Positions 1-64,000 of a DNA stretch of 64,000 bases are shown here, piece by piece. How positions within the stretch are numbered: the first letter of the stretch is position 1; the number at the start of each line of letters is the position of its first letter. Both the position numbers and the translations under genes were made by a program. Below the pieces are notes generated by a model, which saw only the letters and a program-made list of their open reading frames with translations, was not told the DNA's origin and did not search any database. Source of the stretch: Croceicoccus naphthovorans (GTDB lineage: Bacteria > Pseudomonadota > Alphaproteobacteria > Sphingomonadales > Sphingomonadaceae); NCBI RefSeq assembly GCF_001028705.1, contig NZ_CP011770.1:2483501-2547500 (forward strand). The letters are read 5' to 3'.

Positions 1-111
1 CGCGGCGTGACCTGGGTTCGAGTCCTCGAAGTCGAAGGCGGTCACTGGGCCATCGGCGGTCAGCCGCTTGGCGCGGCAGACATCCACGCGATGCAACGTG
101 CCGACGCCTGA
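1..111 (+). CDS. 3' end of a small protein, possibly tautomerase family (partial)
   Basis: Only the last 36 codons are inside the window; the frame is open from base 1 and stops with TGA at 109-111. The tail contains WVRVLEVEGGHWAIGGQPLG. This resembles the C-terminal strand of 4-oxalocrotonate-type tautomerases, which often read W-x-(I/V)GG near their end. That family call is a resemblance by eye on a short fragment, so it is weak. The gene converges on tsf and shares the hairpin at 135-165 with it. Confidence 0.45.
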   Translation, partial: RGVTWVRVLEVEGGHWAIGGQPLGAADIHAMQRADA

Positions 112-130
112 ACCCACCCTTGGGCAAAGC

Positions 131-170
131 AAAACGGGCCGGAAAGCATGATGCTTTCCGGCCCGCTCTA
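131..170. terminator. Bidirectional rho-independent terminator between the partial gene and tsf
   Basis: A perfect 15-bp stem runs from 135-149 to 151-165 around a single central base, so the physical loop uses the inner AT pairs. It is flanked by AAAA at 131-134, which gives a U-run for the minus-strand rpsB-tsf transcript, and by CTCTATTT on the other side. It lies between two convergent genes and fits a shared terminator. Confidence 0.85.
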
Positions 171-187
171 TTTGCGTGATCGAAGGA

Positions 188-1111
188 TCAACCGCCGACG
201 GCAGCGGCGACTTCTGCGGCGAAGTCGCTCTCTTCCTTTTCGATGCCTTCGCCGAGCTGAAAGCGAACATAGTCCTTCAGCACGATCTTGGCGCCGGCGT
301 CCTTACCGGCCTGATCGACAACCTGCTGGATCGGGGTCTTGTTGTCCATGACGAAGACTTGGCTCAGCAGTGCGTTTTCCTTGGCGTACTTGGCGACGGC
401 GCCGTCGACCATCTTTTCCTGCACGTTCTCGGGCTTGCCGCTCTCGGCAGCCTTTTCGCGGGCAATGGCGCGCTCGCGCTCGATCACTTCGGCGTCGAGG
501 CCTTCGGCGGTCAGCGCCTGAGGGAACGCGGCGGCGATGTGCATGGCCAGCTGCTTGCCCAGCGTTTCAAGAACGTCGGTAGCCGCTTCGGACTCCAGAG
601 CGACCAGCACGCCGATCTTGCCGAGGTTCGGCGCGGCGGCGTTATGCATGTAGGGAACGACGAGGCCGCTCTCGACTTCGACGGTCTTCATGCGGCGAAC
701 CTGCTGGTTCTCACCGATGGTCGCGACGTTGTTGGTCAGCTTTTCGGTGACGGTGCCGCCATCCGGATATGCCGCCGACTTGAGCGCCTCGACATCGTCG
801 CCGTCAACGCCCAGCGCAACTTGCGTCGTCTTGCGGACGAAGTCCTGGAACTGGTCGTTCTTGGCAACGAAGTCGGTTTCCGAGTTAACCTCGACAGCAA
901 CGCCCTTGGTGCCTTCGACGGCCACGCCGACCAGGCCCTCTGCCGCGGTGCGGCTGGACTTCTTGGCAGCGGCGGCAAGGCCCTTGGCGCGCAGGAAGTC
1001 GACCGCGGCTTCCATGTCGCCATCGGTTTCGGTCAGCGCCTTCTTGCAATCCATCATGCCCGCGCCGGTCTTTTCGCGCAGGGTCTTCACGTCAGCGGCG
1101 GTGTAAGCCAT
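188..1111 (-). CDS. tsf: Translation elongation factor Ts
   Basis: EF-Ts, the cytoplasmic guanine-nucleotide exchange factor that regenerates EF-Tu-GTP. The 307-residue protein starts [20 protein letters not shown], the conserved N-terminal UBA-like module, and shows the TDFVAKN signature of the core domain around residue 80. The frame extends 24 codons upstream, but the ATG at 1111 is chosen because it matches the family N-terminus and follows an AAGAGGAA ribosome-binding site. It is downstream of rpsB on the same strand with a 126-bp gap, the usual rpsB-tsf operon order. A strong terminator follows, and the next gene faces the other way, so pyrH is not directly downstream here. Confidence 0.97.
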
Positions 1112-1237
1112 CGCGTCGTTCCTCTTTTTAAATGATCGTGCCGCCGGGCCACAGCGGTTGCGGCCCGGCGCACTGAACAGCAAATCATGACGGGGGCGTG
1201 ACGATCACGCCCGCGCGCCAGATTCAATCAAGCCCGA

Positions 1238-1996
1238 TCAGGCCTCGGCAACAGCCGCTTCGGCGGCTGGCTCGTCCATCGCACCGATGTCGACACCCGA
1301 ATCGACAACACCCTTCTGGCCGCCCTTGCGGGCTGCGTCGGCAATGGCGTCGCAGTACAGGCGAACCGCGCGGGCCGCGTCGTCGTTACCCGGAACCGGG
1401 AACGCGATGCCCGTCGGATCGACATTGGTGTCGAGCACGCCGACGACCGGGATACCCAGCACGTTGGCTTCCTTGATGGCCAGCTCTTCCATGTTGGCGT
1501 CGATTACGAACATCACGTCCGGAATGCCGCCCATGTCGCGGATGCCGCCCAGCGAAAGCTCGAGCTTGTCCCGCTTGCGGGTCATGTCGAGGATTTCCTT
1601 CTTGGTCAGGCCCGACGTGTCACCCGAAAGCTGTTCCTCGATGGTCTTCAGCTTCTTGATCGACTTCGAAACGGTCTGCCAGTTGGTCAGCATGCCGCCC
1701 AGCCAGCGGTGGTTGACGTAGTACTGGCCGCACGACAGCGCGGCTTCGCGGATCGGGTCCTGCGCCTGGCGCTTGGTGCCGACGAACAGCACCTTGCCGC
1801 CCGCCTGCACGGTGGCCGACACGAAGTCGAGAGCGCGCTGGAACAGCGGCACGGTCTGCGACAGGTCGATGATGTGAACACCGTTGCGGCTGCCGAAGAT
1901 GTACGGCTTCATCCGCGGGTTCCAGCGGTGGGTCTGGTGGCCGAAGTGTGCGCCGGCCTCGATCAATTGCTGCATGGTGACGCCAGTGGACGCCAT
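1238..1996 (-). CDS. rpsB: 30S ribosomal protein S2
   Basis: Ribosomal protein S2 of the small subunit, 252 residues. It begins [20 protein letters not shown] and continues with the family hallmarks [13 protein letters not shown], the [14 protein letters not shown] block near residue 65 and [10 protein letters not shown] near residue 95. The frame is open far upstream to 2239, but S2 proteins begin at this ATG, which is preceded by a GGAAAGGAA ribosome-binding site. The C-terminus carries an acidic, Ala-rich tail ([11 protein letters not shown]). It is the first gene of the rpsB-tsf unit and has an unusually long upstream region free of genes on its strand. Confidence 0.97.
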
Positions 1997-2356
1997 AATC
2001 GTTTCCTTTCCGGTTATGCCTCTGGAAGACGGATGACCGTGACTGGCGCCGCGTCGGCACCGGCCAAGGCACCGGTATGTGTGCCTTCCATGTGGATTTG
2101 CCCGTGCGTGACCCGGCCCGATGCCGAATCCTTTACGAACGAGCGGCCCTTTAGCGGCAGTTTTCCGCGAAGGAAAGCCCCGTGGCTTGGCTCCCGATCG
2201 AATGGGTCCAAAACGGTTCCACTTGACAGATCGGAACAAAAAGAGAACAAAGCGAATCAGGAAATGTACCTAGCGCCATCATTCCAGATGGTCGGGTCCA
2301 GACGCTGCTTTACCGTTATACCGGAAAAAGCAGTGGAACAAAAGGGGTTCATTGCT
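1997..2356. promoter_or_regulatory. Gene-free region between rpsB and the SOS-box small gene
   Basis: About 360 bases separate the divergent rpsB and the small + strand gene. The rpsB-proximal 240 bases must hold the rpsB promoter and leader, where S2-type autoregulation usually acts. I see no clear minus-strand -35/-10 pair. The right part holds the SOS box at 2234-2248 and a TTGACA at 2223-2228 on the + strand. No open frame here looks like a gene. Confidence 0.5.
2234..2248. promoter_or_regulatory. LexA (SOS) box, alphaproteobacterial type
   Basis: The + strand reads GAAC-AAAAAGA-GAAC, which is GTTC-TCTTTTT-GTTC on the other strand. This is an exact match to the GTTC-N7-GTTC direct repeat known as the LexA operator in alphaproteobacteria. 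A + strand TTGACA at 2223-2228 places the box in the spacer and -10 area of a promoter pointing to the gene at 2357. The -10 (AACAAA, 17-bp spacing) is poor. The box could instead touch a minus-strand rpsB promoter. Confidence 0.65.
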
Positions 2357-2608
2357 ATGTCGAGTGTGCTGCCGGTCGTTACGCTGTTTTTCTTCGTGGT
2401 CATAGCCATGGGCGCTTGCGCGCTGGTTGGCAGCTTGCTCTTCGATCTTTTGCCGGTTCTGCGTGATGGCGACGATCGCGTGCGTCAGCCGCTGGTTTTT
2501 CCCGAAGTCGCTACCCGTCCCGCCGTTCGCACGCCCGCGACGGTGCATCGCCTGCCGCTGGTGGATCGCGCCACGATCAGGGTTGCACCGCTGCCCGTTG
2601 CCGCCTGA
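2357..2608 (+). CDS. Small single-pass membrane protein downstream of an SOS box
   Basis: An 83-residue protein with one hydrophobic segment at about residues 5-33 (VVTLFFFVVIAMGACALVGS) and a Pro/Val/Arg-rich soluble tail. The ATG follows AAAAGGGG as ribosome-binding site. No known domain is recognised. The upstream region contains an exact alphaproteobacterial LexA operator about 110 bp before the start. SOS-induced small inner-membrane division inhibitors such as Caulobacter SidA are known, and a similar role is an inference from size, topology and operator only. It converges on pssA and overlaps its 3' end by 32 bp. Confidence 0.65.
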   Translation: MSSVLPVVTLFFFVVIAMGACALVGSLLFDLLPVLRDGDDRVRQPLVFPEVATRPAVRTPATVHRLPLVDRATIRVAPLPVAA

Positions 2609-3425
2609 CCTTGGCATAACGCAGCCAGCCATAAGGTAGTAGCGCAAGGTAGAGGATCGACACGACGGCCAGCGTCCACCACGGCTCAAGGAAGAGAAAC
2701 GCGCCGAGGAGGCCGACGAGCGCAATCAGTTCGAGCCGCACCGAGCGCCCCGGTTTCAACGAAGTCCAGCTGAGCGTCGCGAGGTTCGAGATCATCAGGA
2801 ACGCAATCAAGATGACCCACGGTCCGACCAGAAGCGGATCGCGGAAGATCGGCTCGCCCGTCGCGGCCCAAAGGTAGAGCGGCAGAAACGCCACCCCCGC
2901 CCCGACCGGGGCGGGAATGCCGGTGAGGAAACCGGCGGACTTGTGCGGCTGTTCTTCCATGTCGATCTGCGCATTGAACCGCGCCAACCGCAACATGCAG
3001 CACAAGGCGAGGGCCAGTGCGGCAAACCAGCCAAGGCGCGGCAGATCCTGAAGCGACCACATGAACAGGATCAGCGCCGGGGCAACGCCGAACGACAGCG
3101 AATCGGCAAGGCTATCGAGCTCTGCCCCAAACCGGCTTTGCGCCTTCAGCAGACGCGCGATCCGCCCATCGATCCCGTCCAGGAACCCGGCAACCAGCAC
3201 CGCAAGAATGGCACGATCCCAATCTCCGGCAATGCCGAAGCGAATGCCGGTCAACCCGATGCACAGCGCCGCCGCCGTAATTGCGTTGGGCACCACCGCC
3301 CGCATGGTCAGCCCGCGCGTGCGACGTCGCGGCACGGCACGATCGCCATGCCCGATGCGCGGCCCGACATCGCCCGGCTCGGCCATGCGGTCGTCCAGAT
3401 CTTCGTCGAAACCCGGTGTGGTCAC
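2577..3425 (-). CDS. pssA: CDP-diacylglycerol--serine O-phosphatidyltransferase
   Basis: Membrane enzyme that makes phosphatidylserine from CDP-diacylglycerol and L-serine, the first committed step to phosphatidylethanolamine. The 282-residue protein has the CDP-alcohol phosphatidyltransferase signature DGIDGRIAR followed by GAELDSLAD (the DG-x2-AR-x8-G-x3-D-x3-D pattern) at about residues 83-110, and several hydrophobic helices before and after. The start is GTG at 3425, whose GTGA overlaps the TGA stop of psd, so translation is probably coupled. An internal ATG at the [14 protein letters not shown] segment would give a shorter form closer to some family members. PssA supplies the substrate of the adjacent Psd. 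Confidence 0.93.
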
Positions 3426-4171
3426 TGGCGAATTCCTTCCAGCAACGGCGCGTTGCCGATTTCGGCGATGACAGTTTCCCCGGCGATTGTCTTTTGCCCT
3501 TTCAGAACTTTCGGCTCGGTCCCGGCAGGCAGGTAGATATCCACCCGACTGCCGAACCGGATCAGTCCGACGCGTTGCCCAGCCCCAAGAATGTCGCCCG
3601 GCTTCACGAAAGGCACGATGCGTCGCGCGATCAGGCCAGCGATCTGCGTAAAGCCGATCTGCACCCCGTCCTGCCGCTCGACCAAGAAGTGCTGCCGCTC
3701 GTTATCGTCGCTCGCCTTGTCGAGGTCGGCGTTCACGAACTTGCCGGGGATATAAACCACCCGGCGCACGGTGCCCGCAATGGGCGAACGATTGATGTGA
3801 ACGTCGAACACACTCATGAAAATGGACACGCGCGTAAGTGGTTCCGCGCCCATCCCCCGCGAATCCAGACCGTCGTCCATCTGCAACTCTGGTGGCGGCG
3901 CAACTTGCGTGATCAGCGTAACCAGCCCGTCCGCCGGGGCCACAACCACATTATTGCCCTGCGGCACGACACGCTTCGGATCGCGAAAAAACGCCAGCAC
4001 GCCGATGGTGAGGAACGCCAAAGGCCATGCCAGCGTCTCCCACGCCAACAGCGCGCAAACCAGCGATGCGGCGGCGGTGATGAGGCCGAACTTGCGGCCC
4101 TCCGGGTGGATCGACGGCCAGCTCCAGCCAGCTTCGCCTCTACCCCTGTTGTCGAGAATTTCTCCGGCCAT
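3422..4171 (-). CDS. psd: Phosphatidylserine decarboxylase proenzyme
   Basis: Decarboxylates phosphatidylserine to phosphatidylethanolamine using a pyruvoyl group formed by self-cleavage. It has 249 residues, the short bacterial form. A hydrophobic hairpin lies near residues 30-60 ([27 protein letters not shown]), followed by RDPKR and the conserved [11 protein letters not shown] block. The cleavage site is the GS pair in [11 protein letters not shown] near the C-terminus; the Ser becomes the pyruvoyl group. The gene is translationally coupled to pssA by GTGA overlap, giving a two-gene phosphatidylethanolamine operon. Its 5' side faces the left end of the integrated element. Confidence 0.95.
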
Positions 4172-4268
4172 CGCCGGTGTCTAGGGATTGGCGCGCGGGG
4201 CGGCAAGGCATGGTTGGGGAGTACCGGCTCGTTTCTCGCATTGCCCGAAACTCAGCAGCCCTGGCTGC

Positions 4269-4292
4269 GGCGGTGGTGGACAGGGCTGGATT
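4269..4292. repeat. Left attachment repeat: exact copy of the tRNA-Tyr 3' end
   Basis: These 24 bases are identical and in the same orientation to 26849-26872. The right copy covers the last 19 bases of the tRNA-Tyr gene, including CCA, plus five flanking bases. A direct repeat of a tRNA 3' end at the far side of a DNA segment that has an integrase next to the intact tRNA is the standard signature of site-specific integration. Confidence 0.75.
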
Positions 4293-4418
4293 GGCCACCG
4301 CTTCGCTCTGGCCGGCTCCGCTGCGCTTCGCCTCCGAACCAACTTTTCGACTTCATCGAAACACGTCGGTTCGGGCGTTGCGCCTGTGGCTTGGTCTGTG
4401 CGGTGTGTTGAGGGCCGA

Positions 4419-4445
4419 CGGTGGTGGCAGGGCTTGAATCGAACC
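4419..4445. repeat. Second, diverged tRNA 3'-end-like sequence
   Basis: On the minus strand this reads GGTTCGATTC, AAGCCCTG, CCACCACCG. Compared with the tRNA-Tyr 3' end (26851-26878) it differs by two substitutions and one missing base over 28 positions. It reaches further into the T-arm than the exact 24-base copy 130 bp to its left. It may be the real left core site, a remnant of an earlier insertion, or the 3' end of another tRNA. Confidence 0.55.
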
Positions 4446-4496
4446 GGAAAAATAACCCTTTGATATCAATTCTGTTCTTGGAACAAGTGCAGACCT

Positions 4497-4517
4497 TCCC
4501 CCACACTCTCCCCCACA
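4497..4517. repeat. Paired direct repeats, probable left integrase arm sites
   Basis: TCCCCCACA occurs at 4497-4505 and again at 4509-4517, a 12-bp period. A closely related CTCCCACA motif is repeated five times beside the integrase gene at the other end (26664-26739). Pairs of short direct repeats near each core site are typical of arm-type binding sites of tyrosine integrases. The functional call is inferred from position and similarity. Confidence 0.5.
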
Positions 4518-4649
4518 TTTTCGTTCATTTAACGATGGTTCGGTTCAGCGTTTTGCCAAAAAAGCTGAATAAATGAGCGGTTCGCGGTGAGCCTGATCGC
4601 AATGTAATGGCATGCCCTGGCGCTGTCTATTTGCGAGTTGGCGGCCTGG

Positions 4650-4844
4650 TCAGTCCAATGCCCGATGCCGCTCTACCAGCCTATGCAGACTGGCCGTCGT
4701 GACTCGCGTTGCCTTGCCGATCTTGACGGTTTCGACTTCGCCACTTGAAATCAGCTCATAGAGTTTTGTTCGCCCGACACCGATCATGCGTGCAGCGTCA
4801 TTGACCCGGACGCAAATCGGCTCGACATTCTGCTGTCCACTCAT
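4650..4844 (-). CDS. Small helix-turn-helix protein, excisionase/AlpA-like
   Basis: A 64-residue protein made almost entirely of a winged-helix DNA-binding fold. The segment VNDAARMIGVGRTKLYELIS at about residues 14-33 is the recognition-helix region typical of excisionase-type domains, followed by a basic KIGKATRVT wing. Its ATG overlaps the stop of the upstream AlpA-like gene (ATGA), so the two are co-translated. Lying at the end of the element opposite the integrase, it probably controls excision or integrase expression. Whether it is a recombination directionality factor or a transcriptional regulator cannot be told from sequence. Confidence 0.75.
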   Translation of the reverse strand: MSGQQNVEPICVRVNDAARMIGVGRTKLYELISSGEVETVKIGKATRVTTASLHRLVERHRALD

Positions 4845-5047
4845 TCTGCCGCTTCCTCTTCACGATAGTGAGCAGGATCGGCGATCCATCGATTGATTGC
4901 TGATTCATGCCATCCTGCGCCATGTACGCTGATCTTTACCTGTGACGGGAATGTGCCCTCGGCGATCTTGCGGTAGATTGTGGAGCGGGAAAGACCGGTG
5001 CGGTCGAGCACTGTCTTCAGTCGGATGATGCGTTCTGTATTGGACAT
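4841..5047 (-). CDS. AlpA family phage/island regulatory protein
   Basis: A 68-residue protein with the AlpA arrangement: IRLKTVLDRTGLSRSTIYRK (helix-turn-helix, residues 8-27), then EGTFPSQVKIS and a WHESAINRWI motif near residues 47-56. AlpA of prophage CP4-57 activates excision of its element. Here the gene is first in a two-gene unit with the overlapping small HTH gene and transcribes toward the left att site. The start ATG has only a weak upstream purine tract (GTGAGAACG). Role in element excision is inferred from family and place. Confidence 0.82.
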   Translation of the reverse strand: MSNTERIIRLKTVLDRTGLSRSTIYRKIAEGTFPSQVKISVHGAGWHESAINRWIADPAHYREEEAAE

Positions 5048-5449
5048 TGGGCGTTCTCACACATTGACATTGTCAGCCCCTCCACGGAACATAATGAGAA
5101 CTTATTTGGTGAGCGCAAGGGTCATTACAGGTTGAAATCAAGGCAAATCTTGAACGATTTTTGAGATTTGAAACGTCTACGGACGTTTAGAGACCTTGGG
5201 AGACCATCCCACACGTTCAACAGCGGCTTCGAAAAAGTTCCTCGGCAGCCAGTTTTTGCTCATGGCAGCGCGTCTTTACGCCATCAGCGAGTGCTTTTCG
5301 CGCTATGTGCACCAAATTCCGCGCGAATCGTGTCGATAGTTTTCAGCGTCGCGTAGGTTCCGACGACATACCAATTTGTGCACCGACAACCGCCGCAACC
5401 TCGAGCTTAAAAGTTGCCATTCTTGGCGACCGACTGAATCTATGGCGAC
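5048..5449. promoter_or_regulatory. Gene-free region upstream of the AlpA pair
   Basis: About 400 AT-richer bases between the AlpA-like gene and the end of the nucleotidyltransferase gene. The palindrome TGACATTGTCA at 5065-5075 sits just upstream of the AlpA start and could be an operator. A TTGACA at 5064-5069 overlaps it on the + strand. The open frames here are short, lack ribosome-binding sites and look like chance. I see no RNA gene. Confidence 0.35.
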
Positions 5450-6235
5450 TTAATCGATTGCAAACATCTCCAGCTGAGTTTGCTTCCGCCAGTTATAGCA
5501 AGTTTGGCCTTCCCAGCTCTGAGCCTTTGCCCTGAGGCCCTGTAACCTCTCTGCGCTCAAGAAAGCGGCTTTTGAGTGCTCCGCATGATAGAGTAAAATG
5601 CTCGAATTGGCTTCACTATCAAATACATCTGCGATGAACTTCGTCAATCTGGGCTCAGTCCTAGCATGATCTTGCTCAATAAAGCGGAGCGCCCTCATAA
5701 ACATCCCCATAGTGTTTGGATTATGTTCGAGATTTATGTCCAAAGAAAGGTTTGCGAGTTGGTCGAAATAGTGCTCCGCACACACGATCTGGTTTGACCT
5801 AAGATCATAAAATACCGCGTCCCAATTGAAGAATGTAGTTTCGTTCAATGAACGCCTACTTTTCGGCTGAACATGGTCCTCGACAAAAGCCCAAGTCTTG
5901 TCGAATTCCCAAACGTCAAACAACCATCGACTTGAAGCAAGCCGATATCCACCAAACTTATTTTTCTTGAATTGGAATTTTTTTGCGATTGCCTCAATCG
6001 CCGCTCCTTCATGAGGCACAACGACTATATCAACATCGCTACTGAAATTTGCCCCCCCATAAAGAGCCAAATCCCGGAGGAGGCCACCGAACACATACAC
6101 CTCCGCCACCTCCCCAAGCTCCCGCGTAACCTGGGCAACTGCGCGACGTTCATAGGGGGGCGACTCAAAAAACCTTCGGACCCTCTTTTTCAGAACGTCT
6201 TTGTGCCGAGCTATTCTCACATTGACCCTCTTCAC
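5450..6235 (-). CDS. Nucleotidyltransferase-fold protein (last gene of candidate defence operon)
   Basis: A 261-residue protein with a nucleotidyltransferase core: FGG-LLRD at residues 49-55 and the metal-binding DVD at 67-69 in SSDVDIVV, the GG-x-DxD layout of polymerase-beta-like and CCA-adding enzymes. The remaining two thirds match nothing I recognise. It starts with GTG at 6235, whose GTGA overlaps the stop of the dGTPase gene, so the two products are probably made in fixed ratio. Possible roles include nucleotidylation of a protein or tRNA, or synthesis of a signal. The region is clearly less G+C-rich than the host core (28 of 60 bases at 5761-5820). Confidence 0.75.
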   Translation of the reverse strand: MKRVNVRIARHKDVLKKRVRRFFESPPYERRAVAQVTRELGEVAEVYVFGGLLRDLALYGGANFSSDVDIVVVPHEGAAIEAIAKKFQFKKNKFGGYRLASSRWLFDVWEFDKTWAFVEDHVQPKSRRSLNETTFFNWDAVFYDLRSNQIVCAEHYFDQLANLSLDINLEHNPNTMGMFMRALRFIEQDHARTEPRLTKFIADVFDSEANSSILLYHAEHSKAAFLSAERLQGLRAKAQSWEGQTCYNWRKQTQLEMFAID

Positions 6236-7698
6236 ATCCCAATTGTGTTTAGCTCTCGCAACTCCCTTTCGAGGTCTACCGCATAGCTATCCGTCATGCC
6301 GGACACCATGTCCGCGAGCAGCTGACAGCGCTTGTATGCCAAAGGTAGCACGTTGTTAGGGTCTTCGAAAACGCGTCGGTAATTTTCCGAGATGCGGTTG
6401 TAAACATACTTCTCGAAGACGCATGCCCCGTCTTCAAAACCTTGGGTATGCAATGGGTCGCCCCGCGCCTCGATCGCAGGCCACATCATGTCCATCAAGG
6501 AATGGATAATGTTGTGCCCCTTGAGCTCAATTTCCAGGACACTCTTGTGGAGAAACGCGTGCTGCAGCGAGCATTTCTTCAGCCCCTTGCAAAGGGCCTT
6601 TGCTTCCGACGACCCGATCAAGTCTCCTTCGAAAGTTCCAGACATAATTGCATCGTAGTTTTCAGAAAAAGCGCTGGTAACCGAAGTTACCATTTCGCCA
6701 ATCGCAAACACCCGAAACATCTGCATGGAGATGTCATTCAACTCAGCAGGTGAGAGATTGTGCTTCCTATGCTCTGAATCACGCTTGAGAGCTTTTTCCT
6801 TAAGCCTTTTAACGACCGGATCCTCAGGGAACTCAGCTGAGATGAAGTTTATGATATCATAAAACGAAACGAACCCCTTCTTGACCGAATCCTCGGCGTC
6901 AAGAACGGAGTAAGCAATATCGTCACAGGCCTCCATTATGTACGCAAGCGGATGCCGAACCCCTTCCGAAAGCCCCGTCTCCCGCCAAATCTCGTCACAA
7001 CAATCTCGTTCTGAATGGAAGCATCCGAATTTTTTTGTCGCAATTCGATCTTTATCCACTCGGTCTGACGTGACTGGGTATTTCATCAACGCACCCAACG
7101 TGCCGCAGCTCACATTTAAGCCAAAATTATCATTCAGAATTTGTAGCTTGGTTAGAATGCGTAGCGCTTGGGCATTCCCTTCAAAGTTCAGGTAATCTGC
7201 CTTCATCCGGTTTGCATCGTCATCATCGATCTCGCCCTCGGAGACGGCAGTTGTGAAATCGAGGGTCTTGCTTTCGTGTTCTTGGAACCAAGAGCTGATC
7301 GCATACTCTCCCTGATGGCCAAACGGCGGGTTTCCAACGTCATGAGCCAGACCCACAGCTGCGAGCATCGAAGGCAGATCACGCCTTGTGCGCTCGTCAG
7401 TTGGCACTCCCGTATCGCCATGAACCAGCGCCACACCAATGCTGCGCGCCAAATTCGAAACTTCATACGAATGAGTGAGCCGATTTCTCACGCTATCATT
7501 CTTATCCAGGGGAAAGACCTGCGTTTTGTCCGCAAGTCTCCTGATGGGGGCGCTGAACAAGATCCGATCATAGTCCCGTTCAATCTCTGTCCGAGTGCCT
7601 GCTGCTCCCAATTTGTCAGCGCCAGGTCTTGATCTAGCAAGATCCTTGCGCCTTACGCTAGTCAGCAACTTTGACCACTCAAGGCTGTGCGCCTTCAT
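6232..7698 (-). CDS. dGTPase-like HD-domain triphosphohydrolase, probable antiphage
   Basis: A 488-residue enzyme of the deoxyguanosine triphosphate triphosphohydrolase family, which cuts dNTPs to deoxynucleoside plus triphosphate. The metal-binding HD set is visible: RNRLTHSYEV (H76), GLAHDVGNPPFGHQGE (H119, D120), and ACDDIAYSVLDAED further on. Family members can protect bacteria from phage by depleting dNTPs. The start ATG follows AGGAGAG. It is the third gene of a four-gene minus-strand operon, 32 bp after the TcmP gene and overlapping the nucleotidyltransferase gene by 4 bp. A housekeeping dgt would not normally sit in a mobile element between these partners. Confidence 0.87.
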   Translation of the reverse strand: MKAHSLEWSKLLTSVRRKDLARSRPGADKLGAAGTRTEIERDYDRILFSAPIRRLADKTQVFPLDKNDSVRNRLTHSYEVSNLARSIGVALVHGDTGVPTDERTRRDLPSMLAAVGLAHDVGNPPFGHQGEYAISSWFQEHESKTLDFTTAVSEGEIDDDDANRMKADYLNFEGNAQALRILTKLQILNDNFGLNVSCGTLGALMKYPVTSDRVDKDRIATKKFGCFHSERDCCDEIWRETGLSEGVRHPLAYIMEACDDIAYSVLDAEDSVKKGFVSFYDIINFISAEFPEDPVVKRLKEKALKRDSEHRKHNLSPAELNDISMQMFRVFAIGEMVTSVTSAFSENYDAIMSGTFEGDLIGSSEAKALCKGLKKCSLQHAFLHKSVLEIELKGHNIIHSLMDMMWPAIEARGDPLHTQGFEDGACVFEKYVYNRISENYRRVFEDPNNVLPLAYKRCQLLADMVSGMTDSYAVDLERELRELNTIGM

Positions 7699-7730
7699 TC
7701 AACTCTCCTAAGCCAAAGCACGCTAATGCC

Positions 7731-8957
7731 TTATCGGACCAAAGAAAAAAAGCTCGTCTGGTCTCGCAATTTCAACACATCGGTATCCCTGATCGTATTG
7801 GCGCTACGGCGCAATCCCCCGTTTTGCGTCACCACTTCAAGATCAGGATTGTTGATGATAGCGAAATTAATGTCATCACTGTGGGCAGGAGTTTCGTTAT
7901 AGGAAGCCTTATAAAAATCACCAATCAGGAGCGCATTCGCAAATTTGCCCACTAAGTCCGGGATATCATCCAATAGTTGCTTTCTGGCGCTGCCACGACT
8001 GTCCTGATTGAACAGATAGAGATCAAGGCTTTCCCTCGGGTTGTAGTGCAGCATGCTAAGGCCCGATCTTCCAAAATGGGCCTGAGAGCTTTTATTTCTA
8101 TGAAGTACATCGTTGTAGACCTGTCGCGCTCTGAACGAATTCGCGAAGTGTATGAGCCAGTATCTCCAACCGTCCGGGTTATGGATCGAAAATGGGCTTA
8201 CATAAGAAGCGGCTCCCCTGAGGGTTTCAAAAACCACTTTCTCAACCGAGCCAAGCCAATTTGGCTTGGTTTGGTTTTCATCTACGTTCGAAATGTTGCC
8301 AGCAAACGGCACGGTATTGCTACCTATTATGTTCCGAATTCTCTCGGGCGAGAGATAGGTCAGGAATGACTCAATAGCGAATGTTAAAAAGACCTCCGCA
8401 GATCTCGTGATATTCATGAGCTCAATGAGGGTCGCTTCTGAAACTTGGGTATAACCATATTGATCGAGATTAAAGAGAGCGCTGCGCACGCGAGACGCCT
8501 GAATTCTTTGACAAATCGCTCTTCTACTCTGTTCAAACTCTCCAGTATGGAAACTGGTATGTAGTTCTACATTCGGATGGCACTCATTGATTTCGGCAAT
8601 GATCCCTGCCGAATTTTCACGAAGCAAATTGATCGCCTCAGGATCAACATCATTGAACGAGAAATAGCACTCAATGACAATCGGCCTAAAACCTTCAGCC
8701 GCTCGGTAGAGATTCAGCTTCTCTTCAGTCTGCCGCAAAGCATTAAGCAGAACTAATGGTGATCCGAATGAGCCGTCCTCATAGATTCCAGCACCACTAA
8801 AACCGTCTACGACTGCGAGGCGAAATTTTTCCTGCTGCGGTAGAACACACCTAACCCTCAGATATTCACGGAAGTATTCGTCAAGAATCCTTAGCTTGAC
8901 CCGCGAATGGTCATCCAGCGCGGCACCATTCTTCCAATCATAAGATTTTTTCACCAT
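7731..8957 (-). CDS. tcmP: Three-Cys-motif partner protein TcmP
   Basis: A 408-residue protein of the TcmP family, found as partner of DUF5131 (phage Gp37/Gp68-like) proteins. Residues 17-57 (HSRVKLRILDEYF then VVDGFSGAG) form a methyltransferase-like Rossmann nucleotide-binding start. FNDVDPEA and LFNLDQYGY follow where SAM-dependent enzymes carry their acidic and N/D-P-x-Y/G-like motifs. The catalytic activity of the family is unknown to me. Here the expected partner is immediately upstream with a 29-bp gap. The DUF5131 and dGTPase genes on either side are on the same strand, indicating one operon. Confidence 0.8.
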   Translation of the reverse strand: MVKKSYDWKNGAALDDHSRVKLRILDEYFREYLRVRCVLPQQEKFRLAVVDGFSGAGIYEDGSFGSPLVLLNALRQTEEKLNLYRAAEGFRPIVIECYFSFNDVDPEAINLLRENSAGIIAEINECHPNVELHTSFHTGEFEQSRRAICQRIQASRVRSALFNLDQYGYTQVSEATLIELMNITRSAEVFLTFAIESFLTYLSPERIRNIIGSNTVPFAGNISNVDENQTKPNWLGSVEKVVFETLRGAASYVSPFSIHNPDGWRYWLIHFANSFRARQVYNDVLHRNKSSQAHFGRSGLSMLHYNPRESLDLYLFNQDSRGSARKQLLDDIPDLVGKFANALLIGDFYKASYNETPAHSDDINFAIINNPDLEVVTQNGGLRRSANTIRDTDVLKLRDQTSFFSLVR

Positions 8958-8986
8958 GTGCGCGGATGAACCATCACTACTTTTGC

Positions 8987-9745
8987 TTAAGCGTGCAATA
9001 GTTTGGGCATTTCGTCGTACGTCCGCCCCCTGAGCAGGCGCCCGGCCTTTTTCTTGTTAACCCCGCCCCACTGCTTGAAGAAAAAGGCTGTACCTGAATC
9101 TAGGCACTGATCCAAAATACTCTCTACCCACTCCTTGTCCATTGGACGCGAGCGTGGCCCACTTTCGCCGCCGACAATAGCCCAATGTATTCCAGCTAGA
9201 TCTACGCGCCCGACGTCACCGACCAGAGGTTCGAATGAGATGAAGCGTACGCTCGCTGGAACGTTGCGCAGATCGTCCATGCGTTGAACGACCCGGTGAT
9301 CTTCGACGCTGGTGCCCAACCAAACATTTGCAAGCGGCTTCGGCGCAATTTCTTGTAACAGCTCAGCCATGCGGTGAGGTCGCTTTGTCAGAATTTGGTA
9401 ATGGTGTTGCGGCGTCTTTTTCATCACGCTCCAAATGCGGCCAACGAAGTCACTGGGCACATCAGGGTGGAATAAGTCGGACATGGAATTTACGAACACC
9501 CGGCGAGGCTTCTTCCAGGACAATGGAATCTCGACAGACGCCTCGTGGCAGCGCACCTTGTCGGTCCAAACAGCGCCGCGCTTCGAACGCTTTGTAAGTC
9601 CTTGATACTTTTCGTGACCCATTGCTTGCAACCGCGCAGCCATTCGCATCGCGTAGCAGTTCGTGCACCCGGCACTCTCGATAGAACACCCTACGACCGG
9701 ATTCCAAGTTAGGTCGGTCCATTCAATAGAAGATTGTTGCGCCAT
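8987..9745 (-). CDS. DUF5131 (phage Gp37/Gp68) family protein with three-Cys motif
   Basis: A 252-residue protein starting MAQQSSIEWTDLTWNPVVGC. The cysteines C20, C27 and C30 (C-x6-C-x2-C) resemble the iron-sulfur cluster motif of radical-SAM-like enzymes, and family features SMSDLFHPDVP, ILTKRP, WLGTSVED and SFEPLVG follow. The open frame runs 35 codons further up, but the ATG at 9745 has AAAGGACGGGA as ribosome-binding site and gives the family N-terminus. It is the first gene of the operon with tcmP, the dGTPase and the nucleotidyltransferase. No promoter stands out in the 180 bases before it. Biochemical function is not known to me. Confidence 0.85.
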   Translation of the reverse strand: MAQQSSIEWTDLTWNPVVGCSIESAGCTNCYAMRMAARLQAMGHEKYQGLTKRSKRGAVWTDKVRCHEASVEIPLSWKKPRRVFVNSMSDLFHPDVPSDFVGRIWSVMKKTPQHHYQILTKRPHRMAELLQEIAPKPLANVWLGTSVEDHRVVQRMDDLRNVPASVRFISFEPLVGDVGRVDLAGIHWAIVGGESGPRSRPMDKEWVESILDQCLDSGTAFFFKQWGGVNKKKAGRLLRGRTYDEMPKLLHA

Positions 9746-9927
9746 TCCCGTCCTTTTCATGCCTTCTATCACACGCGAATTAACATAGGAATCCATCAAA
9801 GTATCCATCGAGCAGGTCGACTTTCGAGATGAGCGAAATGAGCGCCACATGACCGACGCAAGGAATCAAGCAATCTGGTGCAGACAGCTTCGAGCTCCAG
9901 ACACTTGAAGTGCTCCCCCTGCATCGA

Positions 9928-10200
9928 TCAGTCCGATTGCTCCCTCTCAAACGCCCTCTTCCCCTTGCGTTTGAACAGCACAAGCGCCTGCGCTCCATCA
10001 GGCCCGCGCAGCTTGGCTGCAACCGTGAGGAATGCTCCGTAAAGTGCAGCGCGATCATCGTCCGTCAGTTCGACCAGATCGGCCTTGGCGACCAGTCCGC
10101 CCAGCTCGATAAGCTGCCTTGTCCGTTCGCGTCGTTTCACTTGCCATTCGCGCATGTCGGTTCGTGCCTTTGCCGCCTCAAGCCGATGTCGCGCCGCCAT
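9928..10200 (-). CDS. traD: Conjugal transfer protein TraD (Ti-type)
   Basis: A 90-residue protein with the TraD core RERTRQLIELGGLVAKADLV at about residues 24-43 and a basic tail (LFKRKGKRAFE). Ti-plasmid-type TraD is a short accessory factor of the relaxosome, distinct from the F-plasmid coupling protein of the same name. The start ATG at 10200 lies inside the end of traC (23-bp overlap) and is preceded by GGAAGG, so traC-traD are translationally coupled. They run away from oriT, opposite to traA, as in Ti-type mobilization regions. Confidence 0.82.
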   Translation of the reverse strand: MAARHRLEAAKARTDMREWQVKRRERTRQLIELGGLVAKADLVELTDDDRAALYGAFLTVAAKLRGPDGAQALVLFKRKGKRAFEREQSD

Positions 10201-10516
10201 CGAGCGGAAGAGTGCCTTCCGGCTGCTGGCCAGGTCCGCTCGCACTGTCGCGTGACTTGCCCTGAAAGAAGGCCGCGCCAAGCTTGCGCCAGTCCTCCCC
10301 TTTGGCCTCGTCGCTGTTGGCGGCAGCATCGAGCAGTGCGCCCGCCAGGACTTCGGCATCGAGCGCATCGGCTCCGGTTGCCGTGACCAGCGCGCCGAGG
10401 TCGCGTACGCGGCGCTCCTTCAATTGCTTTGCCTTGTCGGCCAGTGCCTTCAGTTCCGAATCAAAGTCGCGCGGTTTCCGAATGAGAAGTCTCCATTCTT
10501 GGTGTGATGGAGCCAT
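10178..10516 (-). CDS. traC: Conjugal transfer protein TraC (Ti-type)
   Basis: A 112-residue, mostly helical and charged protein. AELKALADKAKQLKERRVRDLG-type sequence at about residues 20-40 and WRKLGAAFF at about 79-87 are features of the TraC/TraD accessory family. The start MAPSHQEWRLLI is chosen because the longer frame would run through the oriT region. Together with TraD it is expected to help TraA recognise or nick oriT, whose nic-like core lies about 90 bp upstream of this start. Confidence 0.75.
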   Translation of the reverse strand: MAPSHQEWRLLIRKPRDFDSELKALADKAKQLKERRVRDLGALVTATGADALDAEVLAGALLDAAANSDEAKGEDWRKLGAAFFQGKSRDSASGPGQQPEGTLPLDGGATSA

Positions 10517-10656
10517 GATAATCTCTGAGCTTTCCAAATGCAGTAAGGTCGCCAGGACAGAGTGATACCGCCTAGTCCCGATCAGGATTTTATCATGAGA
10601 GGGCGCGCTTATACGTCGTGCCGACGCAGGCTTTGGAGTGTAACTGGATTGCCGAC
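10517..10656. other. oriT: Origin of transfer (oriT), MobQ/Ti-RSF1010-like
   Basis: The 140-bp gap between divergent traC and traA. The bottom strand at 10600-10613 reads TATAAGCGCGCCCT, very close to the nic cores of RSF1010 (TAAGTGCGCCCT) and Ti plasmids (TATAATTGCGCCC). By analogy the nick falls between bases 10604 and 10603 of the bottom strand. Next to it CGTCG-TGC-CGACG at 10614-10626 forms the inverted repeat that flanks nic in Ti-type oriT. Position, core and hairpin agree, so this is a well-supported prediction without experimental proof. Confidence 0.8.
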
Positions 10657-13542
10657 ATGGCAATCTTTCACTTCAGCGCAAAGGTCATCGGAAGGTCGAG
10701 CGGACGCAGCGCCGTGGCGGCTGCTGCCTATCGTGCAGGTGAGCAACTGCACGACGAACGCATCGACAGAACCCATGATTTCACCAACAAGGCAGGTGTC
10801 CTTCACTCCGAAGTGATGCTGCCCAAATGCGCGCCCGAAGCCTTCGCCGACCGCGCTACTTTGTGGAACGCTGTCGAGGCCGGAGAGAAGCGCAAGGATG
10901 CCCAGCTCGCCCGCGAGGTCGAATTCGCCCTGCCCCGCGAGCTGTCGAAGAAGGACAACATCAGGCTGGCGCGAGAATTCGTGAAGGCCGAGTTCGTCGA
11001 GAAAGGCATGATCGCTGATCTCAATGTGCATTGGGATATCGGAGAGGATAGCAAGGCCAAGCCGCACGCCCATGTCATGTTGACCATGCGCGAAGTGACC
11101 AAAGACGGTTTTGGCGCAAAGATCCGCGACTGGAACAAGACCGCGCTGATCGAACAATGGCGCGAGCGCTGGGCCGATCACGTCAATCGCGCGCTTGCCG
11201 AGCGCGACATCGATGCGCGCATCGATCATCGCAGCCTGGAAGCGCAGGGCATTGCGCTCGAACCGCAGGACAAGATCGGTCCCGCTGCATCGCGCATTGG
11301 CGGGCGCGGACTTGAGGCGGAGCGGATCGAGGAACACCGGGCGATTGCCCAGCGTAATGGCGAGCGGATCATCGCCAATCCCGCGCTGGCACTTGATGCG
11401 ATTACGCACCAGCAGGCGACGTTCACCAGGCGCGACCTTGCTGCATTTGTTCACCGGCATAGCGAAGGCAAGGAGCAGTTCGATGCCGCCTACAATGCGG
11501 TGCGCAGCTCCCACGACCTGATTGCGCTGGGAAAGGACAGACACGGACAAGATCGCTTCACTTCGCGCGCGACGATCGAGACCGAACAGCGGCTGCATTG
11601 TGCCGCCGACGCAATGGCGCAGCGAGCCAAGCATGGCGTCAATGATATGCATCGGAATACCGCTTTCGCCAGTGCGGCGAAGCGCGGCCTGGTCCTTTCA
11701 GGCGAGCAGAAATCCGCCTTCGAGTACGTGACCAAGAAGGGTGGTCTTGCCGTGGTCGTTGGCTATGCAGGGACCGGCAAGAGCGCCATGCTGGGCGTGG
11801 CGCGCGAGGCCTGGGAAAGCGCAGGCTACACAGTGCGCGGCGCAGCCCTTTCCGGCATCGCCGCCGAGGGGTTGGAGAACGGCTCCGGCATCGCATCGCG
11901 CACCATTGCCAGCCTTGAGCATCAGTGGGGCAAAGGACGTGAGCAGCTCACGTCCCGTGACGTTCTCGTCATCGACGAAGCGGGCATGGTCGGAACGCGC
12001 CAGATGGAGCGCGTGCTGTCCCATGCCGCCAAGGCTGGTGCGAAGGTTGTCCTGGTCGGTGACCAGCAGCAGCTTCAGGCCATCGAGGCTGGCGCGGCGT
12101 TCCGCGCAATCCATGAGCGCCACGGCGGCGTCGAAATCAGCGAGGTCCGCCGCCAGCTATCGGCATGGCAGCAGGACGCCACCAGGCATCTCGCCACGGG
12201 ACGCACCGGCGAAGCAATCCAGACCTACGAAGAACGCGGCATGGTCCATGCCGCCGAGATGCGCGAGGCCGCGCGGACAGAGCTGATCAAGCTCTGGAAT
12301 CAGGAACGGCAGGCCAGCCCCGGCGACAGCCGGATCATCCTTACCCACACCAATGACGAGGTGCGCCAGTTGAATGACATGGCGCGCAGGAAGATGCGCG
12401 TGGCTGGCGCTCTGGGTGCCGATGCCACGATCAAGGCGGCACGCGGCGAGCGCCACTTTGCATCGGGCGACCGCATCATCTTTCTGCGCAACGAGCGCGG
12501 GCTTGGCGTCAAAAACGGGACGTTGGGCACGGTCGCAATGGCCAGCACGCATGGCATGGCCGTGCGCACCGACGATGGCCGCGACGTTGCTTTCGACACC
12601 AAGGACTATGCCCACGTCGATCATGGCTATGCCGCCACGATCCACAAGGCGCAGGGCATGACGGTGGACCGCACGCATGTGCTCGCAACGCCGGGTATGG
12701 ATAGCCATTCAGCCTATGTTGCCATGTCGCGCCACCGCGAGGGTCTGGCGCTACACTATGGCCGCGATGATTTTGCCGATCAGTCGAAACTTGTCCGCAC
12801 GCTGAGCCGGGAACGCGGAAAGGACATGGCGGGCGATTACAAGCCCGAGCAGACCTTCGCCGAACTGCGAGGCATCAACTTCCGCGAGCGGGTCATGGAG
12901 ATGGTTCGGCAAGTGCCCGAAAGGGCCAAATCGATCTTCAGAAACTTCCGTCCGCAGGCCCGACAGCTCGAAGCGCTTCCGGCCCAAACCAACACGCAGA
13001 ACGACCAGCGCCGCGCGGTGGAACGCTATGCCCGTGCGCTTGGCGATCTTGGTACGATGCAGGCCCAGGGCTTGCCCGTCCTGCCGCACCAGAGGGACGC
13101 GCTGGAGAAGGCGGGCAAGGCGCTCGATATGATCAGCCCCCATGCCGCCAATGATCTCGCCAAAGCGCTGGAGCGGCATCCTGAGCTGATCGCTGAGGCC
13201 GCTGGCGGGCGAAGCCAGGAGGCTATGCGCGCCATGCAGCACGAGGCTGCCGTGCGCACCGATCCAGCGCTGCGAACCGAACGCTTTGTCAGCGACTGGC
13301 AGGGGTTGAGCACGTCACGCAAGCAGCTTGAGCAGCAAGGAGACCGCGCTGGCGCTGCCCGCGTGTCGAGCAAGCTGACCGAGCTGGCGAAGGGGCTTGA
13401 GCGCGATCCGCAGGTTGAAGGCCTTCTGCGCGGCAAGACCCGCGAACTCGGCATCAATCCAACGCCCGAACGCAGCATCGCAAACGAACTCACAGCGACC
13501 CTCAGCCGCGAACGCACCCGCACTTTCGACATGGGTATTTAG
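10657..13542 (+). CDS. traA: Ti-type conjugative relaxase TraA with helicase domain
   Basis: A 961-residue MobQ relaxase-helicase that nicks oriT and unwinds the transferred strand. The N-terminal relaxase has MAIFHFSAKVIGRSSGRSAV and AYRAG with the likely nucleophile Tyr25. The metal-binding histidines are H125 and H137/H139 (PHAHVM). The second half is a RecD-like helicase: Walker A GYAGTGKS (369-376), Walker B VLVIDEAGMV, VGDQQQLQAI, and HGYAATIHKAQGMT with YVAMSRHR near the end. The ATG at 10657 is chosen over a longer frame because MAIFH-type N-termini are typical and upstream is oriT. No mating-pair genes are nearby, so the element is mobilizable rather than self-transmissible. Confidence 0.95.
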   Translation: MAIFHFSAKVIGRSSGRSAVAAAAYRAGEQLHDERIDRTHDFTNKAGVLHSEVMLPKCAPEAFADRATLWNAVEAGEKRKDAQLAREVEFALPRELSKKDNIRLAREFVKAEFVEKGMIADLNVHWDIGEDSKAKPHAHVMLTMREVTKDGFGAKIRDWNKTALIEQWRERWADHVNRALAERDIDARIDHRSLEAQGIALEPQDKIGPAASRIGGRGLEAERIEEHRAIAQRNGERIIANPALALDAITHQQATFTRRDLAAFVHRHSEGKEQFDAAYNAVRSSHDLIALGKDRHGQDRFTSRATIETEQRLHCAADAMAQRAKHGVNDMHRNTAFASAAKRGLVLSGEQKSAFEYVTKKGGLAVVVGYAGTGKSAMLGVAREAWESAGYTVRGAALSGIAAEGLENGSGIASRTIASLEHQWGKGREQLTSRDVLVIDEAGMVGTRQMERVLSHAAKAGAKVVLVGDQQQLQAIEAGAAFRAIHERHGGVEISEVRRQLSAWQQDATRHLATGRTGEAIQTYEERGMVHAAEMREAARTELIKLWNQERQASPGDSRIILTHTNDEVRQLNDMARRKMRVAGALGADATIKAARGERHFASGDRIIFLRNERGLGVKNGTLGTVAMASTHGMAVRTDDGRDVAFDTKDYAHVDHGYAATIHKAQGMTVDRTHVLATPGMDSHSAYVAMSRHREGLALHYGRDDFADQSKLVRTLSRERGKDMAGDYKPEQTFAELRGINFRERVMEMVRQVPERAKSIFRNFRPQARQLEALPAQTNTQNDQRRAVERYARALGDLGTMQAQGLPVLPHQRDALEKAGKALDMISPHAANDLAKALERHPELIAEAAGGRSQEAMRAMQHEAAVRTDPALRTERFVSDWQGLSTSRKQLEQQGDRAGAARVSSKLTELAKGLERDPQVEGLLRGKTRELGINPTPERSIANELTATLSRERTRTFDMGI

Positions 13543-13552
13543 GAGAAACGAC

Positions 13553-14347
13553 ATGGAAGACGACCACATCGAAGAAGTGCAGCTGGACCTCGAAGTCGTG
13601 GCACCGACCGCCCCGGAGCCAAAACCGGAAACAGGTGCGGCAGAAGAGTCCGATCCGGCAACGGAAGCCTTCGCCCGTCTTGAAGGCGAAATGGCGATGG
13701 TGCGCCACACAGTGCAAAACATGGCCAGGGAGCGAGCCGACATCGTCATCCCGGACTACACCGCCACACTCGGCCAGATGGCCGATCAAATTACACAGGT
13801 CTCCAAGATGCTGACCGCAATCGGCAACAAGCCCGCCATCGAGATGACGCCGGAAGACATCGCAGTTCAAATCAAGCGCGCCTCGCTCGATCTGCTGCGC
13901 GACAGCAGCGACCTGTTCCGGCACGGACGCAAAGACCTGGACCTCGCAACGGGTCGGCTCGCCGCAATTGTGGGGCGCGTCCGCACCGAGGACGAGCAGA
14001 AGCGGCAAGCCTTGCGCTTCGCAGGCATGGGACTGGCTGCCGGTATCCTGCTATGGTCAATCCTGCCCGGCACCATCGCTCGCGCCATGCCTGAAAGCTG
14101 GCAATGGCCCGAGCGGATGGCCCGCAAAGCCGTTGGCGAGCCTACCATCGTAGAAGCGGGCATCCGGTTGATCCGGTCACAGAACCCCGAAGCGTGGGAG
14201 GAATTGGCGGCAGCGCAACGGATTCTGAGCGAAAACCATGAGGCACTGGATCGATGCCGGGAAAGGGCGAGCGAGGCCAGCACAGCTGTCTCCTGTACTG
14301 TTCAAATAGAACCCTCCCGACCAAGCTCACTGCAGAAAGAGGAATAG
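13553..14347 (+). CDS. DUF6118-like membrane protein of the mobilization module
   Basis: A 264-residue protein 10 bp downstream of traA with AGGAGAAA as ribosome-binding site. It has an acidic N-terminus, a helical middle (residues ~40-155) and one hydrophobic segment FAGMGLAAGILLWSILPGTI near residue 165. A soluble tail with AWEELAAAQRILSENHEAL follows. I believe it belongs to the DUF6118 family that often follows traA in sphingomonad plasmids and islands. Its function is unknown. Placement suggests a role linked to transfer or relaxosome anchoring, which is inference. Confidence 0.7.
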   Translation: MEDDHIEEVQLDLEVVAPTAPEPKPETGAAEESDPATEAFARLEGEMAMVRHTVQNMARERADIVIPDYTATLGQMADQITQVSKMLTAIGNKPAIEMTPEDIAVQIKRASLDLLRDSSDLFRHGRKDLDLATGRLAAIVGRVRTEDEQKRQALRFAGMGLAAGILLWSILPGTIARAMPESWQWPERMARKAVGEPTIVEAGIRLIRSQNPEAWEELAAAQRILSENHEALDRCRERASEASTAVSCTVQIEPSRPSSLQKEE

Positions 14348-14378
14348 CCGTTAGGACAAACATGCTTTCAAATTTGAT

Positions 14379-14421
14379 GGAGACAACGCGTTCACAGAGA
14401 TTGCGCTTCCCGATTGTCTCC
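14379..14421. promoter_or_regulatory. Inverted repeat upstream of the metal-resistance block
   Basis: GGAGACAA at 14379-14386 and TTGTCTCC at 14414-14421 are perfect inverted arms 27 bases apart, ending 14 bases before the start of the His-rich protein gene. The site is placed where an operator or mRNA hairpin controlling the czc genes would be. No metal regulator gene (MerR, ArsR or two-component type) is visible in the block, so a trans regulator would have to come from elsewhere. Confidence 0.35.
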
Positions 14422-14435
14422 GATAATCAGCCCGC

Positions 14436-14810
14436 ATGTTCGCCCGTTTCGCCCTCCTGTTGCTCGTTTGCGCGCTTGTCGTGCCAAATGCAGCATGGGG
14501 TGGACATCTTGCCGGGCACGATCAGATTTCGTCTGCATCTTCAGTGCATACGCACCATGCAGATCATGCGCACGAGCAGACAAGCGAGCGGGCGACCCAA
14601 GACGATAATGGTTTCGGGACTCCTGCCCCGGAGAAGGGCCTGACTCACGATCATACCCCCTCCCTTTCCCTCGCCACCGCACTATTAGTCCCGGACGATA
14701 CGCAGCCGGCTTTCCCTTTCGTGTCTTCCGAGTTGCGGTTCGCTCGCAGCTTCGCAGCTGACGCGCTTTCACGCCCGGAATCCCTCCTGAGACCACCCCG
14801 AGCAGCCTGA
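14436..14810 (+). CDS. His-rich exported small protein of the metal-resistance block
   Basis: A 124-residue protein with a clear signal peptide (FALLLLVCALVVPNAAWG) and a His/Asp-rich stretch (HTHHADHAHEQ) at about residues 39-49, then a proline-containing tail. No enzyme domain is recognised. Small periplasmic His-rich proteins often open czc-type operons and may bind metal or sense it. The ribosome-binding site is poor. It lies 79 bp ahead of czcC on the same strand, which supports co-expression with the efflux pump. Confidence 0.7.
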   Translation: MFARFALLLLVCALVVPNAAWGGHLAGHDQISSASSVHTHHADHAHEQTSERATQDDNGFGTPAPEKGLTHDHTPSLSLATALLVPDDTQPAFPFVSSELRFARSFAADALSRPESLLRPPRAA

Positions 14811-14889
14811 CACCCCGGAATTGGGGGTGGCCGGGTCATTCCGGCATTTACCGGTTTGCGATCGAGCGTGAATTCTCAGGAGTACTACA

Positions 14890-16113
14890 ATGAAAGCGAT
14901 GTCGCGTGCCGCCCTTCTGGCGGTCACGCTTCTGTCAGCGGGAGTGGCGCAAGCCGAGCCCCTGACCTTGGAAGAAGCGATCCGCCAGTCTGTGGCGAAC
15001 TCGCCGCAAGGTGAGGCTTCGGCGGCCCGTATCGAGGTATTGGAAGCGGCTCGCGCGGCTGCCGATACCCGGCCAGCCCCTACCATCGATGGCACTGTCG
15101 AGAATATCGGCACCGGGAGCTTCAACCAGTTCCAGGTGGATGCCACTTATAACGAGCGCATCGAACGCGGCGGCAAACGCGCGGCGCGGATTGAACTCGC
15201 CGAAGGCGATATTGGCGTCGCGCAAGCCGAGGCGCTGATTCGTCGGCTCGATCTCGCCATGCAGGTGCAGGAACTCTACGTCGAAGTGCAGGCAGCTGCA
15301 CTGGACCTCGAACTTGCCAGAAGCCGGGTTGAGATCGCCGAAAGGCTCCAGGGCGAGGTGCAGCGCCGCGTCGACGATGCCCGAGACCCGCTGTTTGCCG
15401 GTACGCGTGCAAGAACACAACTGGCCGAAGCGCAAGTCGATCTGGAACTCGCCGAACATGCCCTTGAGGCCGCAACAATCAGGCTGGCGCTGCTGACGGG
15501 TGGGAACCCTGACGAGTTATCAGTGGTCACAAACGGCTTCCTGGGACCCCAGATTGTCGCATTGGAGTATGACGAACTGTCGTCGATCGATCTCGCGCTT
15601 TACGAAGCGCGCATTCAGCGCGCGGAAGCGAACATGCGCTTGCAGGACGCGAATTCACGGACAGATCCGACTGTCTACGGTGGGCCAAGAGTCTTCGGGT
15701 CGGGCGATGTTGCGCTGATCGCTGGTATATCGCTCCCCTTGCCTAACCGCGCGTTGAACCAGGCCAACAGGGACCGGGCAGCCGCCGAGAGGCGACAGAT
15801 CGACGCCGACCTCGCAGTCGAGCGCTTCCAGCGCCGACGCGAGATCGGCTTCGCCATCGAACGTGTGGAAGAAGCGCGCCGCGAAGCAGAAGCCATTCGC
15901 ACCCGGGTGGTCTCGGGAGCCGAGCAGACCCTGCGCGAAGTGCGTGCGGGCTACAATCGTGGCGGCTTCACTTTTCTCGATGTCTCGACCGCCGAGAGCG
16001 CGTTGCACGATGCGCGCGAACGGATGGTCGATGCACTTGCCGAATATCACCGCGCCAAGGTCGATCTCGATCGCCTGACTGGCCGGTTTGCCGAACTTGT
16101 TGGGGGTAACTGA
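14890..16113 (+). CDS. czcC: CzcC-type outer-membrane efflux protein (TolC family)
   Basis: A 407-residue outer-membrane factor of a heavy-metal RND efflux system. The signal peptide ends near AQAEP. Two TolC-like repeats follow, each starting with an LTLEEAIRQSVANSP-type helix and long coiled helices rich in Ala, Glu and Arg. The C-terminal part has RAGYNRGGFTFLDVSTAESA, the usual position of the second repeat. The start ATG follows AGGAG. It is directly followed by czcB (2-bp gap) and czcA, the standard outer membrane, adaptor, pump order. Metal specificity (Co, Zn, Cd, Ni) cannot be read. Confidence 0.93.
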   Translation: MKAMSRAALLAVTLLSAGVAQAEPLTLEEAIRQSVANSPQGEASAARIEVLEAARAAADTRPAPTIDGTVENIGTGSFNQFQVDATYNERIERGGKRAARIELAEGDIGVAQAEALIRRLDLAMQVQELYVEVQAAALDLELARSRVEIAERLQGEVQRRVDDARDPLFAGTRARTQLAEAQVDLELAEHALEAATIRLALLTGGNPDELSVVTNGFLGPQIVALEYDELSSIDLALYEARIQRAEANMRLQDANSRTDPTVYGGPRVFGSGDVALIAGISLPLPNRALNQANRDRAAAERRQIDADLAVERFQRRREIGFAIERVEEARREAEAIRTRVVSGAEQTLREVRAGYNRGGFTFLDVSTAESALHDARERMVDALAEYHRAKVDLDRLTGRFAELVGGN

Positions 16114-16115
16114 CA

Positions 16116-20527
<4,412 letters not shown>

Positions 20528-20558
20528 ACAATCCATCCCCAATCTGGAGAATCGACCT

Positions 20559-21284
20559 ATGCAATCCTCCTTGAGCGAGTGGCTGCAGACCCCGCGTGCG
20601 AGGCATGTCCTCGCCGTGGCCTTGCTGCTCGTCGCCTTCCTATGCTCGGGTGCCGAAGCCTGGGCCCACAATGTCGCAGAGGGCGACAAGGGCTACATCC
20701 AGGAAAGCAACGGCGTCCTGATCCTGCCCTTCATTTACCTCGGCGCCAAACACATGGTGACCGGCTACGATCACCTGCTGTTCCTCTTTGGCGTGATTTT
20801 CTTCCTCTATCGCCTGAAGGATGTCGGCATCTACGTGACGCTGTTCGCGATCGGGCACTCGACCACGCTGCTGTTCGGCGTGCTGACCGGCATTACCGCC
20901 AACGCCTATCTGATCGACGCTATCATCGGCCTTTCTGTCGTTTACAAGGCGCTCGACAATCTCGGTGCATTCCAGCGCTGGTTCGGCTTCCAACCCAATA
21001 CCAAGGTGGCAACGCTGGTGTTCGGCTTCTTTCATGGCTTTGGCCTCGCCACCAAGATCATCGAGTTCGAGATTGCCGAAGACGGCCTGATACCCAACCT
21101 CATTGCCTTCAACGTGGGGGTCGAGATCGGCCAGTTGCTGGCGCTGGGCGCGATCCTCATTCTGATGGGCTTCTGGCGTCGTCAGCCCAGCTTCATTCGT
21201 CATGCCTTCGCCGTAAACACTCTGCTGATGGCCGCCGGTTTCGTGCTGGTCGGATACCAGCTTGCCGGTTTCGCGGTTGCCTGA
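20559..21284 (+). CDS. HupE/UreJ family membrane protein
   Basis: A 241-residue protein with a signal-peptide-like N-terminus (VLAVALLLVAFLCSGAEAWA) and about six further hydrophobic helices. The motif HMVTGYDHLLFLFGV and the later FGFFHGFGLATKI carry the histidines typical of HupE/UreJ proteins, which are putative nickel or cobalt permeases. The start ATG at 20559 follows CTGGAG; a longer frame would overlap the czcA end. The family is usually linked to hydrogenase or urease, but here it is in a metal-efflux operon, so a role in metal balance is inferred. Confidence 0.87.
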   Translation: MQSSLSEWLQTPRARHVLAVALLLVAFLCSGAEAWAHNVAEGDKGYIQESNGVLILPFIYLGAKHMVTGYDHLLFLFGVIFFLYRLKDVGIYVTLFAIGHSTTLLFGVLTGITANAYLIDAIIGLSVVYKALDNLGAFQRWFGFQPNTKVATLVFGFFHGFGLATKIIEFEIAEDGLIPNLIAFNVGVEIGQLLALGAILILMGFWRRQPSFIRHAFAVNTLLMAAGFVLVGYQLAGFAVA

Positions 21285-21311
21285 CCCAATTCAATTTCTG
21301 GAGATCAAACG

Positions 21312-21938
21312 ATGTTCAATTCGCAACGCCCGAATATCGACGACCTGCCCACCAATGCACAGTTACTGAAAGCCACTGGTATCGCGCTGGTCACCGCTGG
21401 AACCCTGCTCGTCACCGTCATCCTTCCGTCCGAATACGCTATCGATCCCACTGGTGCCGGAAGGGTTCTCGGTTTCACCGAGATGGGCGAAATCAAGGCC
21501 CAGCTTGCCGAGGAAGCAGCAGCCGACGCGCTCCTGGCCGACGCTCAGCAGTCCGACACCGGCGAGATGGCAGCTACGCAAGAAGCCGCATCGGCAGCCG
21601 AACTCGCACAGGCAGCGGCAACCCGGTCCGACGTGATGGAACTGACCCTGGCTCCTGGCGAAGGAGCCGAGATCAAGGCAGTGATGGCCGATGGGGAGAG
21701 CCTGCGATACGAGTGGTCGGTGTCAGGTGGCCACGTCAATTATGATACGCACGCCGACGCGCCCGGAATTGATTACCACGGCTACGGCAAAGGCCGGGAG
21801 TCCACTGGCGAGTCCGGCACGCTGGTCGCCGCCTTCGACGGAAGCCACGGATGGTTCTGGCGCAATCGCTCAGCTGGAACGGTGACGGTTACTCTGACGA
21901 CCGACGGTGCTTATACCGAAATCAAGCGCGTCGTCTGA
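21312..21938 (+). CDS. Single-pass anchored periplasmic protein of the czc block
   Basis: A 208-residue protein with one N-terminal transmembrane segment (residues ~22-40, ATGIALVTAGTLLVTVILP), then an Ala/Glu-rich helical spacer (residues ~60-105). A beta-rich C-terminal domain with YEWSVSGGHVNYDTHADAPG and HGWFWRN follows. I recognise it only as the kind of anchor protein that accompanies HupE-like genes in czc clusters; no named domain is certain. It lies 27 bp after the HupE gene with CTGGAGA as ribosome-binding site. Confidence 0.7.
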   Translation: MFNSQRPNIDDLPTNAQLLKATGIALVTAGTLLVTVILPSEYAIDPTGAGRVLGFTEMGEIKAQLAEEAAADALLADAQQSDTGEMAATQEAASAAELAQAAATRSDVMELTLAPGEGAEIKAVMADGESLRYEWSVSGGHVNYDTHADAPGIDYHGYGKGRESTGESGTLVAAFDGSHGWFWRNRSAGTVTVTLTTDGAYTEIKRVV

Positions 21939-21969
21939 ACGAAACGATCCGGCACATCGCGAGGCCCCA

Positions 21970-23286
21970 ATGCTCTCAGTCCTCAAGCATCGCACCTACC
22001 GCCACCTGTTCGCAGCGCAGGTGATTGCCCTAGTCGGGACCGGGCTGGCGACGGTTGCACTGGGGCTGCTGGCCTACGAGATCGCCGGGGCCGATGCGGG
22101 CGCGGTGCTGGGTACGGCACTGGCGATCAAGATGATCGCCTATATCGGCATCGCCCCGGTCGTGGGGGCTTATGCTGACCGACTGCCACGCAAGACATTG
22201 CTAGTGGCGATGGACGCGGTCCGCGCTGGCGTGGCACTGGTTCTGCCATTCGTGGATGCCGTCTGGCAGGTCTATCTGCTGATATTCCTGCTCCAATCGG
22301 CTTCGGCGGCGTTCACCCCGACCTTCCAGGCGACCATCCCGGACATTCTCCCGGAAGAGGAGGAATACACCAACGCCCTATCGCTCTCGCGGCTCGCCTA
22401 TGACCTCGAAAGCCTGCTCAGCCCGATGCTGGCAGCCGCTCTGCTGACCGTTATCAGCTTCCACTGGCTGTTTGCTGGCACGTCGGTCGGTTTTGTGATC
22501 TCAGCGCTGCTTGTCGTCACCTCGGCACTGCCGCATCGCAAGGCGGCAACTAAGGTAGTCGAGAGCGTCTGGCGCAAGACCACGCGCGGCGCGCGCATCT
22601 ATCTCAAGACACCCCGGTTGGTCGGCTTGCTGGCGGTGACGCTGGCAGCGGCAGCGGGAAGCGCGATGGTGATCGTCAACACGGTGGTGATCGTGAAGGG
22701 CATGGGCCGTAGCCAGGAGGATGTGGCGCTGGCGCTGGCAGCCTACGGCGGCGGCTCGATGCTCGCCGCGCTGGCACTGCCGCGCGTCCTGAAGCGTCTG
22801 AGCGATCGCACGGTGATGCTGACCGGCGCGGCCATCCTCGCCATCGCGCTCGCTGTGTTCGGAGCCGCAACGCTGAACTGGACGGCCCTTCTGGCAGGAT
22901 GGCTGGTGATGGGCGTCGGCTACTCGCTCTGCGTCACGCCGGGCGGCAGACTGCTGCGCCGATCATCGAGCGAACCGGACAGGCCTGCCCTCTTTGCTGC
23001 ACAATTTGCCCTGAGCCATGTCTGCTGGCTGATCGCCTACCCGGTCGCCGGGCAAGTGGGTGCTCGTTTCGGAATGGCTACCGCCTTCGTCGCTCTGGCG
23101 GTTTTGGCGATCGTCGGAGTTTTGCTGGCGCTCTGGCGCTGGCCCAAATACGATCCTGCCGAACTACAGCACGAGCATCCGGAACTACCCGCCGACCATC
23201 CGCATCTCGCTGAGCACGGCAGCGGCCAACACGCCCATGCTTATGTCATCGACGAACTGCACGGCCACTGGCCGGGCCGCGCCTAG
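21970..23286 (+). CDS. MFS transporter with His-rich C-terminal tail
   Basis: A 438-residue major facilitator of the enterobactin-exporter/MdtH-like type (Pfam MFS_3-like look): start LKHRTYRHLFAAQVIALVGT, the loop-2 motif GAYADRLPRK near residue 70, and about 12 hydrophobic helices. After the last helix there is a hydrophilic tail with many histidines (HEHPELPADHPHLAEHGSG) that probably binds metal. The start ATG follows GCGAGGCCCCA. It is 31 bp after the anchor protein gene and converges on the superoxide dismutase gene with no spacing. Metal export is an inference from tail and neighbours. Confidence 0.85.
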   Translation: MLSVLKHRTYRHLFAAQVIALVGTGLATVALGLLAYEIAGADAGAVLGTALAIKMIAYIGIAPVVGAYADRLPRKTLLVAMDAVRAGVALVLPFVDAVWQVYLLIFLLQSASAAFTPTFQATIPDILPEEEEYTNALSLSRLAYDLESLLSPMLAAALLTVISFHWLFAGTSVGFVISALLVVTSALPHRKAATKVVESVWRKTTRGARIYLKTPRLVGLLAVTLAAAAGSAMVIVNTVVIVKGMGRSQEDVALALAAYGGGSMLAALALPRVLKRLSDRTVMLTGAAILAIALAVFGAATLNWTALLAGWLVMGVGYSLCVTPGGRLLRRSSSEPDRPALFAAQFALSHVCWLIAYPVAGQVGARFGMATAFVALAVLAIVGVLLALWRWPKYDPAELQHEHPELPADHPHLAEHGSGQHAHAYVIDELHGHWPGRA

Positions 23287-24006
23287 CTAGGCAATAGCCG
23301 CGCGATAGCGCGTGTCGATCACTTCCCAGTCGAGATTGGCCATGAAGGCATCGATATAGCGCGCGGCAGCTGTCCCGTAGTCCATGTGATAGGAGTGCTC
23401 ATACATATCGAGCGCGATCAGCGGAGCGCCCGTCACTGCACCATGCATGTGATCCCAGGCCCAGTAATTGTGCAGCGACTGGGTGTGCGCATTCCAGGTG
23501 AGCACGCACCAGCCTGATCCGCCAGCAAGAGACATGGCAGTGCGGCGGAACTCGGCTTCCCAAGCATCGAAGCCGCCATACGCAGTGGAGAGCGCATCGC
23601 GGACCGATCCGCCTGCCTCACCGTTTCCGCCCAGCCCATCGAAGTAGATTTCGTGCAGCACTACCGACCCCGTTCGGTGCAGTTCCTCACGCTTCAATCC
23701 GGCAAAGGCCACGGTCGGAAAATCGGGATCAGCCATCGCGGCGGCAAGCCGGGTTTCGATAGTGTTCAGGCCCCGCACCGAGCCTTGGTAATTGTTCTCC
23801 CAGTGTGAGGTGATGAGGCGTTCGGACAATCCCGTCAGGCTTGCGGGGTTGAAGCGCAGTGGTTTAGGTGTGTGATTGCCCGCGAAGGCAAGGCTTCGCG
23901 CGGTCTCCTGAGCGGTTGCCGTGGACGATGCTCCGCCCGCAAGGGCAACACCTGCGACTCCCACCGCCGCCGTCCCGATTGCCTCACGGCGTGTGACCTT
24001 GCTCAT
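23287..24006 (-). CDS. Tat-exported Fe/Mn-type superoxide dismutase
   Basis: A 239-residue superoxide dismutase with a twin-arginine signal (TRREAIGTAAVGVAGVALAG) instead of the usual cytosolic start. The metal ligands are in place: His in ITSHWENNYQG, His in VVLHEIYFDGLGG, and Asp and His in ALDMYEHSYHMDYG. Export would place it in the periplasm, where it could limit superoxide made during chromate or metal stress. The start at 24006 is chosen because it gives the Tat signal directly. It follows chrA on the same strand with a 10-bp gap. Confidence 0.9.
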   Translation of the reverse strand: MSKVTRREAIGTAAVGVAGVALAGGASSTATAQETARSLAFAGNHTPKPLRFNPASLTGLSERLITSHWENNYQGSVRGLNTIETRLAAAMADPDFPTVAFAGLKREELHRTGSVVLHEIYFDGLGGNGEAGGSVRDALSTAYGGFDAWEAEFRRTAMSLAGGSGWCVLTWNAHTQSLHNYWAWDHMHGAVTGAPLIALDMYEHSYHMDYGTAAARYIDAFMANLDWEVIDTRYRAAIA

Positions 24007-24016
24007 GTCCTTCTCC

Positions 24017-25333
24017 CTAGATTGCCAGCCCAAGTACCAGCCCGCCGAGCGCCGCGACTCCCAAGACTCTTACCACTGACCATTTTGCGCCGAACACCAG
24101 CACGCACGCAAGCGCGGCAAGCAATGTCGCGCGCCAGTCGAAGCTGAGCCAATCAGGCGTGTAGAGGCGCAGCAGCCCCGCTTGCGTTTCGCCTACGGTG
24201 GCGAACAGGACATGAAGGGCGAACCAAGCTGTAAGATTGGCGATCACACCCACCACCGCTGCCGTCACGGCTGCCAGCCCGCCCTTGAGCCGAACCGCAC
24301 TGCCCAGCCGATCAATCCACGGTGCGAGCGCGAAGATCCACAGGAAGCACGGCGCGAAGGTCACCCAGGTCGTCAGCCCCGCACCGAACAGACCTGCGAC
24401 AAAGGGCGTGAACGGCTCCGGCGCGCGATAAGCAGCAAGGTAGCCCACAAACTGAGTCACCATAATAAGTGGCCCCGGCGTCGTCTCGGCAAGGCCAAGT
24501 CCGTCCGCCATCTCGCCCGGTTGCAGCCAGCCGAAGCCCTGCACTGCTTCCTGCGCCATATAGGCGAGAACGGCATAGGCACCGCCAAATGTCACAACGG
24601 CAAGCTGCGAAAAGAACGCGCCAATGTCCCACAGCACGTGGCCTGTGCCCAGCGTCGCTGCGACCAGAACCATAGGCGCGGCCCAGATCACGCCCCAGAT
24701 CACCAATGCCTGCGCAGTGCTGCGCCAAGGGCGCGGGCCAGACGGTAGCACGGAACCGCCCTGTTTCAGTGCCAGCCATTCTGGGCGTATCGCCGCAACG
24801 GCCATTCCGATTGCGCCAGCCCCCAGCACGATCAGAGGGAACGGCAGGTCGAGCAGGAACAACGCGACGAAGGCGCCCACGGCAAGCCCCTGCTTGAATC
24901 GTGTATTGAGCGCGCGTCCGGCGATCCGGAGCAGCGCCTGCACAACAATCGCCAGCACAGCCGCCTTCACGCCCAGGAACAGCGCCTCGAACCAGTCTAG
25001 GTTCGCGGCAACAGCGTAGAGCGCCGACAACACAAGGATTACCAGCGCGCCGGGAATGACGAACAGCAGGCCTGCCGCCAGTCCGCCGCGCCAGCCATGC
25101 AAGCGCCATCCGATCCAAGTCGCCAGCTGCTGCGCCTCAGGCCCCGGCAGCAGGTGGCAGAAATTGAGTGCGTGGAGATAATCCTCCTCACTCACCCAAT
25201 GCCTGTCCTCGACAAGCTCGCGGTGCATCAACGCAATCTGACCGGCAGGCCCGCCGAAGCTAAGCAGACCGATGCGCAGGAATACACGCAGTAGGTGAGA
25301 GAAGCTGGCATTCGTGGTAGGCATCACGCTCAT
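24017..25333 (-). CDS. chrA: Chromate efflux transporter ChrA (long-chain)
   Basis: A 438-residue CHR-family transporter that expels chromate. Both halves of the duplicated protein are visible. The N half has FLRIGLLSFGGPAGQIALMH and LPGPEAQQLATWIG; the C half has FSQLAVVTFGGAYAVLAYM and ETTPGPLIMVTQFVGY. About ten hydrophobic helices follow these motifs. Length is normal for the long-chain group. It is the first gene of a two-gene minus-strand unit with the exported superoxide dismutase and lies about 110 bp from the integrase end. Confidence 0.93.
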   Translation of the reverse strand: MSVMPTTNASFSHLLRVFLRIGLLSFGGPAGQIALMHRELVEDRHWVSEEDYLHALNFCHLLPGPEAQQLATWIGWRLHGWRGGLAAGLLFVIPGALVILVLSALYAVAANLDWFEALFLGVKAAVLAIVVQALLRIAGRALNTRFKQGLAVGAFVALFLLDLPFPLIVLGAGAIGMAVAAIRPEWLALKQGGSVLPSGPRPWRSTAQALVIWGVIWAAPMVLVAATLGTGHVLWDIGAFFSQLAVVTFGGAYAVLAYMAQEAVQGFGWLQPGEMADGLGLAETTPGPLIMVTQFVGYLAAYRAPEPFTPFVAGLFGAGLTTWVTFAPCFLWIFALAPWIDRLGSAVRLKGGLAAVTAAVVGVIANLTAWFALHVLFATVGETQAGLLRLYTPDWLSFDWRATLLAALACVLVFGAKWSVVRVLGVAALGGLVLGLAI

Positions 25334-25442
25334 TGGTCACCTCGCAAACGACCATCCGCCGGAAGACGGACGACGAGGCAACACTTGGGCAATTGCCGCC
25401 TGACCGGGAGGTTGCTTGGTCCCGGTCCGAAACCCTTACAAC

Positions 25443-26657
25443 TCAATCGGAATCCGGGATAGTGGAATCGTGCGGCACGGCTTGGCCGGAGCAATAGTTC
25501 CCCCATGCCTCCATCAGTTTCACCCGCGCGCCGGGATTCTCAGGCGTGCCGAGATAGGTGGTGCGTCGATAGGCGGCCTGCACTGCGTCAGGCGTCTTGT
25601 GCGCCAATGCCGCTTCGACAACTGCATTCGGAAAGCCTTCGTTAGCGGCCCAGTCGGTGAAGCTGGAACGGAAGCCATGAACGTGGAAAGGCTCCTGCAT
25701 GTCACGCATAACCTTGAGCAGGGTCATGTTGGACATCGCCTTGCCGGTCATGCCGGGAAAAACCACTTCGGCACCTTCAAGCCGCATTGCATCGGCTTTC
25801 ACGAGCACCGCAAGAGCCGCCTCTGACAGCGGCACGATGTGCGCCCTGCTGCGCTTCATGTGTTCGGCGGGGATGGTCCAAAGGCGCTGGTCCAGATTGA
25901 ATTCATCCCACTTCGCGAGCCGCACTTCCTGCGAACGGACGCCCGTCAGAATGAGAAGGTCGAGCGCGAGACGCGAATAGGATGGCTTGCGGCGCAAGGC
26001 GGTTAGGAATGGTGGAACCGCCACGTATGGCATCGCCTTGCGGTTTGCCGGTTTCTTGACCTGTCGCGGCAGCCCTCGCCCCGCTTTCAGGCTGCTATTG
26101 CCCGATGGAGCCTCCGTGGAGCGCCAACCCTTTGCATGGGAGTAATCAAGCACCGCGCAAATCCGGTTGCGGACCTGGCGGGCTGTTTCGGGAATTTCCT
26201 GCCAGATCGGCGTGAGAACCGAGATGATATCCGCAGCGGTGATTCCGCCAGTCGTCATGTCGCCCAATTTCGGGAAGGCGTAGTTCTCCAAACTGGCAAG
26301 CCACTGGCGACCATAGACATCGCTTTTCCAGCCAGCCTCGTTCTCTGAATGATATTGGGTGGCGGCTTCACGGAAGGTGACCTTGGCCGCTTCCTCGTCC
26401 TTGCGTTCGGTCAGCACATCCCGTTTCTCGACCTTTACCGCCTTGCGGAGATCGGCAGCTTTCGCGCGTGCTTCGGCCAGCGTCACCAGCTTCGGACTAC
26501 CCAGTCCGATATCCTGACGCTTGCCATCACGCTGGATTCGCAGGAGCCAATATGCTCCTCCTCTTTTGTCGACTCTGAGAACTAATCCGTCGCCATCCTG
26601 ATAGGTGCCCGGATTCGCCAAAGCGGCCTTGACCGCAACCGCCGTGAGTTTGCCCAT
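25443..26657 (-). CDS. int: P4-type tyrosine integrase of the element
   Basis: A 404-residue site-specific recombinase. The N-terminal arm-binding domain (DUF4102-like) has DGDGLVLRVDKRGGAYWLLR and GLGSPKLVTLAEARAKA. The catalytic domain shows R241 (TGVRSQEVRLAKWDE), H327-x2-R330 (HGFRSSFTDWA), H353 (LAHKTPDAVQ) and the nucleophile, most likely Y363 (AAYRRTTYLG). It is next to tRNA-Tyr, which it has evidently used as target, and starts right beside five CTCCCACA repeats that are likely its arm sites. Such placement also lets the protein repress its own promoter. Confidence 0.95.
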   Translation of the reverse strand: MGKLTAVAVKAALANPGTYQDGDGLVLRVDKRGGAYWLLRIQRDGKRQDIGLGSPKLVTLAEARAKAADLRKAVKVEKRDVLTERKDEEAAKVTFREAATQYHSENEAGWKSDVYGRQWLASLENYAFPKLGDMTTGGITAADIISVLTPIWQEIPETARQVRNRICAVLDYSHAKGWRSTEAPSGNSSLKAGRGLPRQVKKPANRKAMPYVAVPPFLTALRRKPSYSRLALDLLILTGVRSQEVRLAKWDEFNLDQRLWTIPAEHMKRSRAHIVPLSEAALAVLVKADAMRLEGAEVVFPGMTGKAMSNMTLLKVMRDMQEPFHVHGFRSSFTDWAANEGFPNAVVEAALAHKTPDAVQAAYRRTTYLGTPENPGARVKLMEAWGNYCSGQAVPHDSTIPDSD

Positions 26658-26853
26658 TGGTTACTCCCACATCTTTGCCGCCAATGTGGGAGAAACCAAG
26701 TGTGGGAGAAAGTCACCTTACTCCCACACCTCTCCCACACTACGCCCCGGCTGCAAGCAAACAGAAGCGATCGGGTGCGGACGATGTAGAGCAGAATACC
26801 CTTGGTTTTCTGCGATTTCTAGGGCTTTTCGGGGATGTTCTGAGAAAGGGCGG
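26658..26853. promoter_or_regulatory. Right attachment region with five integrase arm-like repeats
   Basis: CTCCCACA occurs in direct orientation at 26664-26671, 26721-26728 and 26732-26739, and inverted (TGTGGGAG) at 26685-26692 and 26701-26708. The set covers the int promoter region and lies about 110 bp from the core site in tRNA-Tyr. Related TCCCCCACA pairs are at the left end (4497-4517). This layout fits arm-type binding sites for the adjacent integrase. No gene is seen. Confidence 0.6.
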
Positions 26854-26872
26854 TGGTGGACAGGGCTGGATT
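26849..26872. repeat. Right attachment repeat inside tRNA-Tyr
   Basis: Identical to 4269-4292 over 24 bases. It covers the CCA end, the 3' acceptor strand and part of the T-arm of tRNA-Tyr plus five downstream bases, and so marks the right boundary of the integrated element. Confidence 0.75.
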
Positions 26873-26939
26873 CGAACCAACGTACGCTTGCGCGGGCAGA
26901 TTTACAGTCTGCTGCCTTTAACCACTCGGCCACCTGTCC
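26854..26939 (-). tRNA. tRNA-Tyr (GTA anticodon)
   Basis: An 86-base class II tRNA read on the minus strand. It begins GGACAGGTGGCCGAGTGG, has the anticodon loop ACTGTAAAT with GTA, a long variable arm, the T-loop GGTTCGAATCC and an acceptor strand CCTGTCC closing with the first seven bases, followed by A and an encoded CCA. The 3' end is the integration target of the element but remains intact. Confidence 0.97.
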
Positions 26940-27096
26940 ACACCGGTGCCGTCGAAAGAGGCCCAAAAAGCCTCGATACGCATGACAGGAAAAGCTTCCC
27001 GTCCGGCCGAGAGGCGCCCCTTTGGCGAAGCAGCGCTTGCCTGTCAATGGGGCGACTGGCTAGAGCGCGCCAAAGGCACAGACAGGCGACAGATTG

Positions 27097-27903
27097 ATGG
27101 CGAAAAAGGGTAAGGAACGAGTGCTGCGCGGACGCGCGGGCCGGATGCAGGGCGGACGCGGCAGCGGGCGCGGCACGAAAGGGGCCGTGCGGCTGTGGGG
27201 GCGGCATGCCGTCGTCGCGGCGCTGGACAACCCGGATCGCGAGGTAAAGCGGCTTTGGGCCGTGCGAGAGACGCTGGATGCCATGGTGGCCGAGGGCGAG
27301 GTTGAATTGCCCGAGGATCTGCGCGTCGAATATGCCGACGGGCAGGATCTGGCCCGGCTGGTGACTCGCGACGCACCGCACCAAAATCTGGTGATAGAAT
27401 GCGAACCGCTGCCCGACGTCCACCTGGCCGATGTCGCGACAGGAGATCGGGAGGCACCGATCGTCGTGCTCGACCACGTTACCGATCCGCACAATGTCGG
27501 CGCGATCATGCGCAGTGCCGCCGCATTCGGTGCCGCCTGCCTCGTCACGCAAGATCGCCATGCGCCGCCCGAATCGGGGGTTCTGGCGAAGTCCGCTTCA
27601 GGCGCGCTGGAAACGCTGCCTTGGGTGCGCGTGGTAAACCTGTCGCGCGCGCTGGAGGAGATGGCAGAGGCCGGATACTGGCGCATCGGGCTGGATGGCG
27701 ATGGCGAGGTGACTTTGGCAGAGGCGCTGCCGACCGGCCCTGTCGCCTTCGTACTGGGCGCAGAGGGCGATGGCCTGCGCTATCAGGTGGGTCAGCACTG
27801 CGACCAGATCGCGCGCCTTCCCATCGAGACCGCGGTCGAGAGCCTGAACGTGTCGAATGCCGCGGCCATCGCCCTTTACGCTTGTGCAACACGGGGCGAT
27901 TAA
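27097..27903 (+). CDS. rlmB: 23S rRNA (guanosine-2251-2'-O)-methyltransferase, TrmH/SpoU family
   Basis: A 268-residue SpoU-type enzyme that 2'-O-methylates G2251 of 23S rRNA. A basic, Gly-rich N-terminus (RGRAGRMQGGRGSGRGTK) precedes the substrate-binding domain (LWGRHAVVAALDNP). The knotted SAM-binding domain has NVGAIMRSAAAFGA, FVLGAEGDGL and SLNVSNAAAIALY. The ATG at 27097 is preferred to the TTG one codon earlier. Other TrmH-like rRNA or tRNA methylases share these motifs, so the exact target is likely but not certain. Confidence 0.9.
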   Translation: MAKKGKERVLRGRAGRMQGGRGSGRGTKGAVRLWGRHAVVAALDNPDREVKRLWAVRETLDAMVAEGEVELPEDLRVEYADGQDLARLVTRDAPHQNLVIECEPLPDVHLADVATGDREAPIVVLDHVTDPHNVGAIMRSAAAFGAACLVTQDRHAPPESGVLAKSASGALETLPWVRVVNLSRALEEMAEAGYWRIGLDGDGEVTLAEALPTGPVAFVLGAEGDGLRYQVGQHCDQIARLPIETAVESLNVSNAAAIALYACATRGD

Positions 27904-27933
27904 GGCGGCGGGGCAATCGACAGGAGGGAAATC

Positions 27934-28761
27934 ATGGGCCAACCGTTCACGCTGCGCACTGCGGCGGCCACGATCGTCGCGGCGGGATCGCTACTGGTAT
28001 CGGGCTGTTTGCTGACGCCGGGCAAGTTCACTTCGGAACTCGTGCTGAAAAAAGGTGGCGAGTTCGCGTTCACCTATGACGGCGAAATCTCGATGATGGG
28101 CCTGACCCAGCTTGCCAGCATGGGCGCGAACGAGGCGTTCGAAGCCGAATGCTATGACGACGATTTCGAGGCGACCGCCTGCACGGCGGAAGAAGTGGCC
28201 GAGCAGCGGGCCGAGTGGGAGGCTGAGCAGGCTAAGGACGCGGAGAAGAAGAAACAGTTCGTCCGCATGATGGGCAACGTCGATCCGGGCGATCCCGAAA
28301 GCGTTGCCAAGCTGGTCGAAGTGATGCGCCGTCAGGACGGTTGGGAAAAGGTCGAACAGACCGGGGATGGCGTGTTCACCGTAAGCTACTCGGCCACCGG
28401 CAGCCTGAGCCATCCCTTCATGTTCCCGGTGGTCGAGAAGCTTACGGTCTCACCATTCCTCGTCGCCGTGCCCCGCGCCGATGGCAGCGTTCGGGTAGAG
28501 GCCGAAGGGTTCGGAAGCGAAACCATGCCTTCAATGGGTCCGGGTATGGGAATGCTGGCCGCCATGGGCGCGATGAAGGACAAGGGCGACAAGCCCGAAC
28601 CCATCCTGCCTGATGGCACCTTCACCATCGTCACCGATGGGCGGATTCTGGCCAACAATACCGACGAGGGCCCGTCCGATGTTGGCGGCATGCAGCGTCT
28701 GAAATGGACCGTCGATACCTCGACCAAGGTTCCGCCCATGGCGTTGATCGCGCTGGACTGA
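27934..28761 (+). CDS. Predicted lipoprotein of unknown function
   Basis: A 275-residue protein with a lipoprotein signal (AAGSLLVSGC, Cys near residue 25). The mature part contains KFTSELVLKKGGEFAFTYDG, a charged helical stretch EEVAEQRAEWEAEQAKDAEKK and a Met/Gly-rich segment (MPSMGPGMGMLAAMGAMKD) near residue 200. No family is recognised. It is 30 bp after rlmB with AGGAGGGAA as ribosome-binding site and is closed by a strong terminator, so it may share the rlmB transcript. Confidence 0.8.
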   Translation: MGQPFTLRTAAATIVAAGSLLVSGCLLTPGKFTSELVLKKGGEFAFTYDGEISMMGLTQLASMGANEAFEAECYDDDFEATACTAEEVAEQRAEWEAEQAKDAEKKKQFVRMMGNVDPGDPESVAKLVEVMRRQDGWEKVEQTGDGVFTVSYSATGSLSHPFMFPVVEKLTVSPFLVAVPRADGSVRVEAEGFGSETMPSMGPGMGMLAAMGAMKDKGDKPEPILPDGTFTIVTDGRILANNTDEGPSDVGGMQRLKWTVDTSTKVPPMALIALD

Positions 28762-28780
28762 CGCGAAAGCAGGACAATAG

Positions 28781-28819
28781 AAAAAGCCGCGCGGGAGGCA
28801 ATTTCCCGCGCGGCTTTTT
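28781..28819. terminator. Bidirectional terminator between lipoprotein gene and hupB
   Basis: AAAAAGCCGCGCGGGA (28781-28796) pairs with TCCCGCGCGGCTTTTT (28804-28819) around a 7-base loop. The A and T runs at both ends make it work on either strand, which suits its place between two convergent genes. Confidence 0.9.
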
Positions 28820-28858
28820 CTTGATTCGGCCCCTCGTGAGGGACGAGGGAGGCGCGTC

Positions 28859-29131
28859 TTAGTTGACGGCGTCCTTCAGGCCCTTGCCCGCCTTGAACTT
28901 CGGCTGGGTCGAAGCCTTGATCGTCATCGGCTCACCGGTGCGCGGGTTGCGACCGGTCGAAGCCTTGCGCTTGGCGACCGAGAAGGTGCCGAAACCGACC
29001 AGGCGAACTTCGTCACCCTTGGCCAGCGAAGCGGTGATGGCGTCGAACACGCCTTCAACCGCCTTCGTCGCATCGTTGCGCGAAAGGCCACTGGTGTCAG
29101 CGACGGTGCCGATCAGCTCGTTCTTGTTCAT
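28859..29131 (-). CDS. hupB: HU family DNA-binding protein
   Basis: A 90-residue nucleoid protein: MNKNELIGTVADTSGLSRND start, core GDEVRLVGFGTFSVAKRKA, and the DNA-gripping arm GRNPRTGEPMTIKA at residues ~60-73. Length and motifs are those of HU-beta, so a dimer that bends DNA without strong sequence choice is expected. The start follows AAAAGGGGG. A TTGACA-containing promoter candidate lies about 125 bp upstream. It is downstream of lon on the same strand but separated from it by a terminator. Confidence 0.95.
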   Translation of the reverse strand: MNKNELIGTVADTSGLSRNDATKAVEGVFDAITASLAKGDEVRLVGFGTFSVAKRKASTGRNPRTGEPMTIKASTQPKFKAGKGLKDAVN

Positions 29132-29422
29132 GAGTATACAACCCCCTTTTAAGGTTCAGAAAAAACAAATTCGAAGAAGGGCCGGTCCGGCGGGATACAC
29201 CGGCCCGGTATCGCCGTGGGCGAATGCGCGGGAATGGAGCGATTTTTTGCCGCGCTGTCAAAGGCAAAACCGCTTCAAAACGGGTGATTTTGGCGGTTTT
29301 TCCGATGAATCGAGCCACATTGCGCGATTGACCGCAGAAGACTTCGCAGCTGCAAAATCAATGCTGCAATGCATCATTGAAAAATTGGGCGGGCGAGGCG
29401 CCGAAACGCCCCGCCCCCGCCA
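29132..29422. promoter_or_regulatory. hupB promoter and leader, lon 3' region
   Basis: On the minus strand TTGACA at 29261-29256, 17 bases, then TCCATT at 29238-29233 gives a plausible sigma-70 promoter for hupB with a leader of about 95 bases. The -10 is weak. The lon-proximal end holds the hairpin described separately. No gene is seen. Confidence 0.4.
29380..29422 (-). terminator. Probable lon terminator
   Basis: Just after the lon stop the minus strand reads a G-rich arm (GGGCGGGGCG), TTTCGG, and a C-rich arm (CGCCTCGCCCGCCC) followed by AATTTTTC. The stem has one or two mismatches, but the U-run is in the right place for a rho-independent terminator. Confidence 0.65.
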
Positions 29423-31813
29423 TTAATGCGCAGTCGCCGAAGAAGTCGACGAATGCGGCATGGGCGCAGGCTGGCTGGCCAAATCGTCCGCTTCGCTCCA
29501 CTCGATCGGGTCGAGTTCCTCGGTCAGGGCCCGCGCCAGAACCTCGTCAACGTGGCTGACCGGAATGATGTCCAGCCCTTCCTTCACGTTGTCGGGAATT
29601 TCGACCAGGTCCTTGCGGTTCTCTTCGGGGATCAGGACGGTCTTGATCCCGCCCCGCAGCGCCGCGAGGAGCTTTTCCTTGAGCCCGCCGATCGGCAGGA
29701 CGCGACCGCGCAGCGTGACTTCGCCCGTCATCGCCACATCGGCGCGAACCGGCACGCCCGACAGGGTCGAGACGATCGAGGTCACCATGCCGATGCCCGC
29801 GCTCGGCCCATCCTTCGGCACCGCACCTTCGGGTAGATGGATGTGGATGTCCTTGCGATGGAAGATCGACGGCTTGATGCCATAGGCCGGGGCGCGTGCC
29901 TTCACGAACGAGAACGCGGCCTGCACCGACTCGTTCATGACTTCGCCCAGCTTGCCGGTCGTCTTGACCTGCCCCTTACCGGGCACGGTCACGCTTTCGA
30001 TAGTAAGCAGTTCCCCGCCGACTTCGGTCCAGGCAAGGCCGGTCACGGCGCCGACCTGGTTCTCTTCGTCGCTCATGCCATGCTTGAACTTGCGCACGCC
30101 CGCGAAGTCGCCGAGGTTTTCAGGCGTGATCGTAACGGTCGTGACCTCGCCCTCAAGAATCTTGCGCAGCGACTTGCGCGCCAGCCGCGCAATCTCACGC
30201 TCCAGCGTACGGACGCCCGCTTCGCGCGTGTAATAGCGGATCAGGTCGCGCAGACCTTCTTCGGTCAGTTCGAACTCGCCCTTCTTCAACCCGTGCAGTT
30301 CGACCTGCTTTTCGATCAGGTGGCGCTGCGCGATCTCGACCTTCTCGTCCTCGGTGTAACCCTCCAGACGGATGATCTCCATACGGTCGAGCAGCGGCTG
30401 CGGCAGGTTCAGGCTGTTCGCGGTGCAGACGAACATGATGTCCGAAAGATCGTAGTCGATCTCAAGGTAGTGATCCTGAAACTTCGCGTTCTGTTCTGGG
30501 TCCAGCACTTCGAGAAGGGCCGAAGCCGGATCGCCGCGGAAGTCTTGACCCAGCTTGTCGATCTCGTCGAGCAGGAACAGCGGATTGCTCGTCCCCGCTT
30601 TCTTCAGGTTCGACACGATCTTGCCCGGCAGCGAACCGATATAGGTCCGGCGGTGACCGCGTATCTCGGCCTCGTCCCGCACGCCGCCCAGCGACTGGCG
30701 TACGAATTCGCGCCCGCAAGCCTTGGCGATCGACTGGCCCAGCGAAGTCTTGCCGACGCCCGGCGGTCCGACCAGGCACAGGATCGGGCCTTTGAGCTTC
30801 TTCGTGCGCGCCTGCACGGCAAGGTATTCGACGATGCGATCCTTGACCTTATCCAAAGCGTAGTGATCGGCATCGAGCACTTCCTGCGCCTGAGCGATGT
30901 CGCGCTTCAGCCGGCTTTTCTTGCCCCACGGCAGGCCGAGCAGCACGTCGAGGTAATTGCGGATGACGGTCGCCTCTGCCGACATCGGCTGCATCGACTT
31001 CAGCTTCTTCAGCTCGGCATCGGCCTTGGCCCTGGCCTCTTTCGAAAGCTTTGTACCCTCGATCTTGGCGGCCAGTTCGGCGATCTCGTCACTGCCGTCT
31101 TCGCCACCGCCCAGTTCGGTCTGGATCGCTTTCAGCTGTTCGTTGAGGTAATACTCGCGCTGCGTCTTTTCCATCTGCCGCTTCACGCGGCCACGGATGC
31201 GACGCTCTACCTGCAGCACGCCAAGCTCGCCCTCCATAAAGGACAGCGCCATTTCCAGTCGCTTGACCGGGTCGCGCTCGGTCAGCATCGCCTGCTTGTC
31301 CGAAACCTTGGCCGCAATGTTCGCCGCCACCGCATCGGCAAGGCGCGAGGCATCGTCGATTTCGCCCAGCTGCTCACCCGCATCGGCGGACAGCTTCTTG
31401 TTCAGCTTGGCATAGTCGTTGAACTGTTCCAGAACCTGCCGCATCAGGGCTGAAACCTCGGTCCCGCTGGCGGTCATCTCGTCCAGAATCTCGACCCGGG
31501 CGGTCAGCATCTCGCCCTTTTCGTCGATCTCCACCATGCGGGCGCGCTGCTGCCCTTCGACCAGCACGCGCACGGTGCCGTCGGGCAATTTCAGCAGTTG
31601 CAGCACGCTGGCCACGACGCCGATGTCGTAGAGGTCATCGGTGCCCGGATCGTCGCAACCCGGATCGAGCTGCGACACAAGCATGATGTCCTTGTCGCCA
31701 GCCATTGCCGCCTCCAGCGCGGCGACGGATTTGTCGCGCCCCACGAAAAGCGGCACAACCATGCCGGGAAACACGACGATGTCGCGCAAGGGAAGAAGGG
31801 GAAATTCGTTCAT
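29423..31813 (-). CDS. lon: ATP-dependent endopeptidase La
   Basis: A 796-residue Lon protease that degrades damaged and regulatory cytoplasmic proteins. The N-terminal LAN domain (FPLLPLRDIVVFPGMVVPLF) is followed by a coiled region, then the AAA+ module with GPPGVGKTSLGQ (Walker A), FLLDEIDKL (Walker B), and the C-terminal protease domain with catalytic Ser in KDGPSAGIGM and Lys in GGLKEKLLAA. The start MNEFPLLPLRD is chosen over an 11-codon longer frame because it fits the family. It precedes hupB on the same strand. Confidence 0.97.
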   Translation of the reverse strand: MNEFPLLPLRDIVVFPGMVVPLFVGRDKSVAALEAAMAGDKDIMLVSQLDPGCDDPGTDDLYDIGVVASVLQLLKLPDGTVRVLVEGQQRARMVEIDEKGEMLTARVEILDEMTASGTEVSALMRQVLEQFNDYAKLNKKLSADAGEQLGEIDDASRLADAVAANIAAKVSDKQAMLTERDPVKRLEMALSFMEGELGVLQVERRIRGRVKRQMEKTQREYYLNEQLKAIQTELGGGEDGSDEIAELAAKIEGTKLSKEARAKADAELKKLKSMQPMSAEATVIRNYLDVLLGLPWGKKSRLKRDIAQAQEVLDADHYALDKVKDRIVEYLAVQARTKKLKGPILCLVGPPGVGKTSLGQSIAKACGREFVRQSLGGVRDEAEIRGHRRTYIGSLPGKIVSNLKKAGTSNPLFLLDEIDKLGQDFRGDPASALLEVLDPEQNAKFQDHYLEIDYDLSDIMFVCTANSLNLPQPLLDRMEIIRLEGYTEDEKVEIAQRHLIEKQVELHGLKKGEFELTEEGLRDLIRYYTREAGVRTLEREIARLARKSLRKILEGEVTTVTITPENLGDFAGVRKFKHGMSDEENQVGAVTGLAWTEVGGELLTIESVTVPGKGQVKTTGKLGEVMNESVQAAFSFVKARAPAYGIKPSIFHRKDIHIHLPEGAVPKDGPSAGIGMVTSIVSTLSGVPVRADVAMTGEVTLRGRVLPIGGLKEKLLAALRGGIKTVLIPEENRKDLVEIPDNVKEGLDIIPVSHVDEVLARALTEELDPIEWSEADDLASQPAPMPHSSTSSATAH

Positions 31814-31963
31814 CAATCCACGTCCAAGTCTAAGGCCCACCCGCACGGCATATCAGGATCGCCGGTGCGCTGGCGGACCCCCGTCCGCCACAGGCTGCAC
31901 ATTCGTTCTGGCCCGATATGGGAAGGCGAACGCGCCCCGGCAACCATCGTGCCACGAGTGCGA

Positions 31964-32308
31964 TCAAAGGCCCAGCTTGGAAAGGTCGAAACCGGGGGGA
32001 AGTCCGGAATTCTGCTGAACCTTGGCCATTTCCTCGCCCGCCTTCTGGTCGGCCCGCTGACGTGCATCGTTGAACGCGGCGGTAATCAGGTCCTCCAGCA
32101 TCTGCTTCTCGGATAGGACCATCAGGCTGTCGTCGATCGACACGCCAAGAATGCGGCCCTTGGCAGTGCAGCGAATTTTCACCATGCCGCCGCCTGACTG
32201 GCCCTCTACCTCGATAGAATCGAGTGTAGTCTGCGCGTCGTTCATCTGCTTCTGGATCGTCTGCGCCGCGGCTTGCGCGGCCTGAATCATTTCTTCCATC
32301 GACTTCAT
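31964..32308 (-). CDS. ybaB: YbaB/EbfC family nucleoid-associated protein
   Basis: A 114-residue protein of the YbaB/EbfC family, small dimeric DNA-binding proteins encoded beside dnaX. Helical ends (MIQAAQAAAQTIQKQMNDAQ; ITAAFNDARQRADQKA) flank a beta region VEGQSGGGMVKIRCTAKGR with the family GGGxVxV-type segment. The ATG at 32308 follows AAGGACG; a second ATG three codons on is possible. The gene is 30 bp downstream of dnaX on the same strand, the conserved arrangement. Confidence 0.93.
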   Translation of the reverse strand: MKSMEEMIQAAQAAAQTIQKQMNDAQTTLDSIEVEGQSGGGMVKIRCTAKGRILGVSIDDSLMVLSEKQMLEDLITAAFNDARQRADQKAGEEMAKVQQNSGLPPGFDLSKLGL

Positions 32309-32338
32309 CGGTTTCGTCCTTATTTCGCGCGGAGCCAA

Positions 32339-34120
32339 TCAGGCCCGCCGCATTTCTCCATCGCGCCCGTGTTCGAGCAGCTTGGCATCGGGAAACGCCT
32401 CTACCGCAGCCTTCACCATCGGGGAATTGCGCACGATGTCGGCCTCGGCCTCGGCCATAGCCTTGCGTTCTTCCGCAATCGTCGGCGGAGCGTGTTCGTC
32501 CGCGCCGCCGCGTTCGACGGTCCAGCGTTCGCCTGTCGTACGGTACAGCGCATCACGCAGATCCGCCCCGATGTCCTCGTCAAATCCCGGCGCGTTGGCA
32601 TAGCGCAATTGCCCGTGCTTCAGGTCGATCACCCGCACCCAGTCCGCCATGATCTGGCCAACACGCAGGAATCCCGCCGCCTCAACCTGCGCGACGAGAT
32701 CGATCCATTTCGGAGCCGGTGCCGTGATTTGCGCGGCTGGCGCATCACTTTGCACCGGTGCAGCCTCGCCAGCCGGAGCCGGTGGTCGCGCGGCAATCTC
32801 GTCCAGCTTGCGCACCAGCGCACCCGGATCTGGCATGTCGGCGGCATGCATCGCGCGCAGCAACGCCATCTGCGCCGCCGCCAGCGGTTCGGGCGCGGTC
32901 CGCACCTCGTCATGGCCCTTTAGCAACAATTGCCAGAGCCGGTGCACCTGCCCCGCGCCCAACTTGCCCGCCCAGTCGGCAATTGCCTCGCGCTCCTCGG
33001 CACTCGGCCCGTCGGCTTCGCCCTTGCCCAACTGGCACAGGGCGATCCGGTGGATCAGGTCCATCTGCCCGCGCATCACGGCAACCGGCTCCACACCCAG
33101 CGCATATTGCCGCCCCAGCACGTCGAGCAATTCGGGCCCATCGCCGGATAGCATCGCCGCCAGCAAGCGCCGCTGCACGCCCTTGTCCGCAAGGCCCAGC
33201 ATGTCGCGCACCTGATCGGCGGTAACGTGCGTGCCCTCGCCCTCGCTCGCCATGTCGGCATGGGCGATGGCCTGGTCCAGGATCGAAAGCCCGTCGCGCA
33301 CCGAGCCTTCCGCGGCAGAGGCGACCATCTCCAGCGCCTCGTCCTCGGCAGTCACGCCCTCCGCCTCGCAAACCTTGGCGAAGTGATCTTTCAGCATCGG
33401 CGCGGTAATGCGGCGCAAGTCGAAGCGCTGACACCGCGAGAGGACCGTCACCGGCAGCTTGTCCACCTCGGTCGTCGCGAAGAGGAACTTCACGTGCGCC
33501 GGAGGTTCCTCCAGCGTCTTGAGCAGCGCGTTGAACGCGTTGCGCGACAGCATGTGCACTTCGTCGATGATATAGATTTTATAGCGCGCCGAAACGGCGG
33601 CGTAGCGCACGGCCTCGATAATCTCGCGCACGTCGTCGACGCCGGTGTGGCTCGCCGCGTCCATCTCGATCACGTCGATATGGCGACCCTCGGCAATCGC
33701 CACGCAGGGTTCGCACACCCCGCAAGGGTCGATCGTCGGCCCGCCGTTGCCGTCGGGGCCGATGCAGTTCAGCGCCTTGGCGATCAGGCGCGCGGTGCTG
33801 GTCTTGCCAACCCCGCGCACGCCGGTCATCAGGAAAGCGTGGGCCAGCCGGTCGCGGCGGATCGCGTTGGCCAGCGTTTGCACCATCGCATCCTGCCCGA
33901 TCAGCTGCCCGAACGTCTGCGGACGATACTTACGCGCCAGCACGCGATAGGGCTGATTCGCCTGCACGGGCGGCGCGGCGGGCGCGGCCTCCACCGGCGG
34001 CGCAGCGGCAGGTTCGCCAAACAAGGCGTTTTGCCCGGCGGCTTCAAGCTCGGCGGCTGTCGGCGGGGGCGTATCGCCCTCTGGTTCTTCGGAACCGAAA
34101 ATGTCGGGTGAATCGGACAT
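32339..34120 (-). CDS. dnaX: DNA polymerase III subunit gamma/tau
   Basis: A 593-residue clamp-loader ATPase. After an acidic Pro/Ala-rich N-terminal extension come RPQTFGQLIGQ, Walker A GVRGVGKTSTAR, the zinc-binding cysteines in DPCGVCEPCVAI, Walker B IIDEVHMLS, and the sensor SRC motif (VLSRCQRFDLRR). The C-terminal third is the tau part, with DnaE/DnaB-contact regions expected there. The start MSDSPDIFG is six codons inside the longest frame. It lies between the SRP RNA gene and ybaB. Confidence 0.96.
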   Translation of the reverse strand: MSDSPDIFGSEEPEGDTPPPTAAELEAAGQNALFGEPAAAPPVEAAPAAPPVQANQPYRVLARKYRPQTFGQLIGQDAMVQTLANAIRRDRLAHAFLMTGVRGVGKTSTARLIAKALNCIGPDGNGGPTIDPCGVCEPCVAIAEGRHIDVIEMDAASHTGVDDVREIIEAVRYAAVSARYKIYIIDEVHMLSRNAFNALLKTLEEPPAHVKFLFATTEVDKLPVTVLSRCQRFDLRRITAPMLKDHFAKVCEAEGVTAEDEALEMVASAAEGSVRDGLSILDQAIAHADMASEGEGTHVTADQVRDMLGLADKGVQRRLLAAMLSGDGPELLDVLGRQYALGVEPVAVMRGQMDLIHRIALCQLGKGEADGPSAEEREAIADWAGKLGAGQVHRLWQLLLKGHDEVRTAPEPLAAAQMALLRAMHAADMPDPGALVRKLDEIAARPPAPAGEAAPVQSDAPAAQITAPAPKWIDLVAQVEAAGFLRVGQIMADWVRVIDLKHGQLRYANAPGFDEDIGADLRDALYRTTGERWTVERGGADEHAPPTIAEERKAMAEAEADIVRNSPMVKAAVEAFPDAKLLEHGRDGEMRRA

Positions 34121-34361
34121 CGAGGCCAATCTAGGCACGCCAAGGCGCGCTGTCGAACCGCTGGCCCCAATGAATCCGCGAAAATTTAATTGGGGTGGGT
34201 CGGATGACCGTTAACGCGGCATATTGCGCGCGTTTATGCCGCGCTCCTCGGCCGGGATTGATGGCAGGAAGGGAGACGTATCGGGACCGCTCTATGATTC
34301 GGCAAAGCACGCGCCACGCCGCGACAAACCGCAACTTACCAAACGATTTCAGAGAATTAAG

Positions 34362-34452
34362 GAGCCGGGCGACCCGCTGCCATCCGTTGTGGCTGCTTCC
34401 TTCCGGACCTGACCAGGTTGGCGGACGCGAACGTCCACCCGACTCCCGGTGG
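34362..34452 (-). ncRNA. ffs: Signal recognition particle 4.5S RNA
   Basis: Read on the minus strand the region contains ACCTGGTCAGGTCCGGAAGG followed by AAGCAGCC, the invariant domain IV hairpin bound by Ffh, with its GGAA tetraloop. The flanks CCGGGAGTC and GCCCGG pair to close the rod-like small bacterial form, giving ends near 34452 and 34362; these ends are estimated. The gene lies upstream of dnaX-ybaB on the same strand, a conserved order in bacteria. Confidence 0.92.
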
Positions 34453-34585
34453 CGCATATGGCGCGTGGCGCGCGCTCTGGCAAGTCCCGTGCTGGGACAG
34501 TGGTTTCCGACTATGGTTACCGCGTTCGCCCGGGAAACATCGCTCTGGTAAAGCTTTTTATAAGGGAAGAAAGGTGAACAGAACG

Positions 34586-35134
34586 ATGACGAAGCGCTCT
34601 ATTCCTGCCGTTCTCGGTGCCGCCGCGGCGATGGCCGCGTTGATCGCACCGAATCCCGCATTGGCCGCACAGGCCGAAAAGACCGACTTTGCCGCGGTGG
34701 CGGCCTCCACAATCACCGCAACCGGCCTAGATTTTGGCGACGACAGCGGCTCTTACGCGCTCGACGGCGAATGCGACGACCTGCGTTTCGACGGCGAAGG
34801 CATGAGCCAGACCCCGATGCTGGCCGACGATCTTTATAAAGACGCGACCGATTGCCGCGCGGCGTTCCGCGCCAACAAGATCGCGCTGGACCCTCTGTTC
34901 GTGCGGCTGACGGGCATGGGTGAGATCCTGTGGGGCGACGACGCCAGCGAATTCGCCAACGATGGCGAATGTGACGACCTTCGTTTTGAAGGCCCCGGTC
35001 TGACGTTCACGCCGCTACTTGTGGAAGACATCGGCCACGACGCGACCGATTGCCGCATGCAGTATCAGGCAGGCGAAATTTTGTGGCGTTCAGGTCCGCT
35101 GGGCCGGATCGACCAGCCCGCGAGCTTCGCCTGA
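34586..35134 (+). CDS. Exported protein with two Cys-containing tandem repeats
   Basis: A 182-residue protein with a signal peptide ending at ALAAQA. The mature part is two repeats of about 50 residues. The first has SYALDGECDDLRFDGEG and KDATDCRAAFRANKI; the second has EFANDGECDDLRFEGPG and HDATDCRMQYQAGEI. Each repeat has two cysteines that could form a disulfide and several acidic residues that could bind Ca2+. The CDD-RF motif is widespread in proteobacterial exported proteins but I know no function. The ATG at 34586 follows AAAGGTG; a GTG four codons earlier is also possible. Confidence 0.82.
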   Translation: MTKRSIPAVLGAAAAMAALIAPNPALAAQAEKTDFAAVAASTITATGLDFGDDSGSYALDGECDDLRFDGEGMSQTPMLADDLYKDATDCRAAFRANKIALDPLFVRLTGMGEILWGDDASEFANDGECDDLRFEGPGLTFTPLLVEDIGHDATDCRMQYQAGEILWRSGPLGRIDQPASFA

Positions 35135-35148
35135 TCAAACCAAGATAG

Positions 35149-35427
35149 TCAGCGGAAATTGTCGGCGTAAGCCTGAATTTTCAGGCGGCGGGGCGGCGTG
35201 GCGATAATGCTCGCCTCAATCCCGTACTTGTCGGCATAGGCCTTGGCCGCGTCGCAATCGGGAAAGTTCAGCTGCACCTGCTGCTGAGTATCGCCGGACC
35301 CGGCCCAGCCCATCAATGGATCGGGCTTCTTCGCCTCTGCGGGTGCGAAATCGAGCACCCAGTCATCGGTGCGGGCACGCCCGGACTGCATGGCGTTCTT
35401 CGGGCGCTGATAGATGCGAGCTGGCAC
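35149..35427 (-). CDS. NADH dehydrogenase accessory subunit, NDUFS4-like (ETC complex I)
   Basis: A 92-residue protein of the 'ETC complex I subunit conserved region' family: MPARIYQRPKNAMQSGRART at the start, then WVLDF, DPLMGWAGSGDTQQQVQL and a helix NFPDCDAAKAYADKYG. These match the alphaproteobacterial homologue of mitochondrial NDUFS4, a peripheral subunit of complex I. It stands alone here, away from nuo genes, as is usual for this protein. It converges on the Cys-repeat protein gene. Confidence 0.9.
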   Translation of the reverse strand: MPARIYQRPKNAMQSGRARTDDWVLDFAPAEAKKPDPLMGWAGSGDTQQQVQLNFPDCDAAKAYADKYGIEASIIATPPRRLKIQAYADNFR

Positions 35428-35508
35428 GTTTGTTCTTGTCCCTCAGACGCCGGGCGCGGGCCATGCGGCCCGCTTGGCTTCGCGCCAATAAAGCGCGGCG
35501 GCCATTCG

Positions 35509-35542
35509 GCCTAACGGTTCGACTTACGCCGAACCGTTAGGC
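35509..35542. repeat. Perfect 13-bp inverted repeat without a T tract
   Basis: GCCTAACGGTTCG (35509-35521) and CGAACCGTTAGGC (35530-35542) are perfect arms with an 8-base loop. A second small hairpin, GCGGGCC-ATGC-GGCCCGC, sits at 35456-35473. No U-run follows on either strand, so a normal intrinsic terminator is unlikely. It lies between hrpB and the complex I subunit gene and may be a protein-binding site or an mRNA 3' stabiliser for hrpB. Confidence 0.6.
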
Positions 35543-35578
35543 GATTCGCAATCCCATCTCAAGGGTTCTGAGTACGGA

Positions 35579-38017
35579 TCAACGCCCTTTCACAAAGGCG
35601 TTCTTGGTCTTCAGGCTGGGGGCCTCTTCCCACGGGCGGTCGGGCCAGCGGTGTTTGGGGTAACGGCCTTTCATGTCCTTTGCGACATCCTGCCAACTGC
35701 CGCGCCAGAAACCGGGCAGATCGCGGGTCGACTGGATCGGGCGGCCCGCCGGGCTGGTCAGGCGCAGCAGGAGCGGTTCGGTGCCGATCATCGGGTGGCT
35801 ATCCAGGCCAAACAGCGCCTGCACCCGCAATTCCACCGCCGGGGCGCCCTCACCCGCGTAATCGATGGCGTGTTGGGTGCCTGCGGGGCTGGTGAACTCC
35901 TTGGGCGCGACCCGGTCCAGCCTCTGTCGCGCATCCCAGTCAACCATCACAAGCAGCGCATCGGTCAGCGCGCCTTTCGGAACCGCCAGATCACGCCGCC
36001 CATGCAGCAGCGGTAAAAGCCAATCGCGCGCGCTTTCCTGCAAGTTCGCAAGATCGAGCGCAGCGATTCCGGCATGATGCGCGCGGGCCATCAGCACATG
36101 GGGCAGAATCGCGGGCAGGTCCTCCAACGCCTTTGCCAGCAACAACTCCGCCATCGCGTCCGGATCGGGCTGCGGGTCCGGTCCGCTGGCCATGGCAATC
36201 GCACCCAGCCGCCGCTCCAACCGCGCCTCCACCCGCTTCTCGACCGTGTTCCAGCGCAAGACTTGCCGCCGTTCGATCCGGTCGGCAAAGGCGCGCTCGA
36301 CCTCGGCCTGTGTCAGCGGGGCCGCCGCCGTGATCCGCGCGCCCTTGGCCTGCCCCTGCGCATCGCCGATGGCCAGCCATTCCTCTCGCGCCAGTGGCGA
36401 TGCCGGGTCGAGAATAAGGCCCCGACCCGATGCCGAGACCCAGTTCTCCTCGCTCGCATCGCGCCGCCGTGCGACGTTGCCGGGCATCGCGCGGGCCAGA
36501 AACAGCGCAGGGCTGTCGTCAGAGACCGCAACCTTGCCGACCAGCCTGCAAGCGCGATCGGCCCAGCCCTTGGCCAGCCGCCGTGCCGAATCCGCCCTGC
36601 CACCTCGTTCGCCATCCAGCCGCAACAGGCGATGGAGCAAGTCTTCGCTGCGTCCGCCCAGCCCACGTTCCTGCAACAACAACGCAATCCGTGCGGCGGC
36701 ATTGGCCTGCCCTGCCTCGGCCCCGAAGAGCACCAGCGCGGCGTGCACCGGGTCCATCGGCAGATCAGCCAACTTTTCGCCCAAGGCCGTAATTCGCCCA
36801 TCGGCATCGAGCGCGCCCAATGCCTCCAGCCGGTCCTTCGCGCCGGAAAGCGCTGGGGCTGGCGGCGGGTCGAGCCACGGCAGCCGCGTCGGATCACTCT
36901 CGCCCCAGCGGGTCAGCGACAGCACCATCGGCGCAAGGTCGGCAGTGGTGATTTCCGGCGGATCATAGGCGCGCCGTCCGGCGTGGCCGCCCTCTTCCCA
37001 CAAGCGATAGGCCGCGCCCGGCCCTTGCCGCGCGGCACGACCCGCACGCTGATCGGCGGCGGCGCGACTGGCGCGGTGGGTGACGAGGTGGCTGGTGCCT
37101 GCCGCAATATCGAACTCCGCCCGGCGCGAAAGGCCCGCATCGACCACAACCGAAACGCCGTCCAAAGTAAGCGAGGTTTCCGCAATGCTGGTCGCCAGCA
37201 CGATCCTGCGCCGCCCCTCCGCATCACGGCGGATCGCCAGACGTTGGGCAGCCGGATCGACCTGTCCGTGCAGGGGCAGGACCGGCGTATTCGGCAATCG
37301 CTGAACCAGCCGTTCGCGCACCCGCTCGATCTCGCCCACGCCGGGCAGGAAGGCGAGGATATCGCCCCCCTCCTCCCGCCACGCTGTCAGCACCGCGCTC
37401 GCCACCTGCTCGTCGATGCGCTGTTCCGCTCGCGCGCCCAGCCATTCGATGCGCAGGGGGTGCGCCTTGCCCTCGCTTTCGATCACCGGCGTTTCGGGGC
37501 CGAGCAGTTTGGCAAAGCGCGATCCGTCGATGGTGGCGCTCATCACCAGCAGGCGCAGGTCTTCGCGCAAGGCCCCTGCGCTTTCTATGGCCAGCGCCAG
37601 CCCGAGGTCCGAATCGAGGTGCCTCTCATGCGCCTCGTCAAACAGCACGGCGGACACGCCCGGCAGATCCGGTTCGGCGACGATGCGGTTCACGAAAATC
37701 GCCTCGGTCATCACCACGACCCGCGTTCTTGCGCCGACGCGCGTGTCCATGCGGGTGGCATAGCCGATGGTCTCGCCCGCTCTCTCGCCCAGCATCTGCG
37801 CCATCCGTTCGGCAGCGGCCCGCGCGGCAACACGGCGCGGGCTAAGCAACAGGACCTGACCCGTACACCAGTCCTCCGCGATCAGCGCGGGCGCAACCGC
37901 CGTCGTCTTACCCGCACCCGGCGGCGCGATCAGCACCGCGCCCGTGCCAGTGCGCAACGCCGCCAACAGGTCGGGCAACACGGCGTGGATCGGCAATGTG
38001 TCGAACGCGTCGGTCAT
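35579..38017 (-). CDS. hrpB: ATP-dependent helicase HrpB
   Basis: An 812-residue DEAH-box helicase. Motif I is APPGAGKTT near residue 33, motif II LFDEAHERH, motif III MSATIDG, and motif VI QRAGRAARQGPG. The winged-helix, ratchet and HrpB-specific C-terminal domains follow (HYPKHRWPDRPWEEAP-like end). Length is normal for HrpB. The substrate of HrpB is not firmly known; RNA processing is assumed for the family. It is transcribed alone and diverges from the lipoprotein gene at 38092. Confidence 0.95.
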   Translation of the reverse strand: MTDAFDTLPIHAVLPDLLAALRTGTGAVLIAPPGAGKTTAVAPALIAEDWCTGQVLLLSPRRVAARAAAERMAQMLGERAGETIGYATRMDTRVGARTRVVVMTEAIFVNRIVAEPDLPGVSAVLFDEAHERHLDSDLGLALAIESAGALREDLRLLVMSATIDGSRFAKLLGPETPVIESEGKAHPLRIEWLGARAEQRIDEQVASAVLTAWREEGGDILAFLPGVGEIERVRERLVQRLPNTPVLPLHGQVDPAAQRLAIRRDAEGRRRIVLATSIAETSLTLDGVSVVVDAGLSRRAEFDIAAGTSHLVTHRASRAAADQRAGRAARQGPGAAYRLWEEGGHAGRRAYDPPEITTADLAPMVLSLTRWGESDPTRLPWLDPPPAPALSGAKDRLEALGALDADGRITALGEKLADLPMDPVHAALVLFGAEAGQANAAARIALLLQERGLGGRSEDLLHRLLRLDGERGGRADSARRLAKGWADRACRLVGKVAVSDDSPALFLARAMPGNVARRRDASEENWVSASGRGLILDPASPLAREEWLAIGDAQGQAKGARITAAAPLTQAEVERAFADRIERRQVLRWNTVEKRVEARLERRLGAIAMASGPDPQPDPDAMAELLLAKALEDLPAILPHVLMARAHHAGIAALDLANLQESARDWLLPLLHGRRDLAVPKGALTDALLVMVDWDARQRLDRVAPKEFTSPAGTQHAIDYAGEGAPAVELRVQALFGLDSHPMIGTEPLLLRLTSPAGRPIQSTRDLPGFWRGSWQDVAKDMKGRYPKHRWPDRPWEEAPSLKTKNAFVKGR

Positions 38018-38091
38018 GTGCAGGCGTTATGCATTCCGGCCGCGAAGTGCTAGGGTCCGCATCCGGGTCGCCCGCGATAATGGAGGATGCC

Positions 38092-38676
38092 ATGCAATCT
38101 TTCCGCATCGGCCTGTACCTTGCCGCCGCGTCCGGTCTCGCGCTTGGCGCTTGCTCTCAGAACGAAGAGGCCGCAGCGCCCACACCCGAAACCGCGACCG
38201 AGACGACCGTCGACCACAGCGATCCCATCGCCAGCGCCATGTCCGCCGGGCCCCGCGCCGTGGGCGAAGGCGCCACCATCCTTGCGCCCGGTGCTGATGG
38301 CACCATGGAAACGCTGCGCGAAGGGACGAACGGCTGGACATGCATTCCCGACAATCCCGCAACGCCCGGCCCCGACCCGATGTGCATGGATGCCAATGCG
38401 CTGAAATGGGCCGCCGCGTGGATGGGCAAGGAAGAGCCGCCCGCCGAAACGCCGGGCTTCATGTACATGCTCCAAGGCGGTTTCGATGCCAGCAACACCG
38501 ATCCCTATGCGACGGAGCCCGATGGCAGCTGGATCGAAACCGGTCCGCACGTGATGATCGTGGGGTCGATGAAGGCGCTGGAAGGATATCCTTCCGATGC
38601 CAAGCCGGACACCAGCCTGCCCTACGTGATGTGGGCGGGTACGCCCTATGCGCACCTGATGATTCCGGTGGAATAA
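38092..38676 (+). CDS. Predicted lipoprotein of unknown function
   Basis: A 194-residue protein with a lipoprotein signal (AASGLALGAC, Cys near residue 21). A low-complexity Ala/Thr/Glu stretch follows, then a domain with NGWTCIPDNPATPGPDPMCM (two cysteines), DANALKWAAAW, and GPHVMIVGSMKALEGYP near the end. I do not know a named family for it. The ATG follows GGAGGA, which decides it over an upstream ATG. It is divergent from hrpB and convergent with the prenyl synthase gene. Confidence 0.82.
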   Translation: MQSFRIGLYLAAASGLALGACSQNEEAAAPTPETATETTVDHSDPIASAMSAGPRAVGEGATILAPGADGTMETLREGTNGWTCIPDNPATPGPDPMCMDANALKWAAAWMGKEEPPAETPGFMYMLQGGFDASNTDPYATEPDGSWIETGPHVMIVGSMKALEGYPSDAKPDTSLPYVMWAGTPYAHLMIPVE

Positions 38677-38683
38677 GCGCTTT

Positions 38684-38708
38684 CGCGCCGGGTTTTAAAA
38701 CCGGCGCG
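38684..38708. terminator. Palindrome between convergent genes, possible terminator
   Basis: GCGCCGGGTTTTAAAACCGGCGC is a palindrome with one bulged G, overlapping the stop codon of the prenyl synthase gene. With its central TTTTAAAA it may end transcripts from both sides, although the T run is inside rather than after the stem. Confidence 0.35.
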
Positions 38709-39705
38709 ACACCGCGAACTGAGCGGCTTCGATCATCGCGGCGCGTGCCTCGTTCGCGGGAAAGCCGGAGATCGCGTCGATCGCGCGATTGGCGAAGTGT
38801 TTCGCCCGCTCGCGCGTGTCGGCAACCGTGCCGTGCTTTTCTATCAGCGAGGTCGCATGGGCAAGGTCTTCGTTCGAACTGCGGCGTCCCAGCATCGCGT
38901 CTTTCCAGAACGTACGCTCTTCCTCATCCCCGCGCGCATAGGCAAGGATCACCGGAAGCGTCATCTTGCCGTCGCGGAAATCGTCGCCCTTGTCCTTGCC
39001 GCTTTCGTCGACTTCCGAATCGTAGTCGATGGCATCGTCGACAAGCTGGAACGCGATGCCGAGGTTGCGGCCATAATCGTCGAGCTTCTGCTCCACCTCC
39101 GGGTCACGCTCTGCCACCACGGCGGCGATGCGGCAGGCGGCGGCGAACAGGGCGGCGGTTTTCGCGCCGACGATCTGAAGGTACTTTTCCTCGCTCGTCT
39201 CGACGCGTCGCTGCGCGGTCAATTGGTCGACCTCACCCTCGGCGATAATCGCGCTCGCGCCCGAGAGGATTTTCAGCACCTTAAGGCTGCCATCCTCAAC
39301 CATCAGCTCGAACGAACGGCTGAACAGGAAGTCGCCGACCAGCACGGTGGCCGGATTGCCGAACACGATATTCGCGGCCTGCTTGCCGCGGCGCATGTCC
39401 GAGCCATCGACGACATCATCGTGCAGCAGGGTCGCGGTGTGAATGAATTCGACAGCGGCGGCCAGCTTGTGATGGCGCGCGCCTTCGTATTCCAGCAGTG
39501 CCGCGCTGGCCAGCGTGAGCATCGGGCGCATCCGCTTGCCGCCACCGGCAATCAGGTGCCCGGCCAGCGCCGGAATCAGCGGAATCTTGGACTGCATCCG
39601 ATCAAGGATGATCTGGTTCACGCAGTTCATGCCATCGGCCGTCAACGCCAATACGGGCGAGAGCGAGGGCTGGCTGCGGGGCAGGTTGTGCACTGTCGCG
39701 GTCAC
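38695..39705 (-). CDS. ispB: Polyprenyl (octaprenyl/decaprenyl) diphosphate synthase
   Basis: A 336-residue trans-prenyltransferase that builds the side chain of ubiquinone from IPP and an allylic primer. It has GGGKRMRPML, the first Asp-rich motif LLHDDVVDGSDMRRG near residue 100 and the second LVDDAIDYDSEVDE near residue 215. The chain length product cannot be read reliably; sphingomonads normally use Q-10. The start is the ATG of MTATVHNLPR. It diverges from the chorismate mutase gene over a 120-bp spacer. Confidence 0.92.
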   Translation of the reverse strand: MTATVHNLPRSQPSLSPVLALTADGMNCVNQIILDRMQSKIPLIPALAGHLIAGGGKRMRPMLTLASAALLEYEGARHHKLAAAVEFIHTATLLHDDVVDGSDMRRGKQAANIVFGNPATVLVGDFLFSRSFELMVEDGSLKVLKILSGASAIIAEGEVDQLTAQRRVETSEEKYLQIVGAKTAALFAAACRIAAVVAERDPEVEQKLDDYGRNLGIAFQLVDDAIDYDSEVDESGKDKGDDFRDGKMTLPVILAYARGDEEERTFWKDAMLGRRSSNEDLAHATSLIEKHGTVADTRERAKHFANRAIDAISGFPANEARAAMIEAAQFAVSRRF

Positions 39706-39784
39706 GCGCGCTCCTTGGGCGTTACGGCCCTTGAACGCAAGACGTTTCGCATCGGCATCGGTTGCGGATTGCGCGGGCGAGTTC

Positions 39785-39816
39785 CCCTTTGCTAGGGCGC
39801 TGGCCCTTTGCTAGGG
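39785..39816 (+). repeat. Short direct repeat before the chorismate mutase gene
   Basis: CCCTTTGCTAGGG occurs at 39785-39797 and 39804-39816, a 19-bp period, ending ten bases before the start codon. The core CCCTTTGCTAGGG is itself partly palindromic. It may be a chance duplication or a binding site affecting the divergent ispB and chorismate mutase promoters. Confidence 0.5.
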
Positions 39817-39825
39817 GCTGCGCCC

Positions 39826-40149
39826 ATGAGCGACGCGCAAGACCATATCGCCCCCGTCCCGGCCTCGGGCCCGGACCCCGTCCTTGCCGGCTATCGCAAG
39901 AGCATCGACAACATCGATGCCGCGCTGGTGCATATCCTGGCCGAACGGTTCCGCATTACAAAGGCGGTGGGCGAGTACAAGGCATCGACCGCGCTGCCCC
40001 CCGCCGATCCCGACCGCGAGGCAAATCAGATCGCGCGGCTGCGCAAGCTGGCCGAAGAAGCCGATCTCGATCCCGAGTTCTCGGAAAAATTCCTGCGCTT
40101 CATCATCGATGAAGTGATCCGCCACCACCGGCAGGCACGCGAAGGCTGA
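39826..40149 (+). CDS. Chorismate mutase
   Basis: A 107-residue AroQ-type chorismate mutase that converts chorismate to prephenate for Phe and Tyr synthesis. The all-helical signature is visible: YRKSIDNIDAALVHILAERF, then RITKAVGEYKA with the catalytic Arg and Lys, and a C-terminal helix FLRFIIDEVIRHHRQ. The ATG at 39826 follows AGGGGCTG and is preferred to a non-ATG codon six codons upstream. It is monofunctional, with no fused prephenate dehydratase. It converges on the PilZ gene with no gap. Confidence 0.93.
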   Translation: MSDAQDHIAPVPASGPDPVLAGYRKSIDNIDAALVHILAERFRITKAVGEYKASTALPPADPDREANQIARLRKLAEEADLDPEFSEKFLRFIIDEVIRHHRQAREG

Positions 40150-40596
40150 TCAGTCGAAGATAAACGTCCGGCCCAGCGTGAACATTGCGACGACCAGTCC
40201 AAGGAACACGAGAAACAACATCAACGCGCGGGTATCGTCGTTTTCGCCGCGCGGTTCCTGCACCGGTCGCCGCCGCTCCACCGCTTGCGGGCGGCGATTG
40301 CGCGACATTTCCGATGCGGCCAGCACGACCGACGGCGGGATAGGCTGCAGGAAACGACAGCCATATTCGTCGGCATCGCTCCATAGAACTTCGGCAACGG
40401 TCTGGCCGCAGCGCGGCAGGTCGATCTGAACCCGGTCGCCAACCCGCAATGGGCGCGGACTGTTGAGCAATAGACCGGTGGTCGAAAGGTTCAGCAAGGT
40501 CAGCGGATAGTCCCCGCGATCGTGCGATGTTACCAGCCGAACGGGCACGCGGTCAGACCGGCGCTGGTCGTTCACCTTTTGCTTCGGCAATCCCAC
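40150..40596 (-). CDS. PilZ domain protein with C-terminal membrane anchor
   Basis: A 148-residue protein with a PilZ c-di-GMP-binding domain. The RxxxR-like start (DQRRSDRVPVR, residues ~9-19) and the LNLSTTGLLLNSPRPL stretch (family D/NxSxxG) are present. A short charged linker and one C-terminal transmembrane helix (ALMLFLVFLGLVVAMFTLG) follow. The start is uncertain: GTG at 40596 with GAGGGACG ahead is chosen; a TTG at 40641 would add 15 residues. Its target is unknown; membrane tethering suggests a local envelope effect. Confidence 0.82.
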   Translation of the reverse strand: MGLPKQKVNDQRRSDRVPVRLVTSHDRGDYPLTLLNLSTTGLLLNSPRPLRVGDRVQIDLPRCGQTVAEVLWSDADEYGCRFLQPIPPSVVLAASEMSRNRRPQAVERRRPVQEPRGENDDTRALMLFLVFLGLVVAMFTLGRTFIFD

Positions 40597-40664
40597 GATG
40601 TCCGTCCCTCGTGCTGTCCATGCGCGACCCGCGATGTCCAAGGGGCATTTTTATCGCGACAAGA

Positions 40665-42233
40665 TTAACGAGTTGTAGCGGTTCCGGCAATCGTCCCGCC
40701 ATTTTCCGTCGCCGCGCGCGGCAGGCGCAGTTCTACCAGAAGGCCGCCAAGGTCCTCACTCTCGCCCAAGGCGACGCTGCCGCCGTAGATTTCGACGACG
40801 TCGCGCACGATGGCGAGGCCGAGACCGGTGCCCGGTTTGCCGGTATCGAGCCGCGCACCCCGGTCGAAAATGCGGCTGCGATCTTCGGGAGGGATGCCCA
40901 TCCCGTCGTCCTCAACCCAGACGACGCAGCTTGCGGTATCGGCGGGTTCCGCATCGACGGTCACGAAGACGCTGCCGCCACCGTACTTGGCGGCGTTTTC
41001 GATGCAGTTGCCGAGAATTTCGTCGAGATCCTGCCGTTCCAGCGCAACGATGGGGTCACGCGTCGATTCGCGCGCCGTGTCGATATCAAAGCGCACGTCG
41101 GGATGCAGCTGGCCGACCGCACGCTCAACCGCCTCTGCGGCTTCGCGCACGTCGGACCGGGCAAGGCCGGTGGCCCGGCGGCCAACCGCGCGGGCGCGGG
41201 CAAGGTGGTGATCGACCTGACGGCGCATGACGGCCGCCTCTCGCTGGACGAGCAGTTCCAGATCGGGCGCATGGGCGGTGGCCGCATTGGTCAGCACGGT
41301 CAGCGGCGTTTTGAGAGCATGAGCGAGATTGCCCGCATGCGCGCGCGCCTCCTCTGCCTGCCGCTCGGAGTGCGAGAGCAGCGCGTTCAGTTCTTCCACC
41401 ATCGGCTGCACTTCCAGCGGCAGAGGCTCTGTCACGCGGTTCTCGCCCGTCACGCGGATCCGCTGGATAGCGCGGCGAATACCGCGCAGTGGCGAGAGGC
41501 CGAGCCAAGTCTGCAAGGCCGCCATGACGATCAAGCCGGTACCCAACACCGCAAAGCTGTAGGCCAAAATGGATCGGAACCGCGCGATTTGAGCATCGAG
41601 ATCGGATCGGCTGGCAGCGACAGTGAACCACCACATCGTCTCGCTGCCCGGCAGGATGATAGGACGCTGCATCATGCGCAGCGGCTCGCCCGCGAACTGG
41701 CGGTTGTCCCAAACCAGCGGCTCCATGTGATCGGTCGAACGCACTTCCAGCGTGCGGTCCCATAGTGAGCGCGACGGAAAATCCTCATGCCCTTCACCCG
41801 TAATCTGCCAATAGAGACCGGAGTTCGGCTCGAGGAAACGCTGATCGCCCAGCGGACGCGAGAAGAACACTTCGCCATCGGGGCCGATCTCTGCCGAAGC
41901 GACCATCGCGGTCAGCATATATTCCAGCTGCTCGTCGAAATTGCGGGTAATCAGGCCCGACAGCGTGCGATCCAGCAGCAAACCGCCGATGAACAGCAGG
42001 AACACGATCCAGCCGATCGCGATCAGCATCATGCGCCGCGACAGCGATCCGGTGTGCCCTGCGCCCAACAGGCGGTCGGGCCGAGCCAGAGCGCGGGCCA
42101 GAGTCAAGCTGCCCCTACTTGGCTTGCGCGCACGCGGCGGGGTTTCGGGCAATGCGCCCGCCCCCTCCGCAGTGCGGTCCGGCTCAGCCGCGGGGCTGGT
42201 CGGCGGGATCGTCGAGGCTGTATCCGAGGCCAC
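40665..42233 (-). CDS. Membrane sensor histidine kinase
   Basis: A 522-residue kinase. After a Pro-rich cytoplasmic start are a transmembrane helix (MLIAIGWIVFLLFIGGLLL, ~residue 70), a periplasmic sensor of about 130 residues and a second helix (LAYSFAVLGTGLIVMAAL). A HAMP-like linker and the phospho-acceptor HALKTPLTVL follow. The ATPase boxes are NCIENAAKYGG, DDGMGIPPED, IFDRGARLDTG and GTGLGLAIV. The GTG at 42233 overlaps the response regulator by 50 bp; a later start near the first helix is possible. With its regulator and a PepSY protein it forms a PhoPQ-like operon. Confidence 0.9.
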   Translation of the reverse strand: MASDTASTIPPTSPAAEPDRTAEGAGALPETPPRARKPSRGSLTLARALARPDRLLGAGHTGSLSRRMMLIAIGWIVFLLFIGGLLLDRTLSGLITRNFDEQLEYMLTAMVASAEIGPDGEVFFSRPLGDQRFLEPNSGLYWQITGEGHEDFPSRSLWDRTLEVRSTDHMEPLVWDNRQFAGEPLRMMQRPIILPGSETMWWFTVAASRSDLDAQIARFRSILAYSFAVLGTGLIVMAALQTWLGLSPLRGIRRAIQRIRVTGENRVTEPLPLEVQPMVEELNALLSHSERQAEEARAHAGNLAHALKTPLTVLTNAATAHAPDLELLVQREAAVMRRQVDHHLARARAVGRRATGLARSDVREAAEAVERAVGQLHPDVRFDIDTARESTRDPIVALERQDLDEILGNCIENAAKYGGGSVFVTVDAEPADTASCVVWVEDDGMGIPPEDRSRIFDRGARLDTGKPGTGLGLAIVRDVVEIYGGSVALGESEDLGGLLVELRLPRAATENGGTIAGTATTR

Positions 42234-42861
42234 GTATCGTCGTGATCACGTCTGCACCCAGCTTTTTGCGGATGCGGGTGACGAACACCTCGATAGTATT
42301 CGAATCGCGATCGAAATCCTGATCGTAGATGTGTTCGATAAGTTCGGTGCGGCTGACCACCTTGCCCTTGTGGTGCATCAGGTACGACAGCAGCTTGTAT
42401 TCCTGCGCGGTCAGCTTGACCGGCTCTCCTTTCAGCGTGACACGGCCCGAACGGGTGTCCAGCCGCACATCGCCGGCGGTTAGCTCGCTGCTGGCGTTGC
42501 CGGTGGAACGACGGATCAGCGCGCGCAGGCGGGCGATCAGTTCCTCTGTCTGGAACGGCTTGGCCAGATAATCGTCGGCCCCGGCATCGAGGCCTGCGAC
42601 CTTGTCCGACCAGGAATCACGCGCGGTCAGCACCAAGACGGGGAAATTACGGCCCTCGCGCCGCCACATGCCCAAGACGGTCAATCCATCGATTTCCGGC
42701 AAACCCAGATCGAGCACGACCGCGTCGTATTCCTCGCTGGAACCGAGGAAATGGCCGTCCTCGCCATCGGTGGACAGGTCCACGGCATAGCCGTTCTGCT
42801 CCAGCGTGGTCTTCAACTGATTGCCCAGCGTGGGCTCATCCTCGACGATCAGGATACGCAT
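42184..42861 (-). CDS. OmpR/PhoP-type response regulator
   Basis: A 225-residue regulator. The receiver domain has acidic pocket residues in ILIVEDEPT, the phosphorylated Asp in AVVLDLGLPEIDG, Thr in VLVLTARDS and Lys in LAKPFQTEE. The winged-helix DNA-binding domain has VKLTAQEYKLLSYLMHHKG, DRDSNTIEVFVTRIRKKLGA and GLGYSL. The start MRILIVEDE is 21 codons inside the longest frame. It precedes the histidine kinase gene with overlap and follows the PepSY gene by 94 bp on the same strand. Confidence 0.95.
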   Translation of the reverse strand: MRILIVEDEPTLGNQLKTTLEQNGYAVDLSTDGEDGHFLGSSEEYDAVVLDLGLPEIDGLTVLGMWRREGRNFPVLVLTARDSWSDKVAGLDAGADDYLAKPFQTEELIARLRALIRRSTGNASSELTAGDVRLDTRSGRVTLKGEPVKLTAQEYKLLSYLMHHKGKVVSRTELIEHIYDQDFDRDSNTIEVFVTRIRKKLGADVITTIRGLGYSLDDPADQPRG

Positions 42862-42955
42862 GTGCTCTCCAGAATGACGGGCACAATGCCCGGCTTGTTC
42901 ATGTACATGAACAGATGGGAGCAAGAAAAGGTCCGCGCAACCTGAACGGTCGATC

Positions 42956-43273
42956 CTATCTCATCGTATTGATGATGCGGCCCGTGCGCGCGTCGACATC
43001 GACGAACACAACCCGGCCATCCTTGATGAACTTCAGGCGATAGGTGTTCGACACGAATTCATCGGGGCCAAGGTAGTCGTAATCGCGTTGCTTCATCTGG
43101 GGCAGGACGCGGTTTTCGATCTGGCGCAGGGTCTGCACATTGCCCGCCCGCAGCTCTCGCCGCGCCTCGCCCTGTCCGTCGCGTTTGCCGTTTCCGGCGA
43201 TGGCGGGCGCACCCGTTCCCAGCAGGGAGAGCGCAGCCAGCGCGGCGATCAGGGGGCGGATCTTGCGGGTCAT
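42956..43273 (-). CDS. Exported PepSY-domain protein
   Basis: A 105-residue protein with a signal peptide (LIAALAALSLLGTGAPAIAG). A small mature domain follows: EARRELRAGNVQTLRQIENR and YRLKFIKDGRVVFVDVDARTGRIINTMR, the PepSY fold often found beside two-component systems. The start at 43273 gives a proper signal; upstream codons would not. It is first in line with the response regulator and kinase genes, and likely acts on the periplasmic side of that system. That role is inferred from gene order. Confidence 0.87.
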   Translation of the reverse strand: MTRKIRPLIAALAALSLLGTGAPAIAGNGKRDGQGEARRELRAGNVQTLRQIENRVLPQMKQRDYDYLGPDEFVSNTYRLKFIKDGRVVFVDVDARTGRIINTMR

Positions 43274-43367
43274 GATGTCAGTCTGCCTATGCGGAATGCA
43301 TTGAACAAGGCGTGAATGTTGTGTTCGCGCACGGGAAAGGGCCGGGGTGTTGCACCCCGGCACCACA

Positions 43368-44099
43368 TCACTTCACCAGTTCGAACTTCACGACCATGCT
43401 GACCGAGGTGGCAACCTGACCGGGGCGGGTCGGGGTCGGCGGGGCGGGCGGCGTAATAGACTGCGCGGTCACGCGGATGCCGCTTTCCATCATCGGCCGC
43501 GAATAGCCCATCGACTCTTCGACGGCGAGCAGCCGGACATTCGAATATCCCGCCATTTGCGCATAGCTGCGCGCCTGCACGAAAGCCTTGTCGAACGCAG
43601 CCTTGCGCGCCTTTGCCTTCGCCGGCTCGTCATCGACGATGCCCCATGACGGGCCGCTCAGGTTGTTGGCACCGGCCGCGACCAGCGCATCCAGCACCGG
43701 GCCGATCCGGTCCAGATCGCGCAATTCGACCGATACCGTGTTCGTCGCGTCGTATCCGATGAACTGCGGTGTCTGGTTATTGCGATAGTTGTATTGCGGG
43801 TTCAGCGTGATGCCACTGGTCTGCACCCTCCGATCCGGCACTCCCAGCGCGGACAGGCGCTTTAGCACCGCATCCATCTGCCGTGCATTGGCCTCCATCG
43901 CGGCCACGGCGGTCTGCGCGCGCGTGGTCACGCCCGCGCCGACCATCGCCATGTCGGGATCGCCCAGGATTTCCTGCGTCACCTGCAATTCGATCACCGG
44001 CCCGTTGGCCTGGACCGCGACTTCGGCGGCGGCGACCGGGCTGGCGGCCATCGTCACGGCGGCGGCGGCAATTGCCGGTATCGTCAATAATTCGCGCAT
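43368..44099 (-). CDS. SIMPL domain (DUF541) periplasmic protein
   Basis: A 243-residue protein with a signal peptide (AAAVTMAASPVAAAE). The SIMPL core has VIELQVTQEILGDPDMAMVG, the helix AMEANARQMDAVLKRLSALG, DRRVQTSGITLNPQYNY, and YDATNTVSVELRDLDRIGPVLDALVAAGA. The end has a Pro-rich linker (TPPAPPTPTRPGQ) and a final beta strand. Family members are found in the periplasm and form ring-like oligomers, but their function is poorly known. It stands 94 bp from the PepSY gene on the same strand. Confidence 0.9.
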   Translation of the reverse strand: MRELLTIPAIAAAAVTMAASPVAAAEVAVQANGPVIELQVTQEILGDPDMAMVGAGVTTRAQTAVAAMEANARQMDAVLKRLSALGVPDRRVQTSGITLNPQYNYRNNQTPQFIGYDATNTVSVELRDLDRIGPVLDALVAAGANNLSGPSWGIVDDEPAKAKARKAAFDKAFVQARSYAQMAGYSNVRLLAVEESMGYSRPMMESGIRVTAQSITPPAPPTPTRPGQVATSVSMVVKFELVK

Positions 44100-44266
44100 A
44101 ATGCTTTCTCCTCACACCCGTTTGGGCTCAACGGAGGGGAAATGCCGCTTGTTCCCTGAACGCGTGCTTGCGCGCGCGTTGCCGTCCGTTCCATTTTCCA
44201 GCCGCGATTTCGCAAGGCGCCGGAAGAAGGCTTTCATCCGCCTCGAAATCGCTCTAGGCGGCGCGC

Positions 44267-46066
44267 ATGGCACAAGCTCCGATCCTTTCGTGGGAAGGCC
44301 TCGGCCTGCAACAAGGCGGCGGCTGGCTCTTCACTGATCTCGACCTGCACATTGCCCCGCGCGATCGGCTGGCGCTGATCGGGCGCAATGGCGCGGGCAA
44401 GACGACGCTGCTGAAACTCGTCGCCGACCAGATCGAGGCGGACAAGGGCAAGCGGTCCATCCAGCCGGGGACCAAGGTCGTCGTGCTGGAGCAGGAGCCC
44501 GACGTCGCCGCGCACGCGACGCTGATGGACTATGCGCTGTCGGGCGACGATGCGCCGCAGCCGTACGAGGTCGAGGCCATTGCCGATCAGCTCGGCATCG
44601 ATATGACACGTGACGCGAAGAGCGCGTCGGGCGGCGAACGACGCCGCGCGGCCATCGCCCGCGCATTGGCGATGGATCCCGACTTGTTGCTGCTGGACGA
44701 GCCGACCAACCATCTCGACCTTGCCGCGATCGACTGGCTGGAAGACTGGCTGGGCCGCTATACCGGCGCGTTCATCGTGATCAGCCACGACCGTACGTTC
44801 CTGACCCGGCTGACCAAGGCAACGCTGTGGCTGGACCGTGGATCGCTGCGCCGCAAGGAAGTCGGCTTCGGCGGGTACGAGGCATGGGAAGAACAGGTCT
44901 ATGCCGAGGAAGCCCGCGCCGCCGAAAAGCTGGACGCGAAGCTGAAGCTGGAGGCGCACTGGCTGCAACGCGGTGTCACTGCGCGGCGCAAGCGCAATCA
45001 GGGCCGGCTGGAAAAGCTCTACGACATGCGTGCGCAGCGGGCGGCGATGCTTTCTCCGCAGGGCGCCGCAAAGCTGAAAGTCGTAGCCGACGACACTAAA
45101 ACCAAGGCGGTCATCACCGCCGAGCATGTGTCGAAGTCGTTCGGGGATCGCGCGATCATCCGCGATTTCAACCTGCGCATTCAAAGGCAGGACCGGATCG
45201 GCATCGTCGGCGCCAACGGCGCGGGCAAGACGACGCTTTTGAAGATGCTGACCGGCGAACTCGAGCCAGACAGCGGCAGCGTGCAACTGGCCAAGACGCT
45301 GAGCGGCGTGATGATCGACCAGCAGCGCAGCCTGCTCAGCGACGAAAAGCGGATGCGCGATATTCTGGCCGAGGGCGGCGACTGGGTCGACGTGCGGGGT
45401 CAGCGCAAGCATGTGCAGGCCTACCTGAAAGACTTCCTTTTCGACCCTTCGCTCGTCGATGCGCGGGTCGGAACGCTGTCGGGCGGCGAACGGTCTCGGC
45501 TGCTGCTCGCCCGCGAATTCGCGCGGACGTCGAACCTGCTGGTACTGGACGAGCCGACCAACGACCTCGACCTCGAAACGCTGGACATGCTGCAAGAGGT
45601 TATCGCCGACTACGACGGCACCGTGCTGATCGTCAGCCACGACCGCGACTTTCTCGACCGCACGGTGACGATCACGCTCGGCCTCGACGGCAGCGGCACG
45701 GTCGATGTCATCGCGGGCGGCTATGCCGATTGGGAAGCGAAGCGCAAGAAGCCTGCTCCGGCGAAAGAAGCGAAAAAGGCGTCTGCGGGTGGGTCATCTT
45801 CGGCGCCCCCTCTTCCGCCGCAGAAAAAGACCAAGCTGTCCTACAAGGACCAGCGCGATTTCGACCTGCTGCCGGGCCGGATCGAGGAACTGGAAGCCGC
45901 TATCCTCGCTGACGAGGAAGCGATGGCCGATCCCGACCTCTACGCCAGCGACCCGGCCAAATTCGCAAAGCTGACCAAGGCGCTGGAAGACAAACGCGCA
46001 GAAAAGGACGCGGCGGAAGAACGCTGGCTGGCGCTGGCCGAGGAAGTCGAGACGCTGGAGGGCTGA
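44267..46066 (+). CDS. ABC-F family ATPase (Uup-like)
   Basis: A 599-residue soluble protein with two ABC ATPase domains and no membrane part. Walker A motifs are GRNGAGKTTLL (residue ~38) and GANGAGKTTLL (~318). The signatures are SGGERRRAAIARAL and LSGGERSRLLLAREF, and Walker B with LLLDEPTNHLDL and LVLDEPTNDLDL. A linker domain with charged helices lies between them, and a coiled C-terminal domain (residues ~510-599) is typical of Uup. ABC-F proteins act on ribosomes; Uup also affects DNA metabolism. It converges on the DUF885 gene with a 4-bp gap. Confidence 0.93.
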   Translation: MAQAPILSWEGLGLQQGGGWLFTDLDLHIAPRDRLALIGRNGAGKTTLLKLVADQIEADKGKRSIQPGTKVVVLEQEPDVAAHATLMDYALSGDDAPQPYEVEAIADQLGIDMTRDAKSASGGERRRAAIARALAMDPDLLLLDEPTNHLDLAAIDWLEDWLGRYTGAFIVISHDRTFLTRLTKATLWLDRGSLRRKEVGFGGYEAWEEQVYAEEARAAEKLDAKLKLEAHWLQRGVTARRKRNQGRLEKLYDMRAQRAAMLSPQGAAKLKVVADDTKTKAVITAEHVSKSFGDRAIIRDFNLRIQRQDRIGIVGANGAGKTTLLKMLTGELEPDSGSVQLAKTLSGVMIDQQRSLLSDEKRMRDILAEGGDWVDVRGQRKHVQAYLKDFLFDPSLVDARVGTLSGGERSRLLLAREFARTSNLLVLDEPTNDLDLETLDMLQEVIADYDGTVLIVSHDRDFLDRTVTITLGLDGSGTVDVIAGGYADWEAKRKKPAPAKEAKKASAGGSSSAPPLPPQKKTKLSYKDQRDFDLLPGRIEELEAAILADEEAMADPDLYASDPAKFAKLTKALEDKRAEKDAAEERWLALAEEVETLEG

Positions 46067-46070
46067 GGGC

Positions 46071-47891
46071 TTAGCGCCCCAGCCGCGCTTTCTCGCGCGC
46101 GATCCAGTCGCCGATCCGCTCGCTGAGCAGGTTCAACGGCATGATCCCCTCGCGAAGGATCTCGTGGAAACGGCGCAGTTCGAACCCCTCGCCCAGTTCC
46201 CGTTCGGCCCGCGCGCGCAAGTCGACCCAGACGTTCTGCCCGATCTTGTAGCTGCACGCCTGCCCCGGCGTGACGCAGTAACGCTCGATCTCGCTCTGCG
46301 AACGACGCGGGGTAAAACCGACATTGTCGATGAAATACTGTGTCGCCTTCTCGCGGCTCCACCTCTTGGCGTGAATGCCGGTATCGACCACCAGCCGCGC
46401 AGCGCGGAACAGCCAGCTTTGCAGCGCGCCTGCCTCTTCCAGCCCCTGATAACCGTTCAGTTCCTCGGCCACCATTTCGGCATAGAGCGCCCAGCCCTCC
46501 GAATGCGCCGAGATGAAGTTGCGCTTGAGCAAAAGCGGCAGGCCCTCGTCCTGCTGAATCAGGCTGAGATGCAGGTGATGCCCCGGCACGCCCTCGTGAT
46601 AGGTCAGCGAAGGCAGCGTGTATTTCGGCCAGTCGGCGGTGTCCTTCAGGTTGATCCAGTAAATCGCCGGGCGCGACCCATCGAGCGAGGCGCGATAGTA
46701 ATAGCCATTGGGCGCGCCGTCCTGAATCTCCACCGGCACGCGGCGCACCTCCATCGGCTGTGCAGGCAGGGTCGCAAAGGCATCGCCCAGCTTCGCCTGC
46801 ATCGCGGCATTGCCCGCAACCAGCGATTCGATCAGCGCGGCGCGTCCCTCATCGGTGTTGGCGTAAAGCTGATCCTTGCGCGCGTTCAACTGCGCCAGCT
46901 TCGCCCCGATGGTGGCCCCGGTCAGCCCTTCGACTGCAAGCATCGGCTCCAGCCGCGCCGACAGTTCGGCGACCTGCCTCAGACCGATCTCGTGGATTTC
47001 GTCCGCGCTCATGTCGGTGGTCGTGTAGTACTTTAGCGCCTCGGCGTAGATCTCGTCACCACGCGGCACCCGCCACAACCCGTCGCCGGGGCGGGTCTTG
47101 GCCCGAACCTTTTGCACCATGGAAAGATAGCGGCTGAGCGCGGGGTAAACATCCTCGTCCACGATCCGTGCGGCCCGCGTACGCCAGTCACCCGCGATGC
47201 CGGCCTTTTCGGTCCGGTCGGTCAGGTTTGCGACCATCGGGCTGTCTGCGGGCGCGGGTTCGAGCTGGGTGCGAAGCTGATCCTCCACGATGGCCAGCGA
47301 CCAGTCCGGTGCGGCATAGCCACGTGCAGCTTCCTCGCGCTGCAAAGCGGCTTCATCGTCCAAAGCGAATGGAAACGCGGCGAGGCGGGAAAGATAAGCC
47401 TCGGCATCATCGGCGCTGGCAACCGGATGCTGCGCGCCGAGGAAGTCGGGGACCGAGAAATAGGCGCCCTTGCGCTGCGTGATCCGATAAGGTGCGCCGA
47501 CCGAGCCGATATCGAACCGCGCGGGGACCAGCCGCTTGGCCACCATATCGGTCGCAATGCGCAGGCGAACCGCCGCCAATTCGCTGAGCCCCGCCGGATC
47601 GAAAGCCTGCAGCGCCGCGAGCGCCTTGCGATTGTGCGCCAAATGCGCGGCCTCTCCCGCCGCGCCATAGTCATCCAGCCGCATCCGCATCGCCGCCAGC
47701 GCCCCGGTATCTAGGCCTAGCCCGGTCATCGATTCCGGCGCAAGCATCAGATCACCGCGCACGATCGTATCCATGACGCGATAGAGCGCCGCGTCCGCAT
47801 CCGATTGCGCAAAGGCCAGCGATGGCGAGAGGGCAATGGCCACCGCGGAAGTACCGCTGGTGGCGAGGAAGTGACGACGGCTGGCGAGCAT
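46071..47891 (-). CDS. Tat-exported DUF885 protein (putative metallo-peptidase)
   Basis: A 606-residue protein. The start MLASRRHFLATSGTSAVAIA is a twin-arginine signal (SRRHFL), which decides the start over a 31-codon longer frame. DUF885 proteins have a gluzincin-like fold; the HEGVPGHHLHLS motif (residues ~455-466) supplies the H-E-x2-H-like zinc site, and AHSEGWALYAEMVAEEL the third ligand. A periplasmic dipeptidase or carboxypeptidase role is likely for the family but not proven. It is monocistronic and convergent with the ABC-F gene. Confidence 0.9.
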   Translation of the reverse strand: MLASRRHFLATSGTSAVAIALSPSLAFAQSDADAALYRVMDTIVRGDLMLAPESMTGLGLDTGALAAMRMRLDDYGAAGEAAHLAHNRKALAALQAFDPAGLSELAAVRLRIATDMVAKRLVPARFDIGSVGAPYRITQRKGAYFSVPDFLGAQHPVASADDAEAYLSRLAAFPFALDDEAALQREEAARGYAAPDWSLAIVEDQLRTQLEPAPADSPMVANLTDRTEKAGIAGDWRTRAARIVDEDVYPALSRYLSMVQKVRAKTRPGDGLWRVPRGDEIYAEALKYYTTTDMSADEIHEIGLRQVAELSARLEPMLAVEGLTGATIGAKLAQLNARKDQLYANTDEGRAALIESLVAGNAAMQAKLGDAFATLPAQPMEVRRVPVEIQDGAPNGYYYRASLDGSRPAIYWINLKDTADWPKYTLPSLTYHEGVPGHHLHLSLIQQDEGLPLLLKRNFISAHSEGWALYAEMVAEELNGYQGLEEAGALQSWLFRAARLVVDTGIHAKRWSREKATQYFIDNVGFTPRRSQSEIERYCVTPGQACSYKIGQNVWVDLRARAERELGEGFELRRFHEILREGIMPLNLLSERIGDWIAREKARLGR

Positions 47892-47995
47892 TGTGGGGCC
47901 TTGCTGCAAATTAGTTTCTTTGGAAACCGCCTTGCATGACAGATGAGTGCAGCGCAAGCCCGATATCCGCCCCTCACCCCGCACCCTTCACCGTA

Positions 47996-48496
47996 TTAAA
48001 TCCGGTAATAATCCGCCACGCGATCCAGCGCGAGACCCAGCACCAGCTTGCCGCTACGCGCGGGCCAGGCCAGCGCCTTTTCCGCGTCCGGCAAGCTCTC
48101 ACCATTGCAGGCGACCCGCCACAAGACATCGGAAAGGCCAGGACCGGCACGGTCCACCGCTTCATGGAAACGCCGCTTGGCCGCCAGTTGCCGTTCCGAC
48201 GGGGTCAGGTCGCGATCCGATGCGCTGCCCTTCACACGAACGACATCCCAGCGCATGGTGATCGACGGCGAAAGCTGCGCCCGTTCCCAATCCGCGCGCA
48301 ACCGTTCGCCCGCATCGAATTGCCGTTCCGAAAGGTGCCCGCGCGAATGGAGCCAGGCCAGCGGCGATTCGCGCAAGTTCACGGTGACGCTGCGCCCACG
48401 CTTTGGCGCGCCTCCCGCGTATTTGTCGGACGTACGGCGCGGACCCTCGCTGGTCAGTTCGCGGGTGACATAGTGCGCGCCTTCGGGGTTGGACAT
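47996..48496 (-). CDS. DUF6456 domain protein
   Basis: A 166-residue protein typical of sphingomonads: VNLRESPLAWLHSRGHLSE, QFDAGERLRADWERAQLSP, ITMRWDVVRV and a final LVLGLALDRVADYYRI. This is the DUF6456 pattern, often found in regulators with or without an N-terminal helix-turn-helix; here there is none visible. Function is unknown. It diverges from the XRE regulator gene across about 100 bp, which may hold a shared control region. Confidence 0.83.
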   Translation of the reverse strand: MSNPEGAHYVTRELTSEGPRRTSDKYAGGAPKRGRSVTVNLRESPLAWLHSRGHLSERQFDAGERLRADWERAQLSPSITMRWDVVRVKGSASDRDLTPSERQLAAKRRFHEAVDRAGPGLSDVLWRVACNGESLPDAEKALAWPARSGKLVLGLALDRVADYYRI

Positions 48497-48600
48497 AGGC
48501 TGTGCTCCCTCTGGATAAGATGAATGCCCACCTTGCCCTTGGTTCCATCCTGTAGGAAAATAACACCAGATAGGTTATTCGAATTTTTCGGAGCGCTCCC

Positions 48601-49173
48601 TTGATCAATCGTATCCGCGCCATCCGCAAGGACAAGGGCCTGACACTGGCCGACCTCGCTGCTGCATGCAGCCCTCCGACCACCGCGCAGACGATCGGGC
48701 GGCTGGAAACCGGGATGCGGACGCTGTCGATAGACTGGCTGAACCGGATCGCGATTGCTCTTGGGGTAGAACCAGAGGATTTGCTGACCAGCGAAGCCAA
48801 GGCAAAACCTATGGTCGTGGCGAAGCTCGGACCGGACGGGCCAGAGGCACTGAGCAAGCCGCGCGAGGCGGTTCCGCCCGATGTCTTGTTGGGTGAGCCG
48901 GTATTGGGCGTTCTGGAAATCGAAACCGCGCAGGGCGAATACCGCAATGGCGACCGCATCTGGCTGCGCGAAATCGCAGCGGATCAGACCCAGCTGGCGA
49001 TCAATCGCGACGTGCTCGTCCCCCGCCCGGGCGGGCGGTTCGCATTCGGGCGACTGATCGACCGCAGCGACGAATTCGTCGCGATCCTGCCGACCGGTGC
49101 GGGTCAGCGTCAGCTGGTCGTGCGCGACCCGGCGTGGGTCGCGACGGCCGTCATGCTGGTGCGGATGCTCTAG
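48601..49173 (+). CDS. XRE-family transcriptional regulator with S24-like C-terminus
   Basis: A 190-residue protein. Residues 1-62 are a helix-turn-helix of the XRE type (INRIRAIRKDKGLTLADLAA, then TAQTIGRLETGMRTLSIDWL and ALGVEPEDLL). The C-terminal domain (ETAQGEYRNGDRIWLREI, then RFAFGRLIDR) looks like the S24/LexA-like beta fold but shows no clear catalytic Ser-Lys pair. It starts with TTG at 48601 after GGAGCG; no ATG suits the family N-terminus. Its target is unknown. Confidence 0.8.
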   Translation: MINRIRAIRKDKGLTLADLAAACSPPTTAQTIGRLETGMRTLSIDWLNRIAIALGVEPEDLLTSEAKAKPMVVAKLGPDGPEALSKPREAVPPDVLLGEPVLGVLEIETAQGEYRNGDRIWLREIAADQTQLAINRDVLVPRPGGRFAFGRLIDRSDEFVAILPTGAGQRQLVVRDPAWVATAVMLVRML

Positions 49174-49307
49174 ACCTTTTCAGCCTCGACCATCTTGCGC
49201 AGCACCGCGATGCGCTGGCGCTTGTCTTCGTGGTTACGCTCCGGATGGTCGCGCATTTCGGCCAGCAGGTTCTTCAACTCTGCTTCGTAGCGATTGTCAT
49301 GTGCCAT
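49170..49307 (-). CDS. Small 45-residue helical protein
   Basis: MAHDNRYEAELKNLLAEMRD followed by a charged helical tail (KRQRIAVLRKMVEAEKV). It is preceded by a strong AGGAGG site six bases from the ATG, which makes it credible despite its size. The stop overlaps the stop of the XRE gene (convergent, 4 bp). No function is known to me. Antiparallel helices or dimerisation are likely from composition. Confidence 0.65.
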   Translation of the reverse strand: MAHDNRYEAELKNLLAEMRDHPERNHEDKRQRIAVLRKMVEAEKV

Positions 49308-49388
49308 GTCGGCCTCCTCTCTTGAGAGACCAAGCATAGCACATTCCGCGCGCAATTCCGAAACCGCCCGACGCGCGGGCGGCTCGGC

Positions 49389-50372
49389 TCAGACCTCGCC
49401 GCGGGCGACCTTTTCCTGCTTGTCGGCAACCGACTCGCTGGGCACGAAACTGTCCGAATTGACACGCAGCCAGATCAGGATCGGCGCGGCCATGTAGATC
49501 GACGAATAGGTACCGACGAAGATACCAAACGCGATGGCAGCGGCGAACCCGAAGGTCGTGGCCGGACCGATGAACATCAGCGCAACCAGCACCATCAGGG
49601 TCGTCAACGACGTCATGATCGTGCGCGGCAACGTCTCGTTCACCGACAGGTCGAGCAGTTCTTCCATCGGCATCTTCCGGAACTTTTTCAGGTTCTCACG
49701 AATGCGGTCGTACACGACGATCGTGTCGTTCAAAGAGTAACCGATGATCGCCAGAATGGCCGCAACGATGTTGAGGTCGAACTCCATCTGGGTCAGTGCG
49801 AACAGGCCGAGCGTCAAAGACACGTCGTGGATCAGCGCGAACAGGGCGCCGACACCGAACTGCCATTCGAACCGCACCCAGATATAGATCGCGATGGCCA
49901 CCATCGCGGCGAGCAGCGCCAGCATCCCGGTTTCGAACAGTTCGCTCGACACCTTGCCCGATACCGAATCGACACCATCGATGCGGACGCCGGGATAGTT
50001 CGTTTCCATCTCGGTAACGATGGCGTTGGTCATGCGGTCGGCAAGGTCCTTGACCTGCGCCGAATCCTGCCCTTCGGGCAGCCGCATGCGGATCGACACC
50101 TCGTTCGGTTGGCCAAAACGCTGAATGATCGGCGCGCCATAGCCCAACCCGGCTATATCGTCGCGCAGGTCCGCGACCGGAGCCTCGGTGCTTTCGACGA
50201 AGGTCGCGCGGATCATCTGCCCGCCGACGAAGTCGACGCCGAGGTTCAGCCCGTTGGTCAGCACCGCACCCCAGCTGGCCGCCATCAGGACCAGCGAAAC
50301 GATGTAGAACGGCAGCCGCCAGCGCAGAAAGCGGATGTTGGTGTCGTCGGGGACGAGTTTCAGAAGTCTCAT
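49389..50372 (-). CDS. secF: Protein translocase subunit SecF
   Basis: A 327-residue membrane protein of the SecDF complex, which uses the proton gradient to help pull exported proteins from SecYEG. It has an N-terminal helix (LPFYIVSLVLMAASWGAVL), NLGVDFVGGQMI, a small periplasmic domain, and five more helices with FALIHDVSLTLG, GYSLNDTIVVYDRIREN and NETLPRTIMTS. The start MRLLKLVPDD is 19 codons into the longest frame. It is 10 bp downstream of secD. Confidence 0.96.
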   Translation of the reverse strand: MRLLKLVPDDTNIRFLRWRLPFYIVSLVLMAASWGAVLTNGLNLGVDFVGGQMIRATFVESTEAPVADLRDDIAGLGYGAPIIQRFGQPNEVSIRMRLPEGQDSAQVKDLADRMTNAIVTEMETNYPGVRIDGVDSVSGKVSSELFETGMLALLAAMVAIAIYIWVRFEWQFGVGALFALIHDVSLTLGLFALTQMEFDLNIVAAILAIIGYSLNDTIVVYDRIRENLKKFRKMPMEELLDLSVNETLPRTIMTSLTTLMVLVALMFIGPATTFGFAAAIAFGIFVGTYSSIYMAAPILIWLRVNSDSFVPSESVADKQEKVARGEV

Positions 50373-50382
50373 GCGTCCCTCC

Positions 50383-51984
50383 TCAAATGTGCAGGTCTGC
50401 GGGGCGGTGCTTGCGCAAGTACCCTGCAACCCACATGCGGGTCAGCGTCACGGCGGTGAAGACCGACGTTACGATACCGATGATAAGCACGATGGCGAAG
50501 CCGCGGATCGGGCCGGAGCCAAACAGGAACAGCAGTACGCCCGCGATAACGTTGGTGACGTTGGCGTCGATGATCGCACGCTGTGCCTCGCGATAGCCGA
50601 CCTCTACCGCCTGCACCACACGCCTGCCGCGTCGTCGTTCCTCGCGTATGCGTTCGTTGATCAGCACGTTGGCGTCGACCGCCGTACCGATGGTCAGCAC
50701 GAAGCCTGCGATGCCCGGCAAGGTCAGCGTCGTGCCCAGTGCAGCCATGATGCCAAGAATGATCAGGACGTTCAGCAGGATCGCGACATTCGCGTACATG
50801 CCAAAACGGCCATAAGTGGCGAACATGAAGGTCAGCACCGCCACACCGCCGATCAAAAGCGCCAGCACGCCCTTGCGGATCGAGTCCGCGCCAAGGTCTG
50901 GCCCGACGGTGCGCTCTTCCACGACCTGCAGATCAATCGGCAGAGCGCCCGACCGCAGCGAAATCGCCAGCGCATTGGCGCTATCGACCGTGAACCCGCC
51001 CGAAATCTGGGCCTGACCGCCAAGAATCGGCTCGTTGATGTTCGGTGCGGAAAGCACTTCGCCGTCGAGGACGATGGCAAATGGCTTGCCCACGTTCTGC
51101 GTGGTCAACGTCGCAAACTTGCGACCGCCTTCCTGGTTGAAGGTGATGTTGACGATGGGCGAACCATTCTGGTCGTATCCCTGCTGCGCATTGGTCAACT
51201 GGTCGCCCTGAATGCCGCCCAGTCGCTTGACGGCGATAGCGCCCTGCCCTCGACCGTCCTCTGCATAAGGCAGGATCTGGCTGCCCGGCGGGACGATGCC
51301 CTGTGCTATATCGCTCGGCAGCGCGGTCTGGTCGACCAGCTTGAATTCCAGCTTCGCGGTCTGGCCCAACAGAGCCTTCAGCTTTTGCGGATCGTCGAGG
51401 CCCGGCACCTGCACGACGATGCGGTCGTCGCCCGACCGGATGATCGTCGGTTCGCGCGTACCCAGTTCGTCAATACGGCGGCGCACGACGTCGGTTGCGG
51501 TGTCCATCGCGTTTTCGACCGCCTGATTCAATCCGGCATCGGTCGGCGAGACTTCGAATCGCTGCCCGTCGACGACGCGGATCGTCCAGTCACGCTGGCC
51601 GGTCAGGCCCACGCCTTCGGTCATCGGCAACAGCACTTCACGCGCGGCGTCGACCTGCGTTTCCTGCTGCACCATGAAGCTGAGGCGGCCATTCGCGGTC
51701 GAGATATCGCCGATCTCTATGGCAGGATCGGCTTCGCGCAGGGCGCGGCGCACATCCTCTTCCATCGCCTCCAGCCGCAGCTCGCGCACTTGCGCGGTTT
51801 CGGCCTCCAGCAGGATGTGACTGCCCCCGGCAAGGTCGAGGCCGAGGTTGATTTCAGGGTCGGGAAGCTGCGACGGCCAACTGCCGCCACCGGCCAGCAT
51901 GTTGATCGACGGCACCGCAAGCAGCACGCCGACCAGTGTGAGACCCCAAAGCCAGATGCGCTTCCAGCGCGGAAAATCGAGCAT
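50383..51984 (-). CDS. secD: Protein translocase subunit SecD
   Basis: A 533-residue partner of SecF. The first helix starts LDFPRWKRIWLWGLTLVGVL. A large periplasmic region follows with GLDLAGGSHILLE, RIDELGTREPTI and VQVPGLDDPQKLKALLGQTA. The conserved membrane half has GFVLTIGTAVDANVLINERIREE. Length is in the usual range without frame breaks. It sits in the order yajC-secD-secF with 8- and 10-bp gaps, one operon. Confidence 0.97.
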   Translation of the reverse strand: MLDFPRWKRIWLWGLTLVGVLLAVPSINMLAGGGSWPSQLPDPEINLGLDLAGGSHILLEAETAQVRELRLEAMEEDVRRALREADPAIEIGDISTANGRLSFMVQQETQVDAAREVLLPMTEGVGLTGQRDWTIRVVDGQRFEVSPTDAGLNQAVENAMDTATDVVRRRIDELGTREPTIIRSGDDRIVVQVPGLDDPQKLKALLGQTAKLEFKLVDQTALPSDIAQGIVPPGSQILPYAEDGRGQGAIAVKRLGGIQGDQLTNAQQGYDQNGSPIVNITFNQEGGRKFATLTTQNVGKPFAIVLDGEVLSAPNINEPILGGQAQISGGFTVDSANALAISLRSGALPIDLQVVEERTVGPDLGADSIRKGVLALLIGGVAVLTFMFATYGRFGMYANVAILLNVLIILGIMAALGTTLTLPGIAGFVLTIGTAVDANVLINERIREERRRGRRVVQAVEVGYREAQRAIIDANVTNVIAGVLLFLFGSGPIRGFAIVLIIGIVTSVFTAVTLTRMWVAGYLRKHRPADLHI

Positions 51985-51992
51985 CGTCGCGA

Positions 51993-52325
51993 TCAGTCGT
52001 TGGCAGGCGCGCTGTCGCCCGGGGGAATGATGTCGCCGATGGTGGAGCGCACGGCCTTCACCTTCACGCCCTGACCCAGATCGATGTCCGCGTAGCTATC
52101 GTCCAACCGCACGATCTTGCCGACAAGACCGCCTGCGGTCACAACGCGATCGCCCTTTTTCAGGCCCGCGATCTTGGCCTGGTGCTCCTTGTGCCGACGC
52201 ATCTGCGGGCGGAACACGAGGAACCAGAAAATGACGCCCATGGCGAGGAGCGGCAGGATCTGAACCCATCCGGGAGGGCCGCCTGCGGGGGCAGCGGCGG
52301 CGAGAACGAGCAGGTTGCTGGACAT
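51993..52325 (-). CDS. yajC: Preprotein translocase subunit YajC
   Basis: A 110-residue protein with one N-terminal transmembrane helix (GWVQILPLLAMGVIFWFLVF) followed by the family motif RPQMRRHKEHQAKIAGLKKGDRVVTAGGLVGKI, the typical YajC cytoplasmic beta domain. YajC binds SecDF. It is first in the yajC-secD-secF operon, about 210 bp downstream of the tRNA-Pro gene on the same strand. Confidence 0.96.
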   Translation of the reverse strand: MSSNLLVLAAAAPAGGPPGWVQILPLLAMGVIFWFLVFRPQMRRHKEHQAKIAGLKKGDRVVTAGGLVGKIVRLDDSYADIDLGQGVKVKAVRSTIGDIIPPGDSAPAND

Positions 52326-52536
52326 GATTGGCCTTCGAACTGTGGTGACGGCTTCAATAGGACCGAAAACCCACGGATCAAGCCACGGGAATTCAGGCCC
52401 CGCGCGCTAGCAGCAATGTCGGAGGGTGGCAATCCGGGGGTGACTGTCGCAGTCGCCAGGCAGAGCGGAGTGGCTAGGCCCCGCATCGATAGCGAACCGC
52501 TGAATCGCTTTTGCGCGAAATGATGGCTGAAAAGAC

Positions 52537-52613
52537 TGGTCGGGACGAGAGGATTCGAACCTCCGACCCCCACACCCCCAGTGTGATGCGCTACCAGGCT
52601 GCGCTACGTCCCG
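52537..52613 (-). tRNA. tRNA-Pro (GGG anticodon)
   Basis: A 77-base tRNA on the minus strand: CGGGACGTAGCGCAGCCTGG start, anticodon loop ACTGGGGGT with GGG, T-loop GGTTCGAATCC and acceptor strand CGTCCCG pairing with CGGGACG, then A and an encoded CCA. It reads CCC and CCU proline codons in principle, CCC best. Confidence 0.96.
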
Positions 52614-52781
52614 ACCGGAGGGCGCCCTATATGCGCGCCCTGTCGGCAATGCAAGCGCTGCAAAGGCAATCGCGGTCCCTTCTGTTTTTTCGCCCTGCCG
52701 TTCATCGAACATGCATCTGGTATTTCACAGATTTGCCGCCAAACCGTGCAATAGCTGCGTCAGAATGTTGGGAGATGACGA

Positions 52782-54308
52782 GTGGCAGGACTAAACGCGA
52801 GAACCTTCGCATTGGCGGGCGCAGCGCTTGCCATCACCGCTCCGGCCTTTGGGCAGAACGACCCGACGGGGCAGAGCCAGCAAGGCGACGTTTCAGTCAC
52901 GATCTACAACAACAATCAGGCGCTTGTGCAGGACGTTCGCCAGCTTTCGATCGCACAGGGCCGTAGCCGGATCGAGTTTCCAGACGTTTCCGCCCAGATC
53001 CGGCCCGAAACGCTCAGCTTCGTGGCCGACGGCACGACGATCATCGAACAGAACTTCGACTTCGACCTGCTGACCCCTGGCAAGTTGATGGAAAAGGCGG
53101 TGGGCGAGACGATCACCCTGATCCGCACCAACCCCGCCACCGGTGCGGAAACGCGTGAGCGGGCCAAGGTACTGTCGGTCGCGGGCGGCACGGTGGTGCA
53201 GATCGGCGACCGGATCGAAGTCTTGCGCGACGATGGCCTGCCGGTGCGCGCGGTGTTCGACAAGGTGCCAGACAATCTTCGCGCGCGCCCCACGCTGTCG
53301 GTAACGGTCGATTCGAACCGTTCGGGCCGTCGCCCGGTTTCCTTGCGCTATCTGACGCCGGGGCTTGGCTGGGCCGCCGATTATGTAGCGCTTTATGACG
53401 AGGCGCGCGGCACGGTCGACATGCAGGGCTGGGTCACGCTGACCAACAATACCGGCACTACCTTTCAGTCGGTGAAGACTATGCTGGTCGCGGGCAATCC
53501 GCAGAGCGAGCAGTCCGGCTACAACCGGCGCGGGCGCGGCTATGCGCCGCCCCCTCCCCCGCCGATGCGCGGAGATGTGGAGCGGATGGGCACCGAAAGT
53601 GCGGACCGTGAACGGCTGGGCGATTTCTATCTCTATCCGCTGGACGAACGCACCACGATCGCCAACGCGCAGACCAAGCAGGTCAGCTTCCTCGATGTGT
53701 CGGCGGTTCCGGCGAGCAAGGTCTATGCCCGCACCGTCGGCTGGTTGCAGAGCGATAGCGATCCGGTCAAGGCGTCGAGCGAGATCGCCTTCTCGTCCTC
53801 GCGCCAGGGCGGGTTGGGCGATGCGCTGCCCGCTGGCACCGTGCGCTTCTATCAACGCGACGCACGCGGCACACCGCAGTTCATCGGCGAGAACGCCATC
53901 GGCCACACCCCGATGGGCAGCCGCTTGTCTTTGCGCACAGGCGATGCCTTCGACGTGTCGGTGCAAGCGACCGTCGTGTCGCGCACCAAGATCGCGTCGG
54001 AGGAATACGAGCGATCCTCCAAATATCGCGTGATCACCGATGGGCGCGTTCGCACGGTCGAGGTGCAGGATGCCAAGGAATTCTACCGCACCACGATGCG
54101 CTATCACTTCACCAATGCGCGCGCCGTTCCGGTAACGGTGGACCTGACGCAATCGGGGCTCGATCGCGGCTGGTGGAGCCACGATTTCCGCGTGGTTAGC
54201 GAGGGGATCAAGGGCGAGCAACTTGATCTGAACCGCCGCCAGTGGTCGGTTTCGGTCCCCGCGAACGGCGAATACGACCTGACCGTCGTTTACGAGACGC
54301 GTTACTGA
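52782..54308 (+). CDS. DUF4139 domain exported protein (first of a tandem pair)
   Basis: A 508-residue protein with a signal peptide ([17 protein letters not shown]). DUF4139 features follow: [20 protein letters not shown] at the start of the mature part, [19 protein letters not shown], and [31 protein letters not shown] and QKQV-type strands in the C-terminal half. A Pro-rich insert (PPPPPPM) is at about residue 258. The start is GTG at 52782. Function unknown. The next gene, 12 bp on, is a paralogue, so this is likely a co-expressed pair. Confidence 0.87.
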
Positions 54309-54320
54309 GGGGGCGGGTCG

Positions 54321-55937
54321 ATGCGGCCCTTTCCCCTGATCGCCGCCATCCTGTTGACCGGGGTGGCGATCACGCCGGCGCAGGCGCGCACGGTGGTCGA
54401 GGCTTCGGCCCCGCAGGACTTGTCCGTCACCGTTTATCGCGATCCGAACCGCAACGAAGGGGCGATGAATGTGCGTTGGCTCAACGGCTTTGCGCTCATT
54501 TCCGAAACGCGCACCGTCACGCTGCCCCCGGGCGAAAGCACGATCCGTTTCGACGGCGTGGCGGAAAGCATGGTCGCGGTTTCGGCCATCGTCACCGGCC
54601 TGCCCGGCGGCACGATCGAGAAGAACCGCAATGCCGAAATACTCTCACCCGCCTCGCTGGTGGACGGCACGTTGGGCAACCGCGTCACCATCACTCGCAC
54701 CAACCCGGCGACCGGAACGGAAGTGAGCGAAAGCGCCGTCGTCCGCACCCGCGCCGACGGCGGCCTCGTGCTGCAAACACGGGAGGGATACGAAGCGGTG
54801 CGCTGTGCCGGAATCCCCGAGCGGCTGACCTTCGATCGGGTGCCCACTGGCTTGTCGCCCAACCCGGTCTATACCGTCGATACCCGTAGCGATGCGGGCG
54901 GAACGCATACCGTTACCCTGACCTACCTTGCATGGGGTTTCGACTGGAGCGCGCACTACATTGCAACGCTGGCCGAGCCGGAGGGCCGCAAGCGCAGGCT
55001 GGACCTGAAGGCGTGGCTGACCGTGGCGAACAGCAACGGACAGACGTTTGAGAACGCCGAACTGCTGGCCGTCGCGGGCAAGCTGGAAGTGCAGACGAAC
55101 TATCGCAGCGAGGCGCAACCCCCGCGCGGAGAGCCGCTGCGGATCACATGCTATCCGCTGGGCAGCACGTCGGCGGGCATCGACATCCCACCGCCCCCAC
55201 CGCCGCCCGCGCCCCCACCGATGGCGATGGCGGACGCGATTGTCGTGACCGGGATGCGCAAGATGGAGATGGCTGCCGCCCCGGTTTCCATGGTTGCCGA
55301 CGAGATGCTGGAGGCCAGCGAAGAAGGCCTCGGCGACCTGAAACTCTATCGGGTGCCGGTTTCGGTCGACGTCGCGGCACAATCGCAAAAGCAGGTGGCC
55401 TTCCTGTCGCTGGGCAACGTCGAAGGGCATGTCGTCCACCGCGTTTCCTGCCAGCCGGGCGAGTTCGGAGAGCGGCTGGCAGATGCCGTCCTGCGCACCG
55501 ACAATACCGAAGACCTCGGCCTTGGGCGCGCCCTGCCCGCTGGCGGCGTGACCGTGTTCGCACCCACCGCCTTTGGCCCTCTATTGCTGTCCGAAGATAC
55601 CATCGAAGACCGCGCCGTGGGGCAAGAAGTGGAGGTCGTGCTCTCTGCCCAAACACGCGTCAGTGCCGCGTGTTCGCTCAAAGGCGAAAAGATCGAAGAC
55701 GCGAACCTGAGCGACGGCAAGTGGCACACGCTGGAAGCGGACATCGCGAATGACACTGACGAAACCATCGAGATCGAGGTCGGCCTTGGCCCCGCCGCGC
55801 GGTGGCAAGTGCGCAAATCCTCTACCAAGGTTGCCTTTCAGAACGGCACGCAAGTGCTGCGCCAGCGGATCGCGGCGGGCGGCAGCAAGACGCTGCGCTG
55901 GCAGGTCCGCTACGCCCCCAAGGCCCCGGCGGAATAG
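54321..55937 (+). CDS. DUF4139 domain exported protein with embedded IVVTG motif
   Basis: A 538-residue paralogue of the preceding protein, with a signal peptide (LIAAILLTGVAITPAQA) and the same layout: SVTVYRDPNRNEGAMNVRWL, STIRFDGVAESMVAVSA, TYLAWGFDWSAHYIATLAE. After a poly-Pro stretch at about residue 290 it has ADAIVVTGMRKMEMAAAPVS. This resembles the plug start of sphingomonad TonB-dependent receptors (IVVTG followed by a V-P/A-V-S pattern). The rest returns to DUF4139. The insert may be a linker or a TonB-contacting segment. Operon with the upstream DUF4139 gene. Confidence 0.85.
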   Translation: MRPFPLIAAILLTGVAITPAQARTVVEASAPQDLSVTVYRDPNRNEGAMNVRWLNGFALISETRTVTLPPGESTIRFDGVAESMVAVSAIVTGLPGGTIEKNRNAEILSPASLVDGTLGNRVTITRTNPATGTEVSESAVVRTRADGGLVLQTREGYEAVRCAGIPERLTFDRVPTGLSPNPVYTVDTRSDAGGTHTVTLTYLAWGFDWSAHYIATLAEPEGRKRRLDLKAWLTVANSNGQTFENAELLAVAGKLEVQTNYRSEAQPPRGEPLRITCYPLGSTSAGIDIPPPPPPPAPPPMAMADAIVVTGMRKMEMAAAPVSMVADEMLEASEEGLGDLKLYRVPVSVDVAAQSQKQVAFLSLGNVEGHVVHRVSCQPGEFGERLADAVLRTDNTEDLGLGRALPAGGVTVFAPTAFGPLLLSEDTIEDRAVGQEVEVVLSAQTRVSAACSLKGEKIEDANLSDGKWHTLEADIANDTDETIEIEVGLGPAARWQVRKSSTKVAFQNGTQVLRQRIAAGGSKTLRWQVRYAPKAPAE

Positions 55938-56399
55938 CTATTCGATCGGCACGGCCCGCGATTTCTTGATCGATTCCAACACGACGATCGACTTTACGTC
56001 GCGCACGCCCGGGATACGGACCAGCGTCTTGAGCGTTATCTGGGAAAGATGTTCCATGTCGCGCGCCGTGACGTGAAGCAGATAATCCATCTCGCCCGTC
56101 ACGGCATGGCAGGCGATGACATAGGGATTGGCCTGAATTGCATTCTCGAACCGGTCGATGATGTCGTCGCTGTGCGCCTGTAGGTTGATGGTCAGGTAAG
56201 CATCGAGCGGAAAGCCCAGCTTCTTCGCATCGAGTAGCGGAGCATAGCCGGCGATCACGCCCTCTTCCTCCAGCTTTTTCAACCGGCGGCTGACGGGCGT
56301 GGCGGACAGCGAAACCCGCTCTGCAATGTCGGCCACGGTCATGCGGGCATCGTCCTGCAAGGCGGCAATGATCTTGCGGTCGAAAGGGTCGAGGGACAC
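55938..56399 (-). CDS. Lrp/AsnC family transcriptional regulator
   Basis: A 153-residue regulator: helix-turn-helix in DPFDRKIIAALQDDARMTVA and LSATPVSRRLKKLEEEGVI, then the ligand-binding RAM domain with GFPLDAYLTINLQ, AIQANPYVIACHAVTGEMDY and RIPGVRDVKSIVVLE. It starts with GTG at 56399, preceded by GAGGAG seven bases away; a longer frame to 56462 has no such site. It is divergent from phhA-hppD and very likely senses phenylalanine or tyrosine to control that operon. The role is inferred from gene order. Confidence 0.92.
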   Translation of the reverse strand: MSLDPFDRKIIAALQDDARMTVADIAERVSLSATPVSRRLKKLEEEGVIAGYAPLLDAKKLGFPLDAYLTINLQAHSDDIIDRFENAIQANPYVIACHAVTGEMDYLLHVTARDMEHLSQITLKTLVRIPGVRDVKSIVVLESIKKSRAVPIE

Positions 56400-56507
56400 G
56401 AAATCACTCCTCAAGTGTCTTATGTTAGTGATAATATGATCGGCAGGGTTCATCCTTTGCACGGATTAACACGATAATCGAGCGCAAACGATGATAACCA
56501 TCAACCG
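56400..56507. promoter_or_regulatory. Shared control region of the Lrp regulator and phhA
   Basis: This AT-richer 108-bp spacer between divergent genes has repeated short ATAAT/TTAGTGATAATATGATC-like stretches, as expected for Lrp/AsnC sites. I could not identify a convincing -35/-10 pair on either strand, so the call rests on position and composition. Confidence 0.4.
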
Positions 56508-57377
56508 ATGAAAAAGCCCGGCTCAGCCAATAGCGACAACGAATTGCGCGGCGATTACACCGCAGCGGGGCGCGACTATGTCGTGCCGCAGGACTGGGAC
56601 ACCTACACCCCCGAAATGCACGACCGCTGGCGGCGACTGCACCAGCGGCAGAGCGCCTTGGCCGAGAAGTACGCTTCACCCCAATTCCTCGAAGGACTGG
56701 GCAAGCTCGATTGCTCTTACGGCGTACCGCGCTTCGAATATGCGAACTTGGTGCTGGGCAACGCGACCGGCTGGCAACTGGTGGCAGTGCCGGGATTCAT
56801 TCCCGATGCGGTGTTCTTCGACCACCTCGCCAACCGCCGGTTCCCGGTTACCCGCTGGCTGCGCGAAGAGAGTGAGCTGGACTATCTGGTCGAGCCCGAC
56901 ATTTTTCACGACTTCTTCGGCCACGTCCCGATGTTGCTCGACCCGCATGTCGCCGATTTCCTTGCGCTTTATGGCAAGGCTGGGGAACGGGCAATGGAGA
57001 TGGACGCGCTGCCCATGCTGGCGCGCATCTACTGGTACACCATCGAATTCGGACTGATCGACACTAGGCACGGCTTGAAGGCATTTGGCGCGGGCATCGT
57101 TTCCAGCGCGGGAGAAACCGTATTTTCGGTCACCGACCCCGAAGTGCTGCGCCTGAATTTCGATCCCGTGCGGATCATGAACACCGCTTACAAGATCGAC
57201 GATTTCCAGGCGAACTACTTCGTTCTGGACAGCCTGAAACAACTGCTGAGCGAGCTGGTCTCGCTGGACTTCGGGCCGATCTACGAAACCTGGCGCGACA
57301 AGGCGCCGATTCCTGCCGGAACGCTGCGCGATGGCGAAAAACCGTGGCAGGGCCAGCTTGCAAGGAAAGAATCATGA
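56508..57377 (+). CDS. phhA: Phenylalanine 4-monooxygenase
   Basis: A 289-residue pterin-dependent enzyme that hydroxylates phenylalanine to tyrosine. The iron ligands are H134 and H139 in [10 protein letters not shown] and E180 in YWYTIEFGL, and [10 protein letters not shown] further on is also conserved. There is no regulatory domain, as in other bacterial forms. It overlaps hppD by ATGA at 57374-57377. The tetrahydropterin-recycling gene phhB is not in the window. Confidence 0.96.
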
Positions 57378-58468
57378 GCGACCTTTTCGAAAACCCGATC
57401 GGCCTTGACGGCTTCGACTTCGTGGAATTCTCGGCGCCCGAAAAGGGCGTGCTGGAACCGGTGTTCGAAGCGATGGGCTTTACCAAGGTCGCGCGGCATC
57501 GTTCGAAGGACGTGGAACTCTGGCGGCAGGGCGACATCAACCTTGTCACCAATTACGAACCGAAAAGCGCAGCTTGGTATTTCAGCCGCGAACACGGCGC
57601 CAGCGCCTGCGGCATGGGCTTTCGCGTCCGCGATGCGCAAAAGGCCTATGCCGAATTGCTGGCGCGCGGGGCAGAGCCGGTCGAAACGCAGACCGGCCCG
57701 ATGGAGCTGCACATCCCGGCGATCCGGGGCATCGGCAACGCGATCATCTACCTGACCGACCGCTATGACGCGGGGAACGGCGAGCTGTCGATCTACGACA
57801 TCGATTTCGAATATCTGCCCGGCGTCGAACCGCATCCGAAGGGCGCGGGCCTCGACCGGATCGATCACCTGACGCACAACGTCTATGGCGGGCGCATGGC
57901 CTATTGGGCCACTTACTACGAGACGTTGTTCAACTTCCGCGAGATCCGCTTCTTCGATATCAAGGGCGAATATACTGGCCTGACCAGCAAGGCACTGACC
58001 GCGCCAGATGGCAAGATCCGCATTCCCCTGAACGAAGAAGGCAAGTCGGGCGGCGGCCAGATCGAGGAATTCCTGCGCGCCTACAACGGTGAAGGCATCC
58101 AGCATATTGCCTTCATCTGCGACGACCTTTGCGCGACGTGGGACAAACTGAAGACCGCAGGGGTGCCCTTCATGACCGCCCCGCCAGAAGCCTATTACGA
58201 AATGCTGGAAGAACGCCTTCCCGGCCACGGCGAACCTGTCGGCGAACTGCAATCGCGCGGTATCCTGCTGGACGGCACGACAGAGGGCGGCACACCCCGC
58301 CTTTTGCTCCAGATATTCGCCGAGGCGCAGGTCGGACCGGTGTTCTTCGAATTCATCCAGCGGCGCGGCGACGAAGGCTTTGGCGAGGGCAATTTCAAGG
58401 CCCTGTTCGAAAGCATGGAACGCGATCAGGTCCGTCGCGGCGCGCTGAAGGTGGAAGAACAGGCCTGA
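57374..58468 (+). CDS. hppD: 4-hydroxyphenylpyruvate dioxygenase
   Basis: A 364-residue non-heme iron dioxygenase that converts 4-hydroxyphenylpyruvate to homogentisate. The two vicinal-oxygen-chelate halves are present. The iron ligands are the His in [13 protein letters not shown], the His in GIQHIAFIC and the Glu in [34 protein letters not shown] is another family hallmark. The start [10 protein letters not shown] at 57374 overlaps the phhA stop. Together they make a Phe to homogentisate route; the transaminase and hmgA are elsewhere. Confidence 0.96.
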
Positions 58469-58502
58469 CTGCGCTAGTGGCTTCCTGAACCAAGGAACGA
58501 GG

Positions 58503-58528
58503 AACCGCGCGCACCCCGCGCGGTTTTT
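58503..58528 (+). terminator. Rho-independent terminator after phhA-hppD
   Basis: AACCGCGCG (58503-58511) pairs with CGCGCGGTT (58517-58525) around a five-base loop and is followed by a T run. It ends the phhA-hppD operon. Confidence 0.9.
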
Positions 58529-58582
58529 CGTCATTCAAGAACGCCAGAAGGGGCCAGACCGATCGCTTTCGATATCCTGAAA

Positions 58583-59437
58583 TTGCTGCGTGAAGAGGTT
58601 GAGGGCATGGCCCAAGGCCTGATCCAGCACCTGCCGACGATGGCCATCGCGCTTGTCATCATCATCCTGACATGGCTGGTCGCGAAATTCGCCACCAACA
58701 TTGCCGACCGCCTGACCGCCAAGACCACGATGCGCGTCAGCCTGAAGGCCCTGGTCGAAACGGTCGTGAAGCTGACCATCTGGCTGACCGGCCTGTTGAT
58801 CGCGGCCACGGTTGTCTTGCCCGGCCTGTCCGCCGGGGGGCTTGTCGCAGGACTTGGCGTCGGCACCGTCGCCATCGGCTTTGCCTTTCAGGACATCTTC
58901 GAGAATTTCCTTGCCGGCGTGCTGATCATGCTGCGCGATCGGATGCAGATCGGCGATTCGATCGAGGTCGAAGGCATTCTGGGCAAGGTTGAACACATTT
59001 CCTTGCGCGAAACCCATATCCGCCAGTTCACGGGTGAGTTGACGATCTGCCCCAACTCGATGCTATTCAAGAACCCGGTCAAGATCCTGACCGAACAGCC
59101 GATCCGCCGCTGGGAAGTGACCGTCGGCGTGGCTTACGACACCGATCTGGACCACGCGACGCAGGTTATCAAGCAGTCGCTGGAAGGGCTGGAGGACGTG
59201 GCCGAGGACAAGCCCATCGACGTCTATGTCCAATCCTTCGGGGCGAGTTCGGTGGACTACATGATCCGCTGGTGGTGCGGCGCTCTGCCGCGCGACATGT
59301 TCGCGATCCGCGACGATATCCTGAAGCGGGTGAAGCGCGGGCTGGAAGAAGCGGATATCGAGATTCCGTTCCCCTATATCACGCACACCTTCAAGGAACC
59401 GATCCCGCTGCTGCGTGACGACCGGACCGAGGGCTAA
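58583..59437 (+). CDS. mscS: Small-conductance mechanosensitive channel, MscS family
   Basis: A 284-residue channel (core MscS size) that opens under membrane tension to release solutes. It has three transmembrane helices (MAIALVIIILTWLVAKF; LTIWLTGLLIAATVVL; and the pore helix GGLVAGLGVGTVAIGFAFQD). NFLAGVLIMLRDRMQIGD and a mixed C-terminal cage domain follow. The start is uncertain: TTG at 58583 keeps LREEVEGMAQG, often seen in homologues, while ATG at 58607 has a better GAAGAGG site and gives 276 residues. It converges on the DUF2474 gene. Confidence 0.92.
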   Translation: MLREEVEGMAQGLIQHLPTMAIALVIIILTWLVAKFATNIADRLTAKTTMRVSLKALVETVVKLTIWLTGLLIAATVVLPGLSAGGLVAGLGVGTVAIGFAFQDIFENFLAGVLIMLRDRMQIGDSIEVEGILGKVEHISLRETHIRQFTGELTICPNSMLFKNPVKILTEQPIRRWEVTVGVAYDTDLDHATQVIKQSLEGLEDVAEDKPIDVYVQSFGASSVDYMIRWWCGALPRDMFAIRDDILKRVKRGLEEADIEIPFPYITHTFKEPIPLLRDDRTEG

Positions 59438-59565
59438 GGCGCGATCCACAGCCTGAGGACATAGGCCACGGCGGCGAGCGCACCAACACTCGCCCCCCAG
59501 ATCGCGACGAGCCAGAGCAGGCGTTTCCAAAGGGGGCTCTCGACCTCAGACATCTTGGGTTTCAT
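59434..59565 (-). CDS. DUF2474 small membrane protein (cytochrome bd associated)
   Basis: A 43-residue protein: MKPKMSEVESPLWKRLLWLV, then a single transmembrane helix (WGASVGALAAVAYVLRL) and a short end. This matches the DUF2474 family, tiny proteins normally encoded right after cydB and probably subunits of CIO-type cytochrome bd oxidases. Here it is on the same strand as cydAB but separated from cydB by the opposite-strand lipoprotein gene (59656-60666). A second ATG four codons on is possible. Its stop overlaps the mscS stop by 3-4 bp. Confidence 0.7.
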   Translation of the reverse strand: MKPKMSEVESPLWKRLLWLVAIWGASVGALAAVAYVLRLWIAP

Positions 59566-59655
59566 AGCTCTTGTGCCCCTCTTTGCGTTCGTCCGCACAT
59601 TGCCAAACTGAAAATACCCCTGCAAACGGACCTTGTCGTTAGGGGGGATTTTTCC

Positions 59656-60666
59656 ATGAATTGTCATAAGCTAACTGGCCTGATCGCCGGATTACTCGCG
59701 CTATCCGCATGCGGCGGAGGCGGTGACAGCAGTTCCGGCGGGGGCGATCCGATCGGTGGCGGCGGTGGAACGCCAACACCTTCGCCGACTGCCACCCCGA
59801 CACCGGGGCCGAGCTACAGCACCTATTCCGCCCTCAGCGGAGATCGGGAATTCGCACTTGCCTGCCAAGGGGTTATTCAGACGCCTGGACAGGCATTCCC
59901 AATTCAAGCCGTTCCCTTTGGTAGCGACGTGCAAACGTTATCTTACGATACTTCGGAGCAAAGCTGGCTTATCAAAGGCCTCGGCATAGAGCAGTTGTTC
60001 ACCCCGGAAGATATTTTCACGCCGGAAACGCCCTTTCCCACAGTCGAAGAACAATATCTCGTTATGGTCAATAATCAGCCGGTTGCGAGTATGAACATAC
60101 TTGCGCCCGAACCGGGCGGAATGGCGCTCGAATACGCTCGCAATCTGACCTATGCGATTCGAAACGAGTTTCAGGGAAATAACTTTGAAAATGGCAATTG
60201 CGTGTTCGGAGTGCCCACGCTTCCGGACGATCAGCCGAATGCGACATCGGTAACTTATGCCGATTATGCCACGATCGGCAGCATAATTTACGTATACGAT
60301 GACGGAACGTTTGCTGCATATCGAATTAGTGGCTCCGAAGAAGCGATAAGCGTAAATCTGAATACCTTCGCGGTCGATATTTCGATGCACCTGATCGGCA
60401 CGCTCGACGACAATTCGACTTCAGGGGCCGGTTCAGCCGCAGAAGCGACGTTGGATTTGGGCACCTTTACGGCGAACGGTATCCAAATCGACGACGAACC
60501 TTATGGGATTGGCGGCTATTTTGACGCCCCTAACCCCAGCGCCGAAATGCCGTTCCAAGGCTGGTTCTTTGGACCACAGGGCAAGGAAATCGCGTTCTCT
60601 TATTCAAAACAGATGGCAGACGGATATCGCTCATTCGGCGCGGTGAATTTGGTCGCCCGTCGCTAG
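59656..60666 (+). CDS. Surface lipoprotein with TbpB-like beta-barrel
   Basis: A 336-residue protein. A lipobox (LLALSAC, Cys ~19) is followed by Gly- and Pro/Thr-rich low-complexity spacer (GGGGGTPTPSPTATPTPGPS). The mature part ends with a barrel typical of TbpB-like or Slam-dependent lipoproteins, seen in PFQGWFFGPQGKEIAFSYSK and the final strand GAVNLVARR. The gene is more AT-rich than its neighbours and lies reversed between cydB and the DUF2474 gene, suggesting recent insertion. Ligand unknown. Confidence 0.75.
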   Translation: MNCHKLTGLIAGLLALSACGGGGDSSSGGGDPIGGGGGTPTPSPTATPTPGPSYSTYSALSGDREFALACQGVIQTPGQAFPIQAVPFGSDVQTLSYDTSEQSWLIKGLGIEQLFTPEDIFTPETPFPTVEEQYLVMVNNQPVASMNILAPEPGGMALEYARNLTYAIRNEFQGNNFENGNCVFGVPTLPDDQPNATSVTYADYATIGSIIYVYDDGTFAAYRISGSEEAISVNLNTFAVDISMHLIGTLDDNSTSGAGSAAEATLDLGTFTANGIQIDDEPYGIGGYFDAPNPSAEMPFQGWFFGPQGKEIAFSYSKQMADGYRSFGAVNLVARR

Positions 60667-60691
60667 TATCAAAAAGGGCGCGGAGGGGGCC

Positions 60692-61687
60692 TCAGTGATA
60701 CCCCTCCGCCCCGACCTTCCCGCGAAACACGTAATAGGCCCAGCCGGTATAGGCGATGATCAGCGGCATCGTTATGCCCACGCCGATCAGCATGAAAATC
60801 TGGCTGCGTTCGGGCGCGGCGGCGTCGAAGATCGTTACGTCGGGCGGGACGACATCGGGCCACATCGTCAGGCCCAGCCCCGCCATGCCCAGCGCGAACA
60901 GCGCAAGGCTTAGCAGGAACGGTGCGACCTCTTTCCGCTTCGCCAGCGCACGCCACAAGAACAGGCCCGCGATGGCGGTCAGCACCGGGATCGGCCACGT
61001 AAACCAGATTTCCGGCGCGGTCAGCCAGCGGTCGCGATACTCGGGGCGAAGGGCAAGGTTATAAAGCGACACCGCCCCCATCAGCACGCCGGTCGCCAGC
61101 ATGGCACGAAATGCCAGTTTGTGCGCATGATCCTGCGCCGTGCCTTCCAGCTTCCACACCAGCCAAGTCGCTCCCAACAGCGCATAGCCCGCCGTCGTCC
61201 CCACCCCGGTCAGCAGGGTATAGGGCGTCAGCCAATCGAACCACGACCCCGCATAGGCGCGGTTTACAACCGTAATGCCCTGTAACAATGCGCCAAGGAT
61301 CATGCCCTGCGCCATCGCGGCGACCAGCGAGCCGCCGGTAAAGGCCCAGTCCCAGAACGCCCGGTGCCGCGGATCGCGCCAACGAAATTCGAACGCGACG
61401 CCCCGGAACACCAGCCCCAGCAGCATCGCGATGATCAAGGGATAAGTCGCGGGCAGGACGATGGCGTAGGCCAGCGGAAACGCGGCGAACAACCCGCCGC
61501 CGCCCAGCACGAGCCAGGTCTCGTTCCCATCCCATACCGGCGCGATGGAATTCATCGCCATGTCGCGTTCCGGCCCCACCTTGAAAGTCGGGAACAGCAC
61601 CCCGATGCCAAGATCGAACCCGTCCATCACGACATAGGCGAAAACGGCGAAGGCGATGATGAACGCCCAGACGATCGTCAGTTCCAT
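60692..61687 (-). CDS. cydB: Cytochrome bd oxidase subunit II
   Basis: A 331-residue subunit of the bd-type quinol oxidase. It has about eight helices, WAFIIAFAVFAYVVMDGFDL at the start, then GNETWLVLGGGGLFAAFP, GLVFRGVAFEFRWRD and GVGTTAGYALLGATWLVWKL. The start ATG shares a base with the cydA stop (TGATG), so translation is coupled. Its 3' end faces the lipoprotein gene, so the usual small third subunit gene is not next to it. Confidence 0.96.
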   Translation of the reverse strand: MELTIVWAFIIAFAVFAYVVMDGFDLGIGVLFPTFKVGPERDMAMNSIAPVWDGNETWLVLGGGGLFAAFPLAYAIVLPATYPLIIAMLLGLVFRGVAFEFRWRDPRHRAFWDWAFTGGSLVAAMAQGMILGALLQGITVVNRAYAGSWFDWLTPYTLLTGVGTTAGYALLGATWLVWKLEGTAQDHAHKLAFRAMLATGVLMGAVSLYNLALRPEYRDRWLTAPEIWFTWPIPVLTAIAGLFLWRALAKRKEVAPFLLSLALFALGMAGLGLTMWPDVVPPDVTIFDAAAPERSQIFMLIGVGITMPLIIAYTGWAYYVFRGKVGAEGYH

Positions 61688-63156
61688 CAGCCCATCCCCT
61701 CTTGGCCGGGTCCGCCATCGGTCGGGTCGCTGTCGGGCAGCTTTTCCGCCTGGCCCGGATTCTGCGTCGGCCCCGGCGTGATGCCGGCGGTGCGGATCGG
61801 CCCGTCCATCCCGCGCTTGACCCCAGCCTCATGCGGGTGCGGCGCTTTGCCCATCAGGTGCAGGATGTACCAAGTGCCCATGCCGAACACCGCGAAATAG
61901 ATCACGACGAAGGCCAATAGCGATGCGGCGACGGCGGGGGCATCGAGCGGGCTGGCGCTGTCCGCGGTGCGCAGCAGGCCATAGACGGTGAACGGCTGAC
62001 GCCCCACCTCGGTCGTGAACCAGCCCGCGATCACCGCGACGAAACCCGAAGGCCCCATCACCAGCGCCGCGCGGTGCAGCAGCGCCCAGTCATACAGCTT
62101 CTTGCGATAGCGCGCCAACAGGCTCCACAGCCCCAGCCCCAACATCGCGAACCCGATGCCGACCATGATCCGAAACGCCCAGAACACGACGCCGACCGGC
62201 GGGTGATCCTCTGGCGGAACGGTGTCCAGACCATCCATCGGCGCGTTCAGGTCATGCTTGAGGATCAGCGACGACAGCTTCGGAATCTGCAGCGCGTATT
62301 TCACCTTGCCCGCATCGCTGTCGGGAATGCCGAACAGGATCAGCGGCGCGCCGTCGGGGTGGCTTTCGTAATGCCCCTCCATCGCCATGACTTTGGCCGG
62401 CTGATGCTCCAGCGTGTTGAGCCCATGCACGTCGCCCGCGAAAATCTGCACCGGCGCGACCAGCGCGGCCATCCACATCGCCATTGAAAACATTTTCCGC
62501 GCGTGGGCGTTGGTGCGGTCTTTCAGCAAATGCCACGCGCCCACCCCACCTACCGCCATCGCAGTCGTCAGATAGGCCGCGATCACCGTGTGGACGAGGC
62601 GATAGGGAAAGCTGGGATTGAACACGATGGCCCACCACGACGGCCCCGGCAGGAACTGCCCGTTCGCGCCGATTTCATAGCCCGTCGGCGTCTGCATCCA
62701 ACTGTTCACCGACAGAATCCAGAACGCCGAAATGAACGTGCCGAGCGCCACCATGCAGGTCGCGGCGAAGTGGATTTTCTTGCCCACCTTCTCCATCCCG
62801 AACAGCATGACGCCAAGGAAACCGGCCTCAAGGAAGAACGCCGTCAGAACCTCGTACGCCATCAGCGGCCCGATCACCGGCCCCGCCTTGTCGGAGAACA
62901 CCGCCCAGTTCGTGCCGAACTGGTATGACATGACGATGCCCGACACGACGCCCATCGCAAAGGCGACGGCAAATATCTTCAGCCAATACTTGAAAAGGTC
63001 GAGATAGAGCGCCTTGCCGGTCTTCAGCCACAGCGCTTCAAGCACCATCAGATAACTTGCCAGCCCGATGGAAAAGGCCGGGAAGATGAAGTGGAAGCTG
63101 ACTGTGAACGCAAATTGCGCGCGGGCCAGAAGGATGGCGTCGAGACCGTCGAACAT
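61687..63156 (-). CDS. cydA: Cytochrome bd oxidase subunit I
   Basis: A 489-residue quinol-oxidising subunit with hemes b558, b595 and d. The start DAILLARAQFAFTVSFHFIF contains the N-terminal His ligand. It continues with GTNWAVFSDKAGPVIGPLMA, the NSWMQTPTGYEIGANGQFLP segment, and GWFTTEVGRQPFTVYGLLRT. The short Q-loop and the link to DUF2474 suggest the cyanide-insensitive (CIO) subtype. A hydrophilic, Pro-rich C-terminal tail ends in GGPGQEGMG. It is first in the cydA-cydB operon. Confidence 0.96.
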   Translation of the reverse strand: MFDGLDAILLARAQFAFTVSFHFIFPAFSIGLASYLMVLEALWLKTGKALYLDLFKYWLKIFAVAFAMGVVSGIVMSYQFGTNWAVFSDKAGPVIGPLMAYEVLTAFFLEAGFLGVMLFGMEKVGKKIHFAATCMVALGTFISAFWILSVNSWMQTPTGYEIGANGQFLPGPSWWAIVFNPSFPYRLVHTVIAAYLTTAMAVGGVGAWHLLKDRTNAHARKMFSMAMWMAALVAPVQIFAGDVHGLNTLEHQPAKVMAMEGHYESHPDGAPLILFGIPDSDAGKVKYALQIPKLSSLILKHDLNAPMDGLDTVPPEDHPPVGVVFWAFRIMVGIGFAMLGLGLWSLLARYRKKLYDWALLHRAALVMGPSGFVAVIAGWFTTEVGRQPFTVYGLLRTADSASPLDAPAVAASLLAFVVIYFAVFGMGTWYILHLMGKAPHPHEAGVKRGMDGPIRTAGITPGPTQNPGQAEKLPDSDPTDGGPGQEGMG

Positions 63157-63248
63157 CGTGTCTTCTCTCGTCTTTTTGCAGCCCTAGGGCATCGCCGGGC
63201 ATAACGAAAGCGCAAGCCCCGCGTTCGCGATTGCGCGAACCGCAACTG

Positions 63249-64000
63249 TCAGATCATGCCGCGCGCCCAGTCCGCGTCGGTGGCTGGCGCTTCGCTGCCG
63301 TCATCCAATGCGCATTCGCTGAACGCCCGTTCCTGCGACAGGAAGACCTTGCCCGACAGATCGTGCAGCAGGTTACTGCGTTCGAGCCGGTCCATCACCG
63401 GGCCTTTCACTTCGGACAAGTGCAGCCGGATGCCGCCATCGGCAAGGCGGTGGTTGATCGCCTCGAGGCTTTCCAAAGCCGAGGCATCGATGGCGTTCAC
63501 CGCGCTGCACATCAGGATCACGTGTCGCAATTCGGGGCGTTCGGCCACGCGTTCCAGCACGTATTCCTCCAGCCAGCGCGCGTTGAGGTAGGACAGGTTC
63601 TCATCAATGCGGATCGACAGGACGTGCGGCACGGTCAGCACCTTGTGCCGGTCGACATTGCGGAAATGCTGCGTTTCCGGCACCCGCCCGACAATGGCCG
63701 CATGGGGGCGCGATGCTTTCCACAGGTAGAGCAACAGGCCGACCAGAACGCCGACGATCACGCCGATCTCCACCCCTTCGAGCAAGGTGACGACGATTGT
63801 GGCGATGTGCGCCGCGAAGTCGCCCTTCGAATACGTCCAGAGCTGCCGCGGCGTCTTCAGGTCAACCAGACTGAGCACCGCAACGATAATAGTGGCCGCC
63901 AACGTGGCGATGGGCAGGAAGAACAGCAGCGGCGTCAGGAACAACGAGGCCAGCGCGATGCCGACCGCCGTATATGCCCCCGCCGCGGGGGTCTGCGCGC
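63249..64000 (-). CDS. SulP family anion transporter, C-terminal part (cut by window end)
   Basis: The frame is open through base 64000 and the start is outside the window. The visible 250 residues begin AQTPAAGAYTAVGIALASLF and hold the last helices of a sulfate-permease-type (SulP) carrier (FFLPIATLAATIIVAVLSLV, VVTLLEGVEIGVIVGVLVGL). A cytoplasmic STAS domain follows (ENLSYLNARWLEEYV, HVILMCSAVNAIDASALESL, GIRLHLSEVKGPVMDRLER). Substrate (sulfate, bicarbonate or other anion) cannot be read. It lies 92 bp upstream of cydA on the same strand. Confidence 0.9.
   Translation of the reverse strand, partial: AQTPAAGAYTAVGIALASLFLTPLLFFLPIATLAATIIVAVLSLVDLKTPRQLWTYSKGDFAAHIATIVVTLLEGVEIGVIVGVLVGLLLYLWKASRPHAAIVGRVPETQHFRNVDRHKVLTVPHVLSIRIDENLSYLNARWLEEYVLERVAERPELRHVILMCSAVNAIDASALESLEAINHRLADGGIRLHLSEVKGPVMDRLERSNLLHDLSGKVFLSQERAFSECALDDGSEAPATDADWARGMI

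What the first reader, a model, noticed from the sequence alone, without database searches (positions are those of the whole stretch)
5450..9745. Four-gene operon DUF5131-TcmP-dGTPase-nucleotidyltransferase as a candidate undescribed defence system
Seen: four same-strand genes with gaps of 29 and 32 bp and one 4-bp overlap, distinctly less G+C-rich than the flanking core, carried as cargo on an integrated mobilizable element. Known: dGTPase-type enzymes can block phage by emptying dNTP pools, and TcmP is the partner of the three-Cys DUF5131 (phage Gp37/Gp68) family. Inference: a radical-SAM-like/methyltransferase-like pair coupled to a dNTP-depleting effector and a nucleotidyltransferase would make a multi-part antiphage system. 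I do not know a described system with all four parts.
Basis: partly seen in the sequence, partly recalled or inferred. Interest (0 to 1): 0.78.

Follow-up and report, generated by a model that had tools for sequence, protein, structure and literature searches.

The report
Clover defence operon with extra pair
Two of the four genes are a recently described bacterial anti-phage system called Clover, which starves phages of a DNA building block, and in one group of bacteria it is found joined to a second, poorly understood pair of genes that is itself only a suspected defence system.

Summary
The four genes are real, at the stated places, on a 22.6 kb element integrated at tRNA-Tyr. The main novelty claim is half wrong: the dGTPase and nucleotidyltransferase are CloA and CloB of Clover (Yamaguchi et al. 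2025, preprint PMC12265719). CloA's best solved relative is Salmonella CloA; it keeps 6/6 catalytic, 8/9 dTTP-site and 9/10 p3diT-site residues, where five other dGTPases keep 6, 3-5 and 3-6. E. coli H5 CloB matches the family profile (216 bits).

DUF5131-TcmP is already a PADLOC candidate (PDC-M30/M41) and is normally separate: of 30 sampled TcmP loci 28 have DUF5131, and only the window's has a dGTPase.

What I found nowhere described is the compound. In one alphaproteobacterial CloA clade (support 100/100), all 7 loci with readable upstream DNA have DUF5131-TcmP-CloA-CloB in this order; none of 31 other scanned Clover loci with at least 7.9 kb upstream does. The TcmPs form a matching clade, the four genes diverge in step (r 0.89-0.98), and one carrier is a conjugative plasmid. 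A relative has an apparently independent, reverse-order association.

This is a heritable compound operon: a new variant of Clover. The added pair's action is inferred, not shown.

The parts
8987..9745 (-). DUF5131 (phage Gp37/Gp68) family protein with C-x6-C-x2-C motif (C20, C27, C30); first gene of the operon
   Evidence: PF07505 331 bits; PADLOC PDC-M41B 361 / PDC-M30B 335 bits; C20, C27, C30 and C214 identical in 31 of 31 aligned relatives
7731..8957 (-). TcmP, three-Cys-motif partner: predicted class I SAM methyltransferase, RlmJ-like, with a weak C-terminal GMT-wHTH match
6232..7698 (-). CloA: Clover dGTPase effector (HD domain) with dTTP and p3diT sites
   Evidence: PDB 9p8s (Salmonella CloA) 488 bits, next family 214; residue tests
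5450..6235 (-). CloB: Clover nucleotidyltransferase, overlaps cloA by 4 bp if the GTG start is used; D67, D69, D107
25443..26657 (-). tyrosine integrase of the carrying element
   Evidence: PF00589, PF22022, PF13356
26849..26872 (.). 24-bp att repeat at the 3' end of tRNA-Tyr; other copy at 4269-4292
   Evidence: tRNA-Tyr 26854-26939
4269..4292 (.). second 24-bp att repeat, other end of the element
10618..13542 (+). MobA/MobL relaxase-helicase of the element
   Evidence: PF03389 248 bits, PF13604 206 bits

Best explanation
The locus is a compound anti-phage operon: a two-gene DUF5131-TcmP module followed by a complete two-gene Clover module. Clover half (mechanism shown by others for Salmonella and E. 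coli, inferred here from conserved residues): CloA is a dGTPase that stays off, because CloB makes the thymidine dinucleotide p3diT, until a phage raises dTTP; dTTP then switches CloA on and dGTP is drained. DUF5131-TcmP half (inferred): a three-cysteine, radical-SAM-like Fe-S protein and an RlmJ-like SAM methyltransferase act together to modify nucleic acid, most likely RNA, as a second defence layer from the same transcript. The two modules were joined once in an alphaproteobacterial lineage and have since moved between replicons as one block.
For: CloA identity: top PDB hit 488 bits against 214 for the next family; catalytic 6/6, p3diT site 9/10, dTTP site 8/9; five dGTPases outside this family score 6/6, 3-6/10 and 3-5/9. 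CloB identity: E. coli H5 CloB, tested against phage by others, hits the CloB-family profile with 216 bits. A CloA relative lies before CloB in 47 of 47 genomic loci by tblastn; it is full length in 40, partial or split in 7. Compound: same order in 7 of 7 clade members with readable upstream DNA, 24-38 bp before cloA (-4 in L007 by the longest-ORF start); 8 rows (the 7 plus Sphingomonas VDB2, inferred from equal contig length) form one CloA clade, 100/100, against 40 others; 0 of 31 other scanned loci with at least 7.9 kb upstream have a DUF5131 or TcmP hit. Clover-linked TcmPs lie on one side of a 100/100 branch. Divergence of the four genes correlates, r 0.89-0.98. Carriers belong to Robiginitomaculaceae, Paracoccaceae, Rhizobiaceae and Devosiaceae and include a conjugative Phaeobacter plasmid; flanking genes are almost wholly unshared. 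Reverse-order association in L100. Correlative only: PDC-M30 was predicted in 32 P. aeruginosa strains, 68.8% of them phage-resistant (PMC10855318, passage).
Against: Nothing here shows that DUF5131-TcmP defends, or that the halves need one another. DUF5131-TcmP is usually alone, so neither half needs the other in general. DUF5131 is also a phage-borne family (phrog_2045, 317 bits), so a non-defence role is possible. Another PADLOC candidate pair (PDC-M63AB) showed no defence when tested in its host (PMC12409345, passage), so the candidate label alone is weak. T25 of the p3diT site is A or V in all 7 four-gene CloAs, though it varies across Clover. Y452, whose change to alanine abolishes Clover activity in the paper, is kept in the window and L003 but is F in the other 5 four-gene CloAs. 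No four-gene-specific docking insertion was seen in CloA. One origin followed by hitch-hiking in a mobile block could give much of the co-divergence.
Confidence: 0.75

Rival explanations
1. Two independent defence systems merely share a defence island and a promoter; their joining has no functional meaning beyond co-transfer.
For: Both halves occur alone. Clover also follows a type I restriction system (L030), McrBC (L024), RecB/RecD-like genes (L047) and an AddAB-like pair (L035), gaps 27-107 bp, so it joins many partners.
Against: Order and close spacing are kept at down to 38% CloB and 48% TcmP identity in hosts of several families whose flanking genes are almost wholly unshared; 7 of 7 readable members keep the pair.
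Confidence: 0.4
2. The four genes form one integrated machine in which DUF5131-TcmP feeds into CloA control, for example by modifying a nucleotide or RNA that sets its threshold.
For: Co-divergence, single origin with no loss seen among 7 readable members, a second association of the same two kinds of module in L100.
Against: CloA and CloB keep nearly all named residues of stand-alone Clover; no clade-specific insertion; most Clover and most DUF5131-TcmP seen here occur without the other.
Confidence: 0.2
3. The dGTPase is an ordinary housekeeping or stand-alone anti-phage dGTPase and the nucleotidyltransferase is a tRNA-repair enzyme.
For: CloB has the fold of CCA-adding enzymes and dGTPases are common.
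Against: The genome has its own separate dGTPase; the NF041026 anti-phage dGTPase cut-off is not met, 198 against 400; p3diT and dTTP sites are Clover-like; constant CloA-CloB adjacency.
Confidence: 0.03

Closest known systems
Clover (CloA-CloB), Yamaguchi et al. 2025, PMC12265719
   Same: Same two genes in the same order; catalytic, dTTP-site and p3diT-site residues nearly all kept; E. coli H5 CloB matches the family
   Different: Two extra genes precede cloA; the paper's main text has no occurrence of 'methyltransferase' or 'radical SAM'; CloA is 53-55% identical to Salmonella CloA and CloB 29% to E. coli H5 CloB
PADLOC PDC-M30 / PDC-M41 (TcmP + DUF5131)
   Same: The two proteins hit the A and B models of these candidates
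   Different: Only A and B components of these candidates were hit by the two proteins; here the pair is found upstream of Clover in a whole clade
RlmJ, 23S rRNA A2030 N6-methyltransferase
   Different: 13% identity; Foldseek's own top hits are other class I methyltransferases (best E 2.3e-05, TM 0.24); motif IV reads N-L-D-Q-Y-G; weak wHTH match; substrate unknown
CCA-adding enzymes
   Same: Fold of CloB (Z to 13.5)
   Different: Shorter (261 aa against 342-517-residue chains in the listing, apart from one head-domain fragment of 191); next to CloA in every locus found

Membership tests
Clover | cloA and cloB adjacent, same strand | tested here: met
   Adjacent in the window; CloA relative before CloB in 47 of 47 genomic loci
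Clover | CloA catalytic H69, H117, D118, D242, H126, E129 | tested here: met
   6 of 6; not specific: the 5 control dGTPases also have 6 of 6
Clover | dTTP activation site | tested here: met
   8 of 9; A444 (main-chain contact) is M; controls 3-5 of 9. Y452 is kept here but is F in 5 of 7 four-gene CloAs
Clover | p3diT inhibition site | tested here: met
   9 of 10; T25 is A; controls 3-6 of 10
Clover | CloB nucleotidyltransferase with catalytic Asp pair | tested here: met
   D67, D69, D107 invariant in 36 aligned members; E. coli H5 CloB matches the profile, 216 bits
Clover | p3diT synthesis, dTTP-dependent dGTPase activity, octamer, phage protection | not testable with these tools
   needs biochemistry and plaque assays
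PADLOC PDC-M30/M41 | TcmP-type and DUF5131-type proteins encoded side by side | tested here: met
   PDC-M30A 90 bits; PDC-M41B 361 and PDC-M30B 335 bits; gap 29 bp
PADLOC PDC-M30/M41 | phage protection | not testable with these tools
   candidate listing only; one correlative mention seen, no direct test seen in the passages read
Stand-alone anti-phage dGTPase (NF041026) | NCBI curated cut-off | tested here: not met
   198 bits against 400
rSAM mobile pair protein A (TIGR04471) | NCBI curated cut-off | tested here: not met
   87 bits against 355
Radical SAM enzyme (DUF5131) | three cysteines able to hold a 4Fe-4S cluster | tested here: inconclusive
   C-x6-C-x2-C invariant in 31 of 31, but the spacing is not the classical Cx3Cx2C (recalled) and no fold was predicted

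The most novel reading that the evidence does not exclude
DUF5131-TcmP is a true functional extension of Clover in alphaproteobacteria: a radical-SAM-like and methyltransferase pair that modifies RNA or a nucleotide and thereby widens the trigger or the phage range of CloA, giving a four-part, nucleotide-controlled immune system.
Probability: 0.2. Interest if true: 0.75.

Novelty: new variant of a known kind. Interest (0 to 1): 0.5.

Why it matters
It places a 'four-gene unknown' largely inside a mechanism already solved structurally, so the locus can be tested at once (dTTP activation, p3diT inhibition). It also offers a genetic handle on DUF5131-TcmP, a widespread pair (TcmP in 35 of 385 genomes of the class, 29 over the family cut-off) for which I found no described function: in this clade it has stayed with a known effector.

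Tried and rejected
The viral scan with the single CloB found nothing; with the alignment it found 1 locus, L048, with a divergent dGTPase next to CloB and no DUF5131 or TcmP hit.

In the class-wide genome search CloB was found in 1 of 385 genomes, the window's own, so co-occurrence statistics inside the class were not possible. The order search gave 4 of 396: of the three besides the own genome, L099 and L101 have no DUF5131 or TcmP beside Clover (L099's genome has a DUF5131 on another contig) and L100 has the reverse-order association.

The first CloA tree needed 4 changes for the four-gene label, because 4 rows without flank data were counted as lacking the pair. One search drops three of these, adds VDB2 as four-gene (inferred from equal contig length of its CloA and TcmP), and drops L048 as a long branch. 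In one search long branches meet (L100/L101 with L019, L099 with L020), so those placements are unsure. L017, one of the 31 loci without the pair, has a split CloA and was not placed in a tree.

In the TcmP tree (53 rows, 51 different) the tool's own count for 'four' was 8 changes, because rows of unknown linkage were set against it. I rely on the 100/100 branch that separates 16 linked plus 8 unknown rows from 26 unlinked plus 3 unknown. Only 41 of the 120 listed TcmP relatives were used. Linkage of 9 rows rests on equal contig length, and 'unlinked' for 21 rows rests on a contig of at least 43 kb that is absent from the capped list of 120 CloA relatives.

The absence of the pair from other Clover loci rests mainly on DUF5131: with the window's proteins tblastn finds DUF5131 in 28 of 30 TcmP loci, but TcmP itself in only 17 of 30. 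A search with profiles was not made there.

One control dGTPase (L084) was dropped because the script picked a wrong reading frame. For four of the five controls kept no CloB-like neighbour is annotated; neighbours of the host's own second dGTPase were not looked at.

Loci L001, L006, L008 and L016 could not be scored for the pair: L001 and L008 start at a contig end inside CloA; L016 and L006 hold only the later part of CloA (from residue 269 and 396) after about 900 and 1400 bases of other DNA, so those copies look truncated.

The longest-ORF starts in the scripts may be too early; the 4-bp TcmP-CloA overlap seen in L007 is such a case, since the annotated start of the similar plasmid gene gives a 38-bp gap. 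I do not count it as evidence.

A docking insertion specific to four-gene CloAs was looked for and not found; the one 4-column run reported lies in a loop of variable length. Promoter scan: 3 promoter-like sites, fewer than the shuffled mean of 4.5, uninformative.

The 2023 bioinformatic paper that the Clover preprint cites for the dNTPase-NTase pair is not held and was not read.
Full report
OBSERVATION. Gaps are 29 and 32 bp and the last two genes overlap by 4 bp if the GTG start is used; G+C is 0.496, against 0.620 in the rest of the element and 0.633 outside. The element is bounded by a 24-bp repeat of the tRNA-Tyr 3' end (4269-4292 and 26849-26872). It carries a tyrosine integrase, a MobA/MobL relaxase, two overlapping TraD-like reading frames, and cargo such as a chromate transporter and an AcrB-type pump.

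WHAT THE DOWNSTREAM PAIR IS. The nucleotidyltransferase has 53 listed relatives in the large protein database. A genome scan with an alignment of 36 rows (35 of these and the window, A1) gave 47 loci. In all 47 tblastn finds a dGTPase relative before it, full length in 40, partial or split in 7. A paper search on that combination led to Clover. I read its abstract, parts 1 and 2 of 8 of the full text, and sections 5, 7 and 23, and searched the rest by terms. The four Salmonella CloA entries are the best PDB hits of the window's dGTPase, 480-488 bits against 214 for the next family. Residues named in the paper were mapped: catalytic 6/6, p3diT site 9/10, dTTP site 8/9. Five control dGTPases, including the host's own second one, have 6/6, 3-6/10 and 3-5/9. 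E. coli H5 is one of the two strains whose Clover was tested against phage in the paper; its locus was fetched, and its CloB matches the family profile with 216 bits over nearly its full length. The CloB model (pLDDT 92) has the fold of CCA-adding enzymes. Clover membership is met for the features that sequence can test. One caution: Y452, essential in Salmonella CloA, is Y in the window and L003 but F in the other five four-gene CloAs.

THE COMPOUND. DUF5131-TcmP-CloA-CloB, in this order and on one strand, is seen in the window, L002 (Robiginitomaculum), L003 (Amylibacter), L004 (Maritalea mobilis), L005 (Hoeflea alexandrii), L007 (Rhodovulum adriaticum) and the conjugative plasmid pP14_b of Phaeobacter piscinae; a second P. 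piscinae plasmid with the same CloA and TcmP matches was not opened. These, with Sphingomonas VDB2 (linkage inferred from equal contig length), are one CloA clade with support 100/100 against 40 other rows. None of the 38 genomic Clover loci L009-L015 and L017-L047 shows either gene by tblastn; 31 of these hold at least 7.9 kb upstream of CloA. Loci L001, L006, L008 and L016 could not be scored. The TcmP tree of 53 rows separates 16 Clover-linked plus 8 unknown rows from 26 unlinked plus 3 unknown rows by a 100/100 branch. Pairwise distances of the four proteins over the seven loci correlate with r 0.89-0.98; 2 to 43 of 5040 permutations reach each value. Of 117 flanking reading frames in the seven loci only four pairs match between loci, all at 25-34% identity. 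The block therefore seems to move as a unit and has stayed together while CloB fell to 38% identity.

A SECOND JOINING. In genome G596, of the same family as the host, CloA-CloB is followed after 181 bp by a 124-aa gene, DUF5131 and a different TcmP (TIGR04474, 127 bits); G588, of the same genus as G596, has Clover and no DUF5131 match in the genome. Its CloA keeps 7 of 10 p3diT and 7 of 9 dTTP residues, so it is a divergent Clover. Elsewhere Clover directly follows a type I restriction system, McrBC, RecB/RecD-like genes and an AddAB-like pair, so joining other DNA-targeting modules may be a habit of Clover; the alphaproteobacterial case is the one seen throughout a diverse clade.

MECHANISM. 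Shown by others: CloA is activated by dTTP, restrained by CloB's p3diT, and drains dGTP. Inferred here: the same for this CloA and CloB; nucleic-acid modification by DUF5131-TcmP; co-transcription. Unknown: whether the halves cooperate.

PRINT. No paper joining Clover or a dGTPase with TcmP or DUF5131 turned up. The direct search for 'three-Cys-motif' with 'dGTPase' found 0 papers and 'DUF5131' 0; some searches were wider, and four of them showed only part of their hits. The library holds only openly licensed PubMed Central papers, so absence is weak evidence. The Clover preprint's main text has no occurrence of 'methyltransferase' or 'radical SAM'; its neighbourhood figures and supplementary table could not be seen.

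Noticed in passing
L030, L024, L047, L035 (upstream of CloA): Clover lies 27-107 bp downstream, same strand, of HsdR-M-S, McrB-McrC, RecB/RecD-like and AddAB-like genes respectively, which suggests a tendency to ride behind DNA-cutting machines.
   Followed up: partly
L100:4530-9196: Reverse-order CloA-CloB-124aa-DUF5131-TcmP in a relative of the host; a genome of the same genus (L101) has Clover without the added genes.
   Followed up: partly
window 4423-4445: A second tRNA-3'-end-like string (ending in CCA on the minus strand), unlike the tRNA-Tyr att copy at 4269, just inside the element: possibly the scar of another insertion.
   Followed up: no
G000:C1:1459828-1460928 (L105): The host genome has a second DUF5131 gene in a long open frame (494 aa) without a TcmP hit by tblastn in the 4.1 kb fetched.
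   Followed up: no
L013, L014, L015, L021, L022, L025, L027: A 141-156 aa gene follows CloB in 7 Alteromonadaceae loci, overlapping it in the three inspected; the one scanned (L013) has no Pfam match: a possible third Clover component in that group.
   Followed up: partly
L088 (E. coli H5): The experimentally tested Clover sits beside an integrase at tRNA-Sec, near genes annotated 7-cyano-7-deazaguanine synthase, DNA adenine methylase and 8-oxoguanine DNA glycosylase.
   Followed up: no
L048 (viral contig): A CloB relative with a divergent dGTPase (37% identity to the window's) on a contig of the viral collection: Clover may be phage-carried.
   Followed up: no
CloA of L002, L004, L005, L007, L080: Position Y452 of Salmonella CloA (stacks on dTTP) is phenylalanine in these five, as in 14 of 43 CloAs aligned.
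   Followed up: no
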